Source of the DNA: Bacillus rhizoplanae
GTDB taxonomy: Bacteria; Bacillota; Bacilli; Bacillales; Bacillaceae_G
Direction: 5' to 3'
Length of the DNA: 64,000 bases
NCBI RefSeq assembly: GCF_917563915.1
Contig: NZ_CAKJTI010000003.1
Location: 1 to 64,000 of the forward strand
Of the stretch, positions 1 to 64,000 are shown in pieces (positions within the stretch are counted from its first letter, which is position 1; each line of letters begins with the position of its first letter). The translations under genes were made by a program, and so were the position numbers. Below the pieces are notes generated by a model that was not told the DNA's origin, ran no database searches, and saw only the letters and a program-made list of their open reading frames with translations.

Positions 1-5
1 ATTAT

Positions 6-52
6 ACATATATCTTGTGTCCTTTTTTAAAAAGTAATACAATATATGGAGA
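6..52 (+). promoter_or_regulatory. nrd promoter with two NrdR-like boxes
   Basis: A -35 TTGTGT (15-20) and -10 TACAAT (38-43) are separated by 17 bp. Two sequences resembling the NrdR box (acaCwAtATaTwGtgt) overlap them: one at 6-20 ending CTTGTGT and one at 37-52 containing ACAATATATGG. Their centres are about 31 bp apart, three helical turns, which is the usual spacing of paired NrdR sites. Repression of the operon by NrdR is inferred from this match. Confidence 0.6.
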
Positions 53-102
53 AATCATCGAGAACGAACATAATGTGAAAAGATGTAAGAGGAGGGTCGG
101 AG

Positions 103-462
103 ATGTTAGTTGCATATGATTCTATGACAGGAAACGTGAAGCGTTTCATTCACAAATTAAATATGCCGGCCGTTCAAATTAATGAGAATCTCGTATTAGA
201 TGAAGAATTTATCCTTATTACGTATACAACAGGTTTTGGAAATGTGCCGGAACGTGTTTTGAAATTTTTAGAACGTAATCATGATCGCTTAAAAGGAGTA
301 TCTGCAAGCGGAAATCGCAATTGGGGAGATATGTTTGGGGCAAGTGCAGACAAGATTGCAACGAGATATGAGGTGCCGGTTGTATCGAAATTTGAGTTAT
401 CTGGAACAAATAAAGATATAGAATTTTTTAAAGAGAGGGTGCTGGAGATTGCGACACATTGA
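103..462 (+). CDS. nrdI: NrdI flavodoxin-like protein of class Ib ribonucleotide reductase
   Basis: This 119-residue protein is the flavodoxin-like partner that supplies the oxidant for assembling the dimanganese-tyrosyl radical cofactor of NrdF. An FMN-binding loop starts near residue 6 (YDSMTGNVKRF), and the TTGFGNVPE and GNRNWGD segments are family hallmarks. The length is normal for Bacillus NrdI. The start is an ATG eight bases after AGGAGGG. It overlaps nrdE by 14 nt, so the two are translationally coupled, and nrdF follows, giving the standard nrdIEF order. Identification is by motif recognition and context and is secure. Confidence 0.97.
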   Translation: MLVAYDSMTGNVKRFIHKLNMPAVQINENLVLDEEFILITYTTGFGNVPERVLKFLERNHDRLKGVSASGNRNWGDMFGASADKIATRYEVPVVSKFELSGTNKDIEFFKERVLEIATH

Positions 463-3241
463 ATTGAATAATGAGATCACGCAAATGCAGGACGGATTCT
501 ATCAGCTGCACAAAGATAAAGAGGCACTAGCAGTCTTTATGGAAGAGGCGAAAGAGAATACCGTTCACTTTGATAGCGTGGCAGAACGCATCAAGTATAT
601 GTTGGAGAACGATTACTACTATGATGTGTTAAGCGAATATAAGATGGACGAGATAGAAGCTATATACGATATCACATATGGCGAAAATTTCGAATTTCAA
701 TCTTATATGGCGGCATCTAAGTTCTATAAAGATTATGCGTTAAAAACAAATGATCAAAAACGATACTTAGAAAGCTATCCGGATCGCGTAGCAATCGTAT
801 CGTTATACTTAGGACGAGGGAATGTTGAGAAGGCGAAACAATTCGCAAGTATGATTGTAAAACAAAACTATCAACCAGCGACACCAACCTTTTTAAATGC
901 GGGAAGAAGCAGAAGAGGAGAAATGGTGTCTTGTTTCTTGTTAGAGATGGATGATAGCTTAAACTCGATTGGATTTAACATTAATACGGCTATGCAGTTA
1001 TCAAAAATCGGCGGTGGTGTAGCGCTCAACTTGAGCAAGCTGCGCGCACGCGGTGAACAAATTAAAGGTATCGAGAACGCGGCAAGCGGTGTTGTACCAG
1101 TTATGAAATTGCTTGAAGATTCGTTTTCGTATGCGAATCAGTTGGGTTAACTTATGGCTCAACTATAAAACCGGGTCAATTGCTGGAACCCCTGAGTATA
1201 TCGAGGTAGGATACTACGGAGAAATTACGTAGCGCTCCCTAAAAATCCAAGATTGCAGGAAATCAGCAGCCGAGCTCCTAAGTCTGTTAGATAAGGAGAA
1301 GGTTCAACGACCAAGCAGCTATGTAGGTGACTATATAGCTCGAACCTGGCTTCTCAAACCAAATGTAAAGGGTGTATCTATTGAGAAGAAGATATGGTCT
1401 GAACTCTATAGCGATATAGAGAGGATAGCAGAAATGACTATCCCCCATACGTTTTAAGGGTGTGGAGTAACAATATGCAAAGAAAAGGTGCCGGAGCGGT
1501 GTATTTAAATATTTTCCATTGGGATATTATTGAGTTCCTTGATACAAAAAAAATAAATGCCGACGAGAAGAGCCGTATTCAATCTCTTTCAATCGGAGTT
1601 ATCGTTCCAAGCAAGTTCTTTGAGCTTGCTGAGAAAAACGAACCATTCCATGTTTTCGCGCCTTATACAGTGTATAAAGAGTACGGAAAACATTTAGATG
1701 ATATTGACATTGATGAAATGTACGACGAACTTATGAGCAATCCGAATGTGAAGAAGAAGCCGCTTGATATTAGCGCACGTGATATGCTTATTAAAATTGC
1801 AATGATTCAGCTTGAGTCTGGTTATCCATACTTAATGTTTAAATCAAATGCGAATCAGCAGCATCCGTTAAAGGATATTGGAACTGTGAAGATGTCTAAC
1901 TTGTGTTAACTATGTAGCACCTTCTAGTAGAAATGCTAGTCGAAAACTCCGTTAAACGGGGAAAGCCTCAAAAATGAGGTAACCTACCGTGCTAAATCTT
2001 ATTTTAGAGTAAGTTATTTTATTCAGAGGGTATCTTATCGTTTTGTATATGTACAATTAAAAAATAGACAGCATGAAACGATAAGAGACTTTCTGAAAGA
2101 CTAAGATAAGTAAAAGCCTAACGACTATCCCATATGGGAGTAGGGCGCAAGCAATCGGCGCTCGAAAAGCGGAGCACCTAATCAGGTTATGCTGTAGGTG
2201 ATGATATAGTCTGTCCTGTATGGTGACATACAGCAGTTGTGTAAGCAACGGGCTGAGAGTAGCGACCTCAGTTGAACATTAGAGACCGAAATCTTCCAGT
2301 TACAAGAAACATCCGAAATCAATGACTACGGTACAGATGACATTATCCGCCGTGATATTAACTGTAACTTAGGATCGTTAAACATCGTAAACGTGATGGA
2401 GAATAAAGAATTTCGTGAAGCGGTTCATGCAGGGATGGAAGCTTTAACAGCTGTTTCTGACATGACGGTAATTCCAAATGCACCGACTGTGAAAAAAGCA
2501 AATGATGAGCTTCATTCTGTGGGTCTCGGAGCAATGAACTTACATGGTTATTTAGCGAAAAATAAAATTGGTTATGAAAGTGCAGAAGCGAAAGAGTTTG
2601 CTCGTACATTCTTTATGATGCTAAATTACTACTCCATTGAGAAAAGTATGGAAATTGCGAAAGAGAAAGGCGAAACATTTAAAGACTTCGATAAGTCGGA
2701 TTATGCAAAAGGAACATACTTTGAGAAGTATGAAACAACAGATTACAGTCCAGTAACTGAGAAAGTACAGCAGTTATTTGAAGGAATCCATATTCCGACA
2801 AAAGAAGACTGGACAAGTTTAAAAGAACAAGTGCAGAAGCATGGTTTATATAATTCATATCGTTTAGCCATTGCTCCGACACAATCGATCAGTTACGTTC
2901 AAAATGCGACTTCAAGTGTAATGCCGATCGTAAGTCAAATTGAATCAAGAACGTATGCGAATGCAACGACATATTACCCAATGCCGTATTTATCGAAAGA
3001 TACGTTCTGGTATTATAAATCTTCTTACGATATGAATCAATTTAAGTTAATTGATTTAATCGCAGAAATTCAAGAGCATATTGACCAAGGGATTAGTACA
3101 ATTCTTTATGTAAATAGCGATATTTCTACTCGTGAATTAGCACGTTACTATATTTATGCTCATAAAAAAGGATTAAAGAGCTTGTATTACACAAGAACAC
3201 GTAAGTTAAGCGTTGAAGAGTGTGTAGCCTGCACAGTATAA
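449..3241 (+). CDS. nrdE: Ribonucleoside-diphosphate reductase alpha subunit, gene split by two group I introns
   Basis: NrdE is the catalytic subunit that reduces ribonucleoside diphosphates. The reading frame is broken into three exons: 449-1147, 1478-1906 and 2285-3241. Joined, they give 694 residues, close to the 700 of B. subtilis NrdE, with no missing segment. Visible residues are Cys162 (VSCFLLEM) as redox partner, Cys376 (SNLC, last codon of exon 2) as the thiyl-radical cysteine, a Tyr-Tyr pair (SLYYTRT) for radical transfer, and the C-terminal CVACTV redox pair. Unspliced, translation would stop at 1148-1150 after Gly233 and again at 1907-1909, so function depends on RNA splicing. 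The exon joints are deduced from protein continuity and from the P1 pairings, not from RNA data. Confidence 0.95.
1148..1477 (+). ncRNA. Group I self-splicing intron 1 of nrdE
   Basis: The 330-nt insert begins after U1147 and ends with G1477. The end of exon 1 (GTTGGGT) pairs with GGCTCAAC just inside the intron, giving a P1 helix with the obligatory terminal U.G pair at the splice site. A P7-type core pairing is visible between GACC at 1309-1312 (in GTTCAACGACC) and GGTC at 1396-1399 (in AAGATATGGTC). There is no open reading frame for a homing endonuclease. Introns in nrdE are known in the B. cereus group. Splicing itself is inferred. Confidence 0.92.
1907..2284 (+). ncRNA. Group I self-splicing intron 2 of nrdE
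   Basis: This 378-nt insert lies between the TGT codon of Cys376 and the ACC codon of Thr377. It follows U1906 and ends with G2284. The exon end GTGT can pair with GCAC early in the intron, with a terminal U.G. The P7 core pairing is GACTA at 2123-2127 (in CCTAACGACTATCC) with TAGTC at 2207-2211 (in GATATAGTC). No endonuclease gene is present, so the intron cannot encode its own mobility. P1 is only about four base pairs here, weaker than in intron 1. Confidence 0.9.
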
Positions 3242-3298
3242 TGTGTTCTTTGGAAGAAGAGCGTACAATTGAAATTTATCATAGATGATAAAACAGTA

Positions 3299-3404
3299 TG
3301 AGCAGGGTCAGAAAAACCCTGCTCATGCTTAGTTATCAAATTTACGTTCTAACGTGCGGTTAGATTTTCATTATGAAATGGAAGTTTTACCGCACGTTAG
3401 AACG
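3299..3404 (+). repeat. Two hairpins between nrdE and nrdF
   Basis: The 192-bp nrdE-nrdF gap holds a 10-bp stem (TGAGCAGGGT at 3299-3308 with ACCCTGCTCA at 3316-3325) without a T-run. A perfect 16-bp inverted repeat follows: 3345-3360 (CGTTCTAACGTGCGGT) and its complement at 3389-3404. They could slow ribosomes, protect mRNA ends or set the NrdE:NrdF ratio. They could also be a small mobile-element relic. Function is not known. Confidence 0.75.
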
Positions 3405-3433
3405 ATGCAACAATATAAAAAAGGGGCGATTCA

Positions 3434-4402
3434 ATGCGCGCGGTAAACTGGAACAAGAAAGAAGACGATTTTAGTTTAATGTTTTGGAAGCAAAACATCG
3501 CTCAGTTTTGGACAGAAGAGGAGATCGCGGTTTCTTCTGACAAAAACACATGGGTGCAGCTATCAAAAGAAGAACAACAGGCGTATAAGCGCGTGCTAGG
3601 TGGTTTAACGCTCCTTGATACGAAGCAAGGCGGCGAGGGAATGCCTCTTATTCTTGTGCACCTTGAGAACTTACAAGCGAAAAGTGTATTAGCTTTCATG
3701 GGAGCAATGGAAGAAGTACATGCGAAAAGTTACAGTCACATTTTTACGACATTAGCAAGTGAAGAAGAAATTGATGAAATCTTTGAATGGGTAGATAAGC
3801 ATCCATTACTTGAGAAAAAAGCAGGTATTATTACAAGATACTACCACCGCTTATTAAAGCCAACTGTAACGAAAAAAGAGCTATACATGGCCATGGTAGC
3901 AAGCGTGTTCTTAGAAAGTTACTTGTTCTATAGTGGATTCTTTTATCCGCTTTACTTAGCTGGACAAGGAAAATTAACAGCGAGTGGTGAAATTATCAAC
4001 TTGATAATCAGGGACGAGTCCATTCACGGTGTATTTGTCGGTATTTTAGCACAGCAAGTTTTTGCAGAGCTTTCTGCTGAAGAACAACAAGAAGTGCAAA
4101 AAGAAACGATGGATTTATTAGTGGAACTGTATGAAATTGAAACAGCATACACAGAAGTAATTTATACATCTATTGGTCTTGTGGAAGATGTGAATCGTTT
4201 TGTTCGTTACAATGCGAATAAAGGGCTAATGAACTTAGGATTAGAACCGCATTTTGAAGAAGAAGAAATTAACCCAATTGTGTTAAATGGTTTACGTACT
4301 GATACGAAAAATCATGATTTCTTCTCTGTAAAAGGGAACGGTTATGTAAAAGCAACAAATGTTGAAAAATTATCAGATGATGATTTCGTATTTGATTTTT
4401 AA
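3434..4402 (+). CDS. nrdF: Class Ib ribonucleotide reductase beta subunit NrdF
   Basis: NrdF (322 residues, normal length) carries the metal site and tyrosyl radical that start NrdE catalysis. The metal ligands are visible: Asp62, Glu93 and His96 in MEEVHAKSY, Glu161 (FLESY), and Glu195 and His198 in RDESIHG. Tyr100 is the radical tyrosine. The start is an ATG after AAAAAGGGG. Unlike nrdE it is uninterrupted. A near copy of its last 46 codons recurs as a broken fragment at 16163-16282. A terminator follows, ending the nrd operon. Confidence 0.97.
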   Translation: MRAVNWNKKEDDFSLMFWKQNIAQFWTEEEIAVSSDKNTWVQLSKEEQQAYKRVLGGLTLLDTKQGGEGMPLILVHLENLQAKSVLAFMGAMEEVHAKSYSHIFTTLASEEEIDEIFEWVDKHPLLEKKAGIITRYYHRLLKPTVTKKELYMAMVASVFLESYLFYSGFFYPLYLAGQGKLTASGEIINLIIRDESIHGVFVGILAQQVFAELSAEEQQEVQKETMDLLVELYEIETAYTEVIYTSIGLVEDVNRFVRYNANKGLMNLGLEPHFEEEEINPIVLNGLRTDTKNHDFFSVKGNGYVKATNVEKLSDDDFVFDF

Positions 4403-4414
4403 TAGATAGGGTTG

Positions 4415-4450
4415 AAAAAAGCTGTCTTTTATATAAAGGCAGCTTTTTTG
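4415..4450 (+). terminator. Terminator of the nrd operon
   Basis: The arms AAAAAAGCTG and CAGCTTTTTT form a stem ending in a T-run just after the nrdF stop codon. Confidence 0.85.
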
Positions 4451-4668
4451 GTATTGATAGTTACATAATGTTATTATTTCTCGATAAATTTGTTATTTTT
4501 CGACTGATTAAAGTTTCACTTCACGTGTATATAGTGGTATGAGAGACTGAATAAGTTATGTCAAAATGAATAAAAACCAACAAAAAATTTAAAGAAAATA
4601 ATCTCACCTGTTGTATCTTTGAAGCGTGATAATTGGCTTATCCTCTCAATTTTTTGAATAAGAAAATT

Positions 4669-4686
4669 TTGGCTCAAAAATTGCAT
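4669..4686 (+). promoter_or_regulatory. Sigma-54 (-24/-12) promoter of the permease gene
   Basis: TTGGCTCAAAAATTGCAT carries GG at 4671-4672 and GC at 4683-4684 with exactly ten bases between them, as sigma-54 promoters require. It lies about 130 bp before the permease start. No clear ATGC-N6-GCAT activator site was found upstream, unlike the other two sigma-54 promoters in this island. The rest of the 414-bp gap (4403-4816) is AT-rich and holds only the nrdF terminator, a short leader ORF and a cre site. Confidence 0.75.
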
Positions 4687-4719
4687 GAATATTTAAAAAA
4701 TAAAAGGAGGGGTTTTGGA

Positions 4720-4749
4720 ATGCGATATATAATATACACGGTTTATTGA
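4720..4749 (+). CDS. Possible 9-codon leader peptide ahead of the permease
   Basis: A tiny frame (MRYIIYTVY) starts with ATG nine bases after AAAAGGAGG, a better ribosome site than most real genes have, and stops with TGA. It lies between the sigma-54 promoter and the permease start, and the cre-like site overlaps its stop. It could couple or tune permease translation. It could equally be a relic of a longer gene. Nothing but the ribosome site and position supports it. Confidence 0.35.
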   Translation: MRYIIYTVY

Positions 4750-4760
4750 AAGCGTTTTCT
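4746..4760 (+). promoter_or_regulatory. CcpA cre-like site before the permease gene
   Basis: TTGAAAGCGTTTTCT matches the cre consensus WTGNAANCGNWNNCW at every position. It lies downstream of the predicted sigma-54 start site, where CcpA binding would block transcription in the presence of a preferred sugar. This is inferred from sequence only. Confidence 0.6.
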
Positions 4761-4816
4761 GTTTAATTATCAAACTTTACATGGAAATTAGATAGAGAAA
4801 GTAGGAGGAATGATAG

Positions 4817-6166
4817 GTGGGAAAAGTAGTTGGTTTAAAACGTTCATTAGGACTTTGGTCAATTGTCATGCTAGGTGTCGGGTATATGACGCCGATGGTG
4901 GGGTTTGATACATTTGGAATCGTTTCTGAAAAAACGAGCGGGCATGTTCCAGGAGCTTATCTTATTGCATTAGCAGGAATGTTATTTACAGCTGCAAGCT
5001 ACGGCAAAATGGTAAAGGTTTTTCCTACTGCGGGATCTGCTTATACTTATACACAGAAGACAATTAGTACAAGGCTTGGATTTCTTGTTGGATGGTCAGC
5101 GTTATTAGATTATTTGTTTTTACCAATGGTAAACGCGCTATTAACGAGGATTTATATGTCCGCACTTTTTCCAAGTGTTCCTTCTTGGTTATGGGTCGTT
5201 GGATTTGTCCTACTGATTACACTGGTAAATATCATTAGTATAAATGTTACTGCCAATTTCAATACATTCTTAGTAGTGTTTCAAATATTAGTAATGGTTG
5301 TGTTTGTAGTTCTTGTTATAAAAGGATTGATAGCAGGAGAAGGAACTGGAGAAGTTTTTTCCATTCAGCCGTTTTTTCAATCAGATATACACATATCGCC
5401 GTTAGTTGCAGGGGCCACAATTCTTTGTTTTTCATTTTTAGGTTTCGATGCGGTAACTACATTTTCGGAAGAAACACCAAACGCGGAGAAGACAATTCCT
5501 CGGGCTATTTTTCTTACCGCTTTAATTGGCGGAATTTTATTTATTGTTACTACGTACTTCACACAATCTTTTTTCCCAGAAGCATCCGTATTTAAAGATC
5601 AAGAATCAGCGGCACCAGAAATTGCACTATACGTTGGAGGGAAATTATTTCAAACATTCTTTTTAGTAGGGACATTTATGGGAACATTGGCATCAGGTTT
5701 AGCTTCTCATACAAGTGTGTCGCGATTATTATACGTAATGGGGCGAGATAATGTAATCCCGCAGAAGATATTCGGATACATTCATCCTCGCTTGCAAACT
5801 CCAGTATATAACATTATTATTGTGGGAATTATTTCACTTTCCGCTATATTTATCGATTTAGAAACAGCAGCATCTCTTATTAACTTCGGAGCGCTTATTG
5901 CATTTACATTTGTTAATTTATCTGTAATTGCTTACTATGTTATAAAGCAAAAAAGGTATAAAACAGTAAAAGACTTTTTAAATTTCTTAGTTCTGCCTAT
6001 TTTAGGAGCAGGTACAGTAGCTGTGTTATGGTTTAATCTCAATATTCATTCGCTTATTCTTGGACTTAGCTGGGCTGCAGTTGGAATCGGTTACCTTTTA
6101 TATATTACGAACATGTTTCGGGCAGCTCCGCCGCAAATGCATTTTGAAGAAGTACAGGAAATATAG
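4817..6166 (+). CDS. APC-family amino acid/polyamine permease
   Basis: A 449-residue integral membrane transporter of the amino acid-polyamine-organocation family, about 12 membrane helices. The N-terminal [16 protein letters not shown] and the [26 protein letters not shown] segment (about 200-230) are typical of the family. The start is GTG at 4817 after GGAGGA. It heads a catabolic island with an aminotransferase of the putrescine type and is behind a sigma-54 promoter, so its substrate is plausibly a polyamine or amino acid fed into that pathway. The exact substrate cannot be read from sequence. Confidence 0.88.
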
Positions 6167-6172
6167 AATAAC

Positions 6173-6207
6173 AAAAAACATCGGAATTTTTCCGATGTTT
6201 TTTGTTT
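6173..6207 (+). terminator. Terminator after the permease gene
   Basis: AAAACATCGGA and TCCGATGTTTT form a stem followed by TTTTGTTTT, directly after the permease stop. Confidence 0.85.
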
Positions 6208-6223
6208 TGGGGATTTTAAAATC

Positions 6224-6239
6224 ATGCAATATTGCATAA
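6224..6239. promoter_or_regulatory. Probable enhancer site of the sigma-54 activator
   Basis: ATGCAATATTGCATAA contains a perfect 14-bp palindrome about 108 bp upstream of the -24 element at 6331. The same ATGC-N6-GCATAA pattern occurs before the second sigma-54 promoter at 10623. Binding by the activator at 8415-10544 is inferred from this recurrence. Confidence 0.55.
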
Positions 6240-6330
6240 GTCATTCAACGATTCATAAGGAACGAGAGAAAATTTGTAAATCAGTGCCAGAGAGAAGGGT
6301 GAATAGCGGGATAAACATTATATTTTTACT

Positions 6331-6346
6331 TGGCATGCTTATTGCT
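6331..6346 (+). promoter_or_regulatory. Sigma-54 promoter of the dehydrogenase gene
   Basis: TGGCATGCTTATTGCT has the -24 GG and -12 GC elements at the required ten-base spacing and is close to the consensus TGGCACN5TTGCW. It lies about 40 bp ahead of the gene start at 6385. Confidence 0.85.
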
Positions 6347-6384
6347 TTATAAAACTAGTAAAAATATATAAATGAGGTGTTATC

Positions 6385-7680
6385 GTGGCAATTCAATCAG
6401 AAAAAAATACAACTCAATCTATGCAGGGAAAAGTTGAGATTGAAAATCCTTTAGAGGAATTTCAGTCTATATTAAAAGAGGCGCTCCAAATTTTACGTTA
6501 TCCAGAAGAAGTATTCGAATTTCTTAAAAAGCCGATGCGCTTTTTAGAAGTAAGCATTCCTGTTCGAATGGATGATGGAAGAACAAAAGTATTTCAAGGG
6601 TATCGTGCTCAGCATAACGATGCAGCAGGGCCAACAAAAGGGGGTATTCGGTTTCATCCAGATGTTACAGCTGAGGAAGTAAAAGCGCTTGCTGGTTGGA
6701 TGAGCTTGAAATGTGGAGTGACGGGTCTTCCATATGGAGGGGCAAAGGGCGGGATTATTTGTAATCCGCAGGAGATGAGTCTTAGAGAACTAGAGTTACT
6801 TAGTCGCGGTTATGTAAGAGCAGTGAGCCAAATTGTTGGGCCTACTAAAGATATTCCAGCTCCTGATATGTATACAAATGCTCAAATTATGGCTTGGATG
6901 CTAGATGAATATGATCATATTAGAGAATTTGATTCCCCGGGCTTTATAACTGGAAAACCATTGATGCTAGGAGGATCACAAGGGCGGGAAACAGCTACTT
7001 CTAAAGGGGTATTGTATACACTTCAGTTAGTGAGTGAGCTGAAACATATTTCACTGCAAAATATGCGAGTAATCATTCAAGGGTTTGGAAACGTTGGAAG
7101 TCATTTAGCGAAATATTTATATGATATTGGTGTGAAAGTGGTAGGAGTATCTGATGCTTTAGGTGGCATTTACAATCCAGATGGTTTGGATGTTCCTTAT
7201 TTACTAGAAAATCGAGATTCGTTTGGAGTAGTATCAAACCTCTTTAGTAAAACAATCTCTAACCAAGAGTTGTTAGAAAAAGAATGTGATGTACTCATTC
7301 CAGCAGCAATTGGAGGAGTGATTACGAAACATAATGCAGAAAGGCTTGGATGTAAGATTGTAATTGAAGCCGCAAATGGTCCGACAACAAAAGAGGCAAT
7401 CACAATGTTAGAAGAGAGAGACATTTTGGTTGTTCCAGATATTCTAGCAAACTCTGGAGGTGTTATTGTTTCTTATTTTGAATGGTGTCAAAATAACCAA
7501 GGGTATTATTGGACAGAGCAATATGTCGACCAATGCTTAAAGGAGAAAATCACATCTAGCTTTTCTGATGTATTCAATACTTCAAAACACTTTGGAGTAA
7601 ATATGAAAATTGCTGCTTATATAGAGGGAGTTCGTAAGATTGTAGAGGCATCGCGCCTAAGGGGTTGGTTGAATTTTTAA
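6385..7680 (+). CDS. Glu/Leu/Phe/Val-type dehydrogenase (NAD-dependent glutamate dehydrogenase, RocG-like)
   Basis: A 431-residue oxidoreductase that deaminates glutamate (or a related amino acid) to the 2-oxo acid. The N-terminal substrate domain has GPTKGGIRFHPD and LPYGGAKGG with the catalytic lysine region. The dinucleotide domain has the GFGNVG fold motif near residue 235. Size and motifs match Bacillus RocG/GudB. The start is a GTG after GAGGTG. With the class III aminotransferase of this island it could return glutamate nitrogen as ammonium and regenerate 2-oxoglutarate as amino acceptor. Glutamate preference over leucine is likely but not proven. Confidence 0.9.
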   Translation: MAIQSEKNTTQSMQGKVEIENPLEEFQSILKEALQILRYPEEVFEFLKKPMRFLEVSIPVRMDDGRTKVFQGYRAQHNDAAGPTKGGIRFHPDVTAEEVKALAGWMSLKCGVTGLPYGGAKGGIICNPQEMSLRELELLSRGYVRAVSQIVGPTKDIPAPDMYTNAQIMAWMLDEYDHIREFDSPGFITGKPLMLGGSQGRETATSKGVLYTLQLVSELKHISLQNMRVIIQGFGNVGSHLAKYLYDIGVKVVGVSDALGGIYNPDGLDVPYLLENRDSFGVVSNLFSKTISNQELLEKECDVLIPAAIGGVITKHNAERLGCKIVIEAANGPTTKEAITMLEERDILVVPDILANSGGVIVSYFEWCQNNQGYYWTEQYVDQCLKEKITSSFSDVFNTSKHFGVNMKIAAYIEGVRKIVEASRLRGWLNF

Positions 7681-7704
7681 CCTTTTAACAAAGGGAGGAA
7701 TAAA

Positions 7705-7995
7705 ATGAAGCTTGATATTTTATTAGAAGAAATTGAAAGACAAGCAATCGGTTATTATTGTATCGTGTCGAATTGTCATCGATATGATATAGCCGTTACG
7801 TATTCACAGCAATTTTTGGGAAAAGCAATGGTTACTTCTATTCAGAATGGAAGAATGATTCTATTAAGTCAAGAAGATATTGAACAGGAACAATATTGGG
7901 CACCTAAGTTAGGGATTGAAGTAGAAGATGTAGAAGATTTTCGAAGTTTTTTCCATATGATTCTTCAGTCACAAATGTTGGCAGAACAATATTAA
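7705..7995 (+). CDS. Conserved small protein of unknown function
   Basis: A 96-residue acidic, cytoplasmic-looking protein without signal or membrane segment. I do not recognise its family. It has an AAAGGGAGG ribosome site, begins 25 bp after the dehydrogenase and is followed 27 bp later by the lipoyl-like protein, with no terminator between them. It is therefore probably co-transcribed from the sigma-54 promoter at 6331. Two Cys (YYCIVSNC, about 19 and 24) and a His follow the N-terminal helix. Confidence 0.75.
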   Translation: MKLDILLEEIERQAIGYYCIVSNCHRYDIAVTYSQQFLGKAMVTSIQNGRMILLSQEDIEQEQYWAPKLGIEVEDVEDFRSFFHMILQSQMLAEQY

Positions 7996-8022
7996 TAGAA
8001 TAAAAGAAGGGAATGATTCATT

Positions 8023-8271
8023 TTGTATTATGAGATCGTTACGAGCCCATGCTATGGAACGGTTGAAAAAGTGTCTATTGATAAGGACTCCCGAATTTAC
8101 GAATGGGAACCACTGTTTGCTATTAAAGATATGAATGGTCAGCTGGAAGTAATTAAAATGGGATGTAGTGGAGAAGTACAATCTTTAGAAGTAGAAGCAG
8201 GAGATAAGGTAATTCCAGGGATGGTATTAGCTTATATTCAAGAAGATATTTTAATGAGTGGTAGTGATTAA
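8023..8271 (+). CDS. Biotinyl/lipoyl-fold carrier-like protein lacking the modification lysine
   Basis: An 82-residue protein with the beta-barrel repeats of biotinyl/lipoyl domains: SPCYGTVEKVSIDKDSRI and then GCSGEVQSLEVEAGDKV match the two halves. The hairpin that normally carries the modified lysine (AMKM or DKA) reads DMNGQ, so no Lys sits at the turn. It resembles BCCP-like small proteins but probably carries no cofactor. The start is taken as TTG at 8023 because the ATG at 8013 stops after six codons. It is the last gene of the unit starting at 6385. A role is not known. Confidence 0.75.
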   Translation: MYYEIVTSPCYGTVEKVSIDKDSRIYEWEPLFAIKDMNGQLEVIKMGCSGEVQSLEVEAGDKVIPGMVLAYIQEDILMSGSD

Positions 8272-8280
8272 TTAGAGAAC

Positions 8281-8318
8281 AAAAAGGAAGATGGAAGCAT
8301 TCATCTTCCTTTTTTTTA
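8281..8318 (+). terminator. Terminator of the dehydrogenase unit
   Basis: AAAAAGGAAGATG pairs with CATCTTCCTTTTT and runs into eight T residues. Confidence 0.88.
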
Positions 8319-8414
8319 ATAAATAAAGGAAAAAAGTTTATTGTCAGATTAATTAAAAAAATCTATTTTTAGTGATACAATACAAGTTAAGTAGTTCAAA
8401 GGAGGGGTAGCGGA

Positions 8415-10544
8415 ATGTTTTCCATTGCTCATAAAAAAATTAGACAGATTGTATCTCTACCTATTGATCAACCTGAAAAGGAATGGAATATAGATGTTAA
8501 AAATATAACAGAACCTTTTCTGTTTTTAAAAAGGGAGGATCAATTATTTGCATACGTCCATGTGAAGGATCTGCTATCAAGAAATGAGGGATTAACTGCC
8601 CAAGTATTACTTTCAAATGCTGTTTCACTAGATACAATCTGTCACCTTAGCAAAAATATTTCCTTAACAGCTCTCTTTCAAATTATTGGGGCGCCTATTG
8701 CGATTGTGAAAAATGAAATAGGAGAGTTAAAAGGATACATAAGAAGAGAGGATGTTTTTGCAGAATTATTTAAGCAAGAAAATAAAAGTGTAGATATACT
8801 AAAAATCATTTTAATGTCTATTCCAATGGGGATTTTTGTGGTAGACCGGGAAAAGAAAATTGTAAATTGTAATGAATCTGGTTTAAAGATGATTAAATCT
8901 ACTTCTGAAAAAGTATTGAATGTACCAGCAGAACAGATTTTTAATGGAGAACATATTAACAATGTATATGCAACGGGAAAAACGATTTTAAATCAGTTAC
9001 AAATAACAAATGAGATGGGAGTATTAGTTGATTATAGTCCGATTCCTAGCTTCGATCAAAGCATTGAAGGAATGGTTATTATTGTACAAGATTTACCAAT
9101 GGTTGAGGAAATGGCCATGGAAATTGAATATATAAAGGATTTAAATAAAGATTTACATGCAATCTTATCTAGTATTTATGATGAAATATTAGTAGTCAAT
9201 CATAAAGGGGAATTAATTCGTTATAGTGAAACCATTATCAATGATTTTTGGGGAGGAGATTTAAAGGATCTTTTAGGAAAAAATCTTTTAGATTTAGAGC
9301 AAAAAGGTTTATTTAGTCCATCTGTTACTCGTTTGGTACTAGAACAAAAGAAAAAGGTATCGATTGTACAAGAAACAAAAAGTGGTAGAAAAATATTAGC
9401 GGTTGGAAACCCTGTGTTTAATGAAACCGGAGAACTGCATCGTATTATTATTGCATCAAGGGATATTACAGAGGCAACGAGATTAAAAACGGAATTGCAT
9501 GAGATGAAAAAGATATCTGAACAATATAAGAAGGAATTGGACAACTATAAGAATAAAGATCGTTTTCTTAAGAAACTTATTTATTGTAGTCCGAAAATGG
9601 AACAAATTATTAATCAAGCTAAAAAAATAGCTGAATTTTCTTCTAATGTTCTTATTTCTGGAGAATCGGGTGTTGGAAAAGAAGTAATTGCCCAAGCAAT
9701 TCATCAACTGGGAAATCGATCTTCAAAGCCGTTTTTAAAATTAAATTGCGGTGCAATTCCAGAATCATTATTGGAAAGTGAACTGTTCGGATATACGAAA
9801 GGTGCTTTTACCGGCGCTGATAAAAATGGAAAAGAAGGGTATTTTAAGCGAGCGGATCAAGGGATTTTATTTTTGGATGAGATTGGAGAAATGCCTTTAC
9901 ATTTGCAAGTGAAATTACTTAGGGTGTTACAGGAGCAAGAAGTAATTCCAATCGGAAGCACGGTACCTACGAAAATAAACGTTCAAATTATTGCGGCCAC
10001 AAATAAAAGTCTCGAAAAAATGGTGGAAGCTGGTACGTTCCGTGAAGATTTATTTTATCGCTTAAATGTAATTCCACTGCATGTTCCCCCGTTAAGGGAA
10101 CGAATGGAAGATGTTCCAGTACTCGCATTTCATTTCTTACAACAATTAAATGAAAAATATAATAAAAACTACCATTTAACTCCAGATGCACTGAATTTAC
10201 TAGAATTTTATTCATGGCCTGGAAATGTGAGAGAATTACAAAATATGATTGAACGTTTAGTAGTATCAGCAGATGAGCCAGTTATTGAAGCTGAATTTGT
10301 TAGCAAATTTTTAACCCTTGGTTATGACTTTAAAAAATCAAAGCCAGTTATTACAAGGGTCTTACCATTACAAGAAGCATTACATTCTGTAGAAGAGCAA
10401 TTAATCTTACTTGCGATGAAGCAGTATAAAACAACGACGAAGGCCGCAAAAGCTCTTGGAATTAGTCAATCTTCGGTTAGTCGTAAATATCAAAAAATCA
10501 TGAATGAAAAGGAAATAGCAGTTGATACAATTTCATATTTCTAA
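8415..10544 (+). CDS. Sigma-54-dependent transcriptional activator with CBS-like and PAS domains
   Basis: A 709-residue enhancer-binding activator. Domains in order are a CBS-like pair (about 30-120), a first PAS (about 130-230), a second PAS (about 242-355), a short coiled coil (355-385) and the AAA+ domain. The AAA+ domain has Walker A GESGVGKE (416-423), the sigma-54 contact loop GAFTGA (463-468), Walker B ILFLDE and WPGNVREL (601-608). A Fis-type helix-turn-helix lies at 672-695 (TKAAKALGISQSSVSRKY). All residues needed for ATPase and sigma-54 contact are present. It sits between two of the sigma-54 promoters, and recurring ATGC-N6-GCAT sites lie upstream of both, so it is the likely local regulator. 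The sensed ligand is unknown. Confidence 0.93.
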   Translation: MFSIAHKKIRQIVSLPIDQPEKEWNIDVKNITEPFLFLKREDQLFAYVHVKDLLSRNEGLTAQVLLSNAVSLDTICHLSKNISLTALFQIIGAPIAIVKNEIGELKGYIRREDVFAELFKQENKSVDILKIILMSIPMGIFVVDREKKIVNCNESGLKMIKSTSEKVLNVPAEQIFNGEHINNVYATGKTILNQLQITNEMGVLVDYSPIPSFDQSIEGMVIIVQDLPMVEEMAMEIEYIKDLNKDLHAILSSIYDEILVVNHKGELIRYSETIINDFWGGDLKDLLGKNLLDLEQKGLFSPSVTRLVLEQKKKVSIVQETKSGRKILAVGNPVFNETGELHRIIIASRDITEATRLKTELHEMKKISEQYKKELDNYKNKDRFLKKLIYCSPKMEQIINQAKKIAEFSSNVLISGESGVGKEVIAQAIHQLGNRSSKPFLKLNCGAIPESLLESELFGYTKGAFTGADKNGKEGYFKRADQGILFLDEIGEMPLHLQVKLLRVLQEQEVIPIGSTVPTKINVQIIAATNKSLEKMVEAGTFREDLFYRLNVIPLHVPPLRERMEDVPVLAFHFLQQLNEKYNKNYHLTPDALNLLEFYSWPGNVRELQNMIERLVVSADEPVIEAEFVSKFLTLGYDFKKSKPVITRVLPLQEALHSVEEQLILLAMKQYKTTTKAAKALGISQSSVSRKYQKIMNEKEIAVDTISYF

Positions 10545-10603
10545 AAGAGAAAGGGGAAGTTTACATGAACTACTCCTTTTTCTTTGTTATTTTTGCTGTA
10601 ATT

Positions 10604-10638
10604 ATGCAAAATGTAATAATCTATGCAAAAACGCATAA
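10604..10638. promoter_or_regulatory. Tandem enhancer sites before the aldehyde dehydrogenase gene
   Basis: ATGCAAAAACGCATAA (10623-10638) repeats the arms of the site at 6224. A weaker copy, ATGCAAAATGTAATAA, lies 19 bp further upstream (10604-10619). Both are about 80-100 bp upstream of the -24 element, the usual place for sigma-54 activators. Confidence 0.55.
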
Positions 10639-10700
10639 GTTGGTATGTTTTATTTGAAGAAATAGTCAGTTTTTGTATGATTACTTGGTATTTTAAATGT

Positions 10701-10716
10701 TGGCACAATTATTGCT
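10701..10716 (+). promoter_or_regulatory. Sigma-54 promoter of the aldehyde dehydrogenase-patA unit
   Basis: TGGCACAATTATTGCT is a full match to the sigma-54 consensus, with GG at 10702 and GC at 10714. It is about 40 bp before the ATG at 10758. Confidence 0.9.
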
Positions 10717-10757
10717 TATATAATATATGAACGATCGACAAAGGGGGACTATATACA

Positions 10758-12251
10758 ATGCTAGATTTAAAAATGTATCTAAATGGTGAATGGAGAGAGT
10801 CTAGTAATCAAGAGAAACGACCTATTATTAACCCTGCGAATGGCAAGGTTATCGCATATGCGCCTGAAGGAACGATCGAGGATGCAAAAGAAGCAATAGA
10901 AGTGGCAAGAGCGACTTTTGATAGCGGAATTTGGTCAGAAACATCCGCTGCTGAAAGAGCATCTTATTTATTTAAAATAGCAGATGAAATTGATAAAAAT
11001 AAGGAAGAACTTACACGTCTTGAAACAATGGATAATGGAAAAACACATCGCGAGGCAGAAGGTGATATTGGGGATGCGGCAGCTTGCTTCCGTTATTATG
11101 CTGGGCTTATTACAAAACCAGATGGACAAACATATCATGTAGCTGATCCAATGCAAGCTATGGTAGTCAGAGAACCAGTTGGTGTTTGTGGATTAATTGT
11201 TCCTTGGAATTATCCGTTATTAATGAGTGTATGGAAAATTGCACCTGCTTTAGCGGCTGGAAATACGATTGTATTTAAACCGTCTGAGGTTACACCAATC
11301 ACTGCAACAAAGTTATTTGAAATCCTTGAGAAAGTAGGGTTGCCAAAAGGTGTTGCAAATATGGTAATGGGGGCTGGGCCAACAGTAGGAAATGAGATTG
11401 CAGCAAGTAATAAAGTTGATATGATTTCCTTTACAGGTGGAACAAAAACAGGAAAACACATTATGAGAACAGCAGCAGATAACATGAAAAAGATTTCGTT
11501 AGAATTAGGCGGAAAATCACCTAATATTATTTTTGCAGATGCCGAATTTGAAACAGCGGTCGATTATGCGTTGTTTGGTATTTATGCAGGTACTGGTCAA
11601 GTGTGTTCAGCGGGATCAAGAATCCTTGTAGAGGAAAGCGTTTACGATAAATTTATTACTCGTTTCGTAGAACGAGCAAAGCAAATTAATGTTGGACCTG
11701 GTGATAACCCAGAATCAGAGATGGGACCACTTGTTAGTCAAGAGCATATGGAAAAAGTATTACGCTATATTGAGATTGGGAAAGACGAAGGAGCAGAAAT
11801 TGCTTGCGGAGGAAAGCGTATTACAACGGATGGAAAAGGTGATGGTTTCTTTATTGAACCAACAGTCTTTGTCAATGTAAAACCTGATATGCGTGTTGTG
11901 CAGGAAGAAATTTTTGGTCCTGTTGTAGTTATCCAAAAGTTTAAGGATGAACAGGAAGCAATTGAGCTAGCAAACGGTACAGATTACGGTTTAGCTGGAG
12001 GTGTATTTACAGTTGATGGCGCAAAAGCGATGCGCGTAATCCGCAAGCTTCGCGCAGGGATTACGTGGATTAATAGTTATCATCCAACATACAACGAGGC
12101 GCCTTGGGGCGGATATAAGCAAAGTGGTATCGGTCGTAGTTTAGGAACGTTTGGTTTAGAAGAATTCCAAGAAATTAAGCAGATTAATATAAATCTAGAA
12201 GTAGAACCAATTGGTTGGTTTGCAAATAAAAAGACTATAGGAGTGAAATAG
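10758..12251 (+). CDS. NAD(P)-dependent aldehyde dehydrogenase, probably aminoaldehyde-specific
   Basis: A 497-residue aldehyde dehydrogenase superfamily enzyme that oxidises an aldehyde to the acid. The oxyanion Asn151 (PWNYP), general base Glu249 (LELGGKSPN) and nucleophile Cys283 (GQVCSAGSR) are all present, and the sequence resembles betaine/aminobutyraldehyde dehydrogenases. The ribosome site is AAAGGGGG. The stop codon is directly followed by the patA ATG, so the two are coupled. It would take the aminoaldehyde made by PatA: 4-aminobutanal from putrescine or 5-aminopentanal from cadaverine. Confidence 0.92.
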   Translation: MLDLKMYLNGEWRESSNQEKRPIINPANGKVIAYAPEGTIEDAKEAIEVARATFDSGIWSETSAAERASYLFKIADEIDKNKEELTRLETMDNGKTHREAEGDIGDAAACFRYYAGLITKPDGQTYHVADPMQAMVVREPVGVCGLIVPWNYPLLMSVWKIAPALAAGNTIVFKPSEVTPITATKLFEILEKVGLPKGVANMVMGAGPTVGNEIAASNKVDMISFTGGTKTGKHIMRTAADNMKKISLELGGKSPNIIFADAEFETAVDYALFGIYAGTGQVCSAGSRILVEESVYDKFITRFVERAKQINVGPGDNPESEMGPLVSQEHMEKVLRYIEIGKDEGAEIACGGKRITTDGKGDGFFIEPTVFVNVKPDMRVVQEEIFGPVVVIQKFKDEQEAIELANGTDYGLAGGVFTVDGAKAMRVIRKLRAGITWINSYHPTYNEAPWGGYKQSGIGRSLGTFGLEEFQEIKQININLEVEPIGWFANKKTIGVK

Positions 12252-13634
<1,383 letters not shown>

Positions 13635-13661
13635 TCATTCCATACAATAATGTGTAAAAAC

Positions 13662-13715
13662 AAACCAGTAAAACCACCATGCTTATGTTCGCTCTAATTG
13701 GTTTTACTGGTTTTT
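13662..13715 (+). terminator. Hairpin/terminator between patA and the CoA-transferase gene
   Basis: A perfect 15-bp inverted repeat (13662-13676 with 13699-13713) surrounds a 22-nt loop and ends in TTTTT. It lies only six bases before the ribosome site of the next gene, so it may attenuate rather than end transcription. Confidence 0.7.
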
Positions 13716-13734
13716 ACTATAGGAGGAGAAGGGG

Positions 13735-14922
13735 TTGGAGGGAGCATTACACGGAATCAAAATTATTGATTTATCTCGGGTTCTTGCCGGTCCTTTTTGT
13801 ACGATGATTCTCGGTGATTTGGGAGCGGAGGTAATAAAAATTGAGAATACTGGAAATGGTGATGATACAAGAGGATGGGGACCACCTTTCGTAGAAGGAG
13901 AAAGCGCTTACTTTCTTTGTGCCAATCGTAATAAAGAGTCACTTACATTAAATTTAAAATCACAAATGGGAAAGGATGTTTTGAAAAAACTTGTTTCTCA
14001 AGCTGATATCGTTGTACAAAATTTCAAGCCTGGAACACTTGAGAGAATGGGACTTGGTTATGAAGTGTTACAAGAGGTGAAGGAAGACATTATTCTAGCT
14101 TCTATTAGTGGTTTTGGTCAAAGGGGTCCTGCTTCACATCTTCCTGGTTATGATTATATGATTCAAGCGATGAGTGGGCTTATGAGTATAACAGGAGGAA
14201 AGGATGAAGAGCCTGCAAAAGTGGGAGTTGCGATTGCAGATGTGCTCACAGGCCTTTTTACGTGTATCGGGATTTTAGCCGCTTTGCAGCACCGAAATAG
14301 AACAGGAGAAGGGCAAGAAATTGATATTTCTTTATTTGACTCACAATTAGCAGCATTAGTAAATGTAGCAAGCAATTATTTGTGTACAGGAGAATTGCCA
14401 GAGAGACTTGGAAACCAGCATCCGAATATTGTTCCGTATCAAGTATTTAAGGCGGAGGATGGAGATCTTGTTGTTGCAGTCGGAAATGATGAACAGTTTC
14501 ATAGATTTTGTGTATTGCTTGGTAGAGAAGATTTATCTCGTTTAGATCGATATAAGACAAATGCAAATCGTCTTTTGCATAAGGAAGAGCTTGTAGATAT
14601 TATTGCAAAAGAAATGAAAAAGAAAAAGAAAGAGGACTGGAAACAACTTTTGGATGAAGCAGGGATTCCAAATGGACCAATTCTCAATGTGAAGGAAGCG
14701 TTAGAAACAGAGCAGGCAGTTTCGAGAGATATGACAATTCATATGGAACATCCAACCATTGAAAATCTTACACTTGTAGGTTCACCATTAAAACTTGCAA
14801 AGACACCAGTGCGGATGCAGAAACATCCGCCACTCCATGGGGAACATACAGAACAGATTTTGAAAAAACTGGGGTATTCGCAGGAAAGCATTATGGAAAT
14901 GAAAAAAAACCAATGGATATAA
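13735..14922 (+). CDS. CaiB/BaiF (class III) CoA-transferase
   Basis: A 395-residue class III CoA-transferase. The N-terminal GIKIIDLSRVLAGP and LGDLGAEVIKIE and the catalytic Asp140 (GYDYMIQAMSG) are clear. It starts with TTG six bases after AGGAGGAG. The next gene, 13 bp on, is an acyl-CoA dehydrogenase resembling glutaryl-CoA dehydrogenase, the same pairing seen for glutarate CoA-transferases in other bacteria. It may activate glutarate from cadaverine or 5-aminovalerate breakdown. The acid substrate is an inference from context. Confidence 0.88.
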   Translation: MEGALHGIKIIDLSRVLAGPFCTMILGDLGAEVIKIENTGNGDDTRGWGPPFVEGESAYFLCANRNKESLTLNLKSQMGKDVLKKLVSQADIVVQNFKPGTLERMGLGYEVLQEVKEDIILASISGFGQRGPASHLPGYDYMIQAMSGLMSITGGKDEEPAKVGVAIADVLTGLFTCIGILAALQHRNRTGEGQEIDISLFDSQLAALVNVASNYLCTGELPERLGNQHPNIVPYQVFKAEDGDLVVAVGNDEQFHRFCVLLGREDLSRLDRYKTNANRLLHKEELVDIIAKEMKKKKKEDWKQLLDEAGIPNGPILNVKEALETEQAVSRDMTIHMEHPTIENLTLVGSPLKLAKTPVRMQKHPPLHGEHTEQILKKLGYSQESIMEMKKNQWI

Positions 14923-14935
14923 GGAGGCTGTACAA

Positions 14936-16153
14936 ATGAATTTTTCTTTAACAGAAGAACAACAAAGTGTCAGAAAAGTAGTGAGATCATTTGTAGATAA
15001 TGAAATTATTCCATACATTAAAGAATGGGATGAAAAAGGACATTTTGAAGAAAAGATCTTGAAGCGTTTAGCTGAGTTACAGTTTATGGGCGTTTGTATT
15101 CCAGAGCAATATGGCGGTGTTGGTATGGATTATAATACGCTCGCTATTGTTTGTGAAGAATTAGAACGTGGTGACACAGCTTTCCGTACAGCTGTATCTG
15201 TACATACGGGATTAAATAGCATGACACTTCTCCAATGGGGAACAGAAGAACAAAAACAAAAGTACCTTGTTCCACAAGCGAAAGGTAAAAAAATTGGGGC
15301 GTTCGGTTTAACTGAACCAAATGCAGGATCAGATGTTGTTGCTATGCAAACAACAGCGGTAAAACAAGGTGATTACTACGTATTAAATGGATCCAAAACA
15401 TGGATTTCTTTATGTGATGTTGCAGACCACTTCTTAATATTTGCAAAAACAAACCCAGAGTTAAAGCACCGCGGTATTTCTTGTTTTATCGTAGAACGAA
15501 CATTTCCTGGGGTATCGACAAAAGCGATAAAAGGAAAGCTTGGTATTAGAGCGGGCAATACAGGAGAGGTATTTCTAGATGATGTGAAAGTGCCGGTGGA
15601 AAATCTTCTTGGAGAAGAGGGAGAAGGATTTAAAATTGCAATGGCATCATTAGACAATGGTCGTTTTACGGTAGCGGCAGGGGCGTGTGGGCTCATTCAA
15701 GCAAGTTTAGAAGCGAGTGTAAAGTATTGTGAAGAGCGTAAAACATTTGGCAAAGAAATTGGAAAACATCAGCTTGTACAGCAAATGATTGCGAAAATGT
15801 CTGCGAATCTTGAAATATCACGTTTATTGGTCTATAAAGCAGGATGGTTAAAAAATGAAGGGAAACGTAACACACAGGAAACATCTTTAGCAAAATGGAT
15901 TGCTTGTGATGCTGCATTTGAAGCTGCAAATGATGCAGTGCAGGTGCACGGTGCCTATGGATATTCGAATGAATTCCCAGTAGAACGATATTTACGAAAT
16001 GCAAAAGCTCCAGTTATTTACGAAGGAACACGTGAAATTCATACGATTATGCAAGCGGAATACGCACTTGGATATCGTTCTGATAAGGAGCTTCGTAACA
16101 TGTTACCGAAGTGGCCTTTTGAAGAAAATGAGGCAGAAATGGTAACGAAATAA
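14936..16153 (+). CDS. Acyl-CoA dehydrogenase, glutaryl-CoA dehydrogenase-like
   Basis: A 405-residue FAD enzyme of the acyl-CoA dehydrogenase family. FGLTEPNAGSD and NGSKTWIS bind flavin and substrate, and Glu363 (IYEGTREIH) is the catalytic base. Arg84 in DTAFRTAVSVH aligns by eye with the substrate-carboxylate Arg of human glutaryl-CoA dehydrogenase (DSGYRSAMSVQ), which favours a dicarboxylyl-CoA substrate. It is coupled to the CoA-transferase gene. If so, the product would be crotonyl-CoA. General short-chain acyl-CoA activity remains an alternative. A fragment of nrdF begins 10 bp after its stop. Confidence 0.88.
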   Translation: MNFSLTEEQQSVRKVVRSFVDNEIIPYIKEWDEKGHFEEKILKRLAELQFMGVCIPEQYGGVGMDYNTLAIVCEELERGDTAFRTAVSVHTGLNSMTLLQWGTEEQKQKYLVPQAKGKKIGAFGLTEPNAGSDVVAMQTTAVKQGDYYVLNGSKTWISLCDVADHFLIFAKTNPELKHRGISCFIVERTFPGVSTKAIKGKLGIRAGNTGEVFLDDVKVPVENLLGEEGEGFKIAMASLDNGRFTVAAGACGLIQASLEASVKYCEERKTFGKEIGKHQLVQQMIAKMSANLEISRLLVYKAGWLKNEGKRNTQETSLAKWIACDAAFEAANDAVQVHGAYGYSNEFPVERYLRNAKAPVIYEGTREIHTIMQAEYALGYRSDKELRNMLPKWPFEENEAEMVTK

Positions 16154-16162
16154 AGTTAAGAA

Positions 16163-16282
16163 AAAATTAACTCAATCGTATTAAACGGTTTACGTACAGA
16201 TACGATAAACCATGATTTCTTTTCTGTAAAAGCAACGAATGTTGAGAAGTTATCGGATGAGGATTTTATTATTGAGTTTTAA
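16163..16282 (+). pseudogene. Orphan 3' fragment of a second nrdF
   Basis: Forty codons translate as a close copy of the last part of NrdF (NSIVLNGLRTDT, then HDFFSV, then ATNVEKLSDED), ending in a stop. Compared with the nrdF at 3434-4402, six codons (GNGYVK) are missing at a spot where GTAAAA is repeated, as expected for slippage or recombination. The DNA differs at many third positions, so it is not a recent copy. There is no start or ribosome site. It is probably the residue of a lost nrdF copy or an old recombination. Confidence 0.85.
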
Positions 16283-16293
16283 TATAGTAAGTT

Positions 16294-16340
16294 GAAGAAC
16301 AAGGGTGTCTCCAAGAAGGAGATAGCCTTGTTCTTCATTT
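16294..16340 (+). terminator. Terminator after the nrdF fragment
   Basis: GAAGAACAAGG pairs with CCTTGTTCTTC, with an inner GTCTCC/GGAGAT stem. It probably ends transcription of the acyl-CoA dehydrogenase gene. Confidence 0.75.
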
Positions 16341-16403
16341 AGTAAGTAAAATTTATAGTTTACATAATATTTTTATCAAATTTCATTATTTGGGTTTCTT
16401 TTT

Positions 16404-16450
16404 TATCCCGCTATTTGTGGGCAGTTATCCTCCACCTGAAAGAAAAATTG
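16404..16450 (-). repeat. bcr1 relic (tail part)
   Basis: TTTATCCCGCTATTTGTGGG and the CAGTTATCC..CCACCT that follows match the tail of minus-oriented bcr1 copies elsewhere in the window. The head is missing. It abuts the permease remnant. Confidence 0.55.
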
Positions 16451-16485
16451 AAGACTTTATTATGTTTGCGGAGTAAAACATTTGA

Positions 16486-16710
16486 ATGATTGCTACATTT
16501 ACAACAATCTTTGGAAGTGGGTTAGCATCTCATACAATTACAGAAGAGTTTCAAAAAAGAACAATTAAACAATTATTAATTCATCCAAGGAAGCGGCTTA
16601 TAGTATTATTGTCAAAGCATATTACAATCCTTCTAGCTGTTTTACTTATTGCTTTAAGTGCATTGTTCCAAGAACGGGAATTTATTTTCTGCAGTTATCG
16701 GATGATATAA
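16486..16710 (+). pseudogene. Remnant of an ABC-2 type transporter permease
   Basis: About 60 codons (SGLASHTITEEFQKRTIKQLL, then LLSKHITILLAVLLIALSA) look like an interior piece of an ABC-2 permease. The segment lacks an N-terminus, has no ribosome site, and after ALSA breaks into unrelated sequence before a stop. Stops also interrupt the frame just upstream (16475-16485). No ATP-binding subunit is nearby. It is best read as debris beside the nrdF fragment and the bcr1 relic. Confidence 0.7.
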
Positions 16711-16774
16711 AAACAAATTGATAAATAAAGGAAGAAATTACAGCATATTGATACTATAATATAAATATATCATC

Positions 16775-17818
16775 TTGGAGGTGTTTTCTATTAATCTTGC
16801 ATTTTCACGTATTCGGCTTCGCAGTTTTTTTGGATGGATGATTTTAGGTGCGGTGGCTGCATATCTTCCATTAGGCATAATAGGTGCTGAAAGTAGTTCA
16901 TTTGATTTTGTTTCAGAAACATTGGTTTTCTTTATCTTTCCACTACTTTGGTTATTTTATAAGATGAAAAAACATAACGCAGTATTTACAAGTTTTTTTG
17001 ATAAACCAGCATCAATTCCATGGGCGTTAATTTTGATTGCTACGGCTATGGGAATGATTTTTGCATTTGGTATGTCTTTTATTCAGTTTTACATATTAGC
17101 TCAGCTGATTCCTGACTTTCTAGTTGATTTATTAAATGATGGAAATGTTATTGATATGAGCACTACTTTTACAAAGATTTTTAGTGTGATTTCAGCTTGT
17201 ATATTTGCACCAATTATGGAGGAAGTAATTTTTCGAGGCTTTTTCTTAAATCGAATGGCGTATAAATGGGGGCTGAAACGTGCTATTATCGTTTCTTCAC
17301 TTATTTTTGGATTCGGACATATAGATGTGATTGGTGCGTTTTTATTTGGCGTAGTCATGTGCCTGTTATATATTAAGACGAAAAGCTTATGGACCAATAT
17401 CATTGTGCATGCTTTAAACAATAGTGTTGTTAGCATCATTCAATTTAGTGATAGCAGCAGTGCACAAGAAACAGTGAAAATTGCTGATTTGCAAGCACAA
17501 AGTAATTTATGGATTGGTTTTGCTATTATTATCATTAGTTTATTATGGCTTGTTCCCTTTATTCGTAACAATTGGCGCACGGTAAAAGAATTTGGATTGC
17601 CGTCATTACGAATTATTCAAGAAGAAAAACAAGCTAACTGGATTGCACAGCAAGCCGCATATAGCCAAGTTGTATTAACAAAACGCTATATGGTTGTCGA
17701 ATTGCCTGATGAAGCTGTTAATCATTTGTGTTTAGAAGAACGTGATTACGTAAAAGTGGAACTAGTTGATAATATGATTGTGATTAAAAAAGTAGATGAA
17801 AGAGAAAGGCTCTCCTAA
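16775..17818 (+). CDS. CPBP family intramembrane metalloprotease with C-terminal AbrB-like domain
   Basis: A roughly 345-residue membrane protein with about eight helices. Glu149-Glu150 in EEVIFRG, His182 in FGFGHID and His212 in HALNN are the three motifs of the CPBP (CAAX protease/bacteriocin-processing) family. The last 55 residues (after about 292) are soluble and look like an AbrB/MazE-type swapped-hairpin domain (MVVELPDEAV, then DYVKVELVDNMIVIKK). The start is uncertain: TTG at 16775 and GTG at 16781 overlap the only ribosome site (GGAGG, 16777-16781), and ATT at 16790 has better spacing. Substrate unknown. Confidence 0.85.
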   Translation: MEVFSINLAFSRIRLRSFFGWMILGAVAAYLPLGIIGAESSSFDFVSETLVFFIFPLLWLFYKMKKHNAVFTSFFDKPASIPWALILIATAMGMIFAFGMSFIQFYILAQLIPDFLVDLLNDGNVIDMSTTFTKIFSVISACIFAPIMEEVIFRGFFLNRMAYKWGLKRAIIVSSLIFGFGHIDVIGAFLFGVVMCLLYIKTKSLWTNIIVHALNNSVVSIIQFSDSSSAQETVKIADLQAQSNLWIGFAIIIISLLWLVPFIRNNWRTVKEFGLPSLRIIQEEKQANWIAQQAAYSQVVLTKRYMVVELPDEAVNHLCLEERDYVKVELVDNMIVIKKVDERERLS

Positions 17819-17843
17819 AGGGAATACGGAGAGCTTTTCTCTT
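17804..17843 (+). terminator. Terminator of the CPBP gene
   Basis: AGGCTCTCC pairs with GGAGAGCTT followed by TTCTCTTT. The stem overlaps the CPBP stop codon. Confidence 0.7.
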
Positions 17844-18025
17844 TAGTAAATAAGTATTTCTACGTGGAAATTGTTTCCGTTTTTTATATATTTAATATCT
17901 GTTACAGTACGTACTTGCTTTAAAATTTCTACTTTTTCACCGATTCTCGGAATAGTTGGAACATTGTCCCAGATACCAAGCAAATCATCCATTGTCTTTG
18001 TTTTTTCGTAAAACCAAATTTTCAC
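17843..18025 (-). CDS. Small protein of unknown function
   Basis: A 60-residue protein (starts MKIWFYEKTKT) read from GTG with an AAAGGGG ribosome site at good spacing. It is mixed charged and beta-rich (VEILKQVRTVTDIKYI, FHVEILIY), with no signal or membrane helix. It stands alone, convergent with the CPBP gene, and shares that gene's terminator region. I do not recognise the family. The compact gene structure favours a real gene. Confidence 0.6.
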   Translation of the reverse strand: MKIWFYEKTKTMDDLLGIWDNVPTIPRIGEKVEILKQVRTVTDIKYIKNGNNFHVEILIY

Positions 18026-18270
18026 CGTGATGCCCCTTTCTTATTTTTGTATTTTAATACATGATAATACATTTTTATTCTTTTTGTAAGGGGTTTTTAC
18101 GTATTTTTTGAATGAATTTAACAAAAAAAATTTCATTCAGGAAAGCCATGTTTAACATACTTCCAAAAGAATTCCCCTTCCTCAAGGAATGAGAAGGGTG
18201 AAGCCCAATGAGTAGGGAGGGGATGAATTTGTAACACTTGTTACCGCAGAAGAAGTTTAAAATTGCTTAG

Positions 18271-18414
18271 ATAAAGTGAAACTTCCATCAGTGGTCCCCC
18301 ACTGATGGTTAGTTGAACCAATCGGGCTTTTACGGGCAGTGATCCCTCACCTATCTTCTTTGCTCCTCTCCTAATCTTGAGGTGGGGTCTTACTGCCCGT
18401 TACTGCGGGATAAA
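18271..18414 (+). repeat. bcr1 element, nearly complete
   Basis: It runs from ATAAAGTGAAACTTCC through GTTGAACCAATCGGG and TTGAGGTGGGG to GCGGGATAAA. It lies in the 515-bp gap 18026-18540, which otherwise holds only AT-rich sequence before the SseB-like gene. Confidence 0.9.
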
Positions 18415-18540
18415 GATTGCAGTAAAAAATGTTTTTAATTTAATATTATAGTAAGAAAATAAAGAATAATTTTATAGAAAAAAATAAGAATATTTTGTAT
18501 AATTACATTACAATAATTTTGAAAACAGAGGTGGCGGCGT

Positions 18541-18939
18541 ATGGCACATATCCCAGTAAAAAAACTAGAAACATTATTAGCATTAGCTGATGATGATAAA
18601 CAAAAACAAAAAGAATTTTATGAGACATTGTTAACAACATACGTTTATGTTGCAGGGACAGTTGATATTGAAGAAGGAGATTCACAAGGAACAGTGCATT
18701 TACGTTATTTCCAAGGTGATGGAAGATGGATTTTACCATTCTTTACACAGCTTGAATTTTTACAAGCCGTACTGCCTGAAGATGTACCTGTGATTACGAT
18801 TCGTGGAAAAGAATTATTTGAGAACATTGATGCTGAAGCAACAGCAGTCTTAAATATTGGTACAGATCTTGATAAAACATTTACACCTCCAGAAATTGCT
18901 GATATTGCTTCAAGAAGAATTTTTAATTATTATCAATAA
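18541..18939 (+). CDS. SseB family protein
   Basis: A 132-residue cytoplasmic protein resembling the N-terminal domain of SseB (the E. coli protein whose overproduction enhances serine sensitivity). The LRYFQGDGRWILPFFTQLEFLQAVLPEDVPV segment is the family core. The ribosome site is GAGGTGG. Its role in Bacillus is not established, and it is monocistronic with a probable spore-coat gene downstream that has its own promoter. Confidence 0.75.
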   Translation: MAHIPVKKLETLLALADDDKQKQKEFYETLLTTYVYVAGTVDIEEGDSQGTVHLRYFQGDGRWILPFFTQLEFLQAVLPEDVPVITIRGKELFENIDAEATAVLNIGTDLDKTFTPPEIADIASRRIFNYYQ

Positions 18940-18948
18940 AGTACCGTT

Positions 18949-18975
18949 ACCATTTTTCCTTTGCGTCATATAGTA
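18949..18975 (+). promoter_or_regulatory. Sigma-K-type promoter of the Asn-rich gene
   Basis: An AC at 18949-18950 is followed after exactly 16 bases by CATATAGTA (18967-18975), matching the mother-cell sigma-K pattern AC-N16-CATANNNTA. It lies about 30 bp upstream of the gene start. Confidence 0.6.
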
Positions 18976-19007
18976 TTAGTAGCTTGACCAAGGGGGGATG
19001 GAGATAG

Positions 19008-19214
19008 ATGGCTGACAATAATAACAATAATAACAACTGCTGCTGGAATAACTGGAACTATTGGAATAACCGTAATAACAACAATAACAACAACAATAAT
19101 AACAACAATAACAACAATAATAATAACAACAATAACAACAAGAATAACAATAACAAATACGGCAACTGTTGCTGGTATAATTGGTATAACAACAATAACA
19201 ACAATAAGAATTAA
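19008..19214 (+). CDS. Asparagine-rich protein, probable spore coat or exosporium component
   Basis: A 68-residue low-complexity protein, about two thirds Asn, with aromatic-cysteine patches near each end (CCWNNWNYW at about 11 and GNCCWYNWY at about 53). It has a strong ribosome site (AAGGGGGG), a sigma-K-like promoter and its own terminator, so it is a real gene despite being built on AAC/AAT repeats. Cys-rich, Asn-rich short proteins made late in the mother cell are typical of coat layers; assignment to the coat is inferred. Repeat length probably varies between strains. Confidence 0.75.
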   Translation: MADNNNNNNNCCWNNWNYWNNRNNNNNNNNNNNNNNNNNNNNNNKNNNNKYGNCCWYNWYNNNNNNKN

Positions 19215-19221
19215 TGAATAG

Positions 19222-19256
19222 AAAAAGGAGAAGCAAGTAGCTTCTCCTTCTTTTAT
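19222..19256. terminator. Terminator of the Asn-rich gene
   Basis: AAGGAGAAGC and GCTTCTCCTT form a stem with T residues on the plus side and A residues on the other, so it may also serve the convergent S66 gene. Confidence 0.85.
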
Positions 19257-19260
19257 TTCT

Positions 19261-19373
19261 ATAAAAATTTACCTCGTATTAACGGGAAATATGAGATTCC
19301 CACTTCAAGATTCAGAGAAAACGAAGAAGATAGGTGTGGGATGAAGAAGCCCACACTGATGGAAGTTTCACTT
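19261..19373 (-). repeat. bcr1 relic, co-oriented with the S66 peptidase gene
   Basis: A shortened minus-strand copy lacks the middle segment. Its head (GGAAGTTTCACTT) contains the stop codon of the minus-strand gene ending at 19368. Confidence 0.8.
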
Positions 19374-20270
19374 GATACCAGAAGATATGGAAAGTATTTT
19401 TTGTTGTCCATTTATTGTAGCAGGAACGCCAAGAGGCACTCCTATGTTTGACTGTATATGCCCAATTGGTAAGCCGCTTAAAAGAGGGATCGTATAAGAT
19501 GTAATGTGATCATGTAGAATATCAGAAATAGATAAAGATGGCTTTGGAGATGTACAGTTGTGACAACTTGCAAAGATCACACCGGCACACTGTTCAAATT
19601 TCTTTCCTAAGCGTAATTGATTTAACATACGATCAACACGATATGGTTCCTCCGCAATTTCTTCTAATAAAAGTAGTTTATTTTTTGTATCAATTTCGTA
19701 AGGTGTACCGAGTGTGCTTGTAATTACAGTTAAATTTCCCCCTACAAGAGGAGCGGTGATAGAACAAGAGAAAGAATGAATAAATTCTACTCCTTTCAAA
19801 ATAATAGAGTACGGATGGAAGAGTTGGTTGAAAGAGGAGAAAGAGAGAGAATCAAGACCCTTTCCAACTTCCTCCATCATGGGACCATGGAAAGTAACGA
19901 GTTGTGAAAATTGTCCAAAAGCAATATGTAGGGCAGTAATATCGCTATACCCCCAAAAGATTTTTGGATTATCTCGAATTAGTGCATAATTAATATAAGG
20001 TAGAAGGCGACCAGTACCATATCCGCCTCTTGCGCAAAAAATAGCTTTTACATATGGATCTGCAAAGGCTTTGTGTAAATCATGAACACGAATAGCATCA
20101 TCTCCGGCTAAATAGCCTCGTTTTTCTTGTACGCTCTGTCCAATTATAACGAACAATCCTAGTTCTTCTAATTTCTGTTTTGCTTGAAGAATATGCTCTA
20201 TAGATGGTGGGCCTGCTGGAGCAATGATCATAATGGTATCTCCGTATTTTAATGGTTTGGGATACTGCAT
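19368..20270 (-). CDS. S66 family L,D-carboxypeptidase (murein tetrapeptide carboxypeptidase)
   Basis: A 300-residue serine peptidase of the LdcA/YkfA family, which removes the terminal D-Ala from murein tetrapeptides during cell-wall recycling. The nucleophile Ser109 lies in FWGYSDITALH, and RGGYGTGRLLPYI and GGNLTVITSTLGTP are family motifs. There is no signal peptide, consistent with a cytoplasmic recycling enzyme. ATG at 20270 is preferred over the adjacent TTG because of spacing from AAGGGGGG. The last codons and stop run into a bcr1 relic, so the C-terminal residues may differ from those of relatives. Confidence 0.88.
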   Translation of the reverse strand: MQYPKPLKYGDTIMIIAPAGPPSIEHILQAKQKLEELGLFVIIGQSVQEKRGYLAGDDAIRVHDLHKAFADPYVKAIFCARGGYGTGRLLPYINYALIRDNPKIFWGYSDITALHIAFGQFSQLVTFHGPMMEEVGKGLDSLSFSSFNQLFHPYSIILKGVEFIHSFSCSITAPLVGGNLTVITSTLGTPYEIDTKNKLLLLEEIAEEPYRVDRMLNQLRLGKKFEQCAGVIFASCHNCTSPKPSLSISDILHDHITSYTIPLLSGLPIGHIQSNIGVPLGVPATINGQQKILSISSGIK

Positions 20271-20383
20271 CAAATTCCCCCCTTTTCTTTCACTATATTC
20301 GCTTATAGGATATTCAATCCTTGTGAAAAGAAGGAAATCATTTGGTATGATAAGAAAGTATAAGAGAAAGGGGAGAAGAAAAG

Positions 20384-21469
20384 ATGTTCCATAGTCGAAT
20401 ATGTGAGAAAATGCAAATTACATACCCTATTATTCAAGCTGGTATGGCAGGAACAATTGTAACCCCAGAGCTGGTAGCAGCTGTATCTAATAGTGGAGGA
20501 TTGGGTACATTGGGTGCAGGATATATGAGCCCTGAACAAATCCGCTTAGCCGTACGTACTATTCGTCAGTTAACAGATAAGCCGTTTGCGGTGAACTTAT
20601 TTATTACAAAAGAAATGAAATTTGACGAAAAACAAGTAGAAGAGGCACAAAATCTGTTAAAGCCCATTCGAGAAAAATTGCAATTGGGAATAGCAAAGCA
20701 AACGTTACAGCTGCCGAAAAGTTACAAAGAGCAGCTACAAGTTCTTATTGAGGAGAATGTTCCTGTTTTTAGTTTTACTTTTGATACACCAGAACAGGAG
20801 GAGATAGAATTATTAAAAAGAAATGGCATAAAAGTAATTGGTACAGCAACGAATGTAGCAGAAGGGAAGATATTAGCTCATTTAGGAGTAGATATTATTG
20901 TTGGGCAAGGAAGTGAAGCAGGGGGACATCGTGGAACATTTCTAGGAAAAGAACAAGATTCTATGATTGGAACAACTGCGCTTATTCCACAGCTTGTTGA
21001 TGCTGTTCCGCATATTCCAATTGTTGCGGCAGGTGGGATCATGGATGGACGGGGAGTAGTGGCAGCCTATGCACTTGGTGCAGAAGGGGTACAAATGGGT
21101 ACAGCATTTTTAACCTGTTATGAAAGTGTAGCTCATGAGGCACATAAAGAAGCAATTATAATGAGTACAGACCAAAGTACGACAATGACTCGTGCATTTT
21201 CGGGTAAATATGCGAGAGGGATTCGAAATACTTTTATTGAACAATTGGAAAGTAAAGAAGGAAAATTTCCTGTATATCCAATTCAAAATCTATTAACAAC
21301 AGAAATTCGCCAAGCAGCAGCGATACAAAATAATCACCAATATATGTCACTGTGGGCAGGACAAGCTTCTGCTTTAGCCAGAACAGAAGAGGCGCAGCAA
21401 ATTATAATGAGAGTGATTAAAGAAGCGAAAGAGACATTAGAAAGATTACAAAGTACAATCTATATATAA
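20384..21469 (+). CDS. Nitronate monooxygenase (2-nitropropane dioxygenase family)
   Basis: A 361-residue FMN-dependent TIM-barrel enzyme that oxidises alkyl nitronates such as propionate-3-nitronate, usually a detoxification role. The N-terminal YPIIQAGMAG, the FMN phosphate segment VAAGGIMDGRG and the catalytic His in GSEAGGHRG are visible. It reads divergently from the S66 peptidase gene and converges on dltD with a shared terminator. Assignment within the FMN enoyl-reductase FabK versus nitronate monooxygenase group is by overall motif; FabK is possible but less likely at this length. Confidence 0.85.
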   Translation: MFHSRICEKMQITYPIIQAGMAGTIVTPELVAAVSNSGGLGTLGAGYMSPEQIRLAVRTIRQLTDKPFAVNLFITKEMKFDEKQVEEAQNLLKPIREKLQLGIAKQTLQLPKSYKEQLQVLIEENVPVFSFTFDTPEQEEIELLKRNGIKVIGTATNVAEGKILAHLGVDIIVGQGSEAGGHRGTFLGKEQDSMIGTTALIPQLVDAVPHIPIVAAGGIMDGRGVVAAYALGAEGVQMGTAFLTCYESVAHEAHKEAIIMSTDQSTTMTRAFSGKYARGIRNTFIEQLESKEGKFPVYPIQNLLTTEIRQAAAIQNNHQYMSLWAGQASALARTEEAQQIIMRVIKEAKETLERLQSTIYI

Positions 21470-21470
21470 A

Positions 21471-21503
21471 AAGAACGCTTGAAAATTCAAGCGTTCTTTT
21501 TTA
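21471..21503. terminator. Bidirectional terminator between the nitronate monooxygenase gene and dltD
   Basis: AAGAACGCTTGAA pairs perfectly with TTCAAGCGTTCTT, with T-runs on both strands. Confidence 0.92.
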
Positions 21504-22676
21504 GTTACTCTCATAAAATTGCTGAATTGCCTCATCGACATATACCCAGCCTTTCCAACCTAAATGCATCGTATCTTTTAAGAAATACTTATCATATTCA
21601 TGGTCTGAAAAATCTGCAACTGGGAATCCAGCTTTTTTAATTTGGTCATTTATTTTTTTATAGTACACATCACGTCGTTCTTTCGGGAATCCAGCATAAT
21701 CATACCATGGACCATTAACTGGAACAGAAATAAATAATGGTTTTGCGTGCTGTTGTTTTAAAATGTCTAAAACTAATTGGAAATCGTCATATTCTGGCGA
21801 TTCATCGAATGATTCATTTGCTCGATATCCTTTTAGACGTTTTAATTTATCCTTAATCTTTTGGTTATAGTAGCGATCTTCAATGCCGAATGGATTCGTT
21901 TGAGATTCTACTTCGCCAGTTTTTTCTGCATGGTTACGAATATCGTTCCATGCAAGGGATTTTAATTCAGCATCTGTATTTGTTTTTCGCGGTTTAATAT
22001 CAAACATTGATGTAACTAAATCTTTACGATCTAAAATGTTACGATATACATACGCAAATGGTTTTGCCGCCGCTGCTTTCACTTTATGTTTTGTATCGTC
22101 ATATACGATTCCTTCTAAAGAAGTTTTTAGGAGTGTATCTTTACGAACAATTTCAAAACTTAATAAGCGGTTTGCGATTTCTTTTTTCGTCTCAGGCTTT
22201 AATTCATTGTTAAAGATGAGATGGTACGCTTGCTGAGATGAAAAGTTTGGCGCAAAATGAACTTCGTCTAACCCTTGTTTTACAAACCATTGCGGTGAAA
22301 GGACGAAGACAATTTTGCGATCTTTTAACTGATCCATTGACGATGCTAGATTTAACACATGAGTAAGACTTTGTGTTCCACCGCGACCGATAAGAAACGG
22401 AGTAAATTCTTCATTTTTCACTTTAAAGTAGTTAGATGGATGATATGCATCTAACCGAGAAAATTCCGATGAACCGTACATCGGAAGGTATTTTGGATCT
22501 TCTAGCGCTTTTTGTTGCAGTGCAATGCCCTGGAACATTTCTTTGTTTAAAGATGTTGAGGCATCGTTGACCTTTTGCTCCCCGATAAGTGGTAAAAGAA
22601 AGCGTGATGGAATAAGTAACACCACGCAAAAAAGGGCAAATGCTAGAAGCATCGGGCCAAACGTTGGTTTTTTCAT
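21501..22676 (-). CDS. dltD: D-alanyl-lipoteichoic acid biosynthesis protein DltD
   Basis: A 391-residue extracytoplasmic protein anchored by one N-terminal membrane helix (about 8-30). It has an SGNH-hydrolase-like fold with the nucleophile in YGSSEFSR and a C-terminal [10 protein letters not shown] that supplies the catalytic Asp/His. It takes part in moving D-Ala onto teichoic acids. It overlaps dltC by four bases (ATGA), as in other Bacilli, and is the last gene of the operon. Confidence 0.97.
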
Positions 22677-22912
22677 CGCATATCTTCCAGTTTCTTAACA
22701 ATCATGTTTGGCGTTGCCCATTCGTCACGATCAAAGTCAGAAATAGGCACTTCAATACCTAAACGTTCTTGAAATTCTACTAATAAAGATACTGTACCGA
22801 AAGAATCAAGAATACCTTCTTCAAATAATTGTACATCTGTATTTTCTTTTACAATATCATTTTCACATACTTCTTCTAAAATATCTAATACTTGATCTTT
22901 AAATTCAGCCAT
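22673..22912 (-). CDS. dltC: D-alanyl carrier protein DltC
   Basis: A 79-residue acyl-carrier-like protein. The Ser in [12 protein letters not shown] carries phosphopantetheine, to which DltA attaches D-Ala. It has an AAAGGAG ribosome site and lies between dltB (58 bp upstream) and dltD (4-bp overlap). Length and motif are standard for the family. Confidence 0.97.
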
Positions 22913-22970
22913 TGTGTATTCTCCTTTATATCCATAATGTATTATGTGTAACTTCCTAAGAAGTTTTTAA

Positions 22971-24161
22971 CTAAAAGTGTCTGCCTAGGTTGCCTGAGAA
23001 GAGTAGGAGACCGAGACAAACGAAGTGGAATGTAATGATAATTCCAAGGGCATGTGTGAATTTATTATTTGGCCAAAACTTATGCTTTTTATTTTTACGC
23101 TCAAATATATCAAACGCAATAAACAAAATTGCATGATATAAGCCATACGTAATATAATACCACGTTAGTCCATGCCAAATTCCCATAATTCCAAAGTTTA
23201 AAAATGCACCGATATAAGAAATTGTATAACGGTTTTTAATTAGTTTTTTCTTTGTCGCAAAAAAGACAAAGCGCATATAAATAAAGTCGCGGAACCAAAA
23301 TGATAAGCTCATGTGCCAGCGGTTCCAGAAGTCCTTAATATTACGACTTAAAAAAGGCTTGTTAAAGTTTTCAGGCGTTTTAATACCCATCATATAACTT
23401 ACACCAATTACGAATGCGCTATATCCTGCAAAGTCAAAGAATAGATATAAACTATACGAGTACATATCAGTCATAAATGAAATAAATGTAGCTTGTTTAG
23501 AAATTGCTGCATCCCAAATATGGTTTTTAATTAAGTACGCAATAATAAATTTGTAAAGAAAACCCTGGAAAATACGATTGATTCCTGTATAAAGCATTAC
23601 CTTATACTCATCAGCTGATGGCGGGTTCTCTACGTCTTTTTGGAAGCGACGATATCGATCAATTGGACCCGTTGAAATCGCTGGGAAGAACAGAAGAAAT
23701 TCCCAAAACTTAAATAGTGATATTTCTTTAATAAGTCCATCACGAATTTCAAATATCATTTGTACTGCTCTAAATGTTACGTATGATATACCAAGAAATA
23801 CGACTAATTTCATAGCTGGTATATCAAAAAATACCATTGATTTTAAAGCTGGTACAACAGGTGCAATTTTTACTAAGATAAGCGGTAAGATCGATAAAAT
23901 AACAGCAGTGCAAAAGATACTTGTTTTGTTATCACGCTGTCGCAATGTTAAATATCCTTTAATTAAAACAAATTGCCAAATTGCAAATATTGCCAATGCA
24001 ACAGCTTGTGTTGGTTTATCAGAAAAGATAATTGCCAACATAATAAGTGTTACAACTGCATTATATTTGCGCAGCATTTTCCCTTGTAACCCAGCAATGA
24101 TGGTAGGGATAAGCAAAATGCCCACAATCACGAAAAAATAAAATGATGCATATGGGATCAT
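22971..24161 (-). CDS. dltB: MBOAT acyltransferase DltB
   Basis: A 396-residue polytopic membrane protein of the MBOAT family that passes D-Ala from DltC across the membrane towards lipoteichoic acid. [11 protein letters not shown] and [18 protein letters not shown] are the conserved face, and the catalytic His lies in [10 protein letters not shown]. It begins at the dltA stop in a 4-bp ATGA overlap. Length is typical. Confidence 0.97.
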
Positions 24162-25672
24162 GCTGTAACCTCACTCAATAATTTTTTACGATCTACTTTT
24201 CCATTTGGTGTCATTGGAATAGAAGATTGGTACATGAATTTTCGTGGAATCATGTAATTTGGTAATAGCTCATTGAGTTCTTTTTTTATCGCAGATGTTA
24301 ATTTAAATTCTTTTTCAAAAGAATGTTCACCTGGAACAACAACCGCTAATAAGTAGTCGTATTTTTCACCTTTTTTAATTGGAAGTACCACAGCAGCTTC
24401 CACATACGAACATGAACGCAGGTGATGCTCAATTTCTTCTAATTCCATACGATAACCGTGTAACTTAATTTGGAAATCAAGACGACCATTATAGAAAAGA
24501 AGTCCATTTTCTAAATAACCAGCGTCACCGGTTTTATAAGCACGTTCGCCGTCAATAACAGTGAACGCTTTTTCTGTTAATTCAGGGCTTCCTAAGTATC
24601 CAGTACTTACACTTGGACCAACAATTATGATTTCACCCTTCTCACCATCAGGTGCAACAGTACCATCTTCTTTCATAATGATGATGCGGCAATCTGATTT
24701 ACAGTAACCGACTGGAAGAGATTGATATTTGTCTACTACTTCATTTGTTACATGAATACCAGTTACAGCAACAGTCGCTTCTGTTGGTCCATACGTATTC
24801 ATAATAGTAGCTTTTGGGAAGCGCTCTAACAGTTTTCTTGCAACATCATTAGACAGTACTTCACCGCAGAATAAGAATGTTTTCATGTTTGGAAGCATAC
24901 CTTCTGAGAAAGATGGCTCCATTAAACACATTTCTGCAAAGGATGGTGTAGACGTCCAAACTTGTACATCTGATTGTTCTAAAGAAGTAAATAAATCTTT
25001 TGGACGTGCAATCATATCTTTATCAATTGCCCATAGTGTACCACCTGTTACTAATGACGGATAAATGTCCATAACAGATAAGTCAAATGAGAATGGCGCT
25101 TGGTTTAAAAAGACTTGTCCAGTTTGTAAGTTGAAATCTTCAACTGTCCATTTTGTGAAACTTACAAGACAATTATACGTAATTTGTACACCTTTTGGGT
25201 TTCCTGTACTCCCTGATGTGTAAATGATGTAGAAGTTGTCTTCACCCTGTACTGCATATTCAGGATTTGCAATGTTTCCTTTATGAGTAAGAAGAATATC
25301 TTCTAATTTCTTTCCATCAACAATCTGAACTGGTAAATCAGCCACTGTAACATCTGTTGGAGATAAAAGTAGCTTTGCACCAGAACTTTCTGCAATGCGC
25401 AGCACACGATCAGTTGGAATTGACACGTCTACTGGAATATACGCATGTCCAGCTTTGATACACCCTAAGAAACAGACTATCATTTCTGGCTGCATATGTC
25501 CGTATACCATAATTGGTGAACGATCATCTTCATATTGGGAAGAAATCCAATATGCTAATGCATCAGAGTCTTCTTTTAATTGTCTGTATGTAATTTTCGC
25601 ATCTCGCCAAACGAAAGCGGTTTGGTCAGGCGTTTCAACCGCCCACTTTTCGATTTGTTCTAATAACTTCAT
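24158..25672 (-). CDS. dltA: D-alanine-D-alanyl carrier protein ligase DltA
   Basis: A 504-residue adenylation enzyme that activates D-Ala and loads it on DltC. The ATP loop [11 protein letters not shown] (about 151), [11 protein letters not shown] (about 292) and the C-terminal catalytic Lys in TPNGKVDRK are present. The ribosome site is GGTGGGAG. It starts 12 bp after dltX and overlaps dltB, so the operon is transcribed as one unit. D-alanylation lowers wall negative charge and affects resistance to cationic peptides. Confidence 0.98.
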
Positions 25673-25684
25673 AACGCTCCCACC

Positions 25685-25831
25685 CTAAAATTCATTGTAA
25701 ATAAATGTACTTGTGTTTGTATCTTGGAACCCATACAACCATAGTAAAGCAAGTAAAATCGCAAAGTAGTAACAAGTTTTTGCAACCCATTGCGTGAGTG
25801 GTTGAGACCATATTTCTTTTAATATTTTCAT
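25685..25831 (-). CDS. dltX: Small membrane protein DltX
   Basis: A 48-residue frame directly upstream of dltA (starts MKILKEIWSQPLTQWVA) has one membrane helix (about 15-35) and ends with FIYNEF, the conserved C-terminal motif of DltX. The ribosome site is GAGGGGGAAAG. Short DltX proteins start most dlt operons in Firmicutes and are needed for D-alanylation. It was found by reading the minus strand between dltA and its promoter region. Confidence 0.92.
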   Translation of the reverse strand: MKILKEIWSQPLTQWVAKTCYYFAILLALLWLYGFQDTNTSTFIYNEF

Positions 25832-26150
25832 GTCTTTCCCCCTCTATAAAATAGTATCCGTATGTAAGTATCATATCCTACATCACTTTGAAAAACACAG
25901 AAATCCCACATTTTAGGGAAGTGTAAGGCAAAAAGGCTCTTTTCTGATAGTAGCACTAAATGTTAAAAAAGAAAATCCCTAACTTAACAATTATATTACA
26001 TTCTAGATAGAATTGTAATTCCATTGCAATTGAAAGAGGTAAGGTTATATTCCCTTTAACTAAAATCGCACATAAACTCTTGTTATACAAAGGAATACGG
26101 TCATTATGATGGAATTAGATTGTTAAAAATAGAATAAGGGGTTGAAACGG
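25832..26150. other. Divergent control region of dlt and the M20 gene
   Basis: This 319-bp gap must hold the dlt promoter (minus) and that of the M20 gene (plus). An imperfect inverted repeat with arms ATTACATTCTA and TAGAATTGTAAT lies at 25995-26019 and could be an operator. No standard promoter stood out clearly enough to call. Confidence 0.4.
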
Positions 26151-27329
26151 ATGAAGTCATCTCAAGTAGATTGGTTATTATATCTTTCTGAAGAAAATAT
26201 TCGAATGTGGCGACGTCATTTACATCAGTATCCTGAATTGTCGTTTCAGGAGAAGCATACATCACAGTTTATATATGATACATTACACTCATTTTCTTAT
26301 TTTGATCTAACAAGACCAACAGCATATAGTGTGATGGCAAGAAGAAAAGGAAAAGGAAAAGGTAATATCATTGCGATTCGAGCAGATATAGATGCACTTC
26401 CGATTCAGGAACAAACGATGAAGCCGTATGCATCTAGTGTACCAGAAGTTATGCATGCTTGCGGTCATGATGCACATACGGCAATTTTGTTAGGTGTAGC
26501 CGAGGCCTTAGTGAAATATGATGAAGAGTGGGGTGGAGAAATTCGTCTTTTGTTTCAACATGCTGAGGAACAATATCCTGGTGGAGGACAAGAGATGGTG
26601 GAAGCGGGAGTTATGGATGGAGTCGATTATGTCATCGGTCTTCATGTAATGTCAGGGCTAGGAAGTGGACAAATAGGAATTTCCTATGGACCAACGATGG
26701 CAGCACCGGATGTATTTACAATTGAAGTTAAAGGAAGAGGAGGACATGCTGCTCATCCGAAACAAACAGTGGATCCGATTGCAATTGGAGCACAAATTAT
26801 TACGAATTTGCAACATCTTGTGTCAAGACGTACGGATGCGTTTGAACAACGAGTGGTATCAGTCACGCAATTTCATGCAGGAACAGCTGATAATATCATT
26901 CCTGAGACAGCAACGATTGTAGGAACGGTGCGTTGCTTTGAGAACACATTACGACAAGAATCTAAAGAAATTATTGAACAAATTGTGAAGGGGATTACAG
27001 CAGCGCATGATGCAACGTACTCATATACGTATCGTTACGGATACAATCCGGTAATAAATGATTCCTATGTAACGAAGATAGTAGAAGATAGTGCCATTGA
27101 ATTGTTTGGAAAAGAAAGTATTATCTCACTTTCCCCTTCTATGGGAGGTGAGGATTTTTCTGCATACTTACAAAAGGCCCCAGGCTGTTTTGTAAAGTTA
27201 GGAACGGGAAATGTAAACAAAGATACTTGTTATCCGCATCATCATCCAAGATTTGATGTGGATGAAACGGCATTAATTCGTGGTGCACAATTATTTTTAC
27301 AAGCGGCAATGAAGCTATTAAAAGGATAA
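26151..27329 (+). CDS. M20 family amidohydrolase
   Basis: A 392-residue zinc hydrolase of the M20D group (N-acyl-amino-acid/hippurate amidohydrolase-like). Metal ligands are seen in MHACGHDAHTA and in HAEEQYPGGGQEM, with GGRGGHAAHP in the dimerisation domain and MGGEDFSAYLQ near the end. ATG at 26151 is chosen because the in-frame TTG at 26142 leaves no space after AAGGGG. It is monocistronic with a terminator. The exact acyl-amino acid is unknown. Confidence 0.9.
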   Translation: MKSSQVDWLLYLSEENIRMWRRHLHQYPELSFQEKHTSQFIYDTLHSFSYFDLTRPTAYSVMARRKGKGKGNIIAIRADIDALPIQEQTMKPYASSVPEVMHACGHDAHTAILLGVAEALVKYDEEWGGEIRLLFQHAEEQYPGGGQEMVEAGVMDGVDYVIGLHVMSGLGSGQIGISYGPTMAAPDVFTIEVKGRGGHAAHPKQTVDPIAIGAQIITNLQHLVSRRTDAFEQRVVSVTQFHAGTADNIIPETATIVGTVRCFENTLRQESKEIIEQIVKGITAAHDATYSYTYRYGYNPVINDSYVTKIVEDSAIELFGKESIISLSPSMGGEDFSAYLQKAPGCFVKLGTGNVNKDTCYPHHHPRFDVDETALIRGAQLFLQAAMKLLKG

Positions 27330-27380
27330 AGTAAATTAACAAACAGTGGATAGTTGAAATTATATTACGAGATAAAAAAA

Positions 27381-27415
27381 GGCAACTGCGAATATCGCAG
27401 TTGCTTCTATTTCTT
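27381..27415 (+). terminator. Terminator of the M20 gene
   Basis: GGCAACTGCGA pairs with TCGCAGTTGC, followed by TTCTATTTCTTT. Confidence 0.85.
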
Positions 27416-27513
27416 TCCGTTAGAGAGGGTTAAGAAAGAACTATGCTCATTTATAATATATGTATGTCTTACGGACAAGCTTGTATCTTTTCATTAATTT
27501 TTCAAAAAAAATA

Positions 27514-27580
27514 TTGACTTTGATAATTATTATCAAGTAATCTAATGTTATCTTTCTGATTGATAATAATTATCATTTTC
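27514..27580 (+). promoter_or_regulatory. Iron-regulated promoter with two perfect Fur boxes
   Basis: A -35 TTGACT (27514-27519) is followed by TAATCT (27538-27543). TGATAATTATTATCA (27521-27535) lies in the spacer, and TGATAATAATTATCA (27561-27575) lies just downstream. Both match the 7-1-7 Fur box TGATAATNATTATCA at every position. Strong Fur repression of the flavodoxin gene in iron-rich cells is the direct inference. Confidence 0.9.
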
Positions 27581-27655
27581 ATTTATTCTGTACTAAAGGA
27601 AATATAGAATATAAAAAATAAGAGAATGAGATACATAATAAGGGGAGAGAGTAAA

Positions 27656-28102
27656 ATGAGTAAGTTAGTAATGATTTTTGCAAGTATGAGTGGAAATACA
27701 GAAGAGATGGCAGATCATATTGCCGGGGCAATTCGCAAGGCTGGAAAAGAGATTAAAGTAATTGATATTATGACATCACCAGAAGCGTCTGTTTTAGAAG
27801 ATTATGAGGGGATTGTATTAGGTGCTTACACATGGGGAGATGGTGATTTACCAGATGATTTCTTAGATTTCTATGATGAAATGGATAAATTGGATTTAAC
27901 GGGGAAAAAAGCAGCGGTGTTTGGTTCTTGTGATTCTGCATATCCAAAATACGGGGCAGCTGTTGATATTTTAATAGAAAAATTACAGGAGCGCGGAGCT
28001 AGCGTTGTACTTGAAGGATTAAAAGTAGAATTAACACCAGAAGACGAAGATGTTGAAGCGTGCCTTCGTTTTGGTACAGAATTTACAAACCACCTTTCTT
28101 AA
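27656..28102 (+). CDS. Short-chain flavodoxin
   Basis: A 148-residue flavodoxin, an FMN electron carrier that replaces ferredoxin when iron is short. The phosphate loop SMSGNTEEMA (about 10-19), the isoalloxazine loop YTWGDGDLPDD and FGSCDSAYPKY are complete. It is of the YkuN/YkuP type. ATG at 27656 has a good AAGGGGAG site; an in-frame ATG at 27626 does not. Two perfect Fur boxes upstream fit an iron-sparing role. The next gene follows after 24 bp. Confidence 0.95.
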   Translation: MSKLVMIFASMSGNTEEMADHIAGAIRKAGKEIKVIDIMTSPEASVLEDYEGIVLGAYTWGDGDLPDDFLDFYDEMDKLDLTGKKAAVFGSCDSAYPKYGAAVDILIEKLQERGASVVLEGLKVELTPEDEDVEACLRFGTEFTNHLS

Positions 28103-28126
28103 TGGCGATAGGGAGATGAAGAGCAA

Positions 28127-28885
28127 GTGCAGGGGAAAATCTCGATTAAAACAATGACGGATTATCATTTACATGATTTTATACGTTGTCCGTACAAATT
28201 TTATTTTCGTTACATAAAGGGAAAAGAACCGTCTTCGTTACCGTGGACACAAATTGTGCAAGTGATTGTGAACCGTATTGTAGGGGAGTATTATACTACG
28301 CCAAATGAAAAACAAACATCTTTGCTTTTATTAGAATTACTTGAGAAACATTGGCGTAAGGTGCATATACGCATGTTTTCATCAAAGAGCGAATATTATG
28401 TGGTGCTTGCAAAGATAACAAACAACTTATTGCAATATGTAAAGAGCGATAAAAGTGGAATACCGCCATTATTTTTGTATGAAAAATTACAAACATATAT
28501 GGAAGAGCTTGGGATCCATATTGCGCTAACACTTGAAGTTGGAGAATGGTCTGCACAATCATTTGTTATAAGAAAATATGTTATTGATACTAATGAAGAT
28601 ATGCTCGCTCTTTTTCAGAAGCTGACAGCTGTATTTTGCTACAAAGCTTTTGGTGTTCTTCCAGAGAGAATTGAAATGTTTAATCTAATAGAAGGAATAA
28701 GTCATATTTGTATTCCAAAACAAGAGGACGTTGCGGCAGGAATGAATTATTTACAGACAATGAAAGAAATGCTTCAGGAACCTCAATATTATACAAAACG
28801 ATCATTTAGCTCGGAATGCATAGGCTGTGCATTTCGTAATGAATGTGAGTGTGATCAGCCACAGAAAAATCAAATCTTACATTAA
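28127..28885 (+). CDS. PD-(D/E)XK nuclease-like protein with AddB/Cas4-type iron-sulfur cysteines
   Basis: A 252-residue protein with the C-terminal architecture of AddB/RecB-like nucleases. DFIRCPYKFYFRYI at about 17-30 supplies Cys21, and CIGCAFRNEC near the end supplies Cys231, Cys234 and Cys240, the C...CX2CX5C pattern that binds a 4Fe-4S cluster. The region where the catalytic D...ExK should lie (about 140-180, LEVGEW, VIRKYVID) does not show a clear motif, so nuclease activity is doubtful. It starts with GTG and sits 24 bp after the Fur-controlled flavodoxin gene with no terminator between, so an iron-related control is likely. Confidence 0.7.
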   Translation: MQGKISIKTMTDYHLHDFIRCPYKFYFRYIKGKEPSSLPWTQIVQVIVNRIVGEYYTTPNEKQTSLLLLELLEKHWRKVHIRMFSSKSEYYVVLAKITNNLLQYVKSDKSGIPPLFLYEKLQTYMEELGIHIALTLEVGEWSAQSFVIRKYVIDTNEDMLALFQKLTAVFCYKAFGVLPERIEMFNLIEGISHICIPKQEDVAAGMNYLQTMKEMLQEPQYYTKRSFSSECIGCAFRNECECDQPQKNQILH

Positions 28886-28911
28886 AAAGGTGCGGAAAAA
28901 GCGCCTTTTTT
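28884..28911 (+). terminator. Terminator of the flavodoxin unit
   Basis: AAAAAGGTGC and GCGCCTTTTTT form a short G+C stem with a T-run. Confidence 0.85.
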
Positions 28912-29003
28912 CATTGTTGAGATGAAAACATCTTCATGAATTACACTGATATGTTATGGAGGTAAAGTGAAAGGAAGGTGACTTGCATTAAGGGAGTAGC
29001 AAA

Positions 29004-29057
29004 ATGGATACAAACATAATGACGTTTGAAGAAAAGAAATTAAGGGAAGACGTTTAG
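29004..29057 (+). CDS. Possible 17-residue peptide
   Basis: A short frame (MDTNIMTFEEKKLREDV) starts six bases after AAGGGAG, a good ribosome site, and ends inside the last codons of the convergent APH gene. It could be a small peptide or the truncated start of a lost gene. Only the ribosome site supports it. Confidence 0.25.
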   Translation: MDTNIMTFEEKKLREDV

Positions 29058-29974
29058 CGTATTCCCCTTAAAACATGTAGCAGTCGTTTTGTATTGTGTT
29101 CAATCATTTTTGAATTATTTGTTTCAAAACCATATACAAGGTCATGCAGTATAGGACTATATTGATAAAAGGAGATAATCCGTTCAAAAAATGTTGTATC
29201 CGTGCTATTCGTTAAAGCAGTATATTCCTCGTATACTTCTAATGTAAAGGCATGGCCGTAATCAGCGTATAATCCAGCAAAATCAAATGCGGGATCACCA
29301 ATTTGTGCATCTCCTATATCAATGATACCAGCGATGTGCCTCAGGAGAGGATGAAATAAAATATGATTATGTGTTAAGTCGGCATGAATAACTGTTTGTG
29401 GAGAGGAGCTTGTAAATAATTGCTCAAAAAATGTTTGAAATAATGTATTCAATCGTTTAGTTTCTTCTATTATAAATGTAGTAAACAGGTAATGTTTTAG
29501 TTTCATATATAACTTCTTCCAATATTCAGCTGTTTGCTCAACCTGAAATCCCCACTCTTTTGCAATTGTAGTAGGAACTGTATGAAAAGCAGCAAGAAAT
29601 GATGCAAGTTGTGTAACAATTTTCGTTTTTTCATTAATTGAGAGGTTATGTAAGTAAGATGGTTTAAATGGTTTACCATGAATTATTTTATAGTAACTGC
29701 AAACGGGAATTGTATCTGCTTTATTTTCATATAGAATATGATAGTTCGGTACTTCTATTTGTTGTGTTTGCAGCATAGGAGACAGTACTTCATATAACTG
29801 TTTTTCACGAGGAATTTTTTTCGCGTATTCAACTTTTCTAGGAAATCGAAATAACCATTCATCATTTATGAGAATAGCAACATTATCCCAACCGCTTTCA
29901 TCTTGATGAAAGGAATGGATAGGCAAGTTCGGGAGTGTTTTTTGAATATATTGCATATAGTCTAAGTCTGTCAT
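29054..29974 (-). CDS. Aminoglycoside phosphotransferase (APH) family protein
   Basis: A 306-residue protein kinase-fold phosphotransferase. The catalytic loop HADLTHNHIL and the metal-binding IDIGDAQIGDPAFDFAGL are complete, so it should be active. An N-terminal lobe with FRFPRK carries the probable ATP lysine. Relatives include APH(2'')-type and macrolide kinases, but chromosomal Bacillus members often phosphorylate unknown small molecules, so resistance should not be assumed. It is monocistronic. Confidence 0.85.
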   Translation of the reverse strand: MTDLDYMQYIQKTLPNLPIHSFHQDESGWDNVAILINDEWLFRFPRKVEYAKKIPREKQLYEVLSPMLQTQQIEVPNYHILYENKADTIPVCSYYKIIHGKPFKPSYLHNLSINEKTKIVTQLASFLAAFHTVPTTIAKEWGFQVEQTAEYWKKLYMKLKHYLFTTFIIEETKRLNTLFQTFFEQLFTSSSPQTVIHADLTHNHILFHPLLRHIAGIIDIGDAQIGDPAFDFAGLYADYGHAFTLEVYEEYTALTNSTDTTFFERIISFYQYSPILHDLVYGFETNNSKMIEHNTKRLLHVLRGIR

Positions 29975-30007
29975 TTTTTTGCCTCTTTCGTTTAGTTATA
30001 ATAGAAA

Positions 30008-30033
30008 AGAAATCCCTAGCTAGGGATTTCTTT
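30008..30033. terminator. Symmetric terminator hairpin
   Basis: AAAAGAAATCCCTAG is followed directly by its own complement, with T residues at both ends. On the minus strand it would end transcripts from the small gene at 30168-30317, with a bcr1 copy lying between stop and hairpin. Confidence 0.75.
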
Positions 30034-30035
30034 TC

Positions 30036-30171
30036 TTATCCCGTATTTAACGGATAATTTCACCTCAAGATGCAGAGTTGATTGAAAGGTGAGACAATTT
30101 TACGTAAGGATTAGTTCAACTAACCATCAGTGAGGGATGAAGAACCCCCACTGATAGAAGTTTCACTTTAT
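30036..30171 (-). repeat. bcr1 element, diverged
   Basis: A minus-oriented copy. The tail TTATCCCG and head GAAGTTTCACTTTAT are recognisable, while the middle is changed. Its head overlaps the stop codon of the 49-residue gene. Confidence 0.85.
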
Positions 30172-30317
30172 AAATTCTCGTTTTGCTGTTGTATCTCCTT
30201 TTTACTCAAATCAAGATTTGCATTTTCGATAGCTCTATGTTTGTCTAAAGAATCTCCAGCGTATCCTTTTTGTGTTTTTATAACCCTTTTACTTGAACTT
30301 GCTGAGTTATTATTCAT
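30168..30317 (-). CDS. Small hydrophilic protein of unknown function
   Basis: A 49-residue charged, Asn/Lys/Gln-rich protein (starts MNNNSASSSKRVIK) with an AAAAGGAG ribosome site. It has no membrane segment or Cys and resembles the many tiny hydrophilic, often sporulation-associated proteins of Bacillus, though I do not recognise a family. Its TAA stop lies in the terminal TTTAT of the bcr1 copy, suggesting the repeat inserted exactly at the end of the gene. Confidence 0.65.
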   Translation of the reverse strand: MNNNSASSSKRVIKTQKGYAGDSLDKHRAIENANLDLSKKEIQQQNENL

Positions 30318-30335
30318 ATGAATTCTCCTTTTCTT

Positions 30336-30512
30336 TTACTTAAAATATACGAAAGTAATAAGTAATAGCAGCACAGCTCCAAAAATGACAATGCCGACTA
30401 AAAACGTCATGTTAGAATAACGAGGTGATTTATGTACATCTTGACGATAACCAGGTGAAATTTCCGGTGCAAACTCTTCTTGATAAGATTGTTGTTCTTC
30501 CTTTTCGTCCAC
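30336..30512 (-). CDS. Small single-pass membrane protein
   Basis: A 58-residue protein with a charged N-terminal half (VDEKEEQQSYQEEFAPEIS) and one C-terminal membrane helix (about 36-56). GTG at 30512 follows AAAGGAG with correct spacing; the longer frame back to 30560 would start inside a bcr1 copy and is rejected. It is 18 bp upstream of the 49-residue gene on the same strand, so they may be co-transcribed. Function unknown. It shares the EEEYAAEIAP-like N-terminal style of the protein at 38299. Confidence 0.65.
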   Translation of the reverse strand: MDEKEEQQSYQEEFAPEISPGYRQDVHKSPRYSNMTFLVGIVIFGAVLLLLITFVYFK

Positions 30513-30537
30513 TGTTGCAACTCCTTTATGTTTTTTG

Positions 30538-30657
30538 TCCCGCATTAACGGCCACCTCAAGATTCAGAGGGAAGCGAGGAAGATAGATGAGGGATAACTG
30601 CTGGCATGTGCCCGATTGGTTCAACTAAACCTCCACTGATGGAAGTTTCACTTTATT
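30538..30657 (-). repeat. bcr1 element, shortened
   Basis: A minus-oriented copy from CCCGCATTAACGG to GGAAGTTTCACTTTAT, with a deletion around the GGGCAGTAAGATC segment. It lies downstream of the DUF350 gene. Confidence 0.88.
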
Positions 30658-30691
30658 GATATGTTGCACGTTATAAGGAAGAAATATACTC

Positions 30692-31087
30692 TTAGTATGT
30701 TAAGCACTGAGCGAGAACCCAGCCGATAGATATGGATAATAGGAGAATCATAAGTCCGACAGCACGATTATCTTCTTCAATTGCTTGCTTAATACTGAAG
30801 CGCATTGTAACAAGTTCTGCAATGTAAAAAGGGATAATTTGCGCTACGATACCGATAGCACTCCAAATGATCATATCGATGAGTGAAACAGACTGAGCGA
30901 TGGTTGCCCCAACTATAAACGTAAGGCCAAGTAATTTTCCGCCAATTGACATAGCTGCAGATACATTTCCTTTTGCAATTAATTGAAATTCCTTTACTTT
31001 TGTCGTCCAATCAAATAGAAGAAAACCGATACATAGTAAAGCAAGTCCCGTTCCAGCATATATGAAAAAATTTAGGAATAAATTCAC
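30692..31087 (-). CDS. DUF350 family membrane protein
   Basis: A 131-residue protein with four membrane helices, matching the DUF350 (YjfL/YshE) family in size and in the NVSAAMSIGGKLLGLTFIVG segment. Family function is not known. The gene is monocistronic with an AAAGGAG site. A bcr1 copy follows its 3' end. Confidence 0.8.
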   Translation of the reverse strand: MNLFLNFFIYAGTGLALLCIGFLLFDWTTKVKEFQLIAKGNVSAAMSIGGKLLGLTFIVGATIAQSVSLIDMIIWSAIGIVAQIIPFYIAELVTMRFSIKQAIEEDNRAVGLMILLLSISIGWVLAQCLTY

Positions 31088-31261
31088 GTTTTTCTCCTTT
31101 CTTTTATTAAAAATCCAATATTTCCCTTGTATTATACATGGAATGAAAAAAATGCTTCTATAAAAATAGTGGGGAAATTATTTTTGGGAGATATTATAAA
31201 AATAGTTGTTTTATATATGGATATCACGTTATTATAAATTTTATATATAATTTATAGGAAA

Positions 31262-31292
31262 AAAAGGTGTTCTTACTTAAAGAACCTTTTCT
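31262..31292 (-). terminator. Terminator of the L,D-transpeptidase gene
   Basis: On the minus strand AAAAGGTTCTTT and AAGAAC-ACCTTTTT form a stem ending in T residues, just after the stop at 31304. Confidence 0.7.
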
Positions 31293-31303
31293 CCCAAAAA
31301 ACA

Positions 31304-31822
31304 TTATGTGAGTTTGAATCCATATGTAGCAGCAATTGCTTTATATGTTGTTTTTTTATTTGTGATGATTACAGTTGTTTCGATAGGAACACGATCAAAT
31401 AGCCAATGTACGTCACTATTATACATGCGAACACAACCGAGTGTTGTCCATTTTCCAATGGCGCTTGCATTATTAGTTCCGTGAATGGCATATGTTGTTC
31501 CTTTTGTTCCTTTGAGATTCAGACCGAGCCAGCGGTCTCCTAATGGGTTGCGTGGATCACCGCCAGGAATATTTTTGGCGTAGTAGGGTCGATTTTTAAT
31601 TTTGTTGACAATATCATATTTTCCTAGGGGTGTTGGTGTGCTGCTTTTTCCGGTAGCAACTGTAAACTCTTTTACAAATTTACCTTTTTCATAATATGTC
31701 ATCTTATTCGTTGCTACATTGACAATTAACAAATGTTCTTGCCGGTATGTCTCTGCATCAGCCGTCTTAACAGGAAGCATAGAAGAAAAGAATAATAATA
31801 GTGCAATCGCAATCTTCCTCAT
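31304..31822 (-). CDS. L,D-transpeptidase (YkuD domain), secreted
   Basis: A 172-residue wall enzyme. A signal peptide (about 1-23, cut after TADA) is followed by a YkuD domain with His114 in AIHGTNN and the nucleophile Cys130 in TLGCVRM. Such enzymes form 3-3 cross-links in peptidoglycan, often in spores. There is no LysM domain, unlike B. subtilis YkuD, which has one. It is monocistronic with its own terminator. Confidence 0.92.
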   Translation of the reverse strand: MRKIAIALLLFFSSMLPVKTADAETYRQEHLLIVNVATNKMTYYEKGKFVKEFTVATGKSSTPTPLGKYDIVNKIKNRPYYAKNIPGGDPRNPLGDRWLGLNLKGTKGTTYAIHGTNNASAIGKWTTLGCVRMYNSDVHWLFDRVPIETTVIITNKKTTYKAIAATYGFKLT

Positions 31823-31925
31823 ATTAAATTAGTCTCCTTTGTGTAAATATCAAAAATTATTATAGCTTTCTTTTATAAGGAATCCTATTACTTTTTTATT
31901 TATATAAAAAATATTAAGGACATGT

Positions 31926-31953
31926 AAAAAAGCCGCTATTCAGCGGCTTTTTA
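31926..31953 (-). terminator. Terminator overlapping the MATE gene end
   Basis: AAAAAGCCGCT and AGCGGCTTTTT form the stem. The MATE stop codon TGA lies in the loop, so the terminator begins within the coding sequence. Confidence 0.85.
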
Positions 31954-33298
31954 ATGTAATATATTTTTGCTGTACTTGAAATAGCCGAGCGAGTAAAAAG
32001 ATTGCACCGAAAGCTAATCCTAAAATTAGACCAATCCAATAACCTTTTGCAGCCAAAGTTGTATATGTTGCAAGTGTATAACCGAGCGGGAGACCTATTA
32101 TCCAATATGCAACTAGTGTCATAACAAGTGCTACATTCACATCTTTATAACCGCGAAGTGCACCTTGTACTGGTGTTGCAATGGCATCAGAAAATTGGAA
32201 TAAAATTGCAAACACGAGAAATTGTTTCGCTAAGTCGTGTACTGCAGAATCATTTGTATAAATAGAGGCAATATTGTCATCAAATAAAAACAGTAAGATA
32301 GAATATAACAGTGCGAAAGCTAGTGCTAATCCTATACCAATAAAGCTATAATGCTTGGCATCTTTATATCGGGAAGCACCGACTTCAAACCCGACAGAAA
32401 TTGTCATTGCCAGGGATAAACTGAGTGGTGTCATATATAAAAGAGATGCGAAGTTCATCGCGGCTTGGTGAGCGGCAATGGTTGTTGTGTCAAAATTACT
32501 CATAAATAATGTAACAGCAGCAAAAATACTTGTTTCAAAAAAGATTGCAAATCCAATTGGTACACCAAGTTTTAATAATTCCTTCCAGCTTGATATAGAG
32601 AGGCGATACAAACGTTGAAAGACACCATAAGAAGAGAAAGGCTCTTTCGTACGGATAATGACAGTAGTGATAAGTAAAATACACCAATATGTCGATGTTG
32701 AAGCAATGGCAGCTCCAACTCCACCGAGTTTTGGGAAACCGAAATGACCAAAAATGAATATATAGTTCAAAATGATATTAATCGGTAAAGATAGTAAAGT
32801 GATAATCATTGTTGTACGTGTTTTTCCTAAGGCATCAATAAAACAGCGGAGTACTGTATATACAAATAGCGGAATGATACCAAATGCGATAATGCTTAAA
32901 AATTGAGCAGCAATTTGGGCTACTTGTTTCTCTAAATGCATGGCATGTAAAATTGGTGAAACCACAAGGAATCCAATGATTAGAACAATAACACTGACCA
33001 AGATTGCTAAGTATACGGCTTGTGTCACAACGTGAGCTACATTTTCTTTTTGTTTGGAGCCGACAAGGTGAGCAACAATAGGAGTTGTTGCCATTAAAAT
33101 ACCTGTTAATCCTGTACTAATTGGAAGCCATATACTTGTTCCAATTGCAACTCCAGCTAAATCAGTGGCACTTGCATGTCCTGACATCGTCGTATCGAAA
33201 AAACTCATTGAAAATAATGACATTTGTGTAACAAATATGGGGAAAAATAATAAGATAAATTGCTTTATTTTTTGTGAAATCGATGTAGTTTCTTTCAT
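31940..33298 (-). CDS. MATE family multidrug efflux transporter
   Basis: A 452-residue membrane protein with 12 helices in two related halves. [15 protein letters not shown] and the matching second-half segment [15 protein letters not shown] identify the NorM-type MATE family, which exports cationic drugs in exchange for Na+ or H+. The ribosome site is AAAGGAG. It is monocistronic. The last four codons are part of its terminator stem. Confidence 0.92.
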
Positions 33299-33492
33299 AT
33301 ATACTCCTTTCTAAAATACGAATAGGCCGCTTCAATCATACTATTGAATAGGAATTTAGAAAAGTAATATGTATTTATAACAACATTGGTGCATTTTGAA
33401 CGAATATGAAAAAAACGATGCGTGTTTAGTGAAGATGAGGTATTATGATAAAGTATGAAAAAAGTACCATAAGGTATTAAGGAGGCACGGTC

Positions 33493-34284
33493 GTGGCTGA
33501 TTGGTTAATTGGATTAATCATGGGTGCTGTTGAAGGGTTGACGGAGTTTTTACCTGTATCATCAACAGGGCATATGATTTTAACAGGGCATTTAATTGGA
33601 TTTGAAGGCGATAAAGCAAAAACATTTGAAATTGTTGTTCAATTAGGATCTATTTTAGCGGTTGTTGTTGTATTTTGGAAGCGATTATGGTCGTTAGTTG
33701 GAATTGGACGAGTAAAGCAAGGGCCATCGTTAAACTTATTACATATTATTATCGGTATGATTCCAGCTGGCTTACTTGGTGTTTTATTACATGACAAAAT
33801 TAAAGAGGTTTTATTTGGACCAGGTCCAGTTGTTATTAGTTTAATTGCTGGTGGTATCTTAATGATTATTGCTGAGAAATTCTCAAAGCCAAGCACAGCG
33901 AAAACACTTGATGACATTACGTATAAACAAGCGTTTACGATTGGGATGTTTCAATGTTTAGCATTATGGCCTGGTTTTTCTCGTTCAGGATCTACAATTA
34001 GTGGCGGTTTGTTAGCGCGTGTATCTCATACAGCGGCTGCTGAATATACATTTATTCTTGCGGTACCAATGATGGTAGCTGCAACAGGTCTTGATTTAAT
34101 TAAGAGTTGGAATGAATTAAGCGCAGCAGATATCCCATTATTTGCAACTGGATTTATTACTGCATTTGTAGTTGCTATGTTAGCAATTGTTTCATTCTTA
34201 AAATTATTATCTCGTGTGAAATTAACACCATTTGCATATTATCGTTTTATTGTTGCCGCGGTGTTTTACTTCTTTGTTTTATAA
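33493..34284 (+). CDS. uppP: Undecaprenyl-diphosphatase UppP (BacA)
   Basis: A 263-residue polytopic membrane enzyme that dephosphorylates undecaprenyl diphosphate to recycle the wall carrier lipid, and confers bacitracin tolerance when abundant. [14 protein letters not shown] near the start and [13 protein letters not shown] (about 160) are the two signature motifs. GTG start after AAGGAGG. Monocistronic. Confidence 0.97.
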
Positions 34285-34285
34285 T

Positions 34286-34313
34286 AAAAAAACTGCCATT
34301 TGGCAGTTTTTTA
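34286..34313. terminator. Bidirectional terminator between uppP and the thioredoxin-like gene
   Basis: AAAAAACTGCCA pairs perfectly with TGGCAGTTTTTT. Confidence 0.9.
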
Positions 34314-34865
34314 TTTTGCTATTTTTTCAATCATATTTTCCATTACGTGCTCCCAAATGGAAGTATCAGAAGTTAATGTTTTACGAAACACAGCATACAT
34401 TTCTTTTTGCTTTTCTTCAAACTGTGGATCATCTTTTTCTGGTAATGTAGCGCGCATAGAAGTAACGAACTCTTGAACTTTTGGAGCGCGTGGCCCCCAA
34501 ACATATTTTTCATTTCCTGCTGCGTCCATAAAAATGAAAATTGGAATCGCGCGTGCTGTACCATTTGTTAAATATTGATCCATCAATTCTAAGTTATCAT
34601 CACGAATGAGTAGGCTCATCTCGATATTGGCAACTTCGCAAATGCGTTTCATAATTGGTACGCAAAGAAGGGCATCACCACACCAATCTGCTGTTAAAAC
34701 GATAACTTTTAAATGATCGTTTTGATGTTGCTCTAAAACAGGAAGAAGTTCATTTGGAATTAAGAAATTATTATAAATATGTAGTAATTCGTGTTGATTC
34801 ACTGTCATATTATTTACATATGCATCAAAGGACATGCCTTTTTTAAACCATTGAAGTAATGTCAT
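34311..34865 (-). CDS. Thioredoxin-family protein
   Basis: A 184-residue cytoplasmic protein with a thioredoxin fold. LKVIVLTADWCGDALLCVP holds the active-site region, but the motif is WCGD rather than WCxxC, with a second Cys five residues later, so classical dithiol chemistry is uncertain. The cis-Pro segment AIPIFIF is present. No signal peptide. Function in Bacillus not known. Confidence 0.8.
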   Translation of the reverse strand: MTLLQWFKKGMSFDAYVNNMTVNQHELLHIYNNFLIPNELLPVLEQHQNDHLKVIVLTADWCGDALLCVPIMKRICEVANIEMSLLIRDDNLELMDQYLTNGTARAIPIFIFMDAAGNEKYVWGPRAPKVQEFVTSMRATLPEKDDPQFEEKQKEMYAVFRKTLTSDTSIWEHVMENMIEKIAK

Positions 34866-34978
34866 GTACTACACCTCTTTCTCTATTTGTTCATATTGTA
34901 CCAAATATTTTACGGGAAAGCTGGTAAAGTTACTTTTATCGGTAATCCATATTTTGTCGAGTGTAAAAAGCTAGAACA

Positions 34979-35136
34979 ATAAAGTGAAACTTCCATCAGT
35001 GGAGAGTTTTTTCATCTCCCACTGATGGTTAGTTGAACCAATCGGGCTTTTATGGGCAGTTATCCCCCACCTATCTTCCTCGCTTCTCTCTTGCATCTTG
35101 AGGTGGGGGTCTTACTGCCTGTTAATGCGGGATAAA
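34979..35136 (+). repeat. bcr1 element, complete
   Basis: It runs from ATAAAGTGAAACTTCC to GCGGGATAAA with all internal blocks. It is one of two full plus-strand copies flanking the MarR gene, in the 481-bp gap 34866-35346. Confidence 0.93.
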
Positions 35137-35139
35137 ATG

Positions 35140-35172
35140 AAAACAGGGTGCTTCTGTGCACCCTGTTTTCTT
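35140..35172 (+). terminator. Hairpin directly after bcr1
   Basis: AAAACAGGGTGC pairs perfectly with GCACCCTGTTTT. No plus-strand gene precedes it except the bcr1 copy. Confidence 0.75.
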
Positions 35173-35307
35173 GCTGATAAAATTCACAGCATTTTATGAA
35201 AGCAACCTTTATCATCTATTGCCAAGTAACTAAAAAAAGATACATGATTTTCCCAATAAAATGGATGACAAATTCCAAAAAGTACGTTAATATAATTCAT
35301 AATGTTT

Positions 35308-35328
35308 TTATTTAATCATATTAAATAA
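35308..35328. promoter_or_regulatory. Palindromic operator before the MarR gene
   Basis: Nine-base arms TTATTTAAT and ATTAAATAA surround CAT. It lies about 20 bp before the start, the usual autoregulatory position for MarR proteins. Binding is inferred. Confidence 0.5.
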
Positions 35329-35346
35329 ATAGAGGTGCTGTACAAA

Positions 35347-35766
35347 ATGTCTAATAATCGCGAGTTGCTAATGGAAGATTTGTCTACGAATTTTTTTGCT
35401 ATGTTTCGTACATTACGTAATGATATGGGCAAAATTTTCGGTGATTATATTCCATGGAATGAATTTATCGTGTTGCGTATTTTAAATCGGGTCCAAAAAG
35501 AAATGGTTTCCCATGTTGCAAATGAACTGAACGTATCGAATAGCCACATTACGGCTGTTGCAGAAAAATTAATTAAAAAAGGACTTGTAACGCGTTCGCG
35601 CTGTACATCAGACCGTCGTGTTGTGTATTTGGAGATTCTTGATAAAGGGAAAGAATTAGTGGCTGAGATGGAAATGCGAAAGAAGGCATATTTCAAAGAG
35701 CGATTTTCTACTTTGTCTGAAGAGGAAATGCAAGTCATGATCTCTATTTTACAAAAGCTAATTTAG
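35347..35766 (+). CDS. MarR family transcriptional regulator
   Basis: A 139-residue winged-helix repressor. The recognition segment NELNVSNSHITAVAEKLIKKGLV (about 60-82) and the wing RSRCTSDRRVVYLEIL are typical MarR. ATG at 35347 has GAGGTG at proper distance; the GTG at 35335 overlaps that site. A perfect palindrome lies upstream. No obvious target operon is adjacent: a bcr1 copy and a terminator follow. Confidence 0.88.
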   Translation: MSNNRELLMEDLSTNFFAMFRTLRNDMGKIFGDYIPWNEFIVLRILNRVQKEMVSHVANELNVSNSHITAVAEKLIKKGLVTRSRCTSDRRVVYLEILDKGKELVAEMEMRKKAYFKERFSTLSEEEMQVMISILQKLI

Positions 35767-35844
35767 TAAGAAATAGTGTTAATATTTCATATTGTTAAGT
35801 AAATGGTGGAAAAGTTAGGGAATCATATGATGTATTGAAGATAA

Positions 35845-36000
35845 CAAAGTGAAACTTCCATCAGTGGGGGGGTTCTTCATCTTCCACTGATGGTTAGTTG
35901 AACCAATCGGACACATGCCAGCAGTTATCCCCACCTATCTTCCTGGTTTCTCTCTGCATCTTGAGGTTGGGGGTCTTACTGCCCGTTAATAAGGGATAAA
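35845..36000 (+). repeat. bcr1 element, complete
   Basis: It runs from CAAAGTGAAACTTCC to AAGGGATAAA. It is co-oriented with the MarR gene and lies between that gene and its terminator. Confidence 0.92.
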
Positions 36001-36029
36001 TTCCATACTAAGGAGCGGTCTTGCTATAC

Positions 36030-36062
36030 AAAAGCCTTCGCAATCAATGCGAAGGCTTTTCA
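36030..36062 (+). terminator. Terminator beyond the MarR gene
   Basis: AAAAGCCTTCGCA and TGCGAAGGCTTTT form a perfect 13-bp stem with a T-run. Confidence 0.88.
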
Positions 36063-36125
36063 TGTGTATTTAGAATGGAATGGAGCATACTAATAATATC
36101 ATTATAAAGAAGGGAAGAAAGAAGT

Positions 36126-36281
36126 ATGTCAAGTCGTAATGGTAGTAAAGGAAGCGGGAATCAAGGAGCACCCAAAGTAGGACAATATCAACAGGAGTTC
36201 GGCACAGAGTTTGTTATCGGTGATGATAATAAAGGAAAAGAGTATCGCTCGAAAAAAGGGAGTAAATCAAGGAAGGAGTGA
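36126..36281 (+). CDS. Small basic hydrophilic protein of unknown function
   Basis: A 51-residue Gly/Ser/Lys-rich protein (starts MSSRNGSKGSGN) with a GAAGGGAAG ribosome site. It has no Cys, signal or membrane helix. A small hairpin overlapping the stop (GAGTGAAGCATATTCACTTC) and T-rich sequence follow. I do not recognise the family. Confidence 0.65.
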   Translation: MSSRNGSKGSGNQGAPKVGQYQQEFGTEFVIGDDNKGKEYRSKKGSKSRKE

Positions 36282-36308
36282 AGCATATTCACTTCTTCTT
36301 TATTATTA

Positions 36309-36425
36309 AATAAAGTAAAAATTTTTACCAATCGGGTGTATGGTAGCAGGTATTTCTCACTTATCTGCTTTCTTTTTTAAGAATTTTGCGACGGAAGTTT
36401 TATGACCTACACGTAGCGGGATAAA
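36309..36425 (+). repeat. Degenerate bcr1 relic
   Basis: ATAAAGTAAAAA, ACCAATCGGG and AGCGGGATAAA are recognisable at the right places, with the rest eroded. Confidence 0.55.
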
Positions 36426-36552
36426 AAAAAGCCATCTTGTCATTGCAAGATGGCTTAGGAAGGGGGGGGACAATTTCTGTCAATTTAAGCTAGGGATAGA
36501 AAGCTGTTCGAGACATTAGGGGATGTCTCATTATTAGGGAGGAACAGCTTCG
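36423..36552 (-). ncRNA. Candidate C-rich regulatory small RNA
   Basis: On the minus strand a promoter (-35 TTGAAT at 36586-36581, -10 TAGTAT at 36564-36559, 16-bp spacer) is followed by about 130 nt without a reading frame. A nested hairpin comes first (AAGCTGTTC/GAACAGCTT outside, GAGACAT/ATGTCTC inside). A single-stranded stretch follows, and a strong terminator ends it (GCCATCTTG/CAAGATGGC then eight U). Four C-rich unpaired patches stand out: CTCCCT in a bulge, CCCCTA in the apical loop, ATCCCTA, and eight C followed by TTCCT. Such patches pair with Shine-Dalgarno sequences in Gram-positive trans-acting RNAs. I cannot assign it to a named family. Confidence 0.65.
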
Positions 36553-36717
36553 ATAGTTATACTATAAAATACTGATGTGAATTCAATGTGAATTTGGCGT
36601 GAAGGAATAAGGAATTTTCTATTTTTTTATATGAAAATAAAAGTTGAAATTCATATAAAAAAAGATTATGCTCAACTATGTATGGAGTATGAAGGCCGGA
36701 TTAAGGGAGTTAGTATT

Positions 36718-38061
36718 ATGGAAATGATAGAAAAACGTGACTTGAATGATCGTTTTATACGATTAAGTCCACCACAAATTTTAGCGATTGGATTTTTTGC
36801 TTTAATTATTGTTGGCGGCATATTATTGAAATTACCGATTGCGACGAAAACGTCTATTAGTTGGGTTGATGCTTTTTTCACAGCAACCTCAGCTGCGACT
36901 GTAACAGGCTTAGGTGTAGTAGATGTAAATAGTACATTTACAATATTTGGACAAGTTGTCATCATGCTTCTTATACAAACAGGCGGTTTAGGGTTAATGA
37001 CAATTGCTATTTTAATAGTTTGGGTGCTCGGAAAAAAAATAGGATTACGTCATCGACTTCTTATTGGGGAAGCATTAAATCAAACGAATATTGGCGGACT
37101 TGTAAAATTAGTAAAACGAGTGTTCTTCTTCTCGATTTGTATTGAATTAGTGGGAGTTTTATTTTTATCCATTCGCTTTGTTCCTGAATTCGGATTGGGA
37201 AAAGGGCTATATTACAGCTTGTTTCACGTCGTGGCTGCTTATAATAATGCAGGATTTGCCTTATGGCCAGATAATTTAACAAGATATGTTGGAGATCCTA
37301 TCGTTAATATTGGTATTTGTTCTTTAATTGTAATAGGTGGTTTAGGTTTTACAGTTCTAATTGATATATGGTACAGTCGAAGTTTTCGAAAATTAGCACT
37401 GCATTCAAAAATCATGATTGTTGGTACAATTGCGTTGAGTGTTTTTTCAATGATTGTCATCTTTATATTAGAGTATAGTAATGTTGAAACGTTGGGTTCT
37501 TTATCGTTAAGTGAAAAATTGTGGGCATCATTCTTCCAAGGAATTACACCACGTACAGCTGGGTTTAATACAATTGATTACGGAAGTATGAATGAATCAA
37601 CGTTGTTCTTTACGATGGTGCTTATGTTTATTGGAGCCGGAAGTGTTTCAACTGGAGGCGGTATTAAGCTTACGACTTTTGTTATTTTAATTACATCTGT
37701 TATTTCATTTTTTAAGAAAAAAGAAGATGTTGTTTTATTTCATCGTACAATTAAAATGTCAACAGTGATGAGAGCTTTGTCGATTGTAATTGCAAGTCAA
37801 TTTTTAATTTTTGTAGCAGTATTTGTACTTATGCTTACTGAAAACTTTAGTTTTATTGAACTGTTGTTTGAAACGATTTCAGCCTTTGGAACAGTTGGAT
37901 TATCAATGGGAATTACGGCTGATTTATCAGTTTTTGGGAAATATGTTATTATGTTTGTTATGTTTTGTGGATTAATTGGACCATTAACACTTGTGTTTTC
38001 ACTTGCACGGCCAGCAAAACAAAAAATTCGCTATCCATCTGAGGATGTGTTTACAGGATAA
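36718..38061 (+). CDS. ktrB: TrkH/KtrB-type potassium uptake membrane subunit
   Basis: A 447-residue K+ translocating protein with four pore repeats. TATSAATVTGLGV, YNNAGFALW, TPRTAGFNTID and SAFGTVGLSMG are the P-loop segments. ATG at 36718 has an AAGGGAG site at good spacing; upstream in-frame starts lack one. A cytosolic KtrA/KtrC-type partner is not encoded here, as for B. subtilis ktrD. ktrB versus ktrD orthology cannot be decided from this window. Confidence 0.88.
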   Translation: MEMIEKRDLNDRFIRLSPPQILAIGFFALIIVGGILLKLPIATKTSISWVDAFFTATSAATVTGLGVVDVNSTFTIFGQVVIMLLIQTGGLGLMTIAILIVWVLGKKIGLRHRLLIGEALNQTNIGGLVKLVKRVFFFSICIELVGVLFLSIRFVPEFGLGKGLYYSLFHVVAAYNNAGFALWPDNLTRYVGDPIVNIGICSLIVIGGLGFTVLIDIWYSRSFRKLALHSKIMIVGTIALSVFSMIVIFILEYSNVETLGSLSLSEKLWASFFQGITPRTAGFNTIDYGSMNESTLFFTMVLMFIGAGSVSTGGGIKLTTFVILITSVISFFKKKEDVVLFHRTIKMSTVMRALSIVIASQFLIFVAVFVLMLTENFSFIELLFETISAFGTVGLSMGITADLSVFGKYVIMFVMFCGLIGPLTLVFSLARPAKQKIRYPSEDVFTG

Positions 38062-38092
38062 GGTATCTCGCGAAAAGCGAGATACCTTTTAT
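38060..38092 (+). terminator. Terminator of the K+ transporter gene
   Basis: AAGGTATCTCGC and GCGAGATACCTT form a perfect stem with T residues following. Confidence 0.88.
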
Positions 38093-38130
38093 TATGTTCC
38101 GTGATGAAAAATTGTCTGGAAGATCCTAAT

Positions 38131-38299
38131 TGATGGAAGTTTCACTTTATCCCGCATTAACGGGCAGTAAGATCCCACCTCAATATTCAAAGAAAAGCAA
38201 AGCAGAGAGGTGGGAACAACTGCCCATAAAAGCCCGATTGGTTCAACTAACCATCAGTAGGAGATAAACCTTCCCCTACTGATGGAAGTTTCACTTTAT
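38131..38299 (-). repeat. bcr1 element, complete, with an extra bcr1 head
   Basis: A full minus-oriented copy (38146-38299) is followed immediately by a second head fragment (TGATGGAAGTTTCACTTTAT, 38131-38150) sharing the TTTAT. This suggests tandem insertion or deletion between two copies. The gene-proximal head overlaps the stop of the gene at 38299. Confidence 0.92.
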
Positions 38300-38646
38300 T
38301 ACGTAAAAAGAGAGTACAGCAAGCTGACAATAGCTGCTCGAAATATTAGTGCAACAATCGCGGTTACGCCGCCCATTACTGCTGCAATTCCACCTGTAAC
38401 AGTGGCACCGCGGTTATAGGCATATATGCCAATTAGGACAGCAAGAAGTCCAAAGAGTACTGGGAAAACGAATAAAGCTAAGACTGCAAGGGCAAGAGCG
38501 ATAAATCCTGCTGTTGCTCCTCCTGCTTTTGTTGTTACTTCTTCTCTTCCATCGTAAGGCACACCATTGGGTGCAATTTCAGCTGCGTATTCTTCTTCAA
38601 AATGGTCTTCGCTTTCTCTATAACGTTCTTCATGTTTATCAGTCAA
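38299..38646 (-). CDS. Small membrane protein of unknown function
   Basis: A 115-residue protein with an acidic N-terminal 45 residues (ERYRESEDHFEEEYAAEIAP) and three hydrophobic helices. It starts with TTG at 38646 after AAAGGAG; longer in-frame extensions run back into a bcr1 relic and are rejected. Gly/Ala-rich helices with short loops resemble DUF4190-like proteins, but this is not a firm match. The stop codon lies in the end of a bcr1 copy. Confidence 0.65.
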   Translation of the reverse strand: MTDKHEERYRESEDHFEEEYAAEIAPNGVPYDGREEVTTKAGGATAGFIALALAVLALFVFPVLFGLLAVLIGIYAYNRGATVTGGIAAVMGGVTAIVALIFRAAIVSLLYSLFT

Positions 38647-38719
38647 TTTGATATCTCCTTTCATAAAGAGCTTCATGTTTAGTATGAACTGCTTTTGTTT
38701 TTTTATCCTCCTCTTCGCG

Positions 38720-38858
38720 TGCAATAAGATCCTCACGTCAAGATTTTGAGAAAATAAAGAAGAAAAATGGAAGATAACTGTTCGTAAGAGCCCGATTGGC
38801 AAGAGCTTTCCATCAGTGGGGATGAAGAAAACTCCCGCTGATGAAAGTTTCACTTCAT
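38720..38858 (-). repeat. Degenerate bcr1 relic
   Basis: GTAAGAGCCCGATTGG, TTCCATCAGTGGGGATGAAG and GAAAGTTTCACTT are kept in order, but several blocks are altered. It lies in the 298-bp gap 38647-38944. Confidence 0.7.
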
Positions 38859-38944
38859 GAGATGGTTAAATTACAAAAGTTGGTATGACTTCCGCATTTT
38901 TGGAAACGATAAAAAGGAATTGATAGGAAAAAGAGGTGGTTTGT

Positions 38945-39319
38945 ATGACACAACATCCAATTGAAAACTTAATGAAAACAACAATGGCAAACTTAAAAGA
39001 AATGGTGGATGTGAATACGATTGTTGGAAAGCCAGTATCAACAGCTGATGGGAATGTTATTTTAACCGTTTCAAAAGTTGCTTTTGGTTTTGGTGCAGGT
39101 GGAAGTGATTTCAAAGGAAATGGACAACCACAAGAAGGGCGGAGTTTACATCCGTTTGGTGGTGGAAGTGGTGCAGGGGTGTCGATTAATCCTGTTGCAT
39201 TTTTAGTAGTTGGGGCAAAAGGAATTCAGGTTATGCACTTACATAGCGGTACACATCTTGTAGAAAAAGCATTGGAAACAGTACCTAATGCAGTGCAGCG
39301 GTTAGTAAATAAGAGTTAG
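38945..39319 (+). CDS. gerW: GerW/YtfJ family sporulation protein
   Basis: A 124-residue protein with the YtfJ signature: HPIENLMKTTMANLKEMVDVNTIVG at the start, SKVAFGFGAGGSDF in the middle and GGGSGAGVSINPVAFLVV. In B. subtilis GerW is made in the forespore and is needed for normal L-Ala germination. ATG at 38945 has GAGGTGG five bases upstream; the GTG at 38936 overlaps that site. The protein is shorter than the B. subtilis one at the C-terminus. Monocistronic. Confidence 0.9.
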   Translation: MTQHPIENLMKTTMANLKEMVDVNTIVGKPVSTADGNVILTVSKVAFGFGAGGSDFKGNGQPQEGRSLHPFGGGSGAGVSINPVAFLVVGAKGIQVMHLHSGTHLVEKALETVPNAVQRLVNKS

Positions 39320-39445
39320 CGCAATGCCTTGCATTTTAAGAAAATTATGATATAGTAGATGAAGTGTGTTTAAAAATTATACGAATATAAAGTAAATGAC
39401 TATATAGAGAATTATGATTTAAGAAGGAACAAGGGAGAGGTATAA

Positions 39446-39535
39446 ATGATTAACATCAAGAATTTTGTTGTCGGTTTATGTATGTTAGTGAGCGGATTTG
39501 TTGTGTACGTATTAAAAGAAAAAGCACAATTTTAA
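39446..39535 (+). CDS. Tiny membrane peptide
   Basis: A 29-residue frame with one hydrophobic helix (FVVGLCMLVSGFVVYVL) and a positively charged tail (KEKAQF). The ribosome site AAGGGAGAGG lies at good distance and a terminator follows at once (39536-39571), so it has the form of a complete small gene. Not matched to a family. Confidence 0.55.
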   Translation: MINIKNFVVGLCMLVSGFVVYVLKEKAQF

Positions 39536-39571
39536 CAAACAGGCTTACTTGGCAGTCTGTTTTTATTTTGA
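39536..39571 (+). terminator. Terminator of the tiny membrane peptide gene
   Basis: AAACAG and CTGTTTTTATTTT bracket an imperfect stem directly after the stop codon. Confidence 0.65.
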
Positions 39572-39581
39572 TAAAAGTGTT

Positions 39582-39893
39582 GACATTTTTATCGGAAAGA
39601 AGTAAAATTAATTTTCGTGTCTCGGTTACAGCTAGTATATATTGGTTATTCCTTACTTATACAAGTCACTAATTTGCTAAAGATCGGGCGATGATGCCAA
39701 CAACTTTAGTGATCGTGTATATGATGAATTGTATTTGTAAGCTGTACACACGTACTAGTGTATAAGGAGCGGTCGTTGGAACCGCAATGATGAAAGAGAG
39801 GCAGGGCTTTCATCCAGTATATGTTACTTTCCCGTTAGTTAAATATAAAAAAAGAAGGCGCCTTTTTGTGAAAGGTAGCCTTCTTTTTATTTT
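39582..39893 (+). other. Transcription unit without a convincing gene
   Basis: A near-consensus promoter (TTGACA, 17-bp spacer, TAAAAT, about 39580-39608) leads into about 250 nt with hairpins and a final terminator (GAAGGCGCC... with ...GGTAGCCTTC and a T-run, 39847-39893). Two readings are possible. One is a structured RNA. The other is a decayed gene, since one frame reads as membrane-like residues on both sides of a single TAA near 39670 and continues as MMPTTLVIVYMMNC to a stop. A GGAACCGC string near 39778 recalls a T-box, but it is the arm of a local GCGGT/ACCGC stem and no amino-acid gene follows. Confidence 0.4.
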
Positions 39894-40035
39894 ATCCCGC
39901 TATTTTTGGGCAGTAAGATCCCCACCTCAAGATGCAGAGGATAGGTGGGGGATAACTGCTGGCATGCGCCCGATTGGTTCAACTAACCATCAGTGGGGAA
40001 TGAAAAAACTCCCGCTGATGGAAGTTTCACTTTAT
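39891..40035 (-). repeat. bcr1 element, complete
   Basis: A minus-oriented copy from TTTATCCCGC to GGAAGTTTCACTTTAT, abutting the terminator at 39893. Confidence 0.92.
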
Positions 40036-40080
40036 CTTAAACGAAACGGACAGTATGTTAAGGGAGTCTTGTAATATGAA

Positions 40081-40160
40081 ACAGCCCGTAAGAGCCCGAT
40101 TAGTGGGGCTTTTAATCAGCAGGGATGAGGAAGACCCCCGCTGATTAAAATTTCACTTTA
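40081..40160 (-). repeat. bcr1 relic, head half
   Basis: CGTAAGAGCCCGATT and AAATTTCACTTTATT remain. The head carries the stop codon of the UPF0180 gene. The compensatory arms GGCTTTTAATCAGC/GCTGATTAAAA show the hairpin was kept while its sequence drifted. Confidence 0.8.
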
Positions 40161-40400
40161 TTGAATTCTACTTTCAACTTGTTGACAAATTTCTTCAGTT
40201 GTTAATCCGCTTGCTTCAATAACAGATCCCTTTATCGCAGCGTTGCTAATCCCCGCTACATTAGAATCCAGCCCGGTCACAACGCAGCAGTTGCATCCTT
40301 GAACGTCACTTTCAGATTGCAATGAGACTACTTCATGCCCTTTTTGTTCTAGTGCTTGTTTTACGTTCGTTAAAGAATTTTCTACTCCAATTTTCGCCAT
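40158..40400 (-). CDS. YkuS/UPF0180 family protein
   Basis: An 80-residue protein with the family outline: an N-terminal [23 protein letters not shown], a CNCCVVTG motif (about 36-42) and [17 protein letters not shown] at the end. ATG at 40400 follows CAGGAGGTGA; the longer frame back to 40454 lacks a site. Family function is unknown. The vicinal cysteines could bind metal or form disulfides. Confidence 0.85.
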
Positions 40401-40499
40401 ATCATTCACCTCCTGCCATCTAGTAATATGTTCCTTTTTCGGAAGAATATTCACTAATTAACAAAGAGGTTTCACATGTTTGGCAGGAGTAGGAAAGAG

Positions 40500-40754
40500 T
40501 TAGTCGTTATAAACCCCAGTCAACATGTCGCTTACAAAACGATCGTTTTGTACATCTTGCATCGTATAATCATTTGATTGTACATCAACTGAGGCAATGT
40601 ACATAGGATTTTGCGTTGTTCTATTTTGCTCTGCATATGGAAGTAATTCTACATAATCTTCTAATTTACACAGTCCTTTTGTATTCATTAAATCAAATAA
40701 CTGAAGCATTTCCATTACTTCTTGTCTTGTTCCTTTAATTTGTAAACATGCCAT
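40500..40754 (-). CDS. Small protein of unknown function
   Basis: An 84-residue acidic protein (starts MACLQIKGTRQEVMEM) with a TAAGGGGG ribosome site. No signal or membrane helix. The N-terminal half reads like a short beta-alpha domain, the C-terminal half is polar and Asp/Asn-rich. It is the upstream neighbour of the UPF0180 gene on the same strand, 99 bp apart. Family not recognised. Confidence 0.7.
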   Translation of the reverse strand: MACLQIKGTRQEVMEMLQLFDLMNTKGLCKLEDYVELLPYAEQNRTTQNPMYIASVDVQSNDYTMQDVQNDRFVSDMLTGVYND

Positions 40755-41010
40755 ATTATTAGCCCCCTTAAATTCGTCAAAATGATTTTTGAAAATAGGA
40801 TTATGAGTAATAAGAAAAAAATATGAGTGTTATCCTCAAATTTTATTTTTTATTTTTTCACCTCGCTTTATTACTACTCTTTTTTTCGGAAAACATGTGA
40901 TAAAACGTCCGTTTATTGAATACAATAGATTCGCATCTTTTGACAAAATTCCTTCTCCTAAACAAATATTTTTTTGTAAGAAAAATGTCGAAAAAAATTT
41001 TTTGACATTT

Positions 41011-41024
41011 TGTAAACGTTAACA
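41011..41024 (+). promoter_or_regulatory. CcpA cre site upstream of ilvE
   Basis: TGTAAACGTTAACA matches TGWAANCGNTNWCA at every position. In B. subtilis CcpA activates the ilv-leu operon from such an upstream site. The 411-bp gap 40755-41165 also holds a CodY box but no clear T-box. Confidence 0.75.
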
Positions 41025-41074
41025 ATGTTGATATATCAATATAAAGAGGGTTGTTCATAAATTTTAAAATTTAA

Positions 41075-41089
41075 AATTTTCAAAAAATT
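41075..41089 (+). promoter_or_regulatory. CodY box upstream of ilvE
   Basis: AATTTTCAAAAAATT differs from the CodY consensus AATTTTCWGAAAATT at one position. It lies about 80 bp before ilvE, fitting CodY repression by branched-chain amino acids and GTP. Confidence 0.7.
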
Positions 41090-41165
41090 TCTTTGATTTA
41101 TTTGAAAAGGGGGCGTAAACTAGGAACCAATAAAAAAAATTCAAAGATATAGGGGGCGCTTTCAA

Positions 41166-42062
41166 GTGAACGAGCAATGGATTTTCTTAAATGGAGAATT
41201 TGTTCCAAAAGATGAAGCAAAAGTTTCTGTCTATGATCATGGATATTTATATGGTGATGGGGTATTTGAAGGCATTCGTGTCTATAGTGGGAATGTTTTT
41301 CGATTGAAAGAGCACCTCATTCGTTTGTATGAATCAGCAAAATCCATTTTACTAGAAATTCCATATACGTTGGAAGAAGTGACCAATATTGTTGTTGAAA
41401 CGATTCGACGTAATCAATTATCGAATGGATATATTCGTTTAGTTGTATCACGCGGAGCTGGAAATCTTGGTTTAGATCCTGATTCGTGTTTAAAGCCAAA
41501 TGTTGTTGTAATCGCTGAACAATTAGCATTATTTCCGTCAGAATATTACGAGAAAGGAATTCCGGTTGTAACAGTTGCAACAAGACGGAATCGTCCAGAT
41601 GTATTAACACCACAAGTGAAATCACTAAATTACTTAAATAATATTTTAGTGAGAATTGAAGCGAAACTTGCCGGTGTGGCGGAAGCGTTAATGTTAAATG
41701 AGCAAGGATATGTTGCAGAAGGTTCTGGTGATAACGTATTTATTGTAAAAGGTAATAAGTTAATTACACCGCCAAGTTCTGCTGGAGCACTAGAAGGAAT
41801 TACGCGAAATGCGATTATGGAAATTGGTAAGAAGCTTGGTTATGACGTAAGGGAAGAACTATTTACACGTCATGATGTATATGTAGCAGATGAGGTATTT
41901 TTAACAGGTACAGCAGCTGAAGTTATTGCGGTAACAATGGTTGATGGCAGAGAAATTGGAGCTGGAAAACCAGGAGCGCATACAAATCGTTTGTTAGAAG
42001 AATTTCGTAAGCTTGTTGTAGAAGATGGCGAAAAAATTTATGAAGAAAATAAAGTAAGTTGA
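41166..42062 (+). CDS. ilvE: Branched-chain amino acid aminotransferase
   Basis: A 298-residue class IV PLP aminotransferase for the last step of Ile, Leu and Val synthesis. YDHGYLYGDGVFEGIRVY near the start, the Lys in QVKSLNYLNN (about 160) and EGSGDNVFIV are the fold motifs. It starts with GTG after GGGGGCG. ilvD follows after 14 bp, and CcpA and CodY sites precede it. Confidence 0.95.
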   Translation: MNEQWIFLNGEFVPKDEAKVSVYDHGYLYGDGVFEGIRVYSGNVFRLKEHLIRLYESAKSILLEIPYTLEEVTNIVVETIRRNQLSNGYIRLVVSRGAGNLGLDPDSCLKPNVVVIAEQLALFPSEYYEKGIPVVTVATRRNRPDVLTPQVKSLNYLNNILVRIEAKLAGVAEALMLNEQGYVAEGSGDNVFIVKGNKLITPPSSAGALEGITRNAIMEIGKKLGYDVREELFTRHDVYVADEVFLTGTAAEVIAVTMVDGREIGAGKPGAHTNRLLEEFRKLVVEDGEKIYEENKVS

Positions 42063-42076
42063 TAGGAGAGTAACCG

Positions 42077-43744
42077 ATGCGAAGCAATATGATTAAACAA
42101 GGTATTGACCGAGCGCCGCATCGAAGTTTGCTTCATGCAGCAGGCGTTAAAGAAGAAGATTTTCATAAACCATTTATTGCAATTTGTAATTCATATATCG
42201 ATATTGTTCCAGGGCATATTCATTTAAGAGATCTTGCTGATGTAGCGAAAGCTGCCATTCGTGAAGCAGGAGGTGTTCCTTTTGAATTTAATACGATTGG
42301 TGTTGATGATGGAATTGCAATGGGACATATCGGGATGCGATATTCACTCCCAAGTCGGGAAATCATTGCAGATGCAGCAGAAACAGTAATTCAAGCTCAT
42401 TGGTTTGATGGAGTTATGTTTATGCCGAATTGTGACAAAATTACACCGGGAATGCTAATGGCATCTGTTCGGACGAATGTTCCTTCTGTTTTTGTATCTG
42501 GAGGACCAATGGAAGCGGGGAAATCAAAAGATGGCACTCCGCTTTCATTAGCATCTGTATTTGAAGGAGTGGGCGCTCATAAATCAGGGAAATTAACTTT
42601 AGAGCAGCTGATTGATATGGAAAAATCAGCATGCCCAACGTGTGGCTCTTGCTCAGGGATGTTTACAGCAAATTCTATGAATACCATCATGGAAATGCTT
42701 GGTGTTGCACTTCCTGGCAATGGAACGATTGTTGCAACAAGTGAAGAACGACATAACTTAATTCGTCAAGCTGCTTTTCATTTAATGGATTTAATTGAGC
42801 ATGATATAAAGCCGCGCGACATTATTACGAAAGAAGCAATTGATGATGCTTTTGCATTAGATATGGCGATGGGGGGATCGACAAATACAGTTTTACATAT
42901 GTTAGCCATCGCGAATGAAGCTGGTATTGAATATGATTTGCAGCGTATTAATGATATTGCAAAGCGTGTTCCATACTTAGCGAAAATTAGCCCAGCTTCT
43001 CATTATTCCATGCATGATGTGCATGAAGCGGGTGGAGTGGCAGCTATTATTAAAGAGCTTTCACAAATCCCAGGGGCAATTCATCCAGAGCGCATTACAA
43101 TTTCGGGGAAAAGCATTTATGAAACAGTAGAAGAAGGAAAAATCTTAGATGAAAAAGTAATTCGTCCGAAAGAACGACCATATCGTAAAACAGGTGGTCT
43201 TTCCATTCTCTTTGGAAATTTAGCACCAGATGGTTCTGTCCTAAAAGTTGGAGCTATCGATGAATCTGTTACATCACTTGTTGGTGAAGCGATTTGTTTT
43301 GATTCTCATGATGAAGCGGTTGCTGCGATTCATAGTGGTGTTGTGAAAGAAGGGCATGTTGTTGTCATTCGATATGAAGGTCCAAAAGGAGGACCTGGCA
43401 TGCCGGAAATGTTAGCTCCAACATCAGCGATTGTTGGAAGAGGACTGGGAACAAAGGTTGCATTGATTACCGATGGACGCTTCTCCGGAGCAACAAGGGG
43501 GATTGCGATTGGTCATGTATCACCAGAAGCGGCTGAAGGAGGACCGATTGCATATGTGGCAGACGGTGATCCAATCATTATTAATTTAAAAGATGGCATT
43601 ATTCATTGGGAAATTTCTAAAGAAGCATTAGAGCAACGGAAAAAACAATTTATTTCTCCAGAGCCGAAAGTAAAAACTGGATATTTAGCACGATATGCAA
43701 AGCTTGTTACTTCGGCAAATACAGGAGGAATTATGAAAGTATAA
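42077..43744 (+). CDS. ilvD: Dihydroxy-acid dehydratase
   Basis: A 555-residue Fe-S enzyme that converts dihydroxy acids to 2-oxo acids in Ile/Val synthesis. Cluster cysteines are visible in [10 protein letters not shown] and [16 protein letters not shown]. The length is normal. The stop codon lies within ATAAAGTAAAACTTCC, which looks like the head of a decayed bcr1. A T-box leader then separates ilvD from ilvB. Confidence 0.97.
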
Positions 43745-43773
43745 AGTAAAACTTCCGTTCGCGGGAGGATAAA
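43741..43773 (+). repeat. Possible bcr1 head relic at the ilvD stop
   Basis: ATAAAGTAAAACTTCC and a small GCGGGAGGATAAAG recall the bcr1 termini with nearly all of the interior lost. Short similarity, so tentative. Confidence 0.35.
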
Positions 43774-43774
43774 G

Positions 43775-44032
43775 CGTTGATAGGGAGGAGTAGTTGATTG
43801 TGAAGCCTCACAGAGAGTCGGTGGTTGGTGGAAACCGATGGTTCACGTTGACGAACATCGCCCTTGAGTGCCAAGCTGAAGCACTTGCTTAGGTTTGGAC
43901 GGTAGCTCCGTTATTAGCTTGACTCTATTAGAGTCACTGAGGCAAGGATATTTCTTGCAAAGAAGGGTGGTACCACGAAGTCTTTCGTCCCTTCAGCACA
44001 TAGCTGGAGTGTGGGCGAAAGACTTTTTTTAT
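43775..44032 (+). promoter_or_regulatory. T-box riboswitch upstream of ilvB, probably Ile-specific
   Basis: A classic T-box leader: a long Stem I region, the tRNA-acceptor-binding sequence GGGTGGTACCACG (43965-43977), the antiterminator partner CGTCCCTT and a terminator (AGTCTTTCG/CGAAAGACT with T-run, to 44030). The variable base U fits a tRNA with discriminator A. The best specifier candidate is ATC at 43857-43859 (in GAACATCG), an Ile codon. Uncharged tRNA would allow read-through into ilvB-leuD. Confidence 0.9.
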
Positions 44033-44065
44033 ACGCGTATTTCATAAAGGAGGTTTGTAGAAACG

Positions 44066-45763
44066 ATGTCTTCAAAAACGGAAGAGAAAATGGCAACCGG
44101 TGCACAGTTATTGTTAAATGCGCTTAGAAAGGAAAAGGTAGAAGTCATTTTTGGCTATCCAGGAGGAGCTGTTTTGCCGCTATATGATGCGCTTTACGAT
44201 TGTGAAATTCCTCATATCTTAACAAGGCATGAACAAGGAGCAATTCATGCAGCAGAGGGATATGCAAGAATTACTGGAAAGCCAGGTGTTGTTATTGCTA
44301 CAAGTGGGCCGGGGGCGACAAATGTGATTACTGGTTTAGCGGATGCGATGATGGATTCCTTACCGCTTGTCGTATTTACTGGGCAAGTTTCAACAACGCT
44401 TATAGGAAGTGATGCCTTTCAAGAAGCGGATATCATCGGACTTACAATGCCTGTCACAAAGCACAACTATCAAGTACGAAATGTTTCGGATTTACCAAGA
44501 ATTATAAAAGAAGCATTCCATATTGCAGCAACAGGTAGACCAGGTCCGGTCGTCATTGATCTTCCGAAAGATATGGTTGTAGAAATGGGAGAGCGATGTA
44601 GCAATGTAGAGATGGATTTACCTGGATACCAGCCGAATTATCATCCGAATCAACTACAAATTAACAAACTGCTACAAGCAATTGAAGTAGCAAAGAAGCC
44701 ACTTATTTTAGCGGGTGCTGGCGTATTGCATGCGAAAGCAGCAAGTGAATTAACCACATTTGCTCGCATGTATCATCTTCCGGTCGTTCATACATTACTT
44801 GGTCTTGGAGGATTTCCATCGGATGATACATTGTTTTTAGGAATGGGTGGTATGCATGGTTCTTACGCAGCAAATATGGCTTTGTATGAATGTGATTTGT
44901 TAATAAATATAGGGGCCCGTTTTGATGATCGTCTAACTGGAAATTTAGCTTACTTTGCAAAGGGAGCAACGGTAGCGCATATTGATATTGATCCTGCAGA
45001 AATTGGAAAAAACGTTGTGACGGAAATTCCAATTGTGGCCAGTGCTAAACATGCTCTAGAAGCGTTGTTAGAGTGCGAAGGAGAGAAACAAAATCATAAA
45101 GAATGGCTACAGCTTTTACGAAGAAGAAAGAATCGTTACCCATTTTGCTATAAAGACGATTCACAAATGTTAAAACCGCAGGCTGTAATTCAAATGCTTC
45201 ATGAAGTTACAAATGGAAATGCAATTATAACGACAGATGTTGGACAGCATCAAATGTGGACTGCACAATACTATGCATTGAAACAGCCCGATAAATGGGT
45301 TACATCAGGAGGATTGGGAACGATGGGGTTTGGTCTGCCAGCTGCGATTGGAGCGCAAATTGCCGAGCCCAATGAACTTGTTGTAGCGATCGTAGGTGAT
45401 GCCGGTTTTCAAATGACATTGCAAGAATTAAGTGTTTTAAAGGAACATCATCTTCCTGTTAAAGTGCTGATTTTAAATAATGAAGCACTTGGTATGGTAA
45501 GGCAATGGCAAGATGAGTTTTATAATCAGCGTTATTCTCATTCTGTGCTTTCTTGTCAACCAGATTTCTCCATGCTAGCTCATGCTTATGGAATTAAAGG
45601 GATTCGTATTGAAAATCCGCTAACGGCAAAAGAACAATTACGAGAAGCGATGAGTTTGCAAGAACCTGTGCTTATTGATTGCCGTGTTTTACAATCTGAA
45701 AAAGTTATGCCTATGGTTGCTCCGGGAAAAGGTGTTCACCAAATGGAGGGGGTGGAAGAGTGA
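44066..45763 (+). CDS. ilvB: Acetolactate synthase large subunit
   Basis: A 565-residue ThDP- and FAD-dependent enzyme for the first common step of branched-chain synthesis. [14 protein letters not shown] with the catalytic Glu in LTRHEQGA lies at the start. The ThDP-Mg motif GDAGFQM...[10 protein letters not shown] is near 450. ATG after AAAGGAGG. It overlaps ilvN by four bases and is controlled by the T-box. Confidence 0.97.
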
Positions 45764-46275
45764 AACGGATTGTTACAGCAACGGTTCGAAATCAAAGTGG
45801 GGTTTTAAACCGTATTACAGGTGTAATGACGAGAAGACATTTTAATATTGAAAGTATTTCAGTGGGTCATACAGAATCATCACATATTTCAAGAATGACA
45901 TTTGTTGTTCACGTTGAAGATGTCCAGCAAGTAGAGCAGCTTATTAAGCAACTTCATAAACAAATTGATGTATTAAAAGTATCTGATATTACAGAAGAAG
46001 CAATGATTGCAAGAGAACTTGCACTTATTAAAGTGTCTACGACAATTGCTTCTAGATCTGAATTATATAGTTTAATTGAACCGTTTCGCGCAGCTGTTAT
46101 AGATGTTGGAAAGGATTCCATCGTCGTTCAAGTAACAGGGGCACAAGAAAAAGTAGAAGCGCTTATTGAATTATTGCGTCCATATGGTTTAAAAGAAATT
46201 GCAAGAACGGGAGTAACAGCCTTTACAAGAAGTATGAAAAAGCAAGACAAACAACAAGTAATGTTAATTAATTAA
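45760..46275 (+). CDS. ilvN: Acetolactate synthase small regulatory subunit
   Basis: A 171-residue ACT-domain subunit ([28 protein letters not shown]) that binds valine for feedback control and stimulates IlvB. GTG start in a GTGA overlap with ilvB. Length matches the short-form IlvH/IlvN of Bacillus. ilvC follows after 27 bp. Confidence 0.96.
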
Positions 46276-47313
<1,038 letters not shown>

Positions 47314-47314
47314 T

Positions 47315-48838
47315 ATGAAGCAAATTTTGTTCATGGATACGACGCTTCGCGATGGGGAGCAATCGCCTGGAGTAAATTTAAATGAACAAGAAAAATTACA
47401 AATTGCACGGCAGTTAGAGAGGCTTGGAATTAATGTGATGGAGGCGGGCTTTGCGTCCGCTTCTGAAGGTGATTTTCGGTCAGTGAAACGTATTGCTGAA
47501 ACAATTCAAAATGCTTCTGTTATGAGCCTAGCCCGTGCAAAGGAAAGTGATATTCGTACTGCATATGAAGCGTTACAAGGAGGCGTATCTCCTCGGTTAC
47601 ATGTATTTCTAGCAACGAGCGATATTCATATGAAATATAAGCTTCGTATGTCAAAGGATGAAGTATTAGATACAATTCATCGTTCTGTAAAGCTTGGAAA
47701 GTCATTATTTCCAACGGTGCAGTTTTCTGCAGAAGATGCAACGCGAACAACACCTTCTTTTTTAGCGGAAGCTGCAGAGGTAGCGATTCGTGCTGGAGCG
47801 GATGTAATTAACATTCCCGATACAGTAGGATATACCAATCCAGAAGAATATTATTCTCTTTTTCGATATTTAAAAGAGCATGTTCTATCTTATGAGAAAG
47901 CTATTTTCTCCTGCCATTGCCACGATGATCTTGGCATGGCAGTAGCCAACTCATTAGCAGCAATTGAAGGCGGTGCACTTCAAGTAGAAGGAACGATTAA
48001 TGGAATTGGAGAACGCGCTGGTAATGCTGCTCTCGAAGAAGTTGCAGTTGCTCTCCATATTCGAAACGATTATTACGGGGCGTCATCTTCCATGCAATTA
48101 AAAGAAATTAAAGCAACAAGTACACTTGTAAGCCGTTTAACAGGAATGATTGTTCCGAAAAATAAAGCAATTGTTGGTGCAAATGCGTTTGCCCATGAAT
48201 CTGGTATTCATCAAGATGGGGTTTTAAAAGAAGCATCTACTTATGAAATTATTTCACCTTCTCTTGTAGGGGAAGAACAAAATAAATTTGTACTTGGAAA
48301 ACATTCTGGCCGCCATGCCTTTACAGAAAAAATGAAAGAGTTAGGCTATGAATTTACAGAAGAAGAGCGGGACTTAGCGTTCCATGCTTTTAAACGGTTA
48401 GCTGATCGAAAGAAAGAAATTACAGAAGAAGATTTACAGGCGCTTGTATTGGGAGAAACTGCGTTTGCTAAACAGCAGTACGATATTAAACAATTGCAAG
48501 TTCATTTTGTATCAAGCAGCATTCAAAGTGCAACCGTCTGTTTAGAAGATGCTGATGGAAATGTGCTGGAGGATGCCGCGACTGGGGCCGGTAGCATTGA
48601 AGCAATTTATAATGCGATTCAAAGAATTCTTCATTTACAATGTGAACTTGCTGACTATCGTATTCAATCGATTACACAAGGACAAGATGCGTTAGCTCAT
48701 GTTCATGTTGAATTGAAAGAAGACGGACATCAAGTTTCAGGTTTTGGTGTAGCGCAAGATGTACTGGAAGCTTCAGCTCGTGCCTACGTATATGCAGCAG
48801 GGAAATTAAAAACATTACGATCACTTACAAAATCGTAA
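47315..48838 (+). CDS. leuA: 2-isopropylmalate synthase
   Basis: A 507-residue enzyme condensing 2-oxoisovalerate with acetyl-CoA, the committed step to leucine. The N-terminal [12 protein letters not shown] metal-binding motif, [12 protein letters not shown] and the C-terminal leucine-binding regulatory domain (after about 390) identify it. It uses GGAGGT at the ilvC end as ribosome site. Length is normal for the bacterial short form. Confidence 0.96.
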
Positions 48839-48852
48839 AGGAGTGCTTGAAG

Positions 48853-49917
48853 ATGGAAAAACGAATCGTTTGTTTAGCTGGTGATGGAGTTGGACCAGAA
48901 ATTATGGCTAGCGCAAAGCAAGTGTTAGAGATGGTAGAAAGGTTATACGGTCATCATTTTTATTTGCAGGATGAATTGTTTGGAGGAGCGGCCATTGATG
49001 CATTTGGCCAGCCGCTTCCACCTCGCACATTAACAGCGTGTTTAGCAAGTGATGCAGTATTACTTGGTGCAGTTGGAGGACCATATTGGGATCAGGCAAA
49101 AGAGCGTCCTGAACAAGGACTTTTAACACTTCGAAAAGGCTTAGGGGTATTTGCAAATGTTCGACCGGTTTCCGTTGAAGAGGCAACGGCGCACTTATCA
49201 CCACTAAAGGCAGCAGAGCAAGTTGATTTTGTCGTTGTTCGTGAGTTAACAGGCGGTATCTATTTTTCATTTCCGAAAGAGCGGACAGAAGAAGTGGCAA
49301 CAGATACACTTACTTATCATCGCCGTGAGGTAGAACGAATTGTTTCATATGCATTTCAATTAGCAAAAAAACGTCGTAAAAAAGTAACGTCTATCGACAA
49401 AGCAAATGTTTTAGAATCTAGTAAACTATGGCGACAAGTAACAGAAGAAGTAGCAGTTCGCTTTCCAGAAGTAGAGTTAGAACATTTATTAGTAGATGTT
49501 GCAGCAATGGAACTCATTCGTAATCCAAGACGATTTGATGTTATCGTTACAGAAAATTTATTTGGCGATATTTTAAGTGATGAAGCATCTGTATTAGCGG
49601 GTTCATTAGGTATGTTACCGTCTGCAAGTCATGCGGAGAATGGTCCGTCTCTTTATGAACCAATTCATGGATCAGCGCCGGATATTGCTGGGAAAAACAA
49701 AGTGAATCCAATCGCAATGCTTCGCTCCGCTGCAATGATGCTTGGGCAATCATTTGGATTAAGAAAAGAAGGAGAAGCAATTGAAGAAGCTATTTCTACT
49801 GTTCTTCGTTCTGGAAAATGTACAGCAGATTTAGGCGGGAATGAAACGACAACTTCGTTTACAAAGTATGTATTACAAACGATGGAGGAACAGGCACTGG
49901 TAGGGAGAGAGAGATAA
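48853..49917 (+). CDS. leuB: 3-isopropylmalate dehydrogenase
   Basis: A 354-residue NAD- and Mg-dependent decarboxylating dehydrogenase. GDGVGPEIM at the start, RELTGGIYF (substrate Arg/Tyr) and [13 protein letters not shown] (metal Asp) are present. ATG at 48853 fits AAAGGAG better than the upstream in-frame TTG. It overlaps leuC by one base (TAATG). Confidence 0.96.
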
Positions 49918-51311
49918 TGGGAAAAACATTATTAGATAAACTATGGGAACGACATGTTGTAGCAACGAATGAAAACGGCCTGGATTTACTATATATTGAT
50001 CTGCATCTTGTTCATGAGGTGACATCGCCGCAAGCATTTGAAGGCTTGCGGCTTGCGAATCGAACAGTTAGAAGATCTAATTTAACATTTGCGACGATGG
50101 ACCATAACGTTCCAACAAAGGATGTTTGGCATATTACAGATGAAATTGCGAAACAGCAAATGGATACACTTCGCAAAAATTGTCAGGAATTTGGAGTATC
50201 GTTAGCTGATATGGGTGATGAGGAACAAGGGATTGTACATGTCATTGGTCCAGAACTTGGACTTACACAGCCGGGAAAAACAATTGTATGCGGTGATAGT
50301 CATACATCAACACATGGAGCATTTGGTGCATTAGCATTTGGAATTGGCACAAGTGAAGTAGAACACGTTTTAGCAACGCAAACATTATGGCAACGAAAAC
50401 CAAAATCGATGGGAATTGAATTGAAAGGATTATTGCCAAAAGGAGTATATGCAAAGGACATTATTTTACATGTACTTGCTGCATATGGAGTAGCCGTTGG
50501 TACGGGGCATGTCATAGAGTTTTATGGTGAAACCGTAAAAGAGATGACGATGGAAGAGCGGATGACGCTTTGTAATATGGCGATTGAGGGCGGTGCAAAG
50601 GCTGGGATTATTGCGCCGGATGAAGTGACGTTTGATTATGTAAAAGGACGACAACATGCACCAAAAGAGTTTGAACAGGCGATCGCAAAGTGGGGTGAAT
50701 TATACACGGATGCGGATGCGGTGTATGACATGGTTATTACGGTTGATGTTGCAAGTTTAGCGCCGTATATTACGTGGGGAACAAATCCAGGGATGGGGCT
50801 GCGCGTTGATGAAGTTCTTCCGCAGGCAAATGATATCAATGATGAAAGAGCGTATGCTTATATGGGGCTTCAACCAGGGCAAAGTACAGCGGATATTCCA
50901 ATTCGCCACGTGTTTATCGGTTCTTGCACAAATTCCCGCTTATCTGATTTAGAAATTGCAGCTGCGGTTGTGAAAGGAAAGAAGGTAAAAGAAGGAGTGA
51001 GGGCTCTTGTTGTCCCTGGGTCAAAGCAAGTGAGAGATGCAGCGATGAAAAAAGGATTACATCTTATTTTTGAAGAGGCGGGATTTGAGTGGAGGGAACC
51101 AGGGTGTTCGATGTGTCTTGGGATGAATCCAGATCAAGTGCCAGAAAGTGAACATTGTGCTTCTACTTCAAATCGTAATTTTGAAGGAAGACAAGGCAAA
51201 GGAGCAAGAACGCATCTCGTTAGTCCAGCTATGGCTGCAGCAGCTGCAATTTACGGTCATTTTGTTGATGTGAGAAAGGAGAACTACGATGGAGCCATTT
51301 CGTATTCATAA
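49917..51311 (+). CDS. leuC: 3-isopropylmalate dehydratase large subunit
   Basis: A 464-residue aconitase-family Fe-S subunit. Cluster Cys are in FIGSCTNSR and in [18 protein letters not shown] and [12 protein letters not shown] are conserved. It overlaps leuB at its start and leuD by 23 bases at its end, so the three are translationally coupled. Confidence 0.97.
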
Positions 51312-51867
51312 AGGTACGACTGCAGTATTGATGCATGATAATATTGATACAGATCAAATTATTCCGAAGCAGTATTTAAAGCGGATTGAAAGAACAGGAT
51401 TTGGAGAGTTTTTGTTTGATGAATGGCGCTATTTAGATAATCGTCAAGAAAATCATGCATTTCCATTGAACGCTCCCGAGCGAAAAGGTGCTACAATTCT
51501 AATTACAGGAGAAAACTTCGGTTGCGGTTCTTCTAGAGAACATGCACCGTGGGCCCTTGCGGATTATGGATTTCGTGCTATTATCGCAGGAAGTTTTGCC
51601 GATATTTTTTATATGAATTGTACAAAAAATGGGATTCTTCCGATTGTGATGGGAAAGGAAATTCGTAAGCAGCTCGCATCTATAGCGCACCAGACGATGA
51701 TAGAAATAAATTTAGAGAATGAAGTAATAAGAACTCCTGAGGATAGTTTTTCTTTCTCCATTGAACCCATGTGGAAAGAAAAGTTACTCAGTGGTTTAGA
51801 TGATATTGGAGTTACACTTCAGTATGAGAGTACGATTACAGAATACGAGATGAAAATAGGTCGTTAA
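51289..51867 (+). CDS. leuD: 3-isopropylmalate dehydratase small subunit
   Basis: A 192-residue swivel-domain subunit, partner of Leu[16 protein letters not shown] and [16 protein letters not shown] are diagnostic. Its ribosome site AAAGGAG lies inside leuC. It is the last gene of the ilv-leu operon. No simple terminator follows immediately. Confidence 0.97.
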
Positions 51868-52109
51868 TGTATATATATTCATTTTGGTTTTTTAGCATAT
51901 AAGTCGCTGCTATGCAGAAGAAAAAGTGACCTGCACTTGTTTCCTCTCTTTGTTTTAGCGTTGTATGGGGAAGAGAGAGGGGCTGGCCGCTTCTGTGCAT
52001 GGCTAGATGCTCTCTTCTATCTAAAAAGAAAGATATTATTTCAGTTTTTAAACTTGTATTTATATGAGAATAAATCGTATATTATTTCAAAAAAAATAAA
52101 AGAAAATTA
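51868..52109 (+). other. Gap between leuD and the his leader
   Basis: There is no gene here. CCTCTCTT (51943-51950) and GCTCTCTT (52009-52016) can each pair with AAGAGAGAGG (51971-51980), giving two competing stems. A T-run is absent, so this may be a weak terminator or a decayed attenuator. A 62-codon frame at 51937-52125 has no ribosome site and is not called. Confidence 0.35.
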
Positions 52110-52138
52110 TTTACTTTCGATTTAATTGGTAGTATACT
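52110..52138 (+). promoter_or_regulatory. Promoter of the his operon
   Basis: TTTACT (52110-52115) and TATACT (52133-52138) are spaced by 17 bp, a good sigma-A promoter. Transcription would start near 52145, ahead of the leader peptide. Confidence 0.8.
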
Positions 52139-52167
52139 AACTTCAAACAAAGAGGAGAAAGGGAGTA

Positions 52168-52224
52168 ATGACAATGTTAACTTTACAATCAGTCATTTTA
52201 TTTACACAACATCATCATACATAA
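52168..52224 (+). CDS. His operon leader peptide with three consecutive His codons
   Basis: An 18-residue peptide (MTMLTLQSVILFTQHHHT) starts two bases after an AGGAGAAAGGGAG ribosome site. His codons 15-17 (52210-52218) are CAT CAT CAT, just before the stop and the first hairpin. Ribosome stalling here when charged tRNA-His is scarce would alter folding of the downstream RNA. This is the arrangement of classical amino-acid attenuators of enteric bacteria. Confidence 0.88.
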   Translation: MTMLTLQSVILFTQHHHT

Positions 52225-52333
52225 ACCCTTGAACCTAGCGTGAAAAAACGTGTAGGTACAAGGGTTATTTCCATTGTACCTACATTCTCCAAAGAGCTAT
52301 GTAGGTATTTTTATCTACATAGCTCTTTTTTTC
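52224..52333 (+). promoter_or_regulatory. His attenuator: alternative hairpins and terminator
   Basis: Overlapping arms are AACCCTTG (52224) with CAAGGGTT (52259), TGTAGGTACAA (52251) with TTGTACCTACA (52274), TACCTACAT (52277) with ATGTAGGTA (52299), and the terminator AGAGCTATGTAG (52293) with CTACATAGCTCT (52315) plus seven T. The third pairing and the terminator share 52299-52304 and exclude each other. A ribosome stalled on the His codons would mask the first arm and so favour one state. The direction of the effect is modelled, not measured. Confidence 0.85.
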
Positions 52334-52556
52334 GTTTTCTAAGCGCTATGTTATGAATGTATGAGTACTGGAGAAGATGAACTCGTAACAAATAATGTAT
52401 CTAAATTTTCCCGCTTCAAATGTGTTTTGGACGCTAGCTGACTTGTAAATGAGAGTAGTTAAAGAAATTCATAATGGACATATAAGAGAAGCATATTAAA
52501 TATGTTATCTTTGTAGATTTTTTGTATATATGTGCCAAGAAAGTAGAGGTGTAACG

Positions 52557-53819
52557 ATGAAAAAATGGAAAAGAGCCAATCCAAATGGAACAAAAGATTT
52601 TTTGTTTCAAGAATGTACATTAATGGAAGAGATTGAACAAAGATTAAGACGTACATTTATCGAGAGAGGATACGAAGAAATCCGGACACCTATGATTGAA
52701 TTTTATGATGTGTTTGCATTTCAAAACCGTCCTATTGATGAGGAGAAAATGTATAAGTTTTTTGATTCTGAGGGACGCATCCTTGTTCTTAGACCGGATA
52801 TGACAATTCCGCTAGCACGTGTAATTGGAACGAAAAGAATGGAAACGCCTTTGAAGTTAACATATAGTGGGAATGTTTTTAGGGCAAATGAATCTTTAAC
52901 AGGGAAATATAATGAAATTACACAAACTGGAATTGAAATTATTGGTATTGATAATATACGTGCTGAAATTGAGTGTATTGTAAGTGCGATTGCAGCCTTG
53001 CAATCAGCTGGCATTCAATCATTTAAAATTGAAATTGGCCAAGTGGAACTTTATAAATCCATTGTGAAAAAGTTGTCTTTGCGAGAAGAAGATGAATATG
53101 CATTGCGAGAATATATTGAGAGTAAAAATTTTGCTGCTTTGTCCCGTTTTCTACAAGAAAAGCAGTTAGATATGCAAGATGAAACGGTGCAATTATTACA
53201 AAAGTTACCTCGTTTATTTGGCGGATTAGAGGTGATTGAAGAAGCTGAAAAGCTTGCTGTGAGTAAAGAAATGAAGAGAGCAATTACGAGGTTAAAAAAT
53301 ATATATGAAAACATTGATCGCCTTGGTTATGGTCAATATATATCTATTGATTTAGGGATGATTCAACATCTTCATTATTATACCGGTGTAATCTTTCGCG
53401 GATATATATGTAATGTTGGAGAAGAGATTGTCAGCGGTGGAAGATATGATGAACTTATTGGGAATTTTGGTGAGTCTCTACCTGCAGTAGGCTTAGCGAT
53501 ACAAGTAAATCAAATTGTACGTACGTTACAAGAACATAAAGAAAATTCAACCCAAAAACAAATAGATGCCCTCATATATTATTCGTTAGATATGATTTCG
53601 GAAGCAGAAAAATTGTGTATTTTATTGGGAAAAGATGGTGTAAAAGTAGAACTGTCAATGCTAGAAAATTTACAAGGTACATTTCAATTTGCAAGAGCGC
53701 GCGATGTGAAAACTGTGATTGATGTATCGGGAGATGCTTTAGTCGAATATGTTTGGAAAGGGAAATGGATCATGCAGAAAAAAGGAGAATCCTCATGCGT
53801 AACATTCAAATTGCGTTAA
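52557..53819 (+). CDS. hisZ: ATP phosphoribosyltransferase regulatory subunit HisZ
   Basis: A 420-residue histidyl-tRNA-synthetase-like protein without tRNA-charging function; it pairs with short-form His[28 protein letters not shown] and [12 protein letters not shown] are class II synthetase-type motifs. ATG at 52557 after AGAGGTG is preferred to an upstream TTG/ATG frame. It is the first structural gene after the attenuator and overlaps hisG by 25 bases. Confidence 0.95.
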
Positions 53820-54439
53820 CGAAAGGAAGATTGGAAAAACATGTAATTCCGTTATTTGAACGAATCGGTATTGATTGTTCAGAACTAAAAGATAAAGGAA
53901 GGAAGCTTGTATTCCAAAGTAATAATTCCAAAATTTCATTCATTCTTGTAAAAGCAGTTGATGTCGTAACATATGTAGAACATGGTATAGCTGATATTGG
54001 TGTTGTCGGCAAAGATATTTTGCTTGAATATGAAAACGATGTATATGAAATGATTGATTTAGGGGTAGGGCGTTGTAAATTTTGCGTTGCTTCCGTTTCG
54101 TCGTATAGTCCAAACGGTTATAACAAAAAGAGGATTGCAACAAAGTATCCGAATATTACTTCTGCATATTTCCGTAAGAAGGGAGAAGATGTAGAGATTA
54201 TTAAAATAGAAGGTTCTGTAGAGATTGCCCCTTTATTAGGACTAACAGATGCAATCGTTGATATTGTAGAAACAGGACAAACATTAAAAGAAAATGGATT
54301 AGTAGTATTTGAAGAAATTTGCGACATTTCAGCACGATTAATTGTAAACAAAGCATCTTTAAAAATGAAAAAAGACGAAATATTCAATGTTATAAATAAA
54401 ATGGAAAGTGTCTTAATAGAAAAAAATAAAGGAGGGTAA
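53795..54439 (+). CDS. hisG: ATP phosphoribosyltransferase catalytic subunit (short form)
   Basis: A 214-residue short-form HisG, the first committed enzyme of histidine synthesis. [16 protein letters not shown] at the start and [16 protein letters not shown] (PRPP loop) near the end are typical. It lacks the C-terminal His-binding domain of long HisG, so feedback control needs HisZ. ATG at 53795 follows AAAGGAG inside the end of hisZ. Confidence 0.96.
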
Positions 54440-54441
54440 AT

Positions 54442-55734
54442 ATGGAAATTGTATATGAGGATTATTCTAATATTTTATGGAAGGTAAAACAGCTAAGAGA
54501 ACAGGCAAACACAATAGAAGAAACGATTCAACAAGATGTGAGGAAAATTGTTGTAAGTGTAAAAGAAAAGAAAGATGAAGCGCTTTTTTCATATACGAAG
54601 GCTTTTGACAAAGTAGAATTGACTCAATTTCAAGTTTCAAAAGAAGAACTGGAATCAGCATATAAATGTGTCGAACCAGCATTTTTGGCAGCATTGGAAG
54701 AAGCAAAGAAGAATATCATCTCATACCACGAAAAGCAAAAAAGACAAGCTTTTATTGATACAGAAAATGAGGGAATTATTCGCGGGCAGCTTGTTCGGCC
54801 ATTACAAACTGTTGGTGTATATGTACCCGGAGGAACGGCAGCGTATCCATCATCAGTTCTCATGAATGTCTTACCAGCAAAAATTGCGGGCGTCAATAAA
54901 ATTGTCATGGTAACACCCCCAAATTGTGAAGGGGTAGATCCGCATATTTTAGCAGCGGCAAAAGTTGCTGGAGTTGATGAAGTATATACAGTAGGGGGAG
55001 CACAAGCAATTGCTGCGCTAGCATACGGAACAGAATCGATTCCGCGTGTTGATAAGATTGTAGGACCAGGAAATATTTATGTTGCATTAGCAAAGCGAGA
55101 AGTATTCGGTTCAGTTCATATCGATATGATTGCTGGCCCGTCCGAAATTGTTGTTATTTCTGATGAAACAGGAAATGCAGCGTATATTGCTGCTGATTTA
55201 TTATCACAAGCAGAGCACGATATACGGGCAACTGCCATTTATATCACCACTTGTTTAGAATTAGCGCAGGAAGTGAATAGAGAAATAGAAAAACAATTGA
55301 TGAATCTCCCGAGAAGTGAAATAGCTCGTGAATCCATTAACAGAAACGGAGCGATTCTTGTTGTAGAGTCGTTGGACCAAGCGTTTGAGCTCTCAAATGA
55401 AATTGCGCCGGAACACTTAGAGTTACACATAAAAGAACCGATGACAGCTCTTCCGTATATTCAACATGCAGGTTCTATCTTTCTAGGTCCGTATGCGCCG
55501 GAACCGTTAGGTGATTATATGGCAGGTCCAAATCACGTGTTACCAACGAGTGGAACAGCAAGGTTTTTTTCACCATTATCTGTAGATGATTTTATGAAAA
55601 AATCGAGCTTTTTATTTTATACAAAAGAAGCTCTTGGACAAGTGCAACAGCATATTGTCAATCTAGCAGAAAAAGAAGGATTACAAGCTCATGCGAGAGC
55701 AATTGAGATTCGTTTTAGAGGAGGGGAAAAGTGA
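54442..55734 (+). CDS. hisD: Histidinol dehydrogenase
   Basis: A 430-residue Zn/NAD enzyme for the last two oxidations to histidine. [34 protein letters not shown] and EIAPEHLEL (metal and catalytic residues) are all present. It starts two bases after hisG and overlaps hisB. Confidence 0.97.
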
Positions 55735-56318
55735 TGCGCACTGCAAAACAAACGAGAATCACAACTGAAACAAAGATTTCCGTAGCACTGGAACTAGATG
55801 GCAATCAAGAAGTTTCAATTCAAACAGGAGTAGGTTTTTTTGATCATATGTTGACATTATTCGCAAAGCACGGTCGCTTCGGGTTGCAAATTGAAGCTGA
55901 TGGCGATGTGCATATTGATGCTCATCATACGGTAGAAGATGTTGGAATTGTTCTTGGGAATTGTTTGAAAGAAGCCCTTGGTGATAAAGCAGGAATTAAT
56001 CGTTACGGTACAGCTTATGTACCGATGGATGAAGCATTAGGGTTTGTTACTGTTGATATAAGCGGAAGGTCCTATCTCGTATTTGATGGTGAATTTATGA
56101 ATCCAAAACTTGGTGACTTTGACACAGAGCTAGCAGAAGAATTCTTTCGTGCAGTAGCTCACGCAGCAAATATAACACTACACGTACGCGTTTTATATGG
56201 AAGCAACACACATCACAAAATTGAAGCACTTTTTAAAGCATTTGGACGTGCACTGCGTGATGCCGCCGAGAAAAATGAAAAGATTATAGGAGTAAATTCC
56301 ACGAAAGGACTGTTGTAA
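55734..56318 (+). CDS. hisB: Imidazoleglycerol-phosphate dehydratase
   Basis: A 194-residue monofunctional dehydratase. [14 protein letters not shown] and [11 protein letters not shown] carry the manganese-binding His residues, and a second set is in FRAVAHAA and [16 protein letters not shown] at 55734 has AGGAGGGG upstream; it shares a base with the hisD stop (TGATG). Confidence 0.96.
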
Positions 56319-56319
56319 T

Positions 56320-56949
56320 ATGATTGCGATTGTAGATTATGGAATGGGCAACATTCGAAGTGTAGAGCAAGCGTTAAGGCATATTGGAGCAGCGTATATT
56401 GTAACAGATGAAGCAGAAGCACTTGTAAATAGCGACGGTGTTATTTTGCCAGGAGTTGGTGCATTTCCAAGCGCGATGCGTTGTTTAGAGGAAAAAGGAC
56501 TTATTTCTGTTTTGAAGCAAGTTGCTATTGCAGGAAAACCATTGTTTGGAATTTGTTTGGGGATGCAGCTTTTATTTGAAGAAAGTGAAGAGATTGAAAG
56601 AACGAAAGGGTTAGGGTTGCTTCCAGGAACGGTAAGAAAATTAGACGTACCATATAAAATTCCTCATATGGGATGGAATAAGTTACAAAAGAAAAAGGAG
56701 CATCCTTTATGGGATGAAATAGAGGATGGTGCTTTCGTCTATTATGTTCATTCTTATTATGCGCAATGTCCAAATGATGTTGTAGTAGGCGCTAGTGAGT
56801 ATGGTGTTTTCGTACCAGGAATTGTTTCAAGAGGAAATGTATTTGGGGCTCAGTTCCATCCTGAAAAAAGTGGTGAAATAGGAATTCAAATATTACGAAA
56901 TTTTAAGGAGGTTATAGAAACATGGAAATCTTCCCAGCTATCGATTTAA
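56320..56949 (+). CDS. hisH: Imidazole glycerol phosphate synthase glutaminase subunit
   Basis: A 209-residue class I glutamine amidotransferase. The nucleophile Cys is in [11 protein letters not shown] (about 78), and His/Glu in AQFHPEKSG near the end. It feeds ammonia to HisF. It starts one base after hisB and overlaps hisA by 28 bases. Confidence 0.96.
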
Positions 56950-57641
56950 AGAATGGTCGTTGCGTTCGTTTGTATCAAGGGCAATTTCAACAAGAAACAG
57001 TAATGAATGAAAACCCAGTTGCCCAGGCATTACTATTTGAACAACTTGGTGCACGCGTACTGCACATTGTTGATTTGGACGGAGCAGTTGCTGGTCGTTC
57101 AGAGAATCTTTCTGTCATTGAAGATATTTGCAAGGCAGTGCGAATTCCAGTGCAAGTGGGGGGCGGGATTCGCTCAGTTGCTGCAATTGAAACACTTTTA
57201 TCAGCTGGAGTAATGAAAGTAATTCTTGGAACAGCAGCATTATATGATCGTTCATTTGTAGAAGAGGCAGTTCGTTTATATGGAGATAAAATTATTGTTG
57301 GAATCGATGCTAAAAATGGTTATGTAGCCACGCGAGGATGGCTAGATGTGTCTGAAACGTCTTATGTACAACTGGCAAAGGAAATGGAGAAAGTGGGTGT
57401 GCAGACGCTTATTTTTACTGACATTTCTAGAGATGGAACGCTTGCAGGTCCAAATTTTGAACAATTACAAAAATTACAAGATGAGGTTTCGCTTCAAATT
57501 GTTGCTTCCGGGGGTGTGAGCTCGCTTGCTGATGTTGAGAAATTACAGGATATGAACTTATATGGCGTTATTATTGGGAAAGCATTATATGATAAAAAAG
57601 TTATTTTAGAAGAAGCATTGCAGGTGACAGGCATATGTTAA
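56922..57641 (+). CDS. hisA: ProFAR isomerase
   Basis: A 239-residue beta/alpha barrel isomerase. [17 protein letters not shown] holds the first catalytic Asp, VQVGGGIRS and [12 protein letters not shown] the phosphate sites and second Asp. AAGGAGG ribosome site inside hisH. Overlaps hisF by 7 bases. Confidence 0.96.
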
Positions 57642-58393
57642 CAAAGCGAATTATTCCATGTTTAGATGTGAAAAATGGTCGTGTTGTAAAAGGAGTAAAT
57701 TTTATTGGATTACAAGATGTGGGTGATCCTGTTGCAATTGCGGCTGCATACAATGAGGCGGGTGCGGATGAACTTGTGTTTTTAGATATCACCGCAACGT
57801 ATGAAGAACGAAAAACAATGATTGATGTCGTAGAGCGTACAGCATCTCAGGTATTTATTCCACTAACAGTTGGAGGTGGAATCTCATCTGTCCAAGATAT
57901 GTATGCATTACTTCGAGCTGGTGCAGATAAAGTCTCATTAAATTCAGCTGCAGTGCAAAGACCGGAGTTAATACAAGAAGGAGCGGAGCAATTTGGTTCT
58001 CAATGTATAGTCGTTGCGATCGATGCAAGAAAGGTCGGAGAAAACAAATGGAATGTATATGTAAGTGGAGGTCGTATTGATACAGGAATAGATGTAATCG
58101 AATGGGCAAAACGTGTGGAAAGTTTAGGCGCTGGGGAATTACTTTTAACGAGCATGGATGCAGATGGGACAAAAAATGGCTATGATTTACTTTTGACAGA
58201 AACAGTTTCAAAAGCAGTTGGTATTCCGGTAATTGCTTCGGGTGGATGTGGGTCAATTAAACATATTGCAGAAGTTTTTCAGCGAACATCAGCAAATGCA
58301 GCGTTAGCGGCTTCTATTTTTCATTACGGCACGGCAACCATTCAAGAAACGAAACAAAAGTTACAAGAAGCGCAAATTGAGGTGAGATTGTGA
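57635..58393 (+). CDS. hisF: Imidazole glycerol phosphate synthase cyclase subunit
   Basis: A 252-residue barrel partner of His[18 protein letters not shown] with the catalytic Asp, LTVGGGISS, and [15 protein letters not shown] with the second Asp are present. It overlaps hisI by four bases. Confidence 0.97.
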
Positions 58394-58695
58394 AACCGGA
58401 TTTTTCAAAAGGATTATTGCCAGCTGTTGTGATAGAAGAGGGTACAAAAGATGTTTTGATGCTAGCTTATATGAATGAAGAAGCATATGAAAAAACATTA
58501 GACACAAAAACGACCTGGTTTTATTCTCGTTCACGACGAGGTTTGTGGAATAAGGGAGAAACATCAGGACATGTCCAACATGTGAAATCATTATATTTAG
58601 ATTGCGATCAAGATTCTATTATGGTAGTTGTCCAGCAAGTAGGTGTAGCTTGCCATACCGGAGAAAAGTCATGTTTTCATAATAAGGTGTTATAG
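58390..58695 (+). CDS. hisI: Phosphoribosyl-AMP cyclohydrolase
   Basis: A 101-residue PRA-CH enzyme. [28 protein letters not shown] and CHTGEKSCF carry the zinc and magnesium ligands. GTG start in a GTGA overlap with hisF. It is separate from hisE here, whereas the two are fused in B. subtilis. Confidence 0.95.
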
Positions 58696-58707
58696 GGGGA
58701 TAAGGAA

Positions 58708-59031
58708 ATGAGCGATGTGTTGCAACAGTTATATGAAACAATTCAACAGCGAAAAGAGAATCCTATCTCTGAGTCGTATACGAATTACTTATTTACAAAA
58801 GGGGAAGACAAAATATTAAAGAAATTAGGAGAAGAATGTACTGAAGTTGTGATTGCGGCGAAAAATAATGACAAAGACGAGCTTATAAAAGAAGTTGTTG
58901 ATTTTACGTATCATTGCTTAGTGTTACTAGTAGAAAAAAATGTATCATTACAAGAGATAATAGAAGAATTAAATAAACGTCAAGGTCAATTATCCAGAGT
59001 CGGCGAACGAAAAGAAATTGATACATTATAG
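58708..59031 (+). CDS. hisE: Phosphoribosyl-ATP pyrophosphatase
   Basis: A 107-residue all-alpha MazG-like enzyme. [16 protein letters not shown] and [14 protein letters not shown] carry the metal-binding Glu/Asp. It follows hisI after 12 bp with its own AGGGGGATAAGGA site. With hisI it supplies steps two and three of the pathway. Confidence 0.95.
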
Positions 59032-59043
59032 GAGGGGAGAAAG

Positions 59044-60063
59044 ATGAGAGTAGATTATCACCTTCACTTAGAAGAAGGGCCGTATTCAATGCGGTGGTTA
59101 TCTCGCACAAATGAAGCGCTCGAGTATTTTGCACCGATTGAGGAAGAGAAACATTCAATGGGATGGATCTTAAAAGCTGGGGAACGTTTGCAAAAGCGTG
59201 TAAAGGAAGGCGCATTTTCACCGGATTGGATTGATTTATATTTAGAGGAAGCAGTGCGTAAAGGAATACGGGAAGTTGGAATCGTTGACCACTTATATCG
59301 TTTTTACGAAGCAAAGGAATACTATGAGCGCTATGTCGATATTAGTGATACAGAACTTGGACATCTGCAAAAAGAATGGCTGGATCAGGTGAGGGTAGAA
59401 TCGATTACAAATTTTACAAGAGCGATTGAAGATGCGAAAGAAAGATGGAGAAAACGAGGCGTGATATTACGGCTTGGAATAGAAGCCGATTATTTTATTG
59501 GTGGGGAAGAGGAACTAGCGAAGTTATTAACGTTAGGAAATTGGGATTATGTCATTGGTTCTGTTCATTTTATTAATGGATGGGGATTTGATAATCCAGA
59601 TACAGACGCTTATTTTAGACAGCATGATTTACATGTGTTATATCCTGAATTTTTCCGTACTTTAGAAAAATCGATACGTTCTGGCCTATTTGATATTGTT
59701 GCACATTTAGATAATATTAAAGTGTTTAACTATCGCATAGATGAAAATCAGCAATTACCATATTATGAGAAAATCGCTAAGGCTTTAATTGAAACAAATA
59801 CAGCTACGGAAGTGAATGCTGGCTTGTATTATCGATATCCTGTAAGAGAAATGTGTCCGAGCCCTTTGTTTTTACAACGCTTAGTGCATTATGGTGTTCC
59901 AATTACAATTTCTTCAGATGCGCATTTCCCGAATGATTTAGGTAGCTACGTAAAAGAAAATATAGAGACACTTCGTAATCATGGTGTGACGCACATTGCA
60001 ACATTTGAAAAACGAATCCGGAACATGAAGCCGATTGAATATGTAGAAGAAAATGTTTTGTGA
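59044..60063 (+). CDS. hisJ: Histidinol-phosphatase, PHP family
   Basis: A 339-residue PHP-domain phosphatase. DYHLHLEEGP at the start, IVDHLYRF, GIEADYF, HFINGW and SSDAHFPNDLG hold the metal ligands. It is longer than B. subtilis HisJ, with an insertion around residues 15-60. It follows hisE after 12 bp with AGGAGGGGAG. Its TGA stop lies within the ATAAAG head of a bcr1 copy. hisC is not in this window. Confidence 0.92.
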   Translation: MRVDYHLHLEEGPYSMRWLSRTNEALEYFAPIEEEKHSMGWILKAGERLQKRVKEGAFSPDWIDLYLEEAVRKGIREVGIVDHLYRFYEAKEYYERYVDISDTELGHLQKEWLDQVRVESITNFTRAIEDAKERWRKRGVILRLGIEADYFIGGEEELAKLLTLGNWDYVIGSVHFINGWGFDNPDTDAYFRQHDLHVLYPEFFRTLEKSIRSGLFDIVAHLDNIKVFNYRIDENQQLPYYEKIAKALIETNTATEVNAGLYYRYPVREMCPSPLFLQRLVHYGVPITISSDAHFPNDLGSYVKENIETLRNHGVTHIATFEKRIRNMKPIEYVEENVL

Positions 60064-60173
60064 TAAAGTGAAACTTCCATAAGTGGGGGTTTTTCTTTAT
60101 CCCCCACTTATCTTCATCGCTTTTCTCTGCATCTTGAGGTGGGGGGCTTACTGCCCACGAATATCGGGATGAA
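60062..60173 (+). repeat. bcr1 element with internal deletion
   Basis: The head ATAAAGTGAAACTTCC is followed by a shortened middle that joins CCCCCACTTATCTTC to TTGAGGTGGGG. It is co-oriented with and adjoins hisJ. Confidence 0.88.
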
Positions 60174-60224
60174 AACTTCTTTTTTTGTTTACACTAACGT
60201 TGAACAAAAAAGGAGGCTGTTCTT

Positions 60225-60383
60225 ATGGTGAAACAACAATATAAAGATACTGGGAAGTTAACGAATCAGAGCGATGTTGCAAAAAAAGACCAATCAGAGC
60301 AATCAGTTATACAAGAACAAATTAGTGATACAGTAGCCGAAGGAACGATTGATGTAAAGTTAGAGCAAGGAAGCGATAAATAA
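60225..60383 (+). CDS. Small DUF4025 (YozQ)-like protein
   Basis: A 52-residue hydrophilic protein (starts MVKQQYKDTGKL) whose C-terminal EQISDTVAEGTIDVKLE resembles the DUF4025/YozQ motif EQVSDtyxEGTID. AAAAAAGGAGG ribosome site. Its TAA stop lies in the ATAAAG head of a bcr1 relic. Two hairpins follow. Function unknown; the family match is by memory of the motif. Confidence 0.65.
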   Translation: MVKQQYKDTGKLTNQSDVAKKDQSEQSVIQEQISDTVAEGTIDVKLEQGSDK

Positions 60384-60476
60384 AGTGAAACTTCCATAAC
60401 TGGGGGATAACCCTCACTTATGTTTAGTCACATCAATCGAGTTTTTACTGCCTATTAGTGCGGAATTAAACTATAG
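60379..60476 (+). repeat. bcr1 relic
   Basis: The head ATAAAGTGAAACTTCCAT is good, then a shortened hairpin, TCAATCGAGTTTTTACTGCC and GTGCGGAATTAAA. Co-oriented with the small gene it adjoins. Confidence 0.82.
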
Positions 60477-60478
60477 TG

Positions 60479-60512
60479 AAAAGAGGCTGAATGTGTTCAG
60501 CCTCTTTTTCAT
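60479..60512 (+). terminator. Terminator after the DUF4025-like gene
   Basis: AAGAGGCTGAA pairs with TTCAGCCTCTT, followed by TTTC. A second hairpin (ACAAGGA/TCCTTGT with a T-run) lies at 60537-60576. Confidence 0.88.
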
Positions 60513-60614
60513 GATTTTGTAAAGAAAGGTTACAAGAACAAGGACAGTGTAATCAAATTCCTTGTCTTTTTTCGATGGAATTTCTTACAATAATATTGAA
60601 AGTGTTTATCTTAC

Positions 60615-60700
60615 TATTCGCGGGCAATAAGACCTCTTACTTTAAGATTCAGAGAAGACGAAGATGATAAAAGCTTTCACAAATAGAAGCTTCATTTTAT
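60615..60700 (-). repeat. Degenerate bcr1 relic
   Basis: GCGGGCAATAAGACC, AAGATTCAGAGAAGACGAAGAT and GAAGCTTCATTTTAT recall a minus-strand copy lacking the middle. It is directly upstream of the dehydrogenase gene. Confidence 0.6.
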
Positions 60701-60724
60701 GTTAAAAGGAAAGGATGCTTAATT

Positions 60725-61696
60725 ATGGCGAAAATTTTAGTAGCAGGACAAATTCCAGAAATCGGACTACAGTTGTTACGAGGTCATGAAGTAGAAATGT
60801 ATGATAAGGAAGAGTTAATTGGCACAGAAGAACTAGTGAAACGTGTACAAGATAAGGATGCATTATTAAGCTTACTTTCAACAAAAGTTACGGAAGAAGT
60901 TATCGATGCAGCACCACATTTGAAAATTATTGCAAACTACGGTGCTGGATATGACAATATTGATTATAAATATGCGGTGGAAAAAGACATAGCGGTAACG
61001 AACACACCAAAAGTTTCAACAGAGGCAACAGCAGAGCTAACGTTTGCTATCTTATTAGCAGCAGCGCGCCGTATTCCAGAAGGCGATACACTATGTCGTA
61101 CAGTTGGTTTTAATGGCTGGGCACCGCTCTTTTTCTTAGGACGTGAAGTGTATGGTAAAACAATTGGTATTATTGGTCTTGGAGAAATTGGAAAGGCAGT
61201 AGCAAAACGAGCAAAAGCATTTGGTATGAATATCGTGTATACAGGGCCAAGTCGTAAGTATGAGGCGGAGCAAGAATTAGAGGCAACATATGTAACGCTA
61301 GAAGAACTATTACAAACAGCGGATTTTATTACGATTAACTGTGCGTATAATCCGAAGTTGCATCATATGATTGATGAAGAACAGTTTAGAATGATGAAAA
61401 AAACTGCTTATATTATTAATGCGGCACGTGGTCCAATTATGAATGAAGAAGCGCTTGCTCATGCTTTAGAAACAAAGGAAATTGAAGGAGCAGCACTTGA
61501 TGTGTTTGAGTTTGAACCGAGAATTACAGAAAAATTAAAGGAATTAAAAAACGTTGTGTTAACACCACATATTGGAAATGCAACGATTGAGACACGTGAT
61601 GCAATGGCAGAAATGGCAGTGCGTAATATTTTAGCGGTGCTAGAAGGAAATGAGCCATTAACTCCAGTATATAAAAAAGAACTTATAATGAAATAA
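60725..61696 (+). CDS. D-isomer 2-hydroxyacid dehydrogenase (glyoxylate/hydroxypyruvate reductase-like)
   Basis: A 323-residue NAD(P)-dependent enzyme. GIIGLGEIGKAVAKRAKAFG (about 145) binds the cofactor. Arg in INAARGPIMNE, Glu in FEFEPR and His in LTPHIGNAT form the catalytic triad. Family members reduce glyoxylate, hydroxypyruvate or other 2-oxo acids; the substrate cannot be read here. AAAGGAAAGG ribosome site. The TAA stop lies in the head of a bcr1 fragment. Confidence 0.9.
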   Translation: MAKILVAGQIPEIGLQLLRGHEVEMYDKEELIGTEELVKRVQDKDALLSLLSTKVTEEVIDAAPHLKIIANYGAGYDNIDYKYAVEKDIAVTNTPKVSTEATAELTFAILLAAARRIPEGDTLCRTVGFNGWAPLFFLGREVYGKTIGIIGLGEIGKAVAKRAKAFGMNIVYTGPSRKYEAEQELEATYVTLEELLQTADFITINCAYNPKLHHMIDEEQFRMMKKTAYIINAARGPIMNEEALAHALETKEIEGAALDVFEFEPRITEKLKELKNVVLTPHIGNATIETRDAMAEMAVRNILAVLEGNEPLTPVYKKELIMK

Positions 61697-61752
61697 AGTG
61701 AAACTTCCATCAGTGGGGATTTTCTTCATCCCCTACTGATGGAAAGCCCGTG
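61692..61752 (+). repeat. bcr1 fragment, head only
   Basis: ATAAAGTGAAACTTCCATCA and the hairpin to TACTGATGGAAAGCCCG remain; the tail is missing. Co-oriented with the dehydrogenase gene. Confidence 0.85.
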
Positions 61753-61794
61753 TGTAGAGAGAATAAAGTTGTCAAATTTTATTCTGAGAAATAC

Positions 61795-61831
61795 AATAAT
61801 CGCCTACCGATAAATTTGATAGGCGATTATT
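61795..61831. terminator. Terminator-like hairpin
   Basis: AATAATCGCCTA pairs perfectly with TAGGCGATTATT. It lies beyond the bcr1 fragment, between convergent genes, and may serve both. Confidence 0.7.
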
Positions 61832-61935
61832 AAAGTTGTTTAAAAATTGCTTTACTGCTTTCATAAAACGATATTTCACGAACAATAAATTTGTTTAATT
61901 TTGGAAGGTGAATAGTTACACATAGCCTCCTTTTT

Positions 61936-62445
61936 TTAATTATTTATTGTAGTCAATATAGATTTAACAAAGTTTGTTTTATCATCTGCATATTTATGTT
62001 TATTATTGGGATTAGCCTGTGAAAGTTGAATCTTTAACTGTTCATACTCAGTCCGAGCAGTTTTATTATTTTTTAAGTAATCTCTAAAACACAATTGTTC
62101 AATTAAATATTTATTACCCTTTTCATACATATGAATTTGATGTGTTCTCGGTTCTCCCTTATTAAAATAATATCTTTCAGGTAAGACATCTTTTCTATAC
62201 CTATAATTTAACTGTTCTAACTTAGCAATACATTTCACACCATTTTCAAAATTCTTTAATTCAATCGCAATATCAATAATAGGTTTTGCACTCAAGTGTG
62301 GAATAGAAGTACTTCCAATATGGTGTATTGCCAAAATGTATTCTCCAATTTGTTTTTCAATTAATTGTTTCTCTTTTAAAAATTCGAATTCCCATTCCTC
62401 AGTCCAAGGAACTAAAAAAACTTCACCACGGGGTAATCCTAACAT
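61936..62445 (-). CDS. GrpB family protein
   Basis: A 169-residue nucleotidyltransferase-fold protein of the GrpB family. HHIGSTSIPHLSAKPIIDIAI (about 40-60) is the family hallmark with the metal-binding Asp, and NKGEPRTHQIHMYEKGN follows. ATG at 62445 has AGGAGG at good spacing; the longer frame to 62523 does not. Family members sometimes act in coenzyme A or nucleotide metabolism, but function is unproven. Confidence 0.88.
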   Translation of the reverse strand: MLGLPRGEVFLVPWTEEWEFEFLKEKQLIEKQIGEYILAIHHIGSTSIPHLSAKPIIDIAIELKNFENGVKCIAKLEQLNYRYRKDVLPERYYFNKGEPRTHQIHMYEKGNKYLIEQLCFRDYLKNNKTARTEYEQLKIQLSQANPNNKHKYADDKTNFVKSILTTINN

Positions 62446-62529
62446 TTGATTAATTCCTCCTGCATACAGCCCGTTTCTTAACGAACCAAATATCGAAATA
62501 TTTTCTCTTTTATTATATAGCATACAAAT

Positions 62530-62571
62530 AAAAAGATGGTGTAGAATTCCAATTCAGGCCATCTTTTTTTA
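62530..62571. terminator. Terminator-like hairpin upstream of grpB
   Basis: AAAAAGATGG and CCATCTTTTTTT enclose an inner AATTCC/GGAATT-like stem. No intact gene feeds it, so it may be a leftover from a deleted neighbour. Confidence 0.6.
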
Positions 62572-62654
62572 TGCATATTAGAATTTATAAACTATACTTA
62601 TAGATTCTAGTTTAATATGTTTATTTTATGATCTTATTTTAAGGTGGTGGATAT

Positions 62655-62850
62655 TGTGATAGTACAGGAAGCATTACTTGATGGTAGTAAGAAAAGGTAT
62701 ATGCTTCTAGATGAAAGAGGAATACCTGTATGAAGTATTTGAAACATTTAGATGCAACAGGAAAGAGTGGCAATACGCAGAGGTTTATAAAAAAATCTAA
62801 TGGCACTCCGGTTCCTACATGTTCAACAATCGGGCCAGATAATTGAATAA
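62655..62850 (+). pseudogene. N-terminal remnant of a Tn554-type tyrosine recombinase
   Basis: Two adjoining frames give VQEALLDGSKKRYMLLDERG and then MKYLKHLDATGKSGNTQR, which together match the start of Tn554/TnpA-like integrases. A frameshift separates them at GTATGAAG. After NTQ the sequence turns into unrelated residues and stops. No catalytic domain follows. The adjoining minus strand (62780-62860) reads SGPIVEHVGTGVPLDFF, a fragment of unknown origin. The 200 bp after this (62861-63074) hold nothing recognisable. Confidence 0.7.
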
Positions 62851-63074
62851 ACAGGTGCACAAATCTCTACTTTTTTATGTAGCTGCTAGGTTTCTTCGTT
62901 TTGTTGGCGGTACCTCTTAAATATTTGGTTGATAAACTATTAAGTTTCCCTTGAATATACTAGATACTTTTATCTACAATCCCATTATTTTACATAAATC
63001 TAAATTTTCATATTTTACAGTAAATTTACTCTAAGAAAATATAAATATAATATTTTTACATTACAATTCAAAAA

Positions 63075-63349
63075 GGGCCTATTCAAAAAGCACCATTTCA
63101 GTTTAATGAGAGCAACAGAAGGAGAAAATCAAGGTTCCAATATTGGAACCGAAAGGGGGATTTCCGTGACGAAAAATCTCCTCTCATCTCGATCGATGGG
63201 AGGATGCCTGCCATCCTTGTAAAGCGGAGCGACCTTCTCCAGCACAACGGAGTCGTCGACATGATCGATATAATCAATGAGTTCCGCATCAAAGTTTCAC
63301 TACGGCTTTGTTTTTCACTCAATTTTACAAGCTTTTTGAACAGACTCTT
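63075..63349 (-). mobile_element. IS deletion derivative (MITE-like)
   Basis: Terminal inverted repeats are GGGCCTATTCAAAAAGC at the left and, on the minus strand, GAGTCTGTTCAAAAAGC at the right, typical of IS1182-like elements. The 275-bp interior, read on the minus strand, gives a short fragment (NFDAELIDYIDHVDDS... ending LYKDGRHPPIDRDE) resembling a transposase piece, then unrelated sequence. It cannot encode transposase and would move only in trans. Family assignment is by recall of the terminal repeat. Confidence 0.65.
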
Positions 63350-63379
63350 AAAATACTTAAAATATGGAGGTTTTCTGTA

Positions 63380-64000
63380 ATGAAAAGAATATTATCCATT
63401 TCCCTCGTATTCACGATGATATTCGTTATGTTATCGACCACCGCAGACGCACTTGCAAACGAATCGGACGACAAACTCGTCAAAATCGACAATATGCAGC
63501 CAGTTTACGGTCAAACGATCACCGCCAGTGCAATCATGGGTCATGGGTCAAATGGCAAAAATCTCACATTTCAATGGCAAGTACAGGAATCACGTATAAG
63601 CGATAAATATATTAATGTCAAATCGGGTGGTACATCCAAAAGTTACACCGTAACGTTAAATGATATTGGTAAAAAATTACGCGTTGTAGTTGGTTTACCA
63701 TCAAATGGTGACAAAAAAACTTCATTACCCACGAACGCAGTATTAAATGCTAACCCCCTTATTGCATCGATTAAATTCGATAATAATTTAAAGGACGATG
63801 TAAATCAAGAGAATTTAACAAAAAATGGAAATTATAGTTATGTAGACGGTGTGTTACCAGGGACCAAAGCTCTGCACTTAGAAAGCGGAGACGGCAATTA
63901 TGTCGGTACGAAGCATAGCTTGAATTTTGGTAATGACAGTTTTACCACATCCTTCTGGTATAAGGGTGACACTAACAATAATCAGGTAATATTATCAAAC
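63380..64000 (+). CDS. Secreted protein with LamG-like domain, 5' part only
   Basis: An open frame of 207 codons runs off the window end. A signal peptide (about 1-27, MKRILSISLVFTMIF then ADALA) is followed by an immunoglobulin-like segment (about 33-125: VYGQTITAS, LTFQWQV, GKKLRVVVG). A concanavalin/LamG-type jelly roll then starts (IKFDNNLKDDV, ALHLESGDGNYV, NFGNDSFTTSFWYKG). Such proteins are secreted glycan-binding or wall/adhesion factors, often glycoside hydrolases. The first 70 codons use ATC, CTC, TCG and GAC far more than neighbours, and the gene sits behind an IS relic, so recent transfer is likely. GGAGG ribosome site. Confidence 0.85.
   Translation, partial: MKRILSISLVFTMIFVMLSTTADALANESDDKLVKIDNMQPVYGQTITASAIMGHGSNGKNLTFQWQVQESRISDKYINVKSGGTSKSYTVTLNDIGKKLRVVVGLPSNGDKKTSLPTNAVLNANPLIASIKFDNNLKDDVNQENLTKNGNYSYVDGVLPGTKALHLESGDGNYVGTKHSLNFGNDSFTTSFWYKGDTNNNQVILSN

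Follow-up and report, generated by a model that had tools for sequence, protein, structure and literature searches.

The histidine operon of Bacillus rhizoplanae is preceded by a leader region which conservation, covarying stems and a scan of predicted folds support as a His-codon leader-peptide attenuator. The region lies within a stretch of 64,000 nucleotides (contig NZ_CAKJTI010000003.1, positions 1 to 64,000; hereafter the window, meaning the whole stretch of DNA that was analysed), in which positions 52110-52332 hold a promoter-like site, a leader ORF, overlapping stems and a terminator, bearing out what had been observed from the letters alone. We consider it probable that transcription attenuation by this leader depends on a translating ribosome and responds to charged tRNA-His through a chain of five RNA arms, here named A, B, C, E and F, in which a stalled ribosome would expose arm A and the default state would be ON. 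The window element is already a published prediction; its wiring and its homology across a wider family are the parts worth testing.

Parts of the leader and their alternative pairings

The features of the region are collected in Table 1.

Table 1. Features of the his leader region and the operon behind it, in window coordinates.
Feature	Coordinates	Strand	Basis or remark
Promoter-like site TTTACT-17-TATACT	52110..52138	+	Sequence; count not above chance
Ribosome-binding site AAGGGAG	52159..52165	+	Read from sequence; 8 nt before ATG 52174
Leader ORF, 16 codons MLTLQSVILFTQHHHT + TAA	52174..52224	+	Alternative start 52168, 18 codons
Three His regulatory codons CAT CAT CAT	52210..52218	+	Sequence, alignment; one Thr codon before stop
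Arm A	52224..52241	+	Starts on the final base of the TAA stop; partner B in read-through state
Arm B	52248..52266	+	Partner A or C
Arm C	52270..52289	+	Partner B (termination state) or E (antiterminator)
Arm E	52291..52307	+	Terminator 5' half; held by C in read-through state
Arm F (to 52328) + U tract	52312..52332	+	Intrinsic terminator 3' half
hisZ, first gene of the controlled operon	52557..53819	+	TIGR00443
Remaining his operon	53820..60063	+	Read from translations

The sequence-only reading had described a promoter, an 18-codon leader with a strong ribosome site, three CAT codons next to the stop, and overlapping hairpins ending in a terminator before hisZ. The ribosome site, the CAT codons and the hairpins stood, the alternative folds covarying in 10 relatives. 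The promoter claim held to the extent that a matching site is present, but the number of such sites does not exceed that in shuffled sequence (two in the window against a shuffle mean of 3.8). The leader frame contains two in-frame ATGs (52168 and 52174) and is closed by TAA at 52222-52224; it is thus open over 18 codons, but the 16-codon version is more likely, since ATG 52174 follows AAGGGAG by 8 nt and is aligned with the start in relatives, in which similar purine runs are also present. The peptide ends in His-His-His-Thr-stop. These parts are the ones that mark an attenuator, namely a short ORF with a ribosome site and regulatory codons and, ahead of the operon, an intrinsic terminator. 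This terminator (52291-52328) is built of 17 base pairs followed by a T tract, and the window holds one such structure against 0.3 expected from shuffles; it ends approximately 225 nt before the hisZ start, which lies approximately 330 nt past the leader stop. With up to three mismatches allowed, the sequence CATCATCATNNNTAAACCCTTGAACC has a single occurrence in the window and none in 100 shuffles. The hisZ product scored 352 bits against TIGR00443 (cut-off 271.65), and the genes that follow are, from their translations, presumably hisG-D-B-H-A-F-I-E and a PHP-type phosphatase.

The RNA from 52145 to 52340 has a folding energy of -60.2 kcal/mol compared with -31.2 for shuffles (z -7.2), and the individual hairpins were calculated at -22.0 (A:B), -19.6 (B:C), -14.4 (C:E) and -23.3 (E:F) kcal/mol. 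Two folds are mutually exclusive: A:B with C:E, which would allow read-through (ON), and B:C with E:F, which contains the terminator (OFF). Since the minimum-energy fold of the full-length RNA includes the terminator, C:E would have to win by kinetics.

Both folds were examined in an alignment of 10 elements, in which the G055 row lacks the first His codons and arm B of G019 is two positions out of register (G and L numbers denote genomes and loci). In the ON fold 80.3% of cells were paired and 12 pairs were changed on both sides, compared with 34.5-50.0% and 4-9 pairs when the fold was slid along the alignment as a control; the OFF fold gave 88.7% and 9 double-change pairs, with slid controls at 35.5-47.6% and 2-6. 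Tested against shuffles, the ON fold was unremarkable in two of five measures (double-change pairs equalled in 62 of 500, pair types in 357 of 500), and the corresponding counts for the OFF fold were 0 and 384 of 500. Of the pairs changed on both sides in the ON fold, 10 belong to A:B and two to C:E, and the three inner pairs of the C:E stem of the window are mostly broken in relatives. Within 7-base cores whose registers were picked by hand, C:E had 64 Watson-Crick and 2 GU pairs among 70 cells, B:C kept 68 of 70, and E:F had 55 and a further 7 GU among 70. Read by hand in register, arms B, C and E covary in all 10 elements: GTA, GCA or GTG in B is matched by its complement in C and recurs in E, with arm F tracking these core changes less well. 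We take this pattern as support for selection acting on C:E itself, over its being a side effect of the terminator stem. The mutual exclusion of terminator and antiterminator thus appears to be accompanied by covariation, as an attenuator should have it, the evidence for C:E consisting of two double-change pairs and the hand-read core. Many of the relatives are near-identical, so that counts of elements are not independent.

Relatives of the leader and the genes behind them

Relatives were sought in a neighbouring family of 19 genomes, reached through Ectobacillus loci, and then by covariance models in wider samples. Leader DNA matched in four of the 19 genomes, in none of them before hisZ. 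In Ectobacillus panaciterrae (G002) and G018 the leader stands upstream of an amino-acid permease gene (PF13520), and in G003 and G004 upstream of a gene for a protein of approximately 150 residues, for which a family search returned no match. The latter two genomes carry a second copy upstream of a Na+/H+ antiporter-family gene (PF03553; the G004 copy was tested), which we take to be of the YuiF type. In these antiporter-gene leaders (L067 1000-1139 and L068 986-1125) arm A has a possible partner in the first codons, GACGCAG, and an OFF default without translation would result from this pairing. The element was absent from the hisZ of G001-G004 and G019, where L001 and L002 were read and a search of L001, L002, L011, L012 and L013 gave no match. 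In front of the Ectobacillus hisZ (L001, L002 2960-3000), which is without attenuator, the palindrome CTTTCGTTTCGAAAG follows a promoter-like site and precedes the start.

A covariance model built from five elements matched 30 of 397 genomes of the order, and the 30 loci listed from this search comprised, by reading, 17 His-rich leaders and 13 terminators only. A hisS paralogue lies directly downstream of the G019 leader and approximately 600 nt past the terminator of the G219 leader, and the G055 leader is upstream of a hisD-family gene (TIGR00069). In 13 genomes (G005-G017) the leader precedes a divergent hisZ, found by pattern at 13 of 14 loci and by the model at L015; the divergent hisZ of G016 matches PF13393, and the genes after it are presumably hisG and hisD, as named from their translations. 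In the families of G219 (15 genomes) and G055 (2 genomes) a search gave no copies beyond those already known, and neither the leader DNA against plasmids and phages nor the leader core pattern against viral contigs gave a match.

A model of 13 elements matched 23 of 398 genomes of the class, the weakest case noted being G539 (E 4e-4). The matches comprised 21 His leaders, one decayed leader (L095) and one non-leader (L098); with gene names assigned by reading translations, 19 leaders stand before hisS-like genes and two before hisZ-like genes, the latter in genomes of 2.2-2.6 Mb. The element is carried by a small share of the sampled Bacilli genomes.

For the alignment, 38 matches from 36 chosen sources were used, leaving out the near copies L083 and L085-L088 as well as L098; two rows were second matches on the opposite strand (L009 and L010) and were dropped, giving 36. 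Arms A and B share letters across the hisZ, hisS, hisD and permease leaders. Of the 36 rows, 35 have a run of two or more His codons, a count that holds partly by construction as the model contains those columns, and CAT and CAC interchange at the same positions in many hisS leaders. Loss of the His codons or of the competing pairings in relatives would have spoken against an attenuator; the codons are kept outside one exception, and both folds have covariation support in 10 relatives. The exception (L095 1450-1900, genome G644) has lost the leader ORF and arm A and kept B, C, E and F, before a broken-looking hisS, and leader and hisS seem to decay jointly. In L096 (G430) arm C is extended into a near-perfect complement of B, with a B:C stem far longer than in other relatives.

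A TrpR-family repressor (PF01371), the family called HisR in PMC9413887 by its accessible text, was found above cut-off in one of the 19 family genomes (G008) and in the B. subtilis control; five further genomes gave matches below cut-off over 39 of 88 positions in longer frames, and the search of G001 and G002 gave no match. This distribution fits the idea that attenuators replaced HisR where it was lost.

The ribosome and the proposed switch

The effect of a translating ribosome was modelled by equilibrium folding of transcripts ending at the terminator loop, with the RNA up to the ribosome edge removed and the footprint assumed to reach the A-site base + 12; the score is the fraction of arm E that is paired with RNA upstream of it. 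The folds of relatives without a ribosome begin at the leader ATG or 30 nt before the first His codon (His1), transcript starts being unmapped. An element was said to switch when it scored 0.4 or more at His1 and had dropped to half that value or less at the stop or 2 nt beyond.

The window element scored 0.70 without a ribosome, 0.70 at His1 and 0.65 at the third His codon, falling to 0.28 with the ribosome at the stop and to 0.18 and 0.10 when a further 2 and 5 nt were covered. When the stretch between the ribosome edge and E was shuffled (200 times per element), none of the 200 shuffles matched this change; nine other relatives reached the switch in 1 to 36 of 200, among them G055 (36), G019 (22), G219 (13) and G016 (12), while G266 went the opposite way and the E. 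coli hisL was unchanged (87/200). Counting the window, 29 of 48 elements switched and 19 failed; under a similar rule in an earlier version of the scan, counted by eye, 26 of 48 switched. The non-switching elements are 9 of 18 hisS leaders from the class-wide search, together with G055, G019, G008, one of two G013 copies, G408, G430 and G539, and three hisS-paralogue leaders (G146, G266 and G326) in which the score moves in the opposite direction and whose architecture seems to be different. In most switching elements C:E is lost at His1+24 to +28 (exceptions G219 at +19 and G668 at +17), at the same position with the stop 12 or 21 nt after His1; a drop fixed relative to His1 would be the outcome of a constraint on the spacing between the His codons and arm A.

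Attenuators of the E. coli type are OFF when untranslated, and a ribosome that stalls there masks arm 1. Most of the E. coli controls tended in this direction. Five of them scored 0.06 (trpL), 0.16 (pheL), 0.21 (leuL), 0.30 (thrL) and 0.51 (ilvL) without a ribosome; with the ribosome at the first control codon their values were 0.55-0.84, and with it at the stop 0.00-0.01. The sixth, hisL (0.33 without a ribosome, 0.60 at the first control codon and 0.60 at the stop), was the only control to fail, at the stop, and did so in three versions of the scan. The low score without ribosome that marks enteric wiring was not found in the window element (0.70 vs 0.06-0.51 in the six controls, all values being computational). 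With the window counted, 42 of 48 elements scored at least 0.4 without a ribosome; the six below include both antiporter-gene leaders (0.14 and 0.18), G326 (0.26), G430 (0.27) and G408 (0.00).

The four serial pairings A:B, B:C, C:E and E:F, combined with read-through on starvation, require arm A to be free at the stall, and from this we infer a logic that mirrors the enteric one, in which termination would need translation to the stop codon. With ample histidine the ribosome would reach the stop codon and cover A, so that B:C would form, E would remain free for E:F, and transcription would stop before hisZ. On histidine shortage the ribosome would stall on the CAT codons. Arm A starts 14 nt past the first base of the first CAT, so that with the ribosome at this codon A would be just beyond the assumed footprint, free to pair with B; once A:B has formed, C would be released to capture the emerging E and RNA polymerase would continue into hisZ. 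In an untranslated leader A would likewise be free, and the default should be ON.

Wiring as in E. coli, with a stalled ribosome masking the first arm in favour of the antiterminator and termination as the untranslated default, would use the same general parts; the accessible text of PMC9413887 outlines the general E. coli scheme, though without arm logic, and the six elements scoring below 0.4 without a ribosome would suit it. However, masking A in this leader would allow B:C, free E and close the terminator, the wrong direction for a starvation response, and both the position of A outside the assumed footprint at the first His codon and the high score without a ribosome compared with the six E. 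coli controls speak against such wiring, which we regard as unlikely.

That the hairpins are simply a constitutive terminator, or one controlled by a protein or ligand, with an incidental His-rich ORF, would agree with the terminator in the full-length fold, but the column-conserved His codons with their CAT/CAC changes (35 of 36 rows, partly by construction) and the hisZ, hisS and hisD genes downstream speak against it, even if the targets also include two transporter families, whose substrate is only putative, and one protein without a family match; we judge this reading to be rather improbable. An action on translation or mRNA stability, for instance through re-initiation, which PMC4833913 in its accessible part proposes where a leader gene adjoins the structural gene, is more improbable still, given the approximately 330 nt between leader stop and hisZ start and the retention of terminator hairpin and T tract in relatives. 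The five-arm attenuator with exposure of A at the stall remains our preferred reading.

Known attenuators and the place of the Bacilli family

The publications named here are cited from those portions of their text that were accessible. Naville and Gautheret (2010; PMC2965389) reported a histidine leader peptide in bacilli before hisZ and a hisS paralogue; their attenuators share with the window hisZ, a short ORF with a His run and a terminator, and the leader before the hisS paralogue (hisS*) is highly similar to that before hisZ. The accessible text neither sets out the logic of the individual arms nor names hisD or transporter genes as targets of the leader, and it does not mention Brevibacillus or yuiF. 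Ashniev et al. (2022; PMC9413887) listed candidate RNA attenuators before the his operon of six B. cereus-group species, as well as in Eubacteriales and Erysipelotrichales, and, in the portion seen, call the B. cereus-group element independently acquired. The window fits their description of three to five consecutive His codons upstream of alternative hairpins before the his operon, with operon, lineage and the attenuator, terminator and antiterminator hairpins in common. PMC4833913, citing earlier work, describes in its accessible part RNA triplexes before hisZ of B. cereus, B. thuringiensis and others, with a predicted histidyl-tRNA-dependent regulation. Neither a default-ON logic with five arms nor the additional target genes were found in the literature searched, supplements and most subscription papers lying outside that search.

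The his leader of E. coli and Salmonella (RF00514) likewise lets ribosome progress over His codons decide termination of the his operon, with a default state predicted to be the reverse of that in the window, a comparison qualified by the failure of hisL itself at the stop in the model. The window leader was not identified with RF00514, which gave no match at the gathering score nor at E up to 5, nor with the T-box (RF00230), whose only match in the window is at 43768-43995 (139.8 bits), approximately 5 kb upstream of a gene reading as leuB, and represents a different type of RNA attenuator in the same neighbourhood. Other Rfam matches in the window were two group I introns (RF00028; 1115-1421 at 66.6 bits and 1897-2233 at 78.5 bits), which presumably separate three open stretches of one ribonucleotide reductase gene, nrdE, and a BsrC small RNA (RF01410) on the minus strand at 39739-39821 (39.9 bits, gathering score 38).

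Two other leader-peptide attenuators were set aside as relatives and are taken as precedents only. In the ilv-leu leader of Staphylococcus aureus, another Firmicute, a Leu-to-stop suppressor was selected and predicted to relieve repression (PMC5794164, accessible text), an effect that fits the default-ON direction; the system, likened here by description, differs in responding to leucine and in a proposed antiterminator that pairs with the poly-U tail. The ilvBNC attenuator of Corynebacterium glutamicum, also governed by a leader peptide, has three kinds of hairpin (terminator, antiterminator and anti-antiterminator), but replacing its start codon lowered expression by 80%, as cited in the accessible text of PMC11857589, which is the classical direction and opposite to the prediction for the window.

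The sequence-only reading had called the leader a classical attenuator and an independent occurrence of the mechanism. Its his-attenuator part is supported by conservation, covarying stems and the fold scan; the word classical is probably wrong, since the layout of the arms and their spacing imply exposure of the first arm by a stalled ribosome and an ON state of the untranslated leader. With no RF00514 match, the Bacilli element may be independent of that of Proteobacteria, a thought already put forward in the accessible parts of PMC2965389 and PMC9413887, but the elements of Bacilli among themselves have the look of a single homologous family. Related leaders before hisS, his operons, hisD and transporter genes speak for one family and against the separate origin in the B. 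cereus group proposed in PMC9413887.

If the wiring is as proposed, a default-ON five-arm attenuator predicts constitutive expression on loss of the leader start codon, opposite to the textbook case of trp and his (background in PMC1183508). We lean, by a narrow preference, to the view that there is one mobile His-attenuator family in Bacilli, absent from Rfam and mirroring the enteric logic, which was inherited or spread over histidyl-tRNA synthetase, his and transporter genes as a small His regulon. If there is indeed one family across Bacilli, several supposed independent inventions would become a single element moving between genes.
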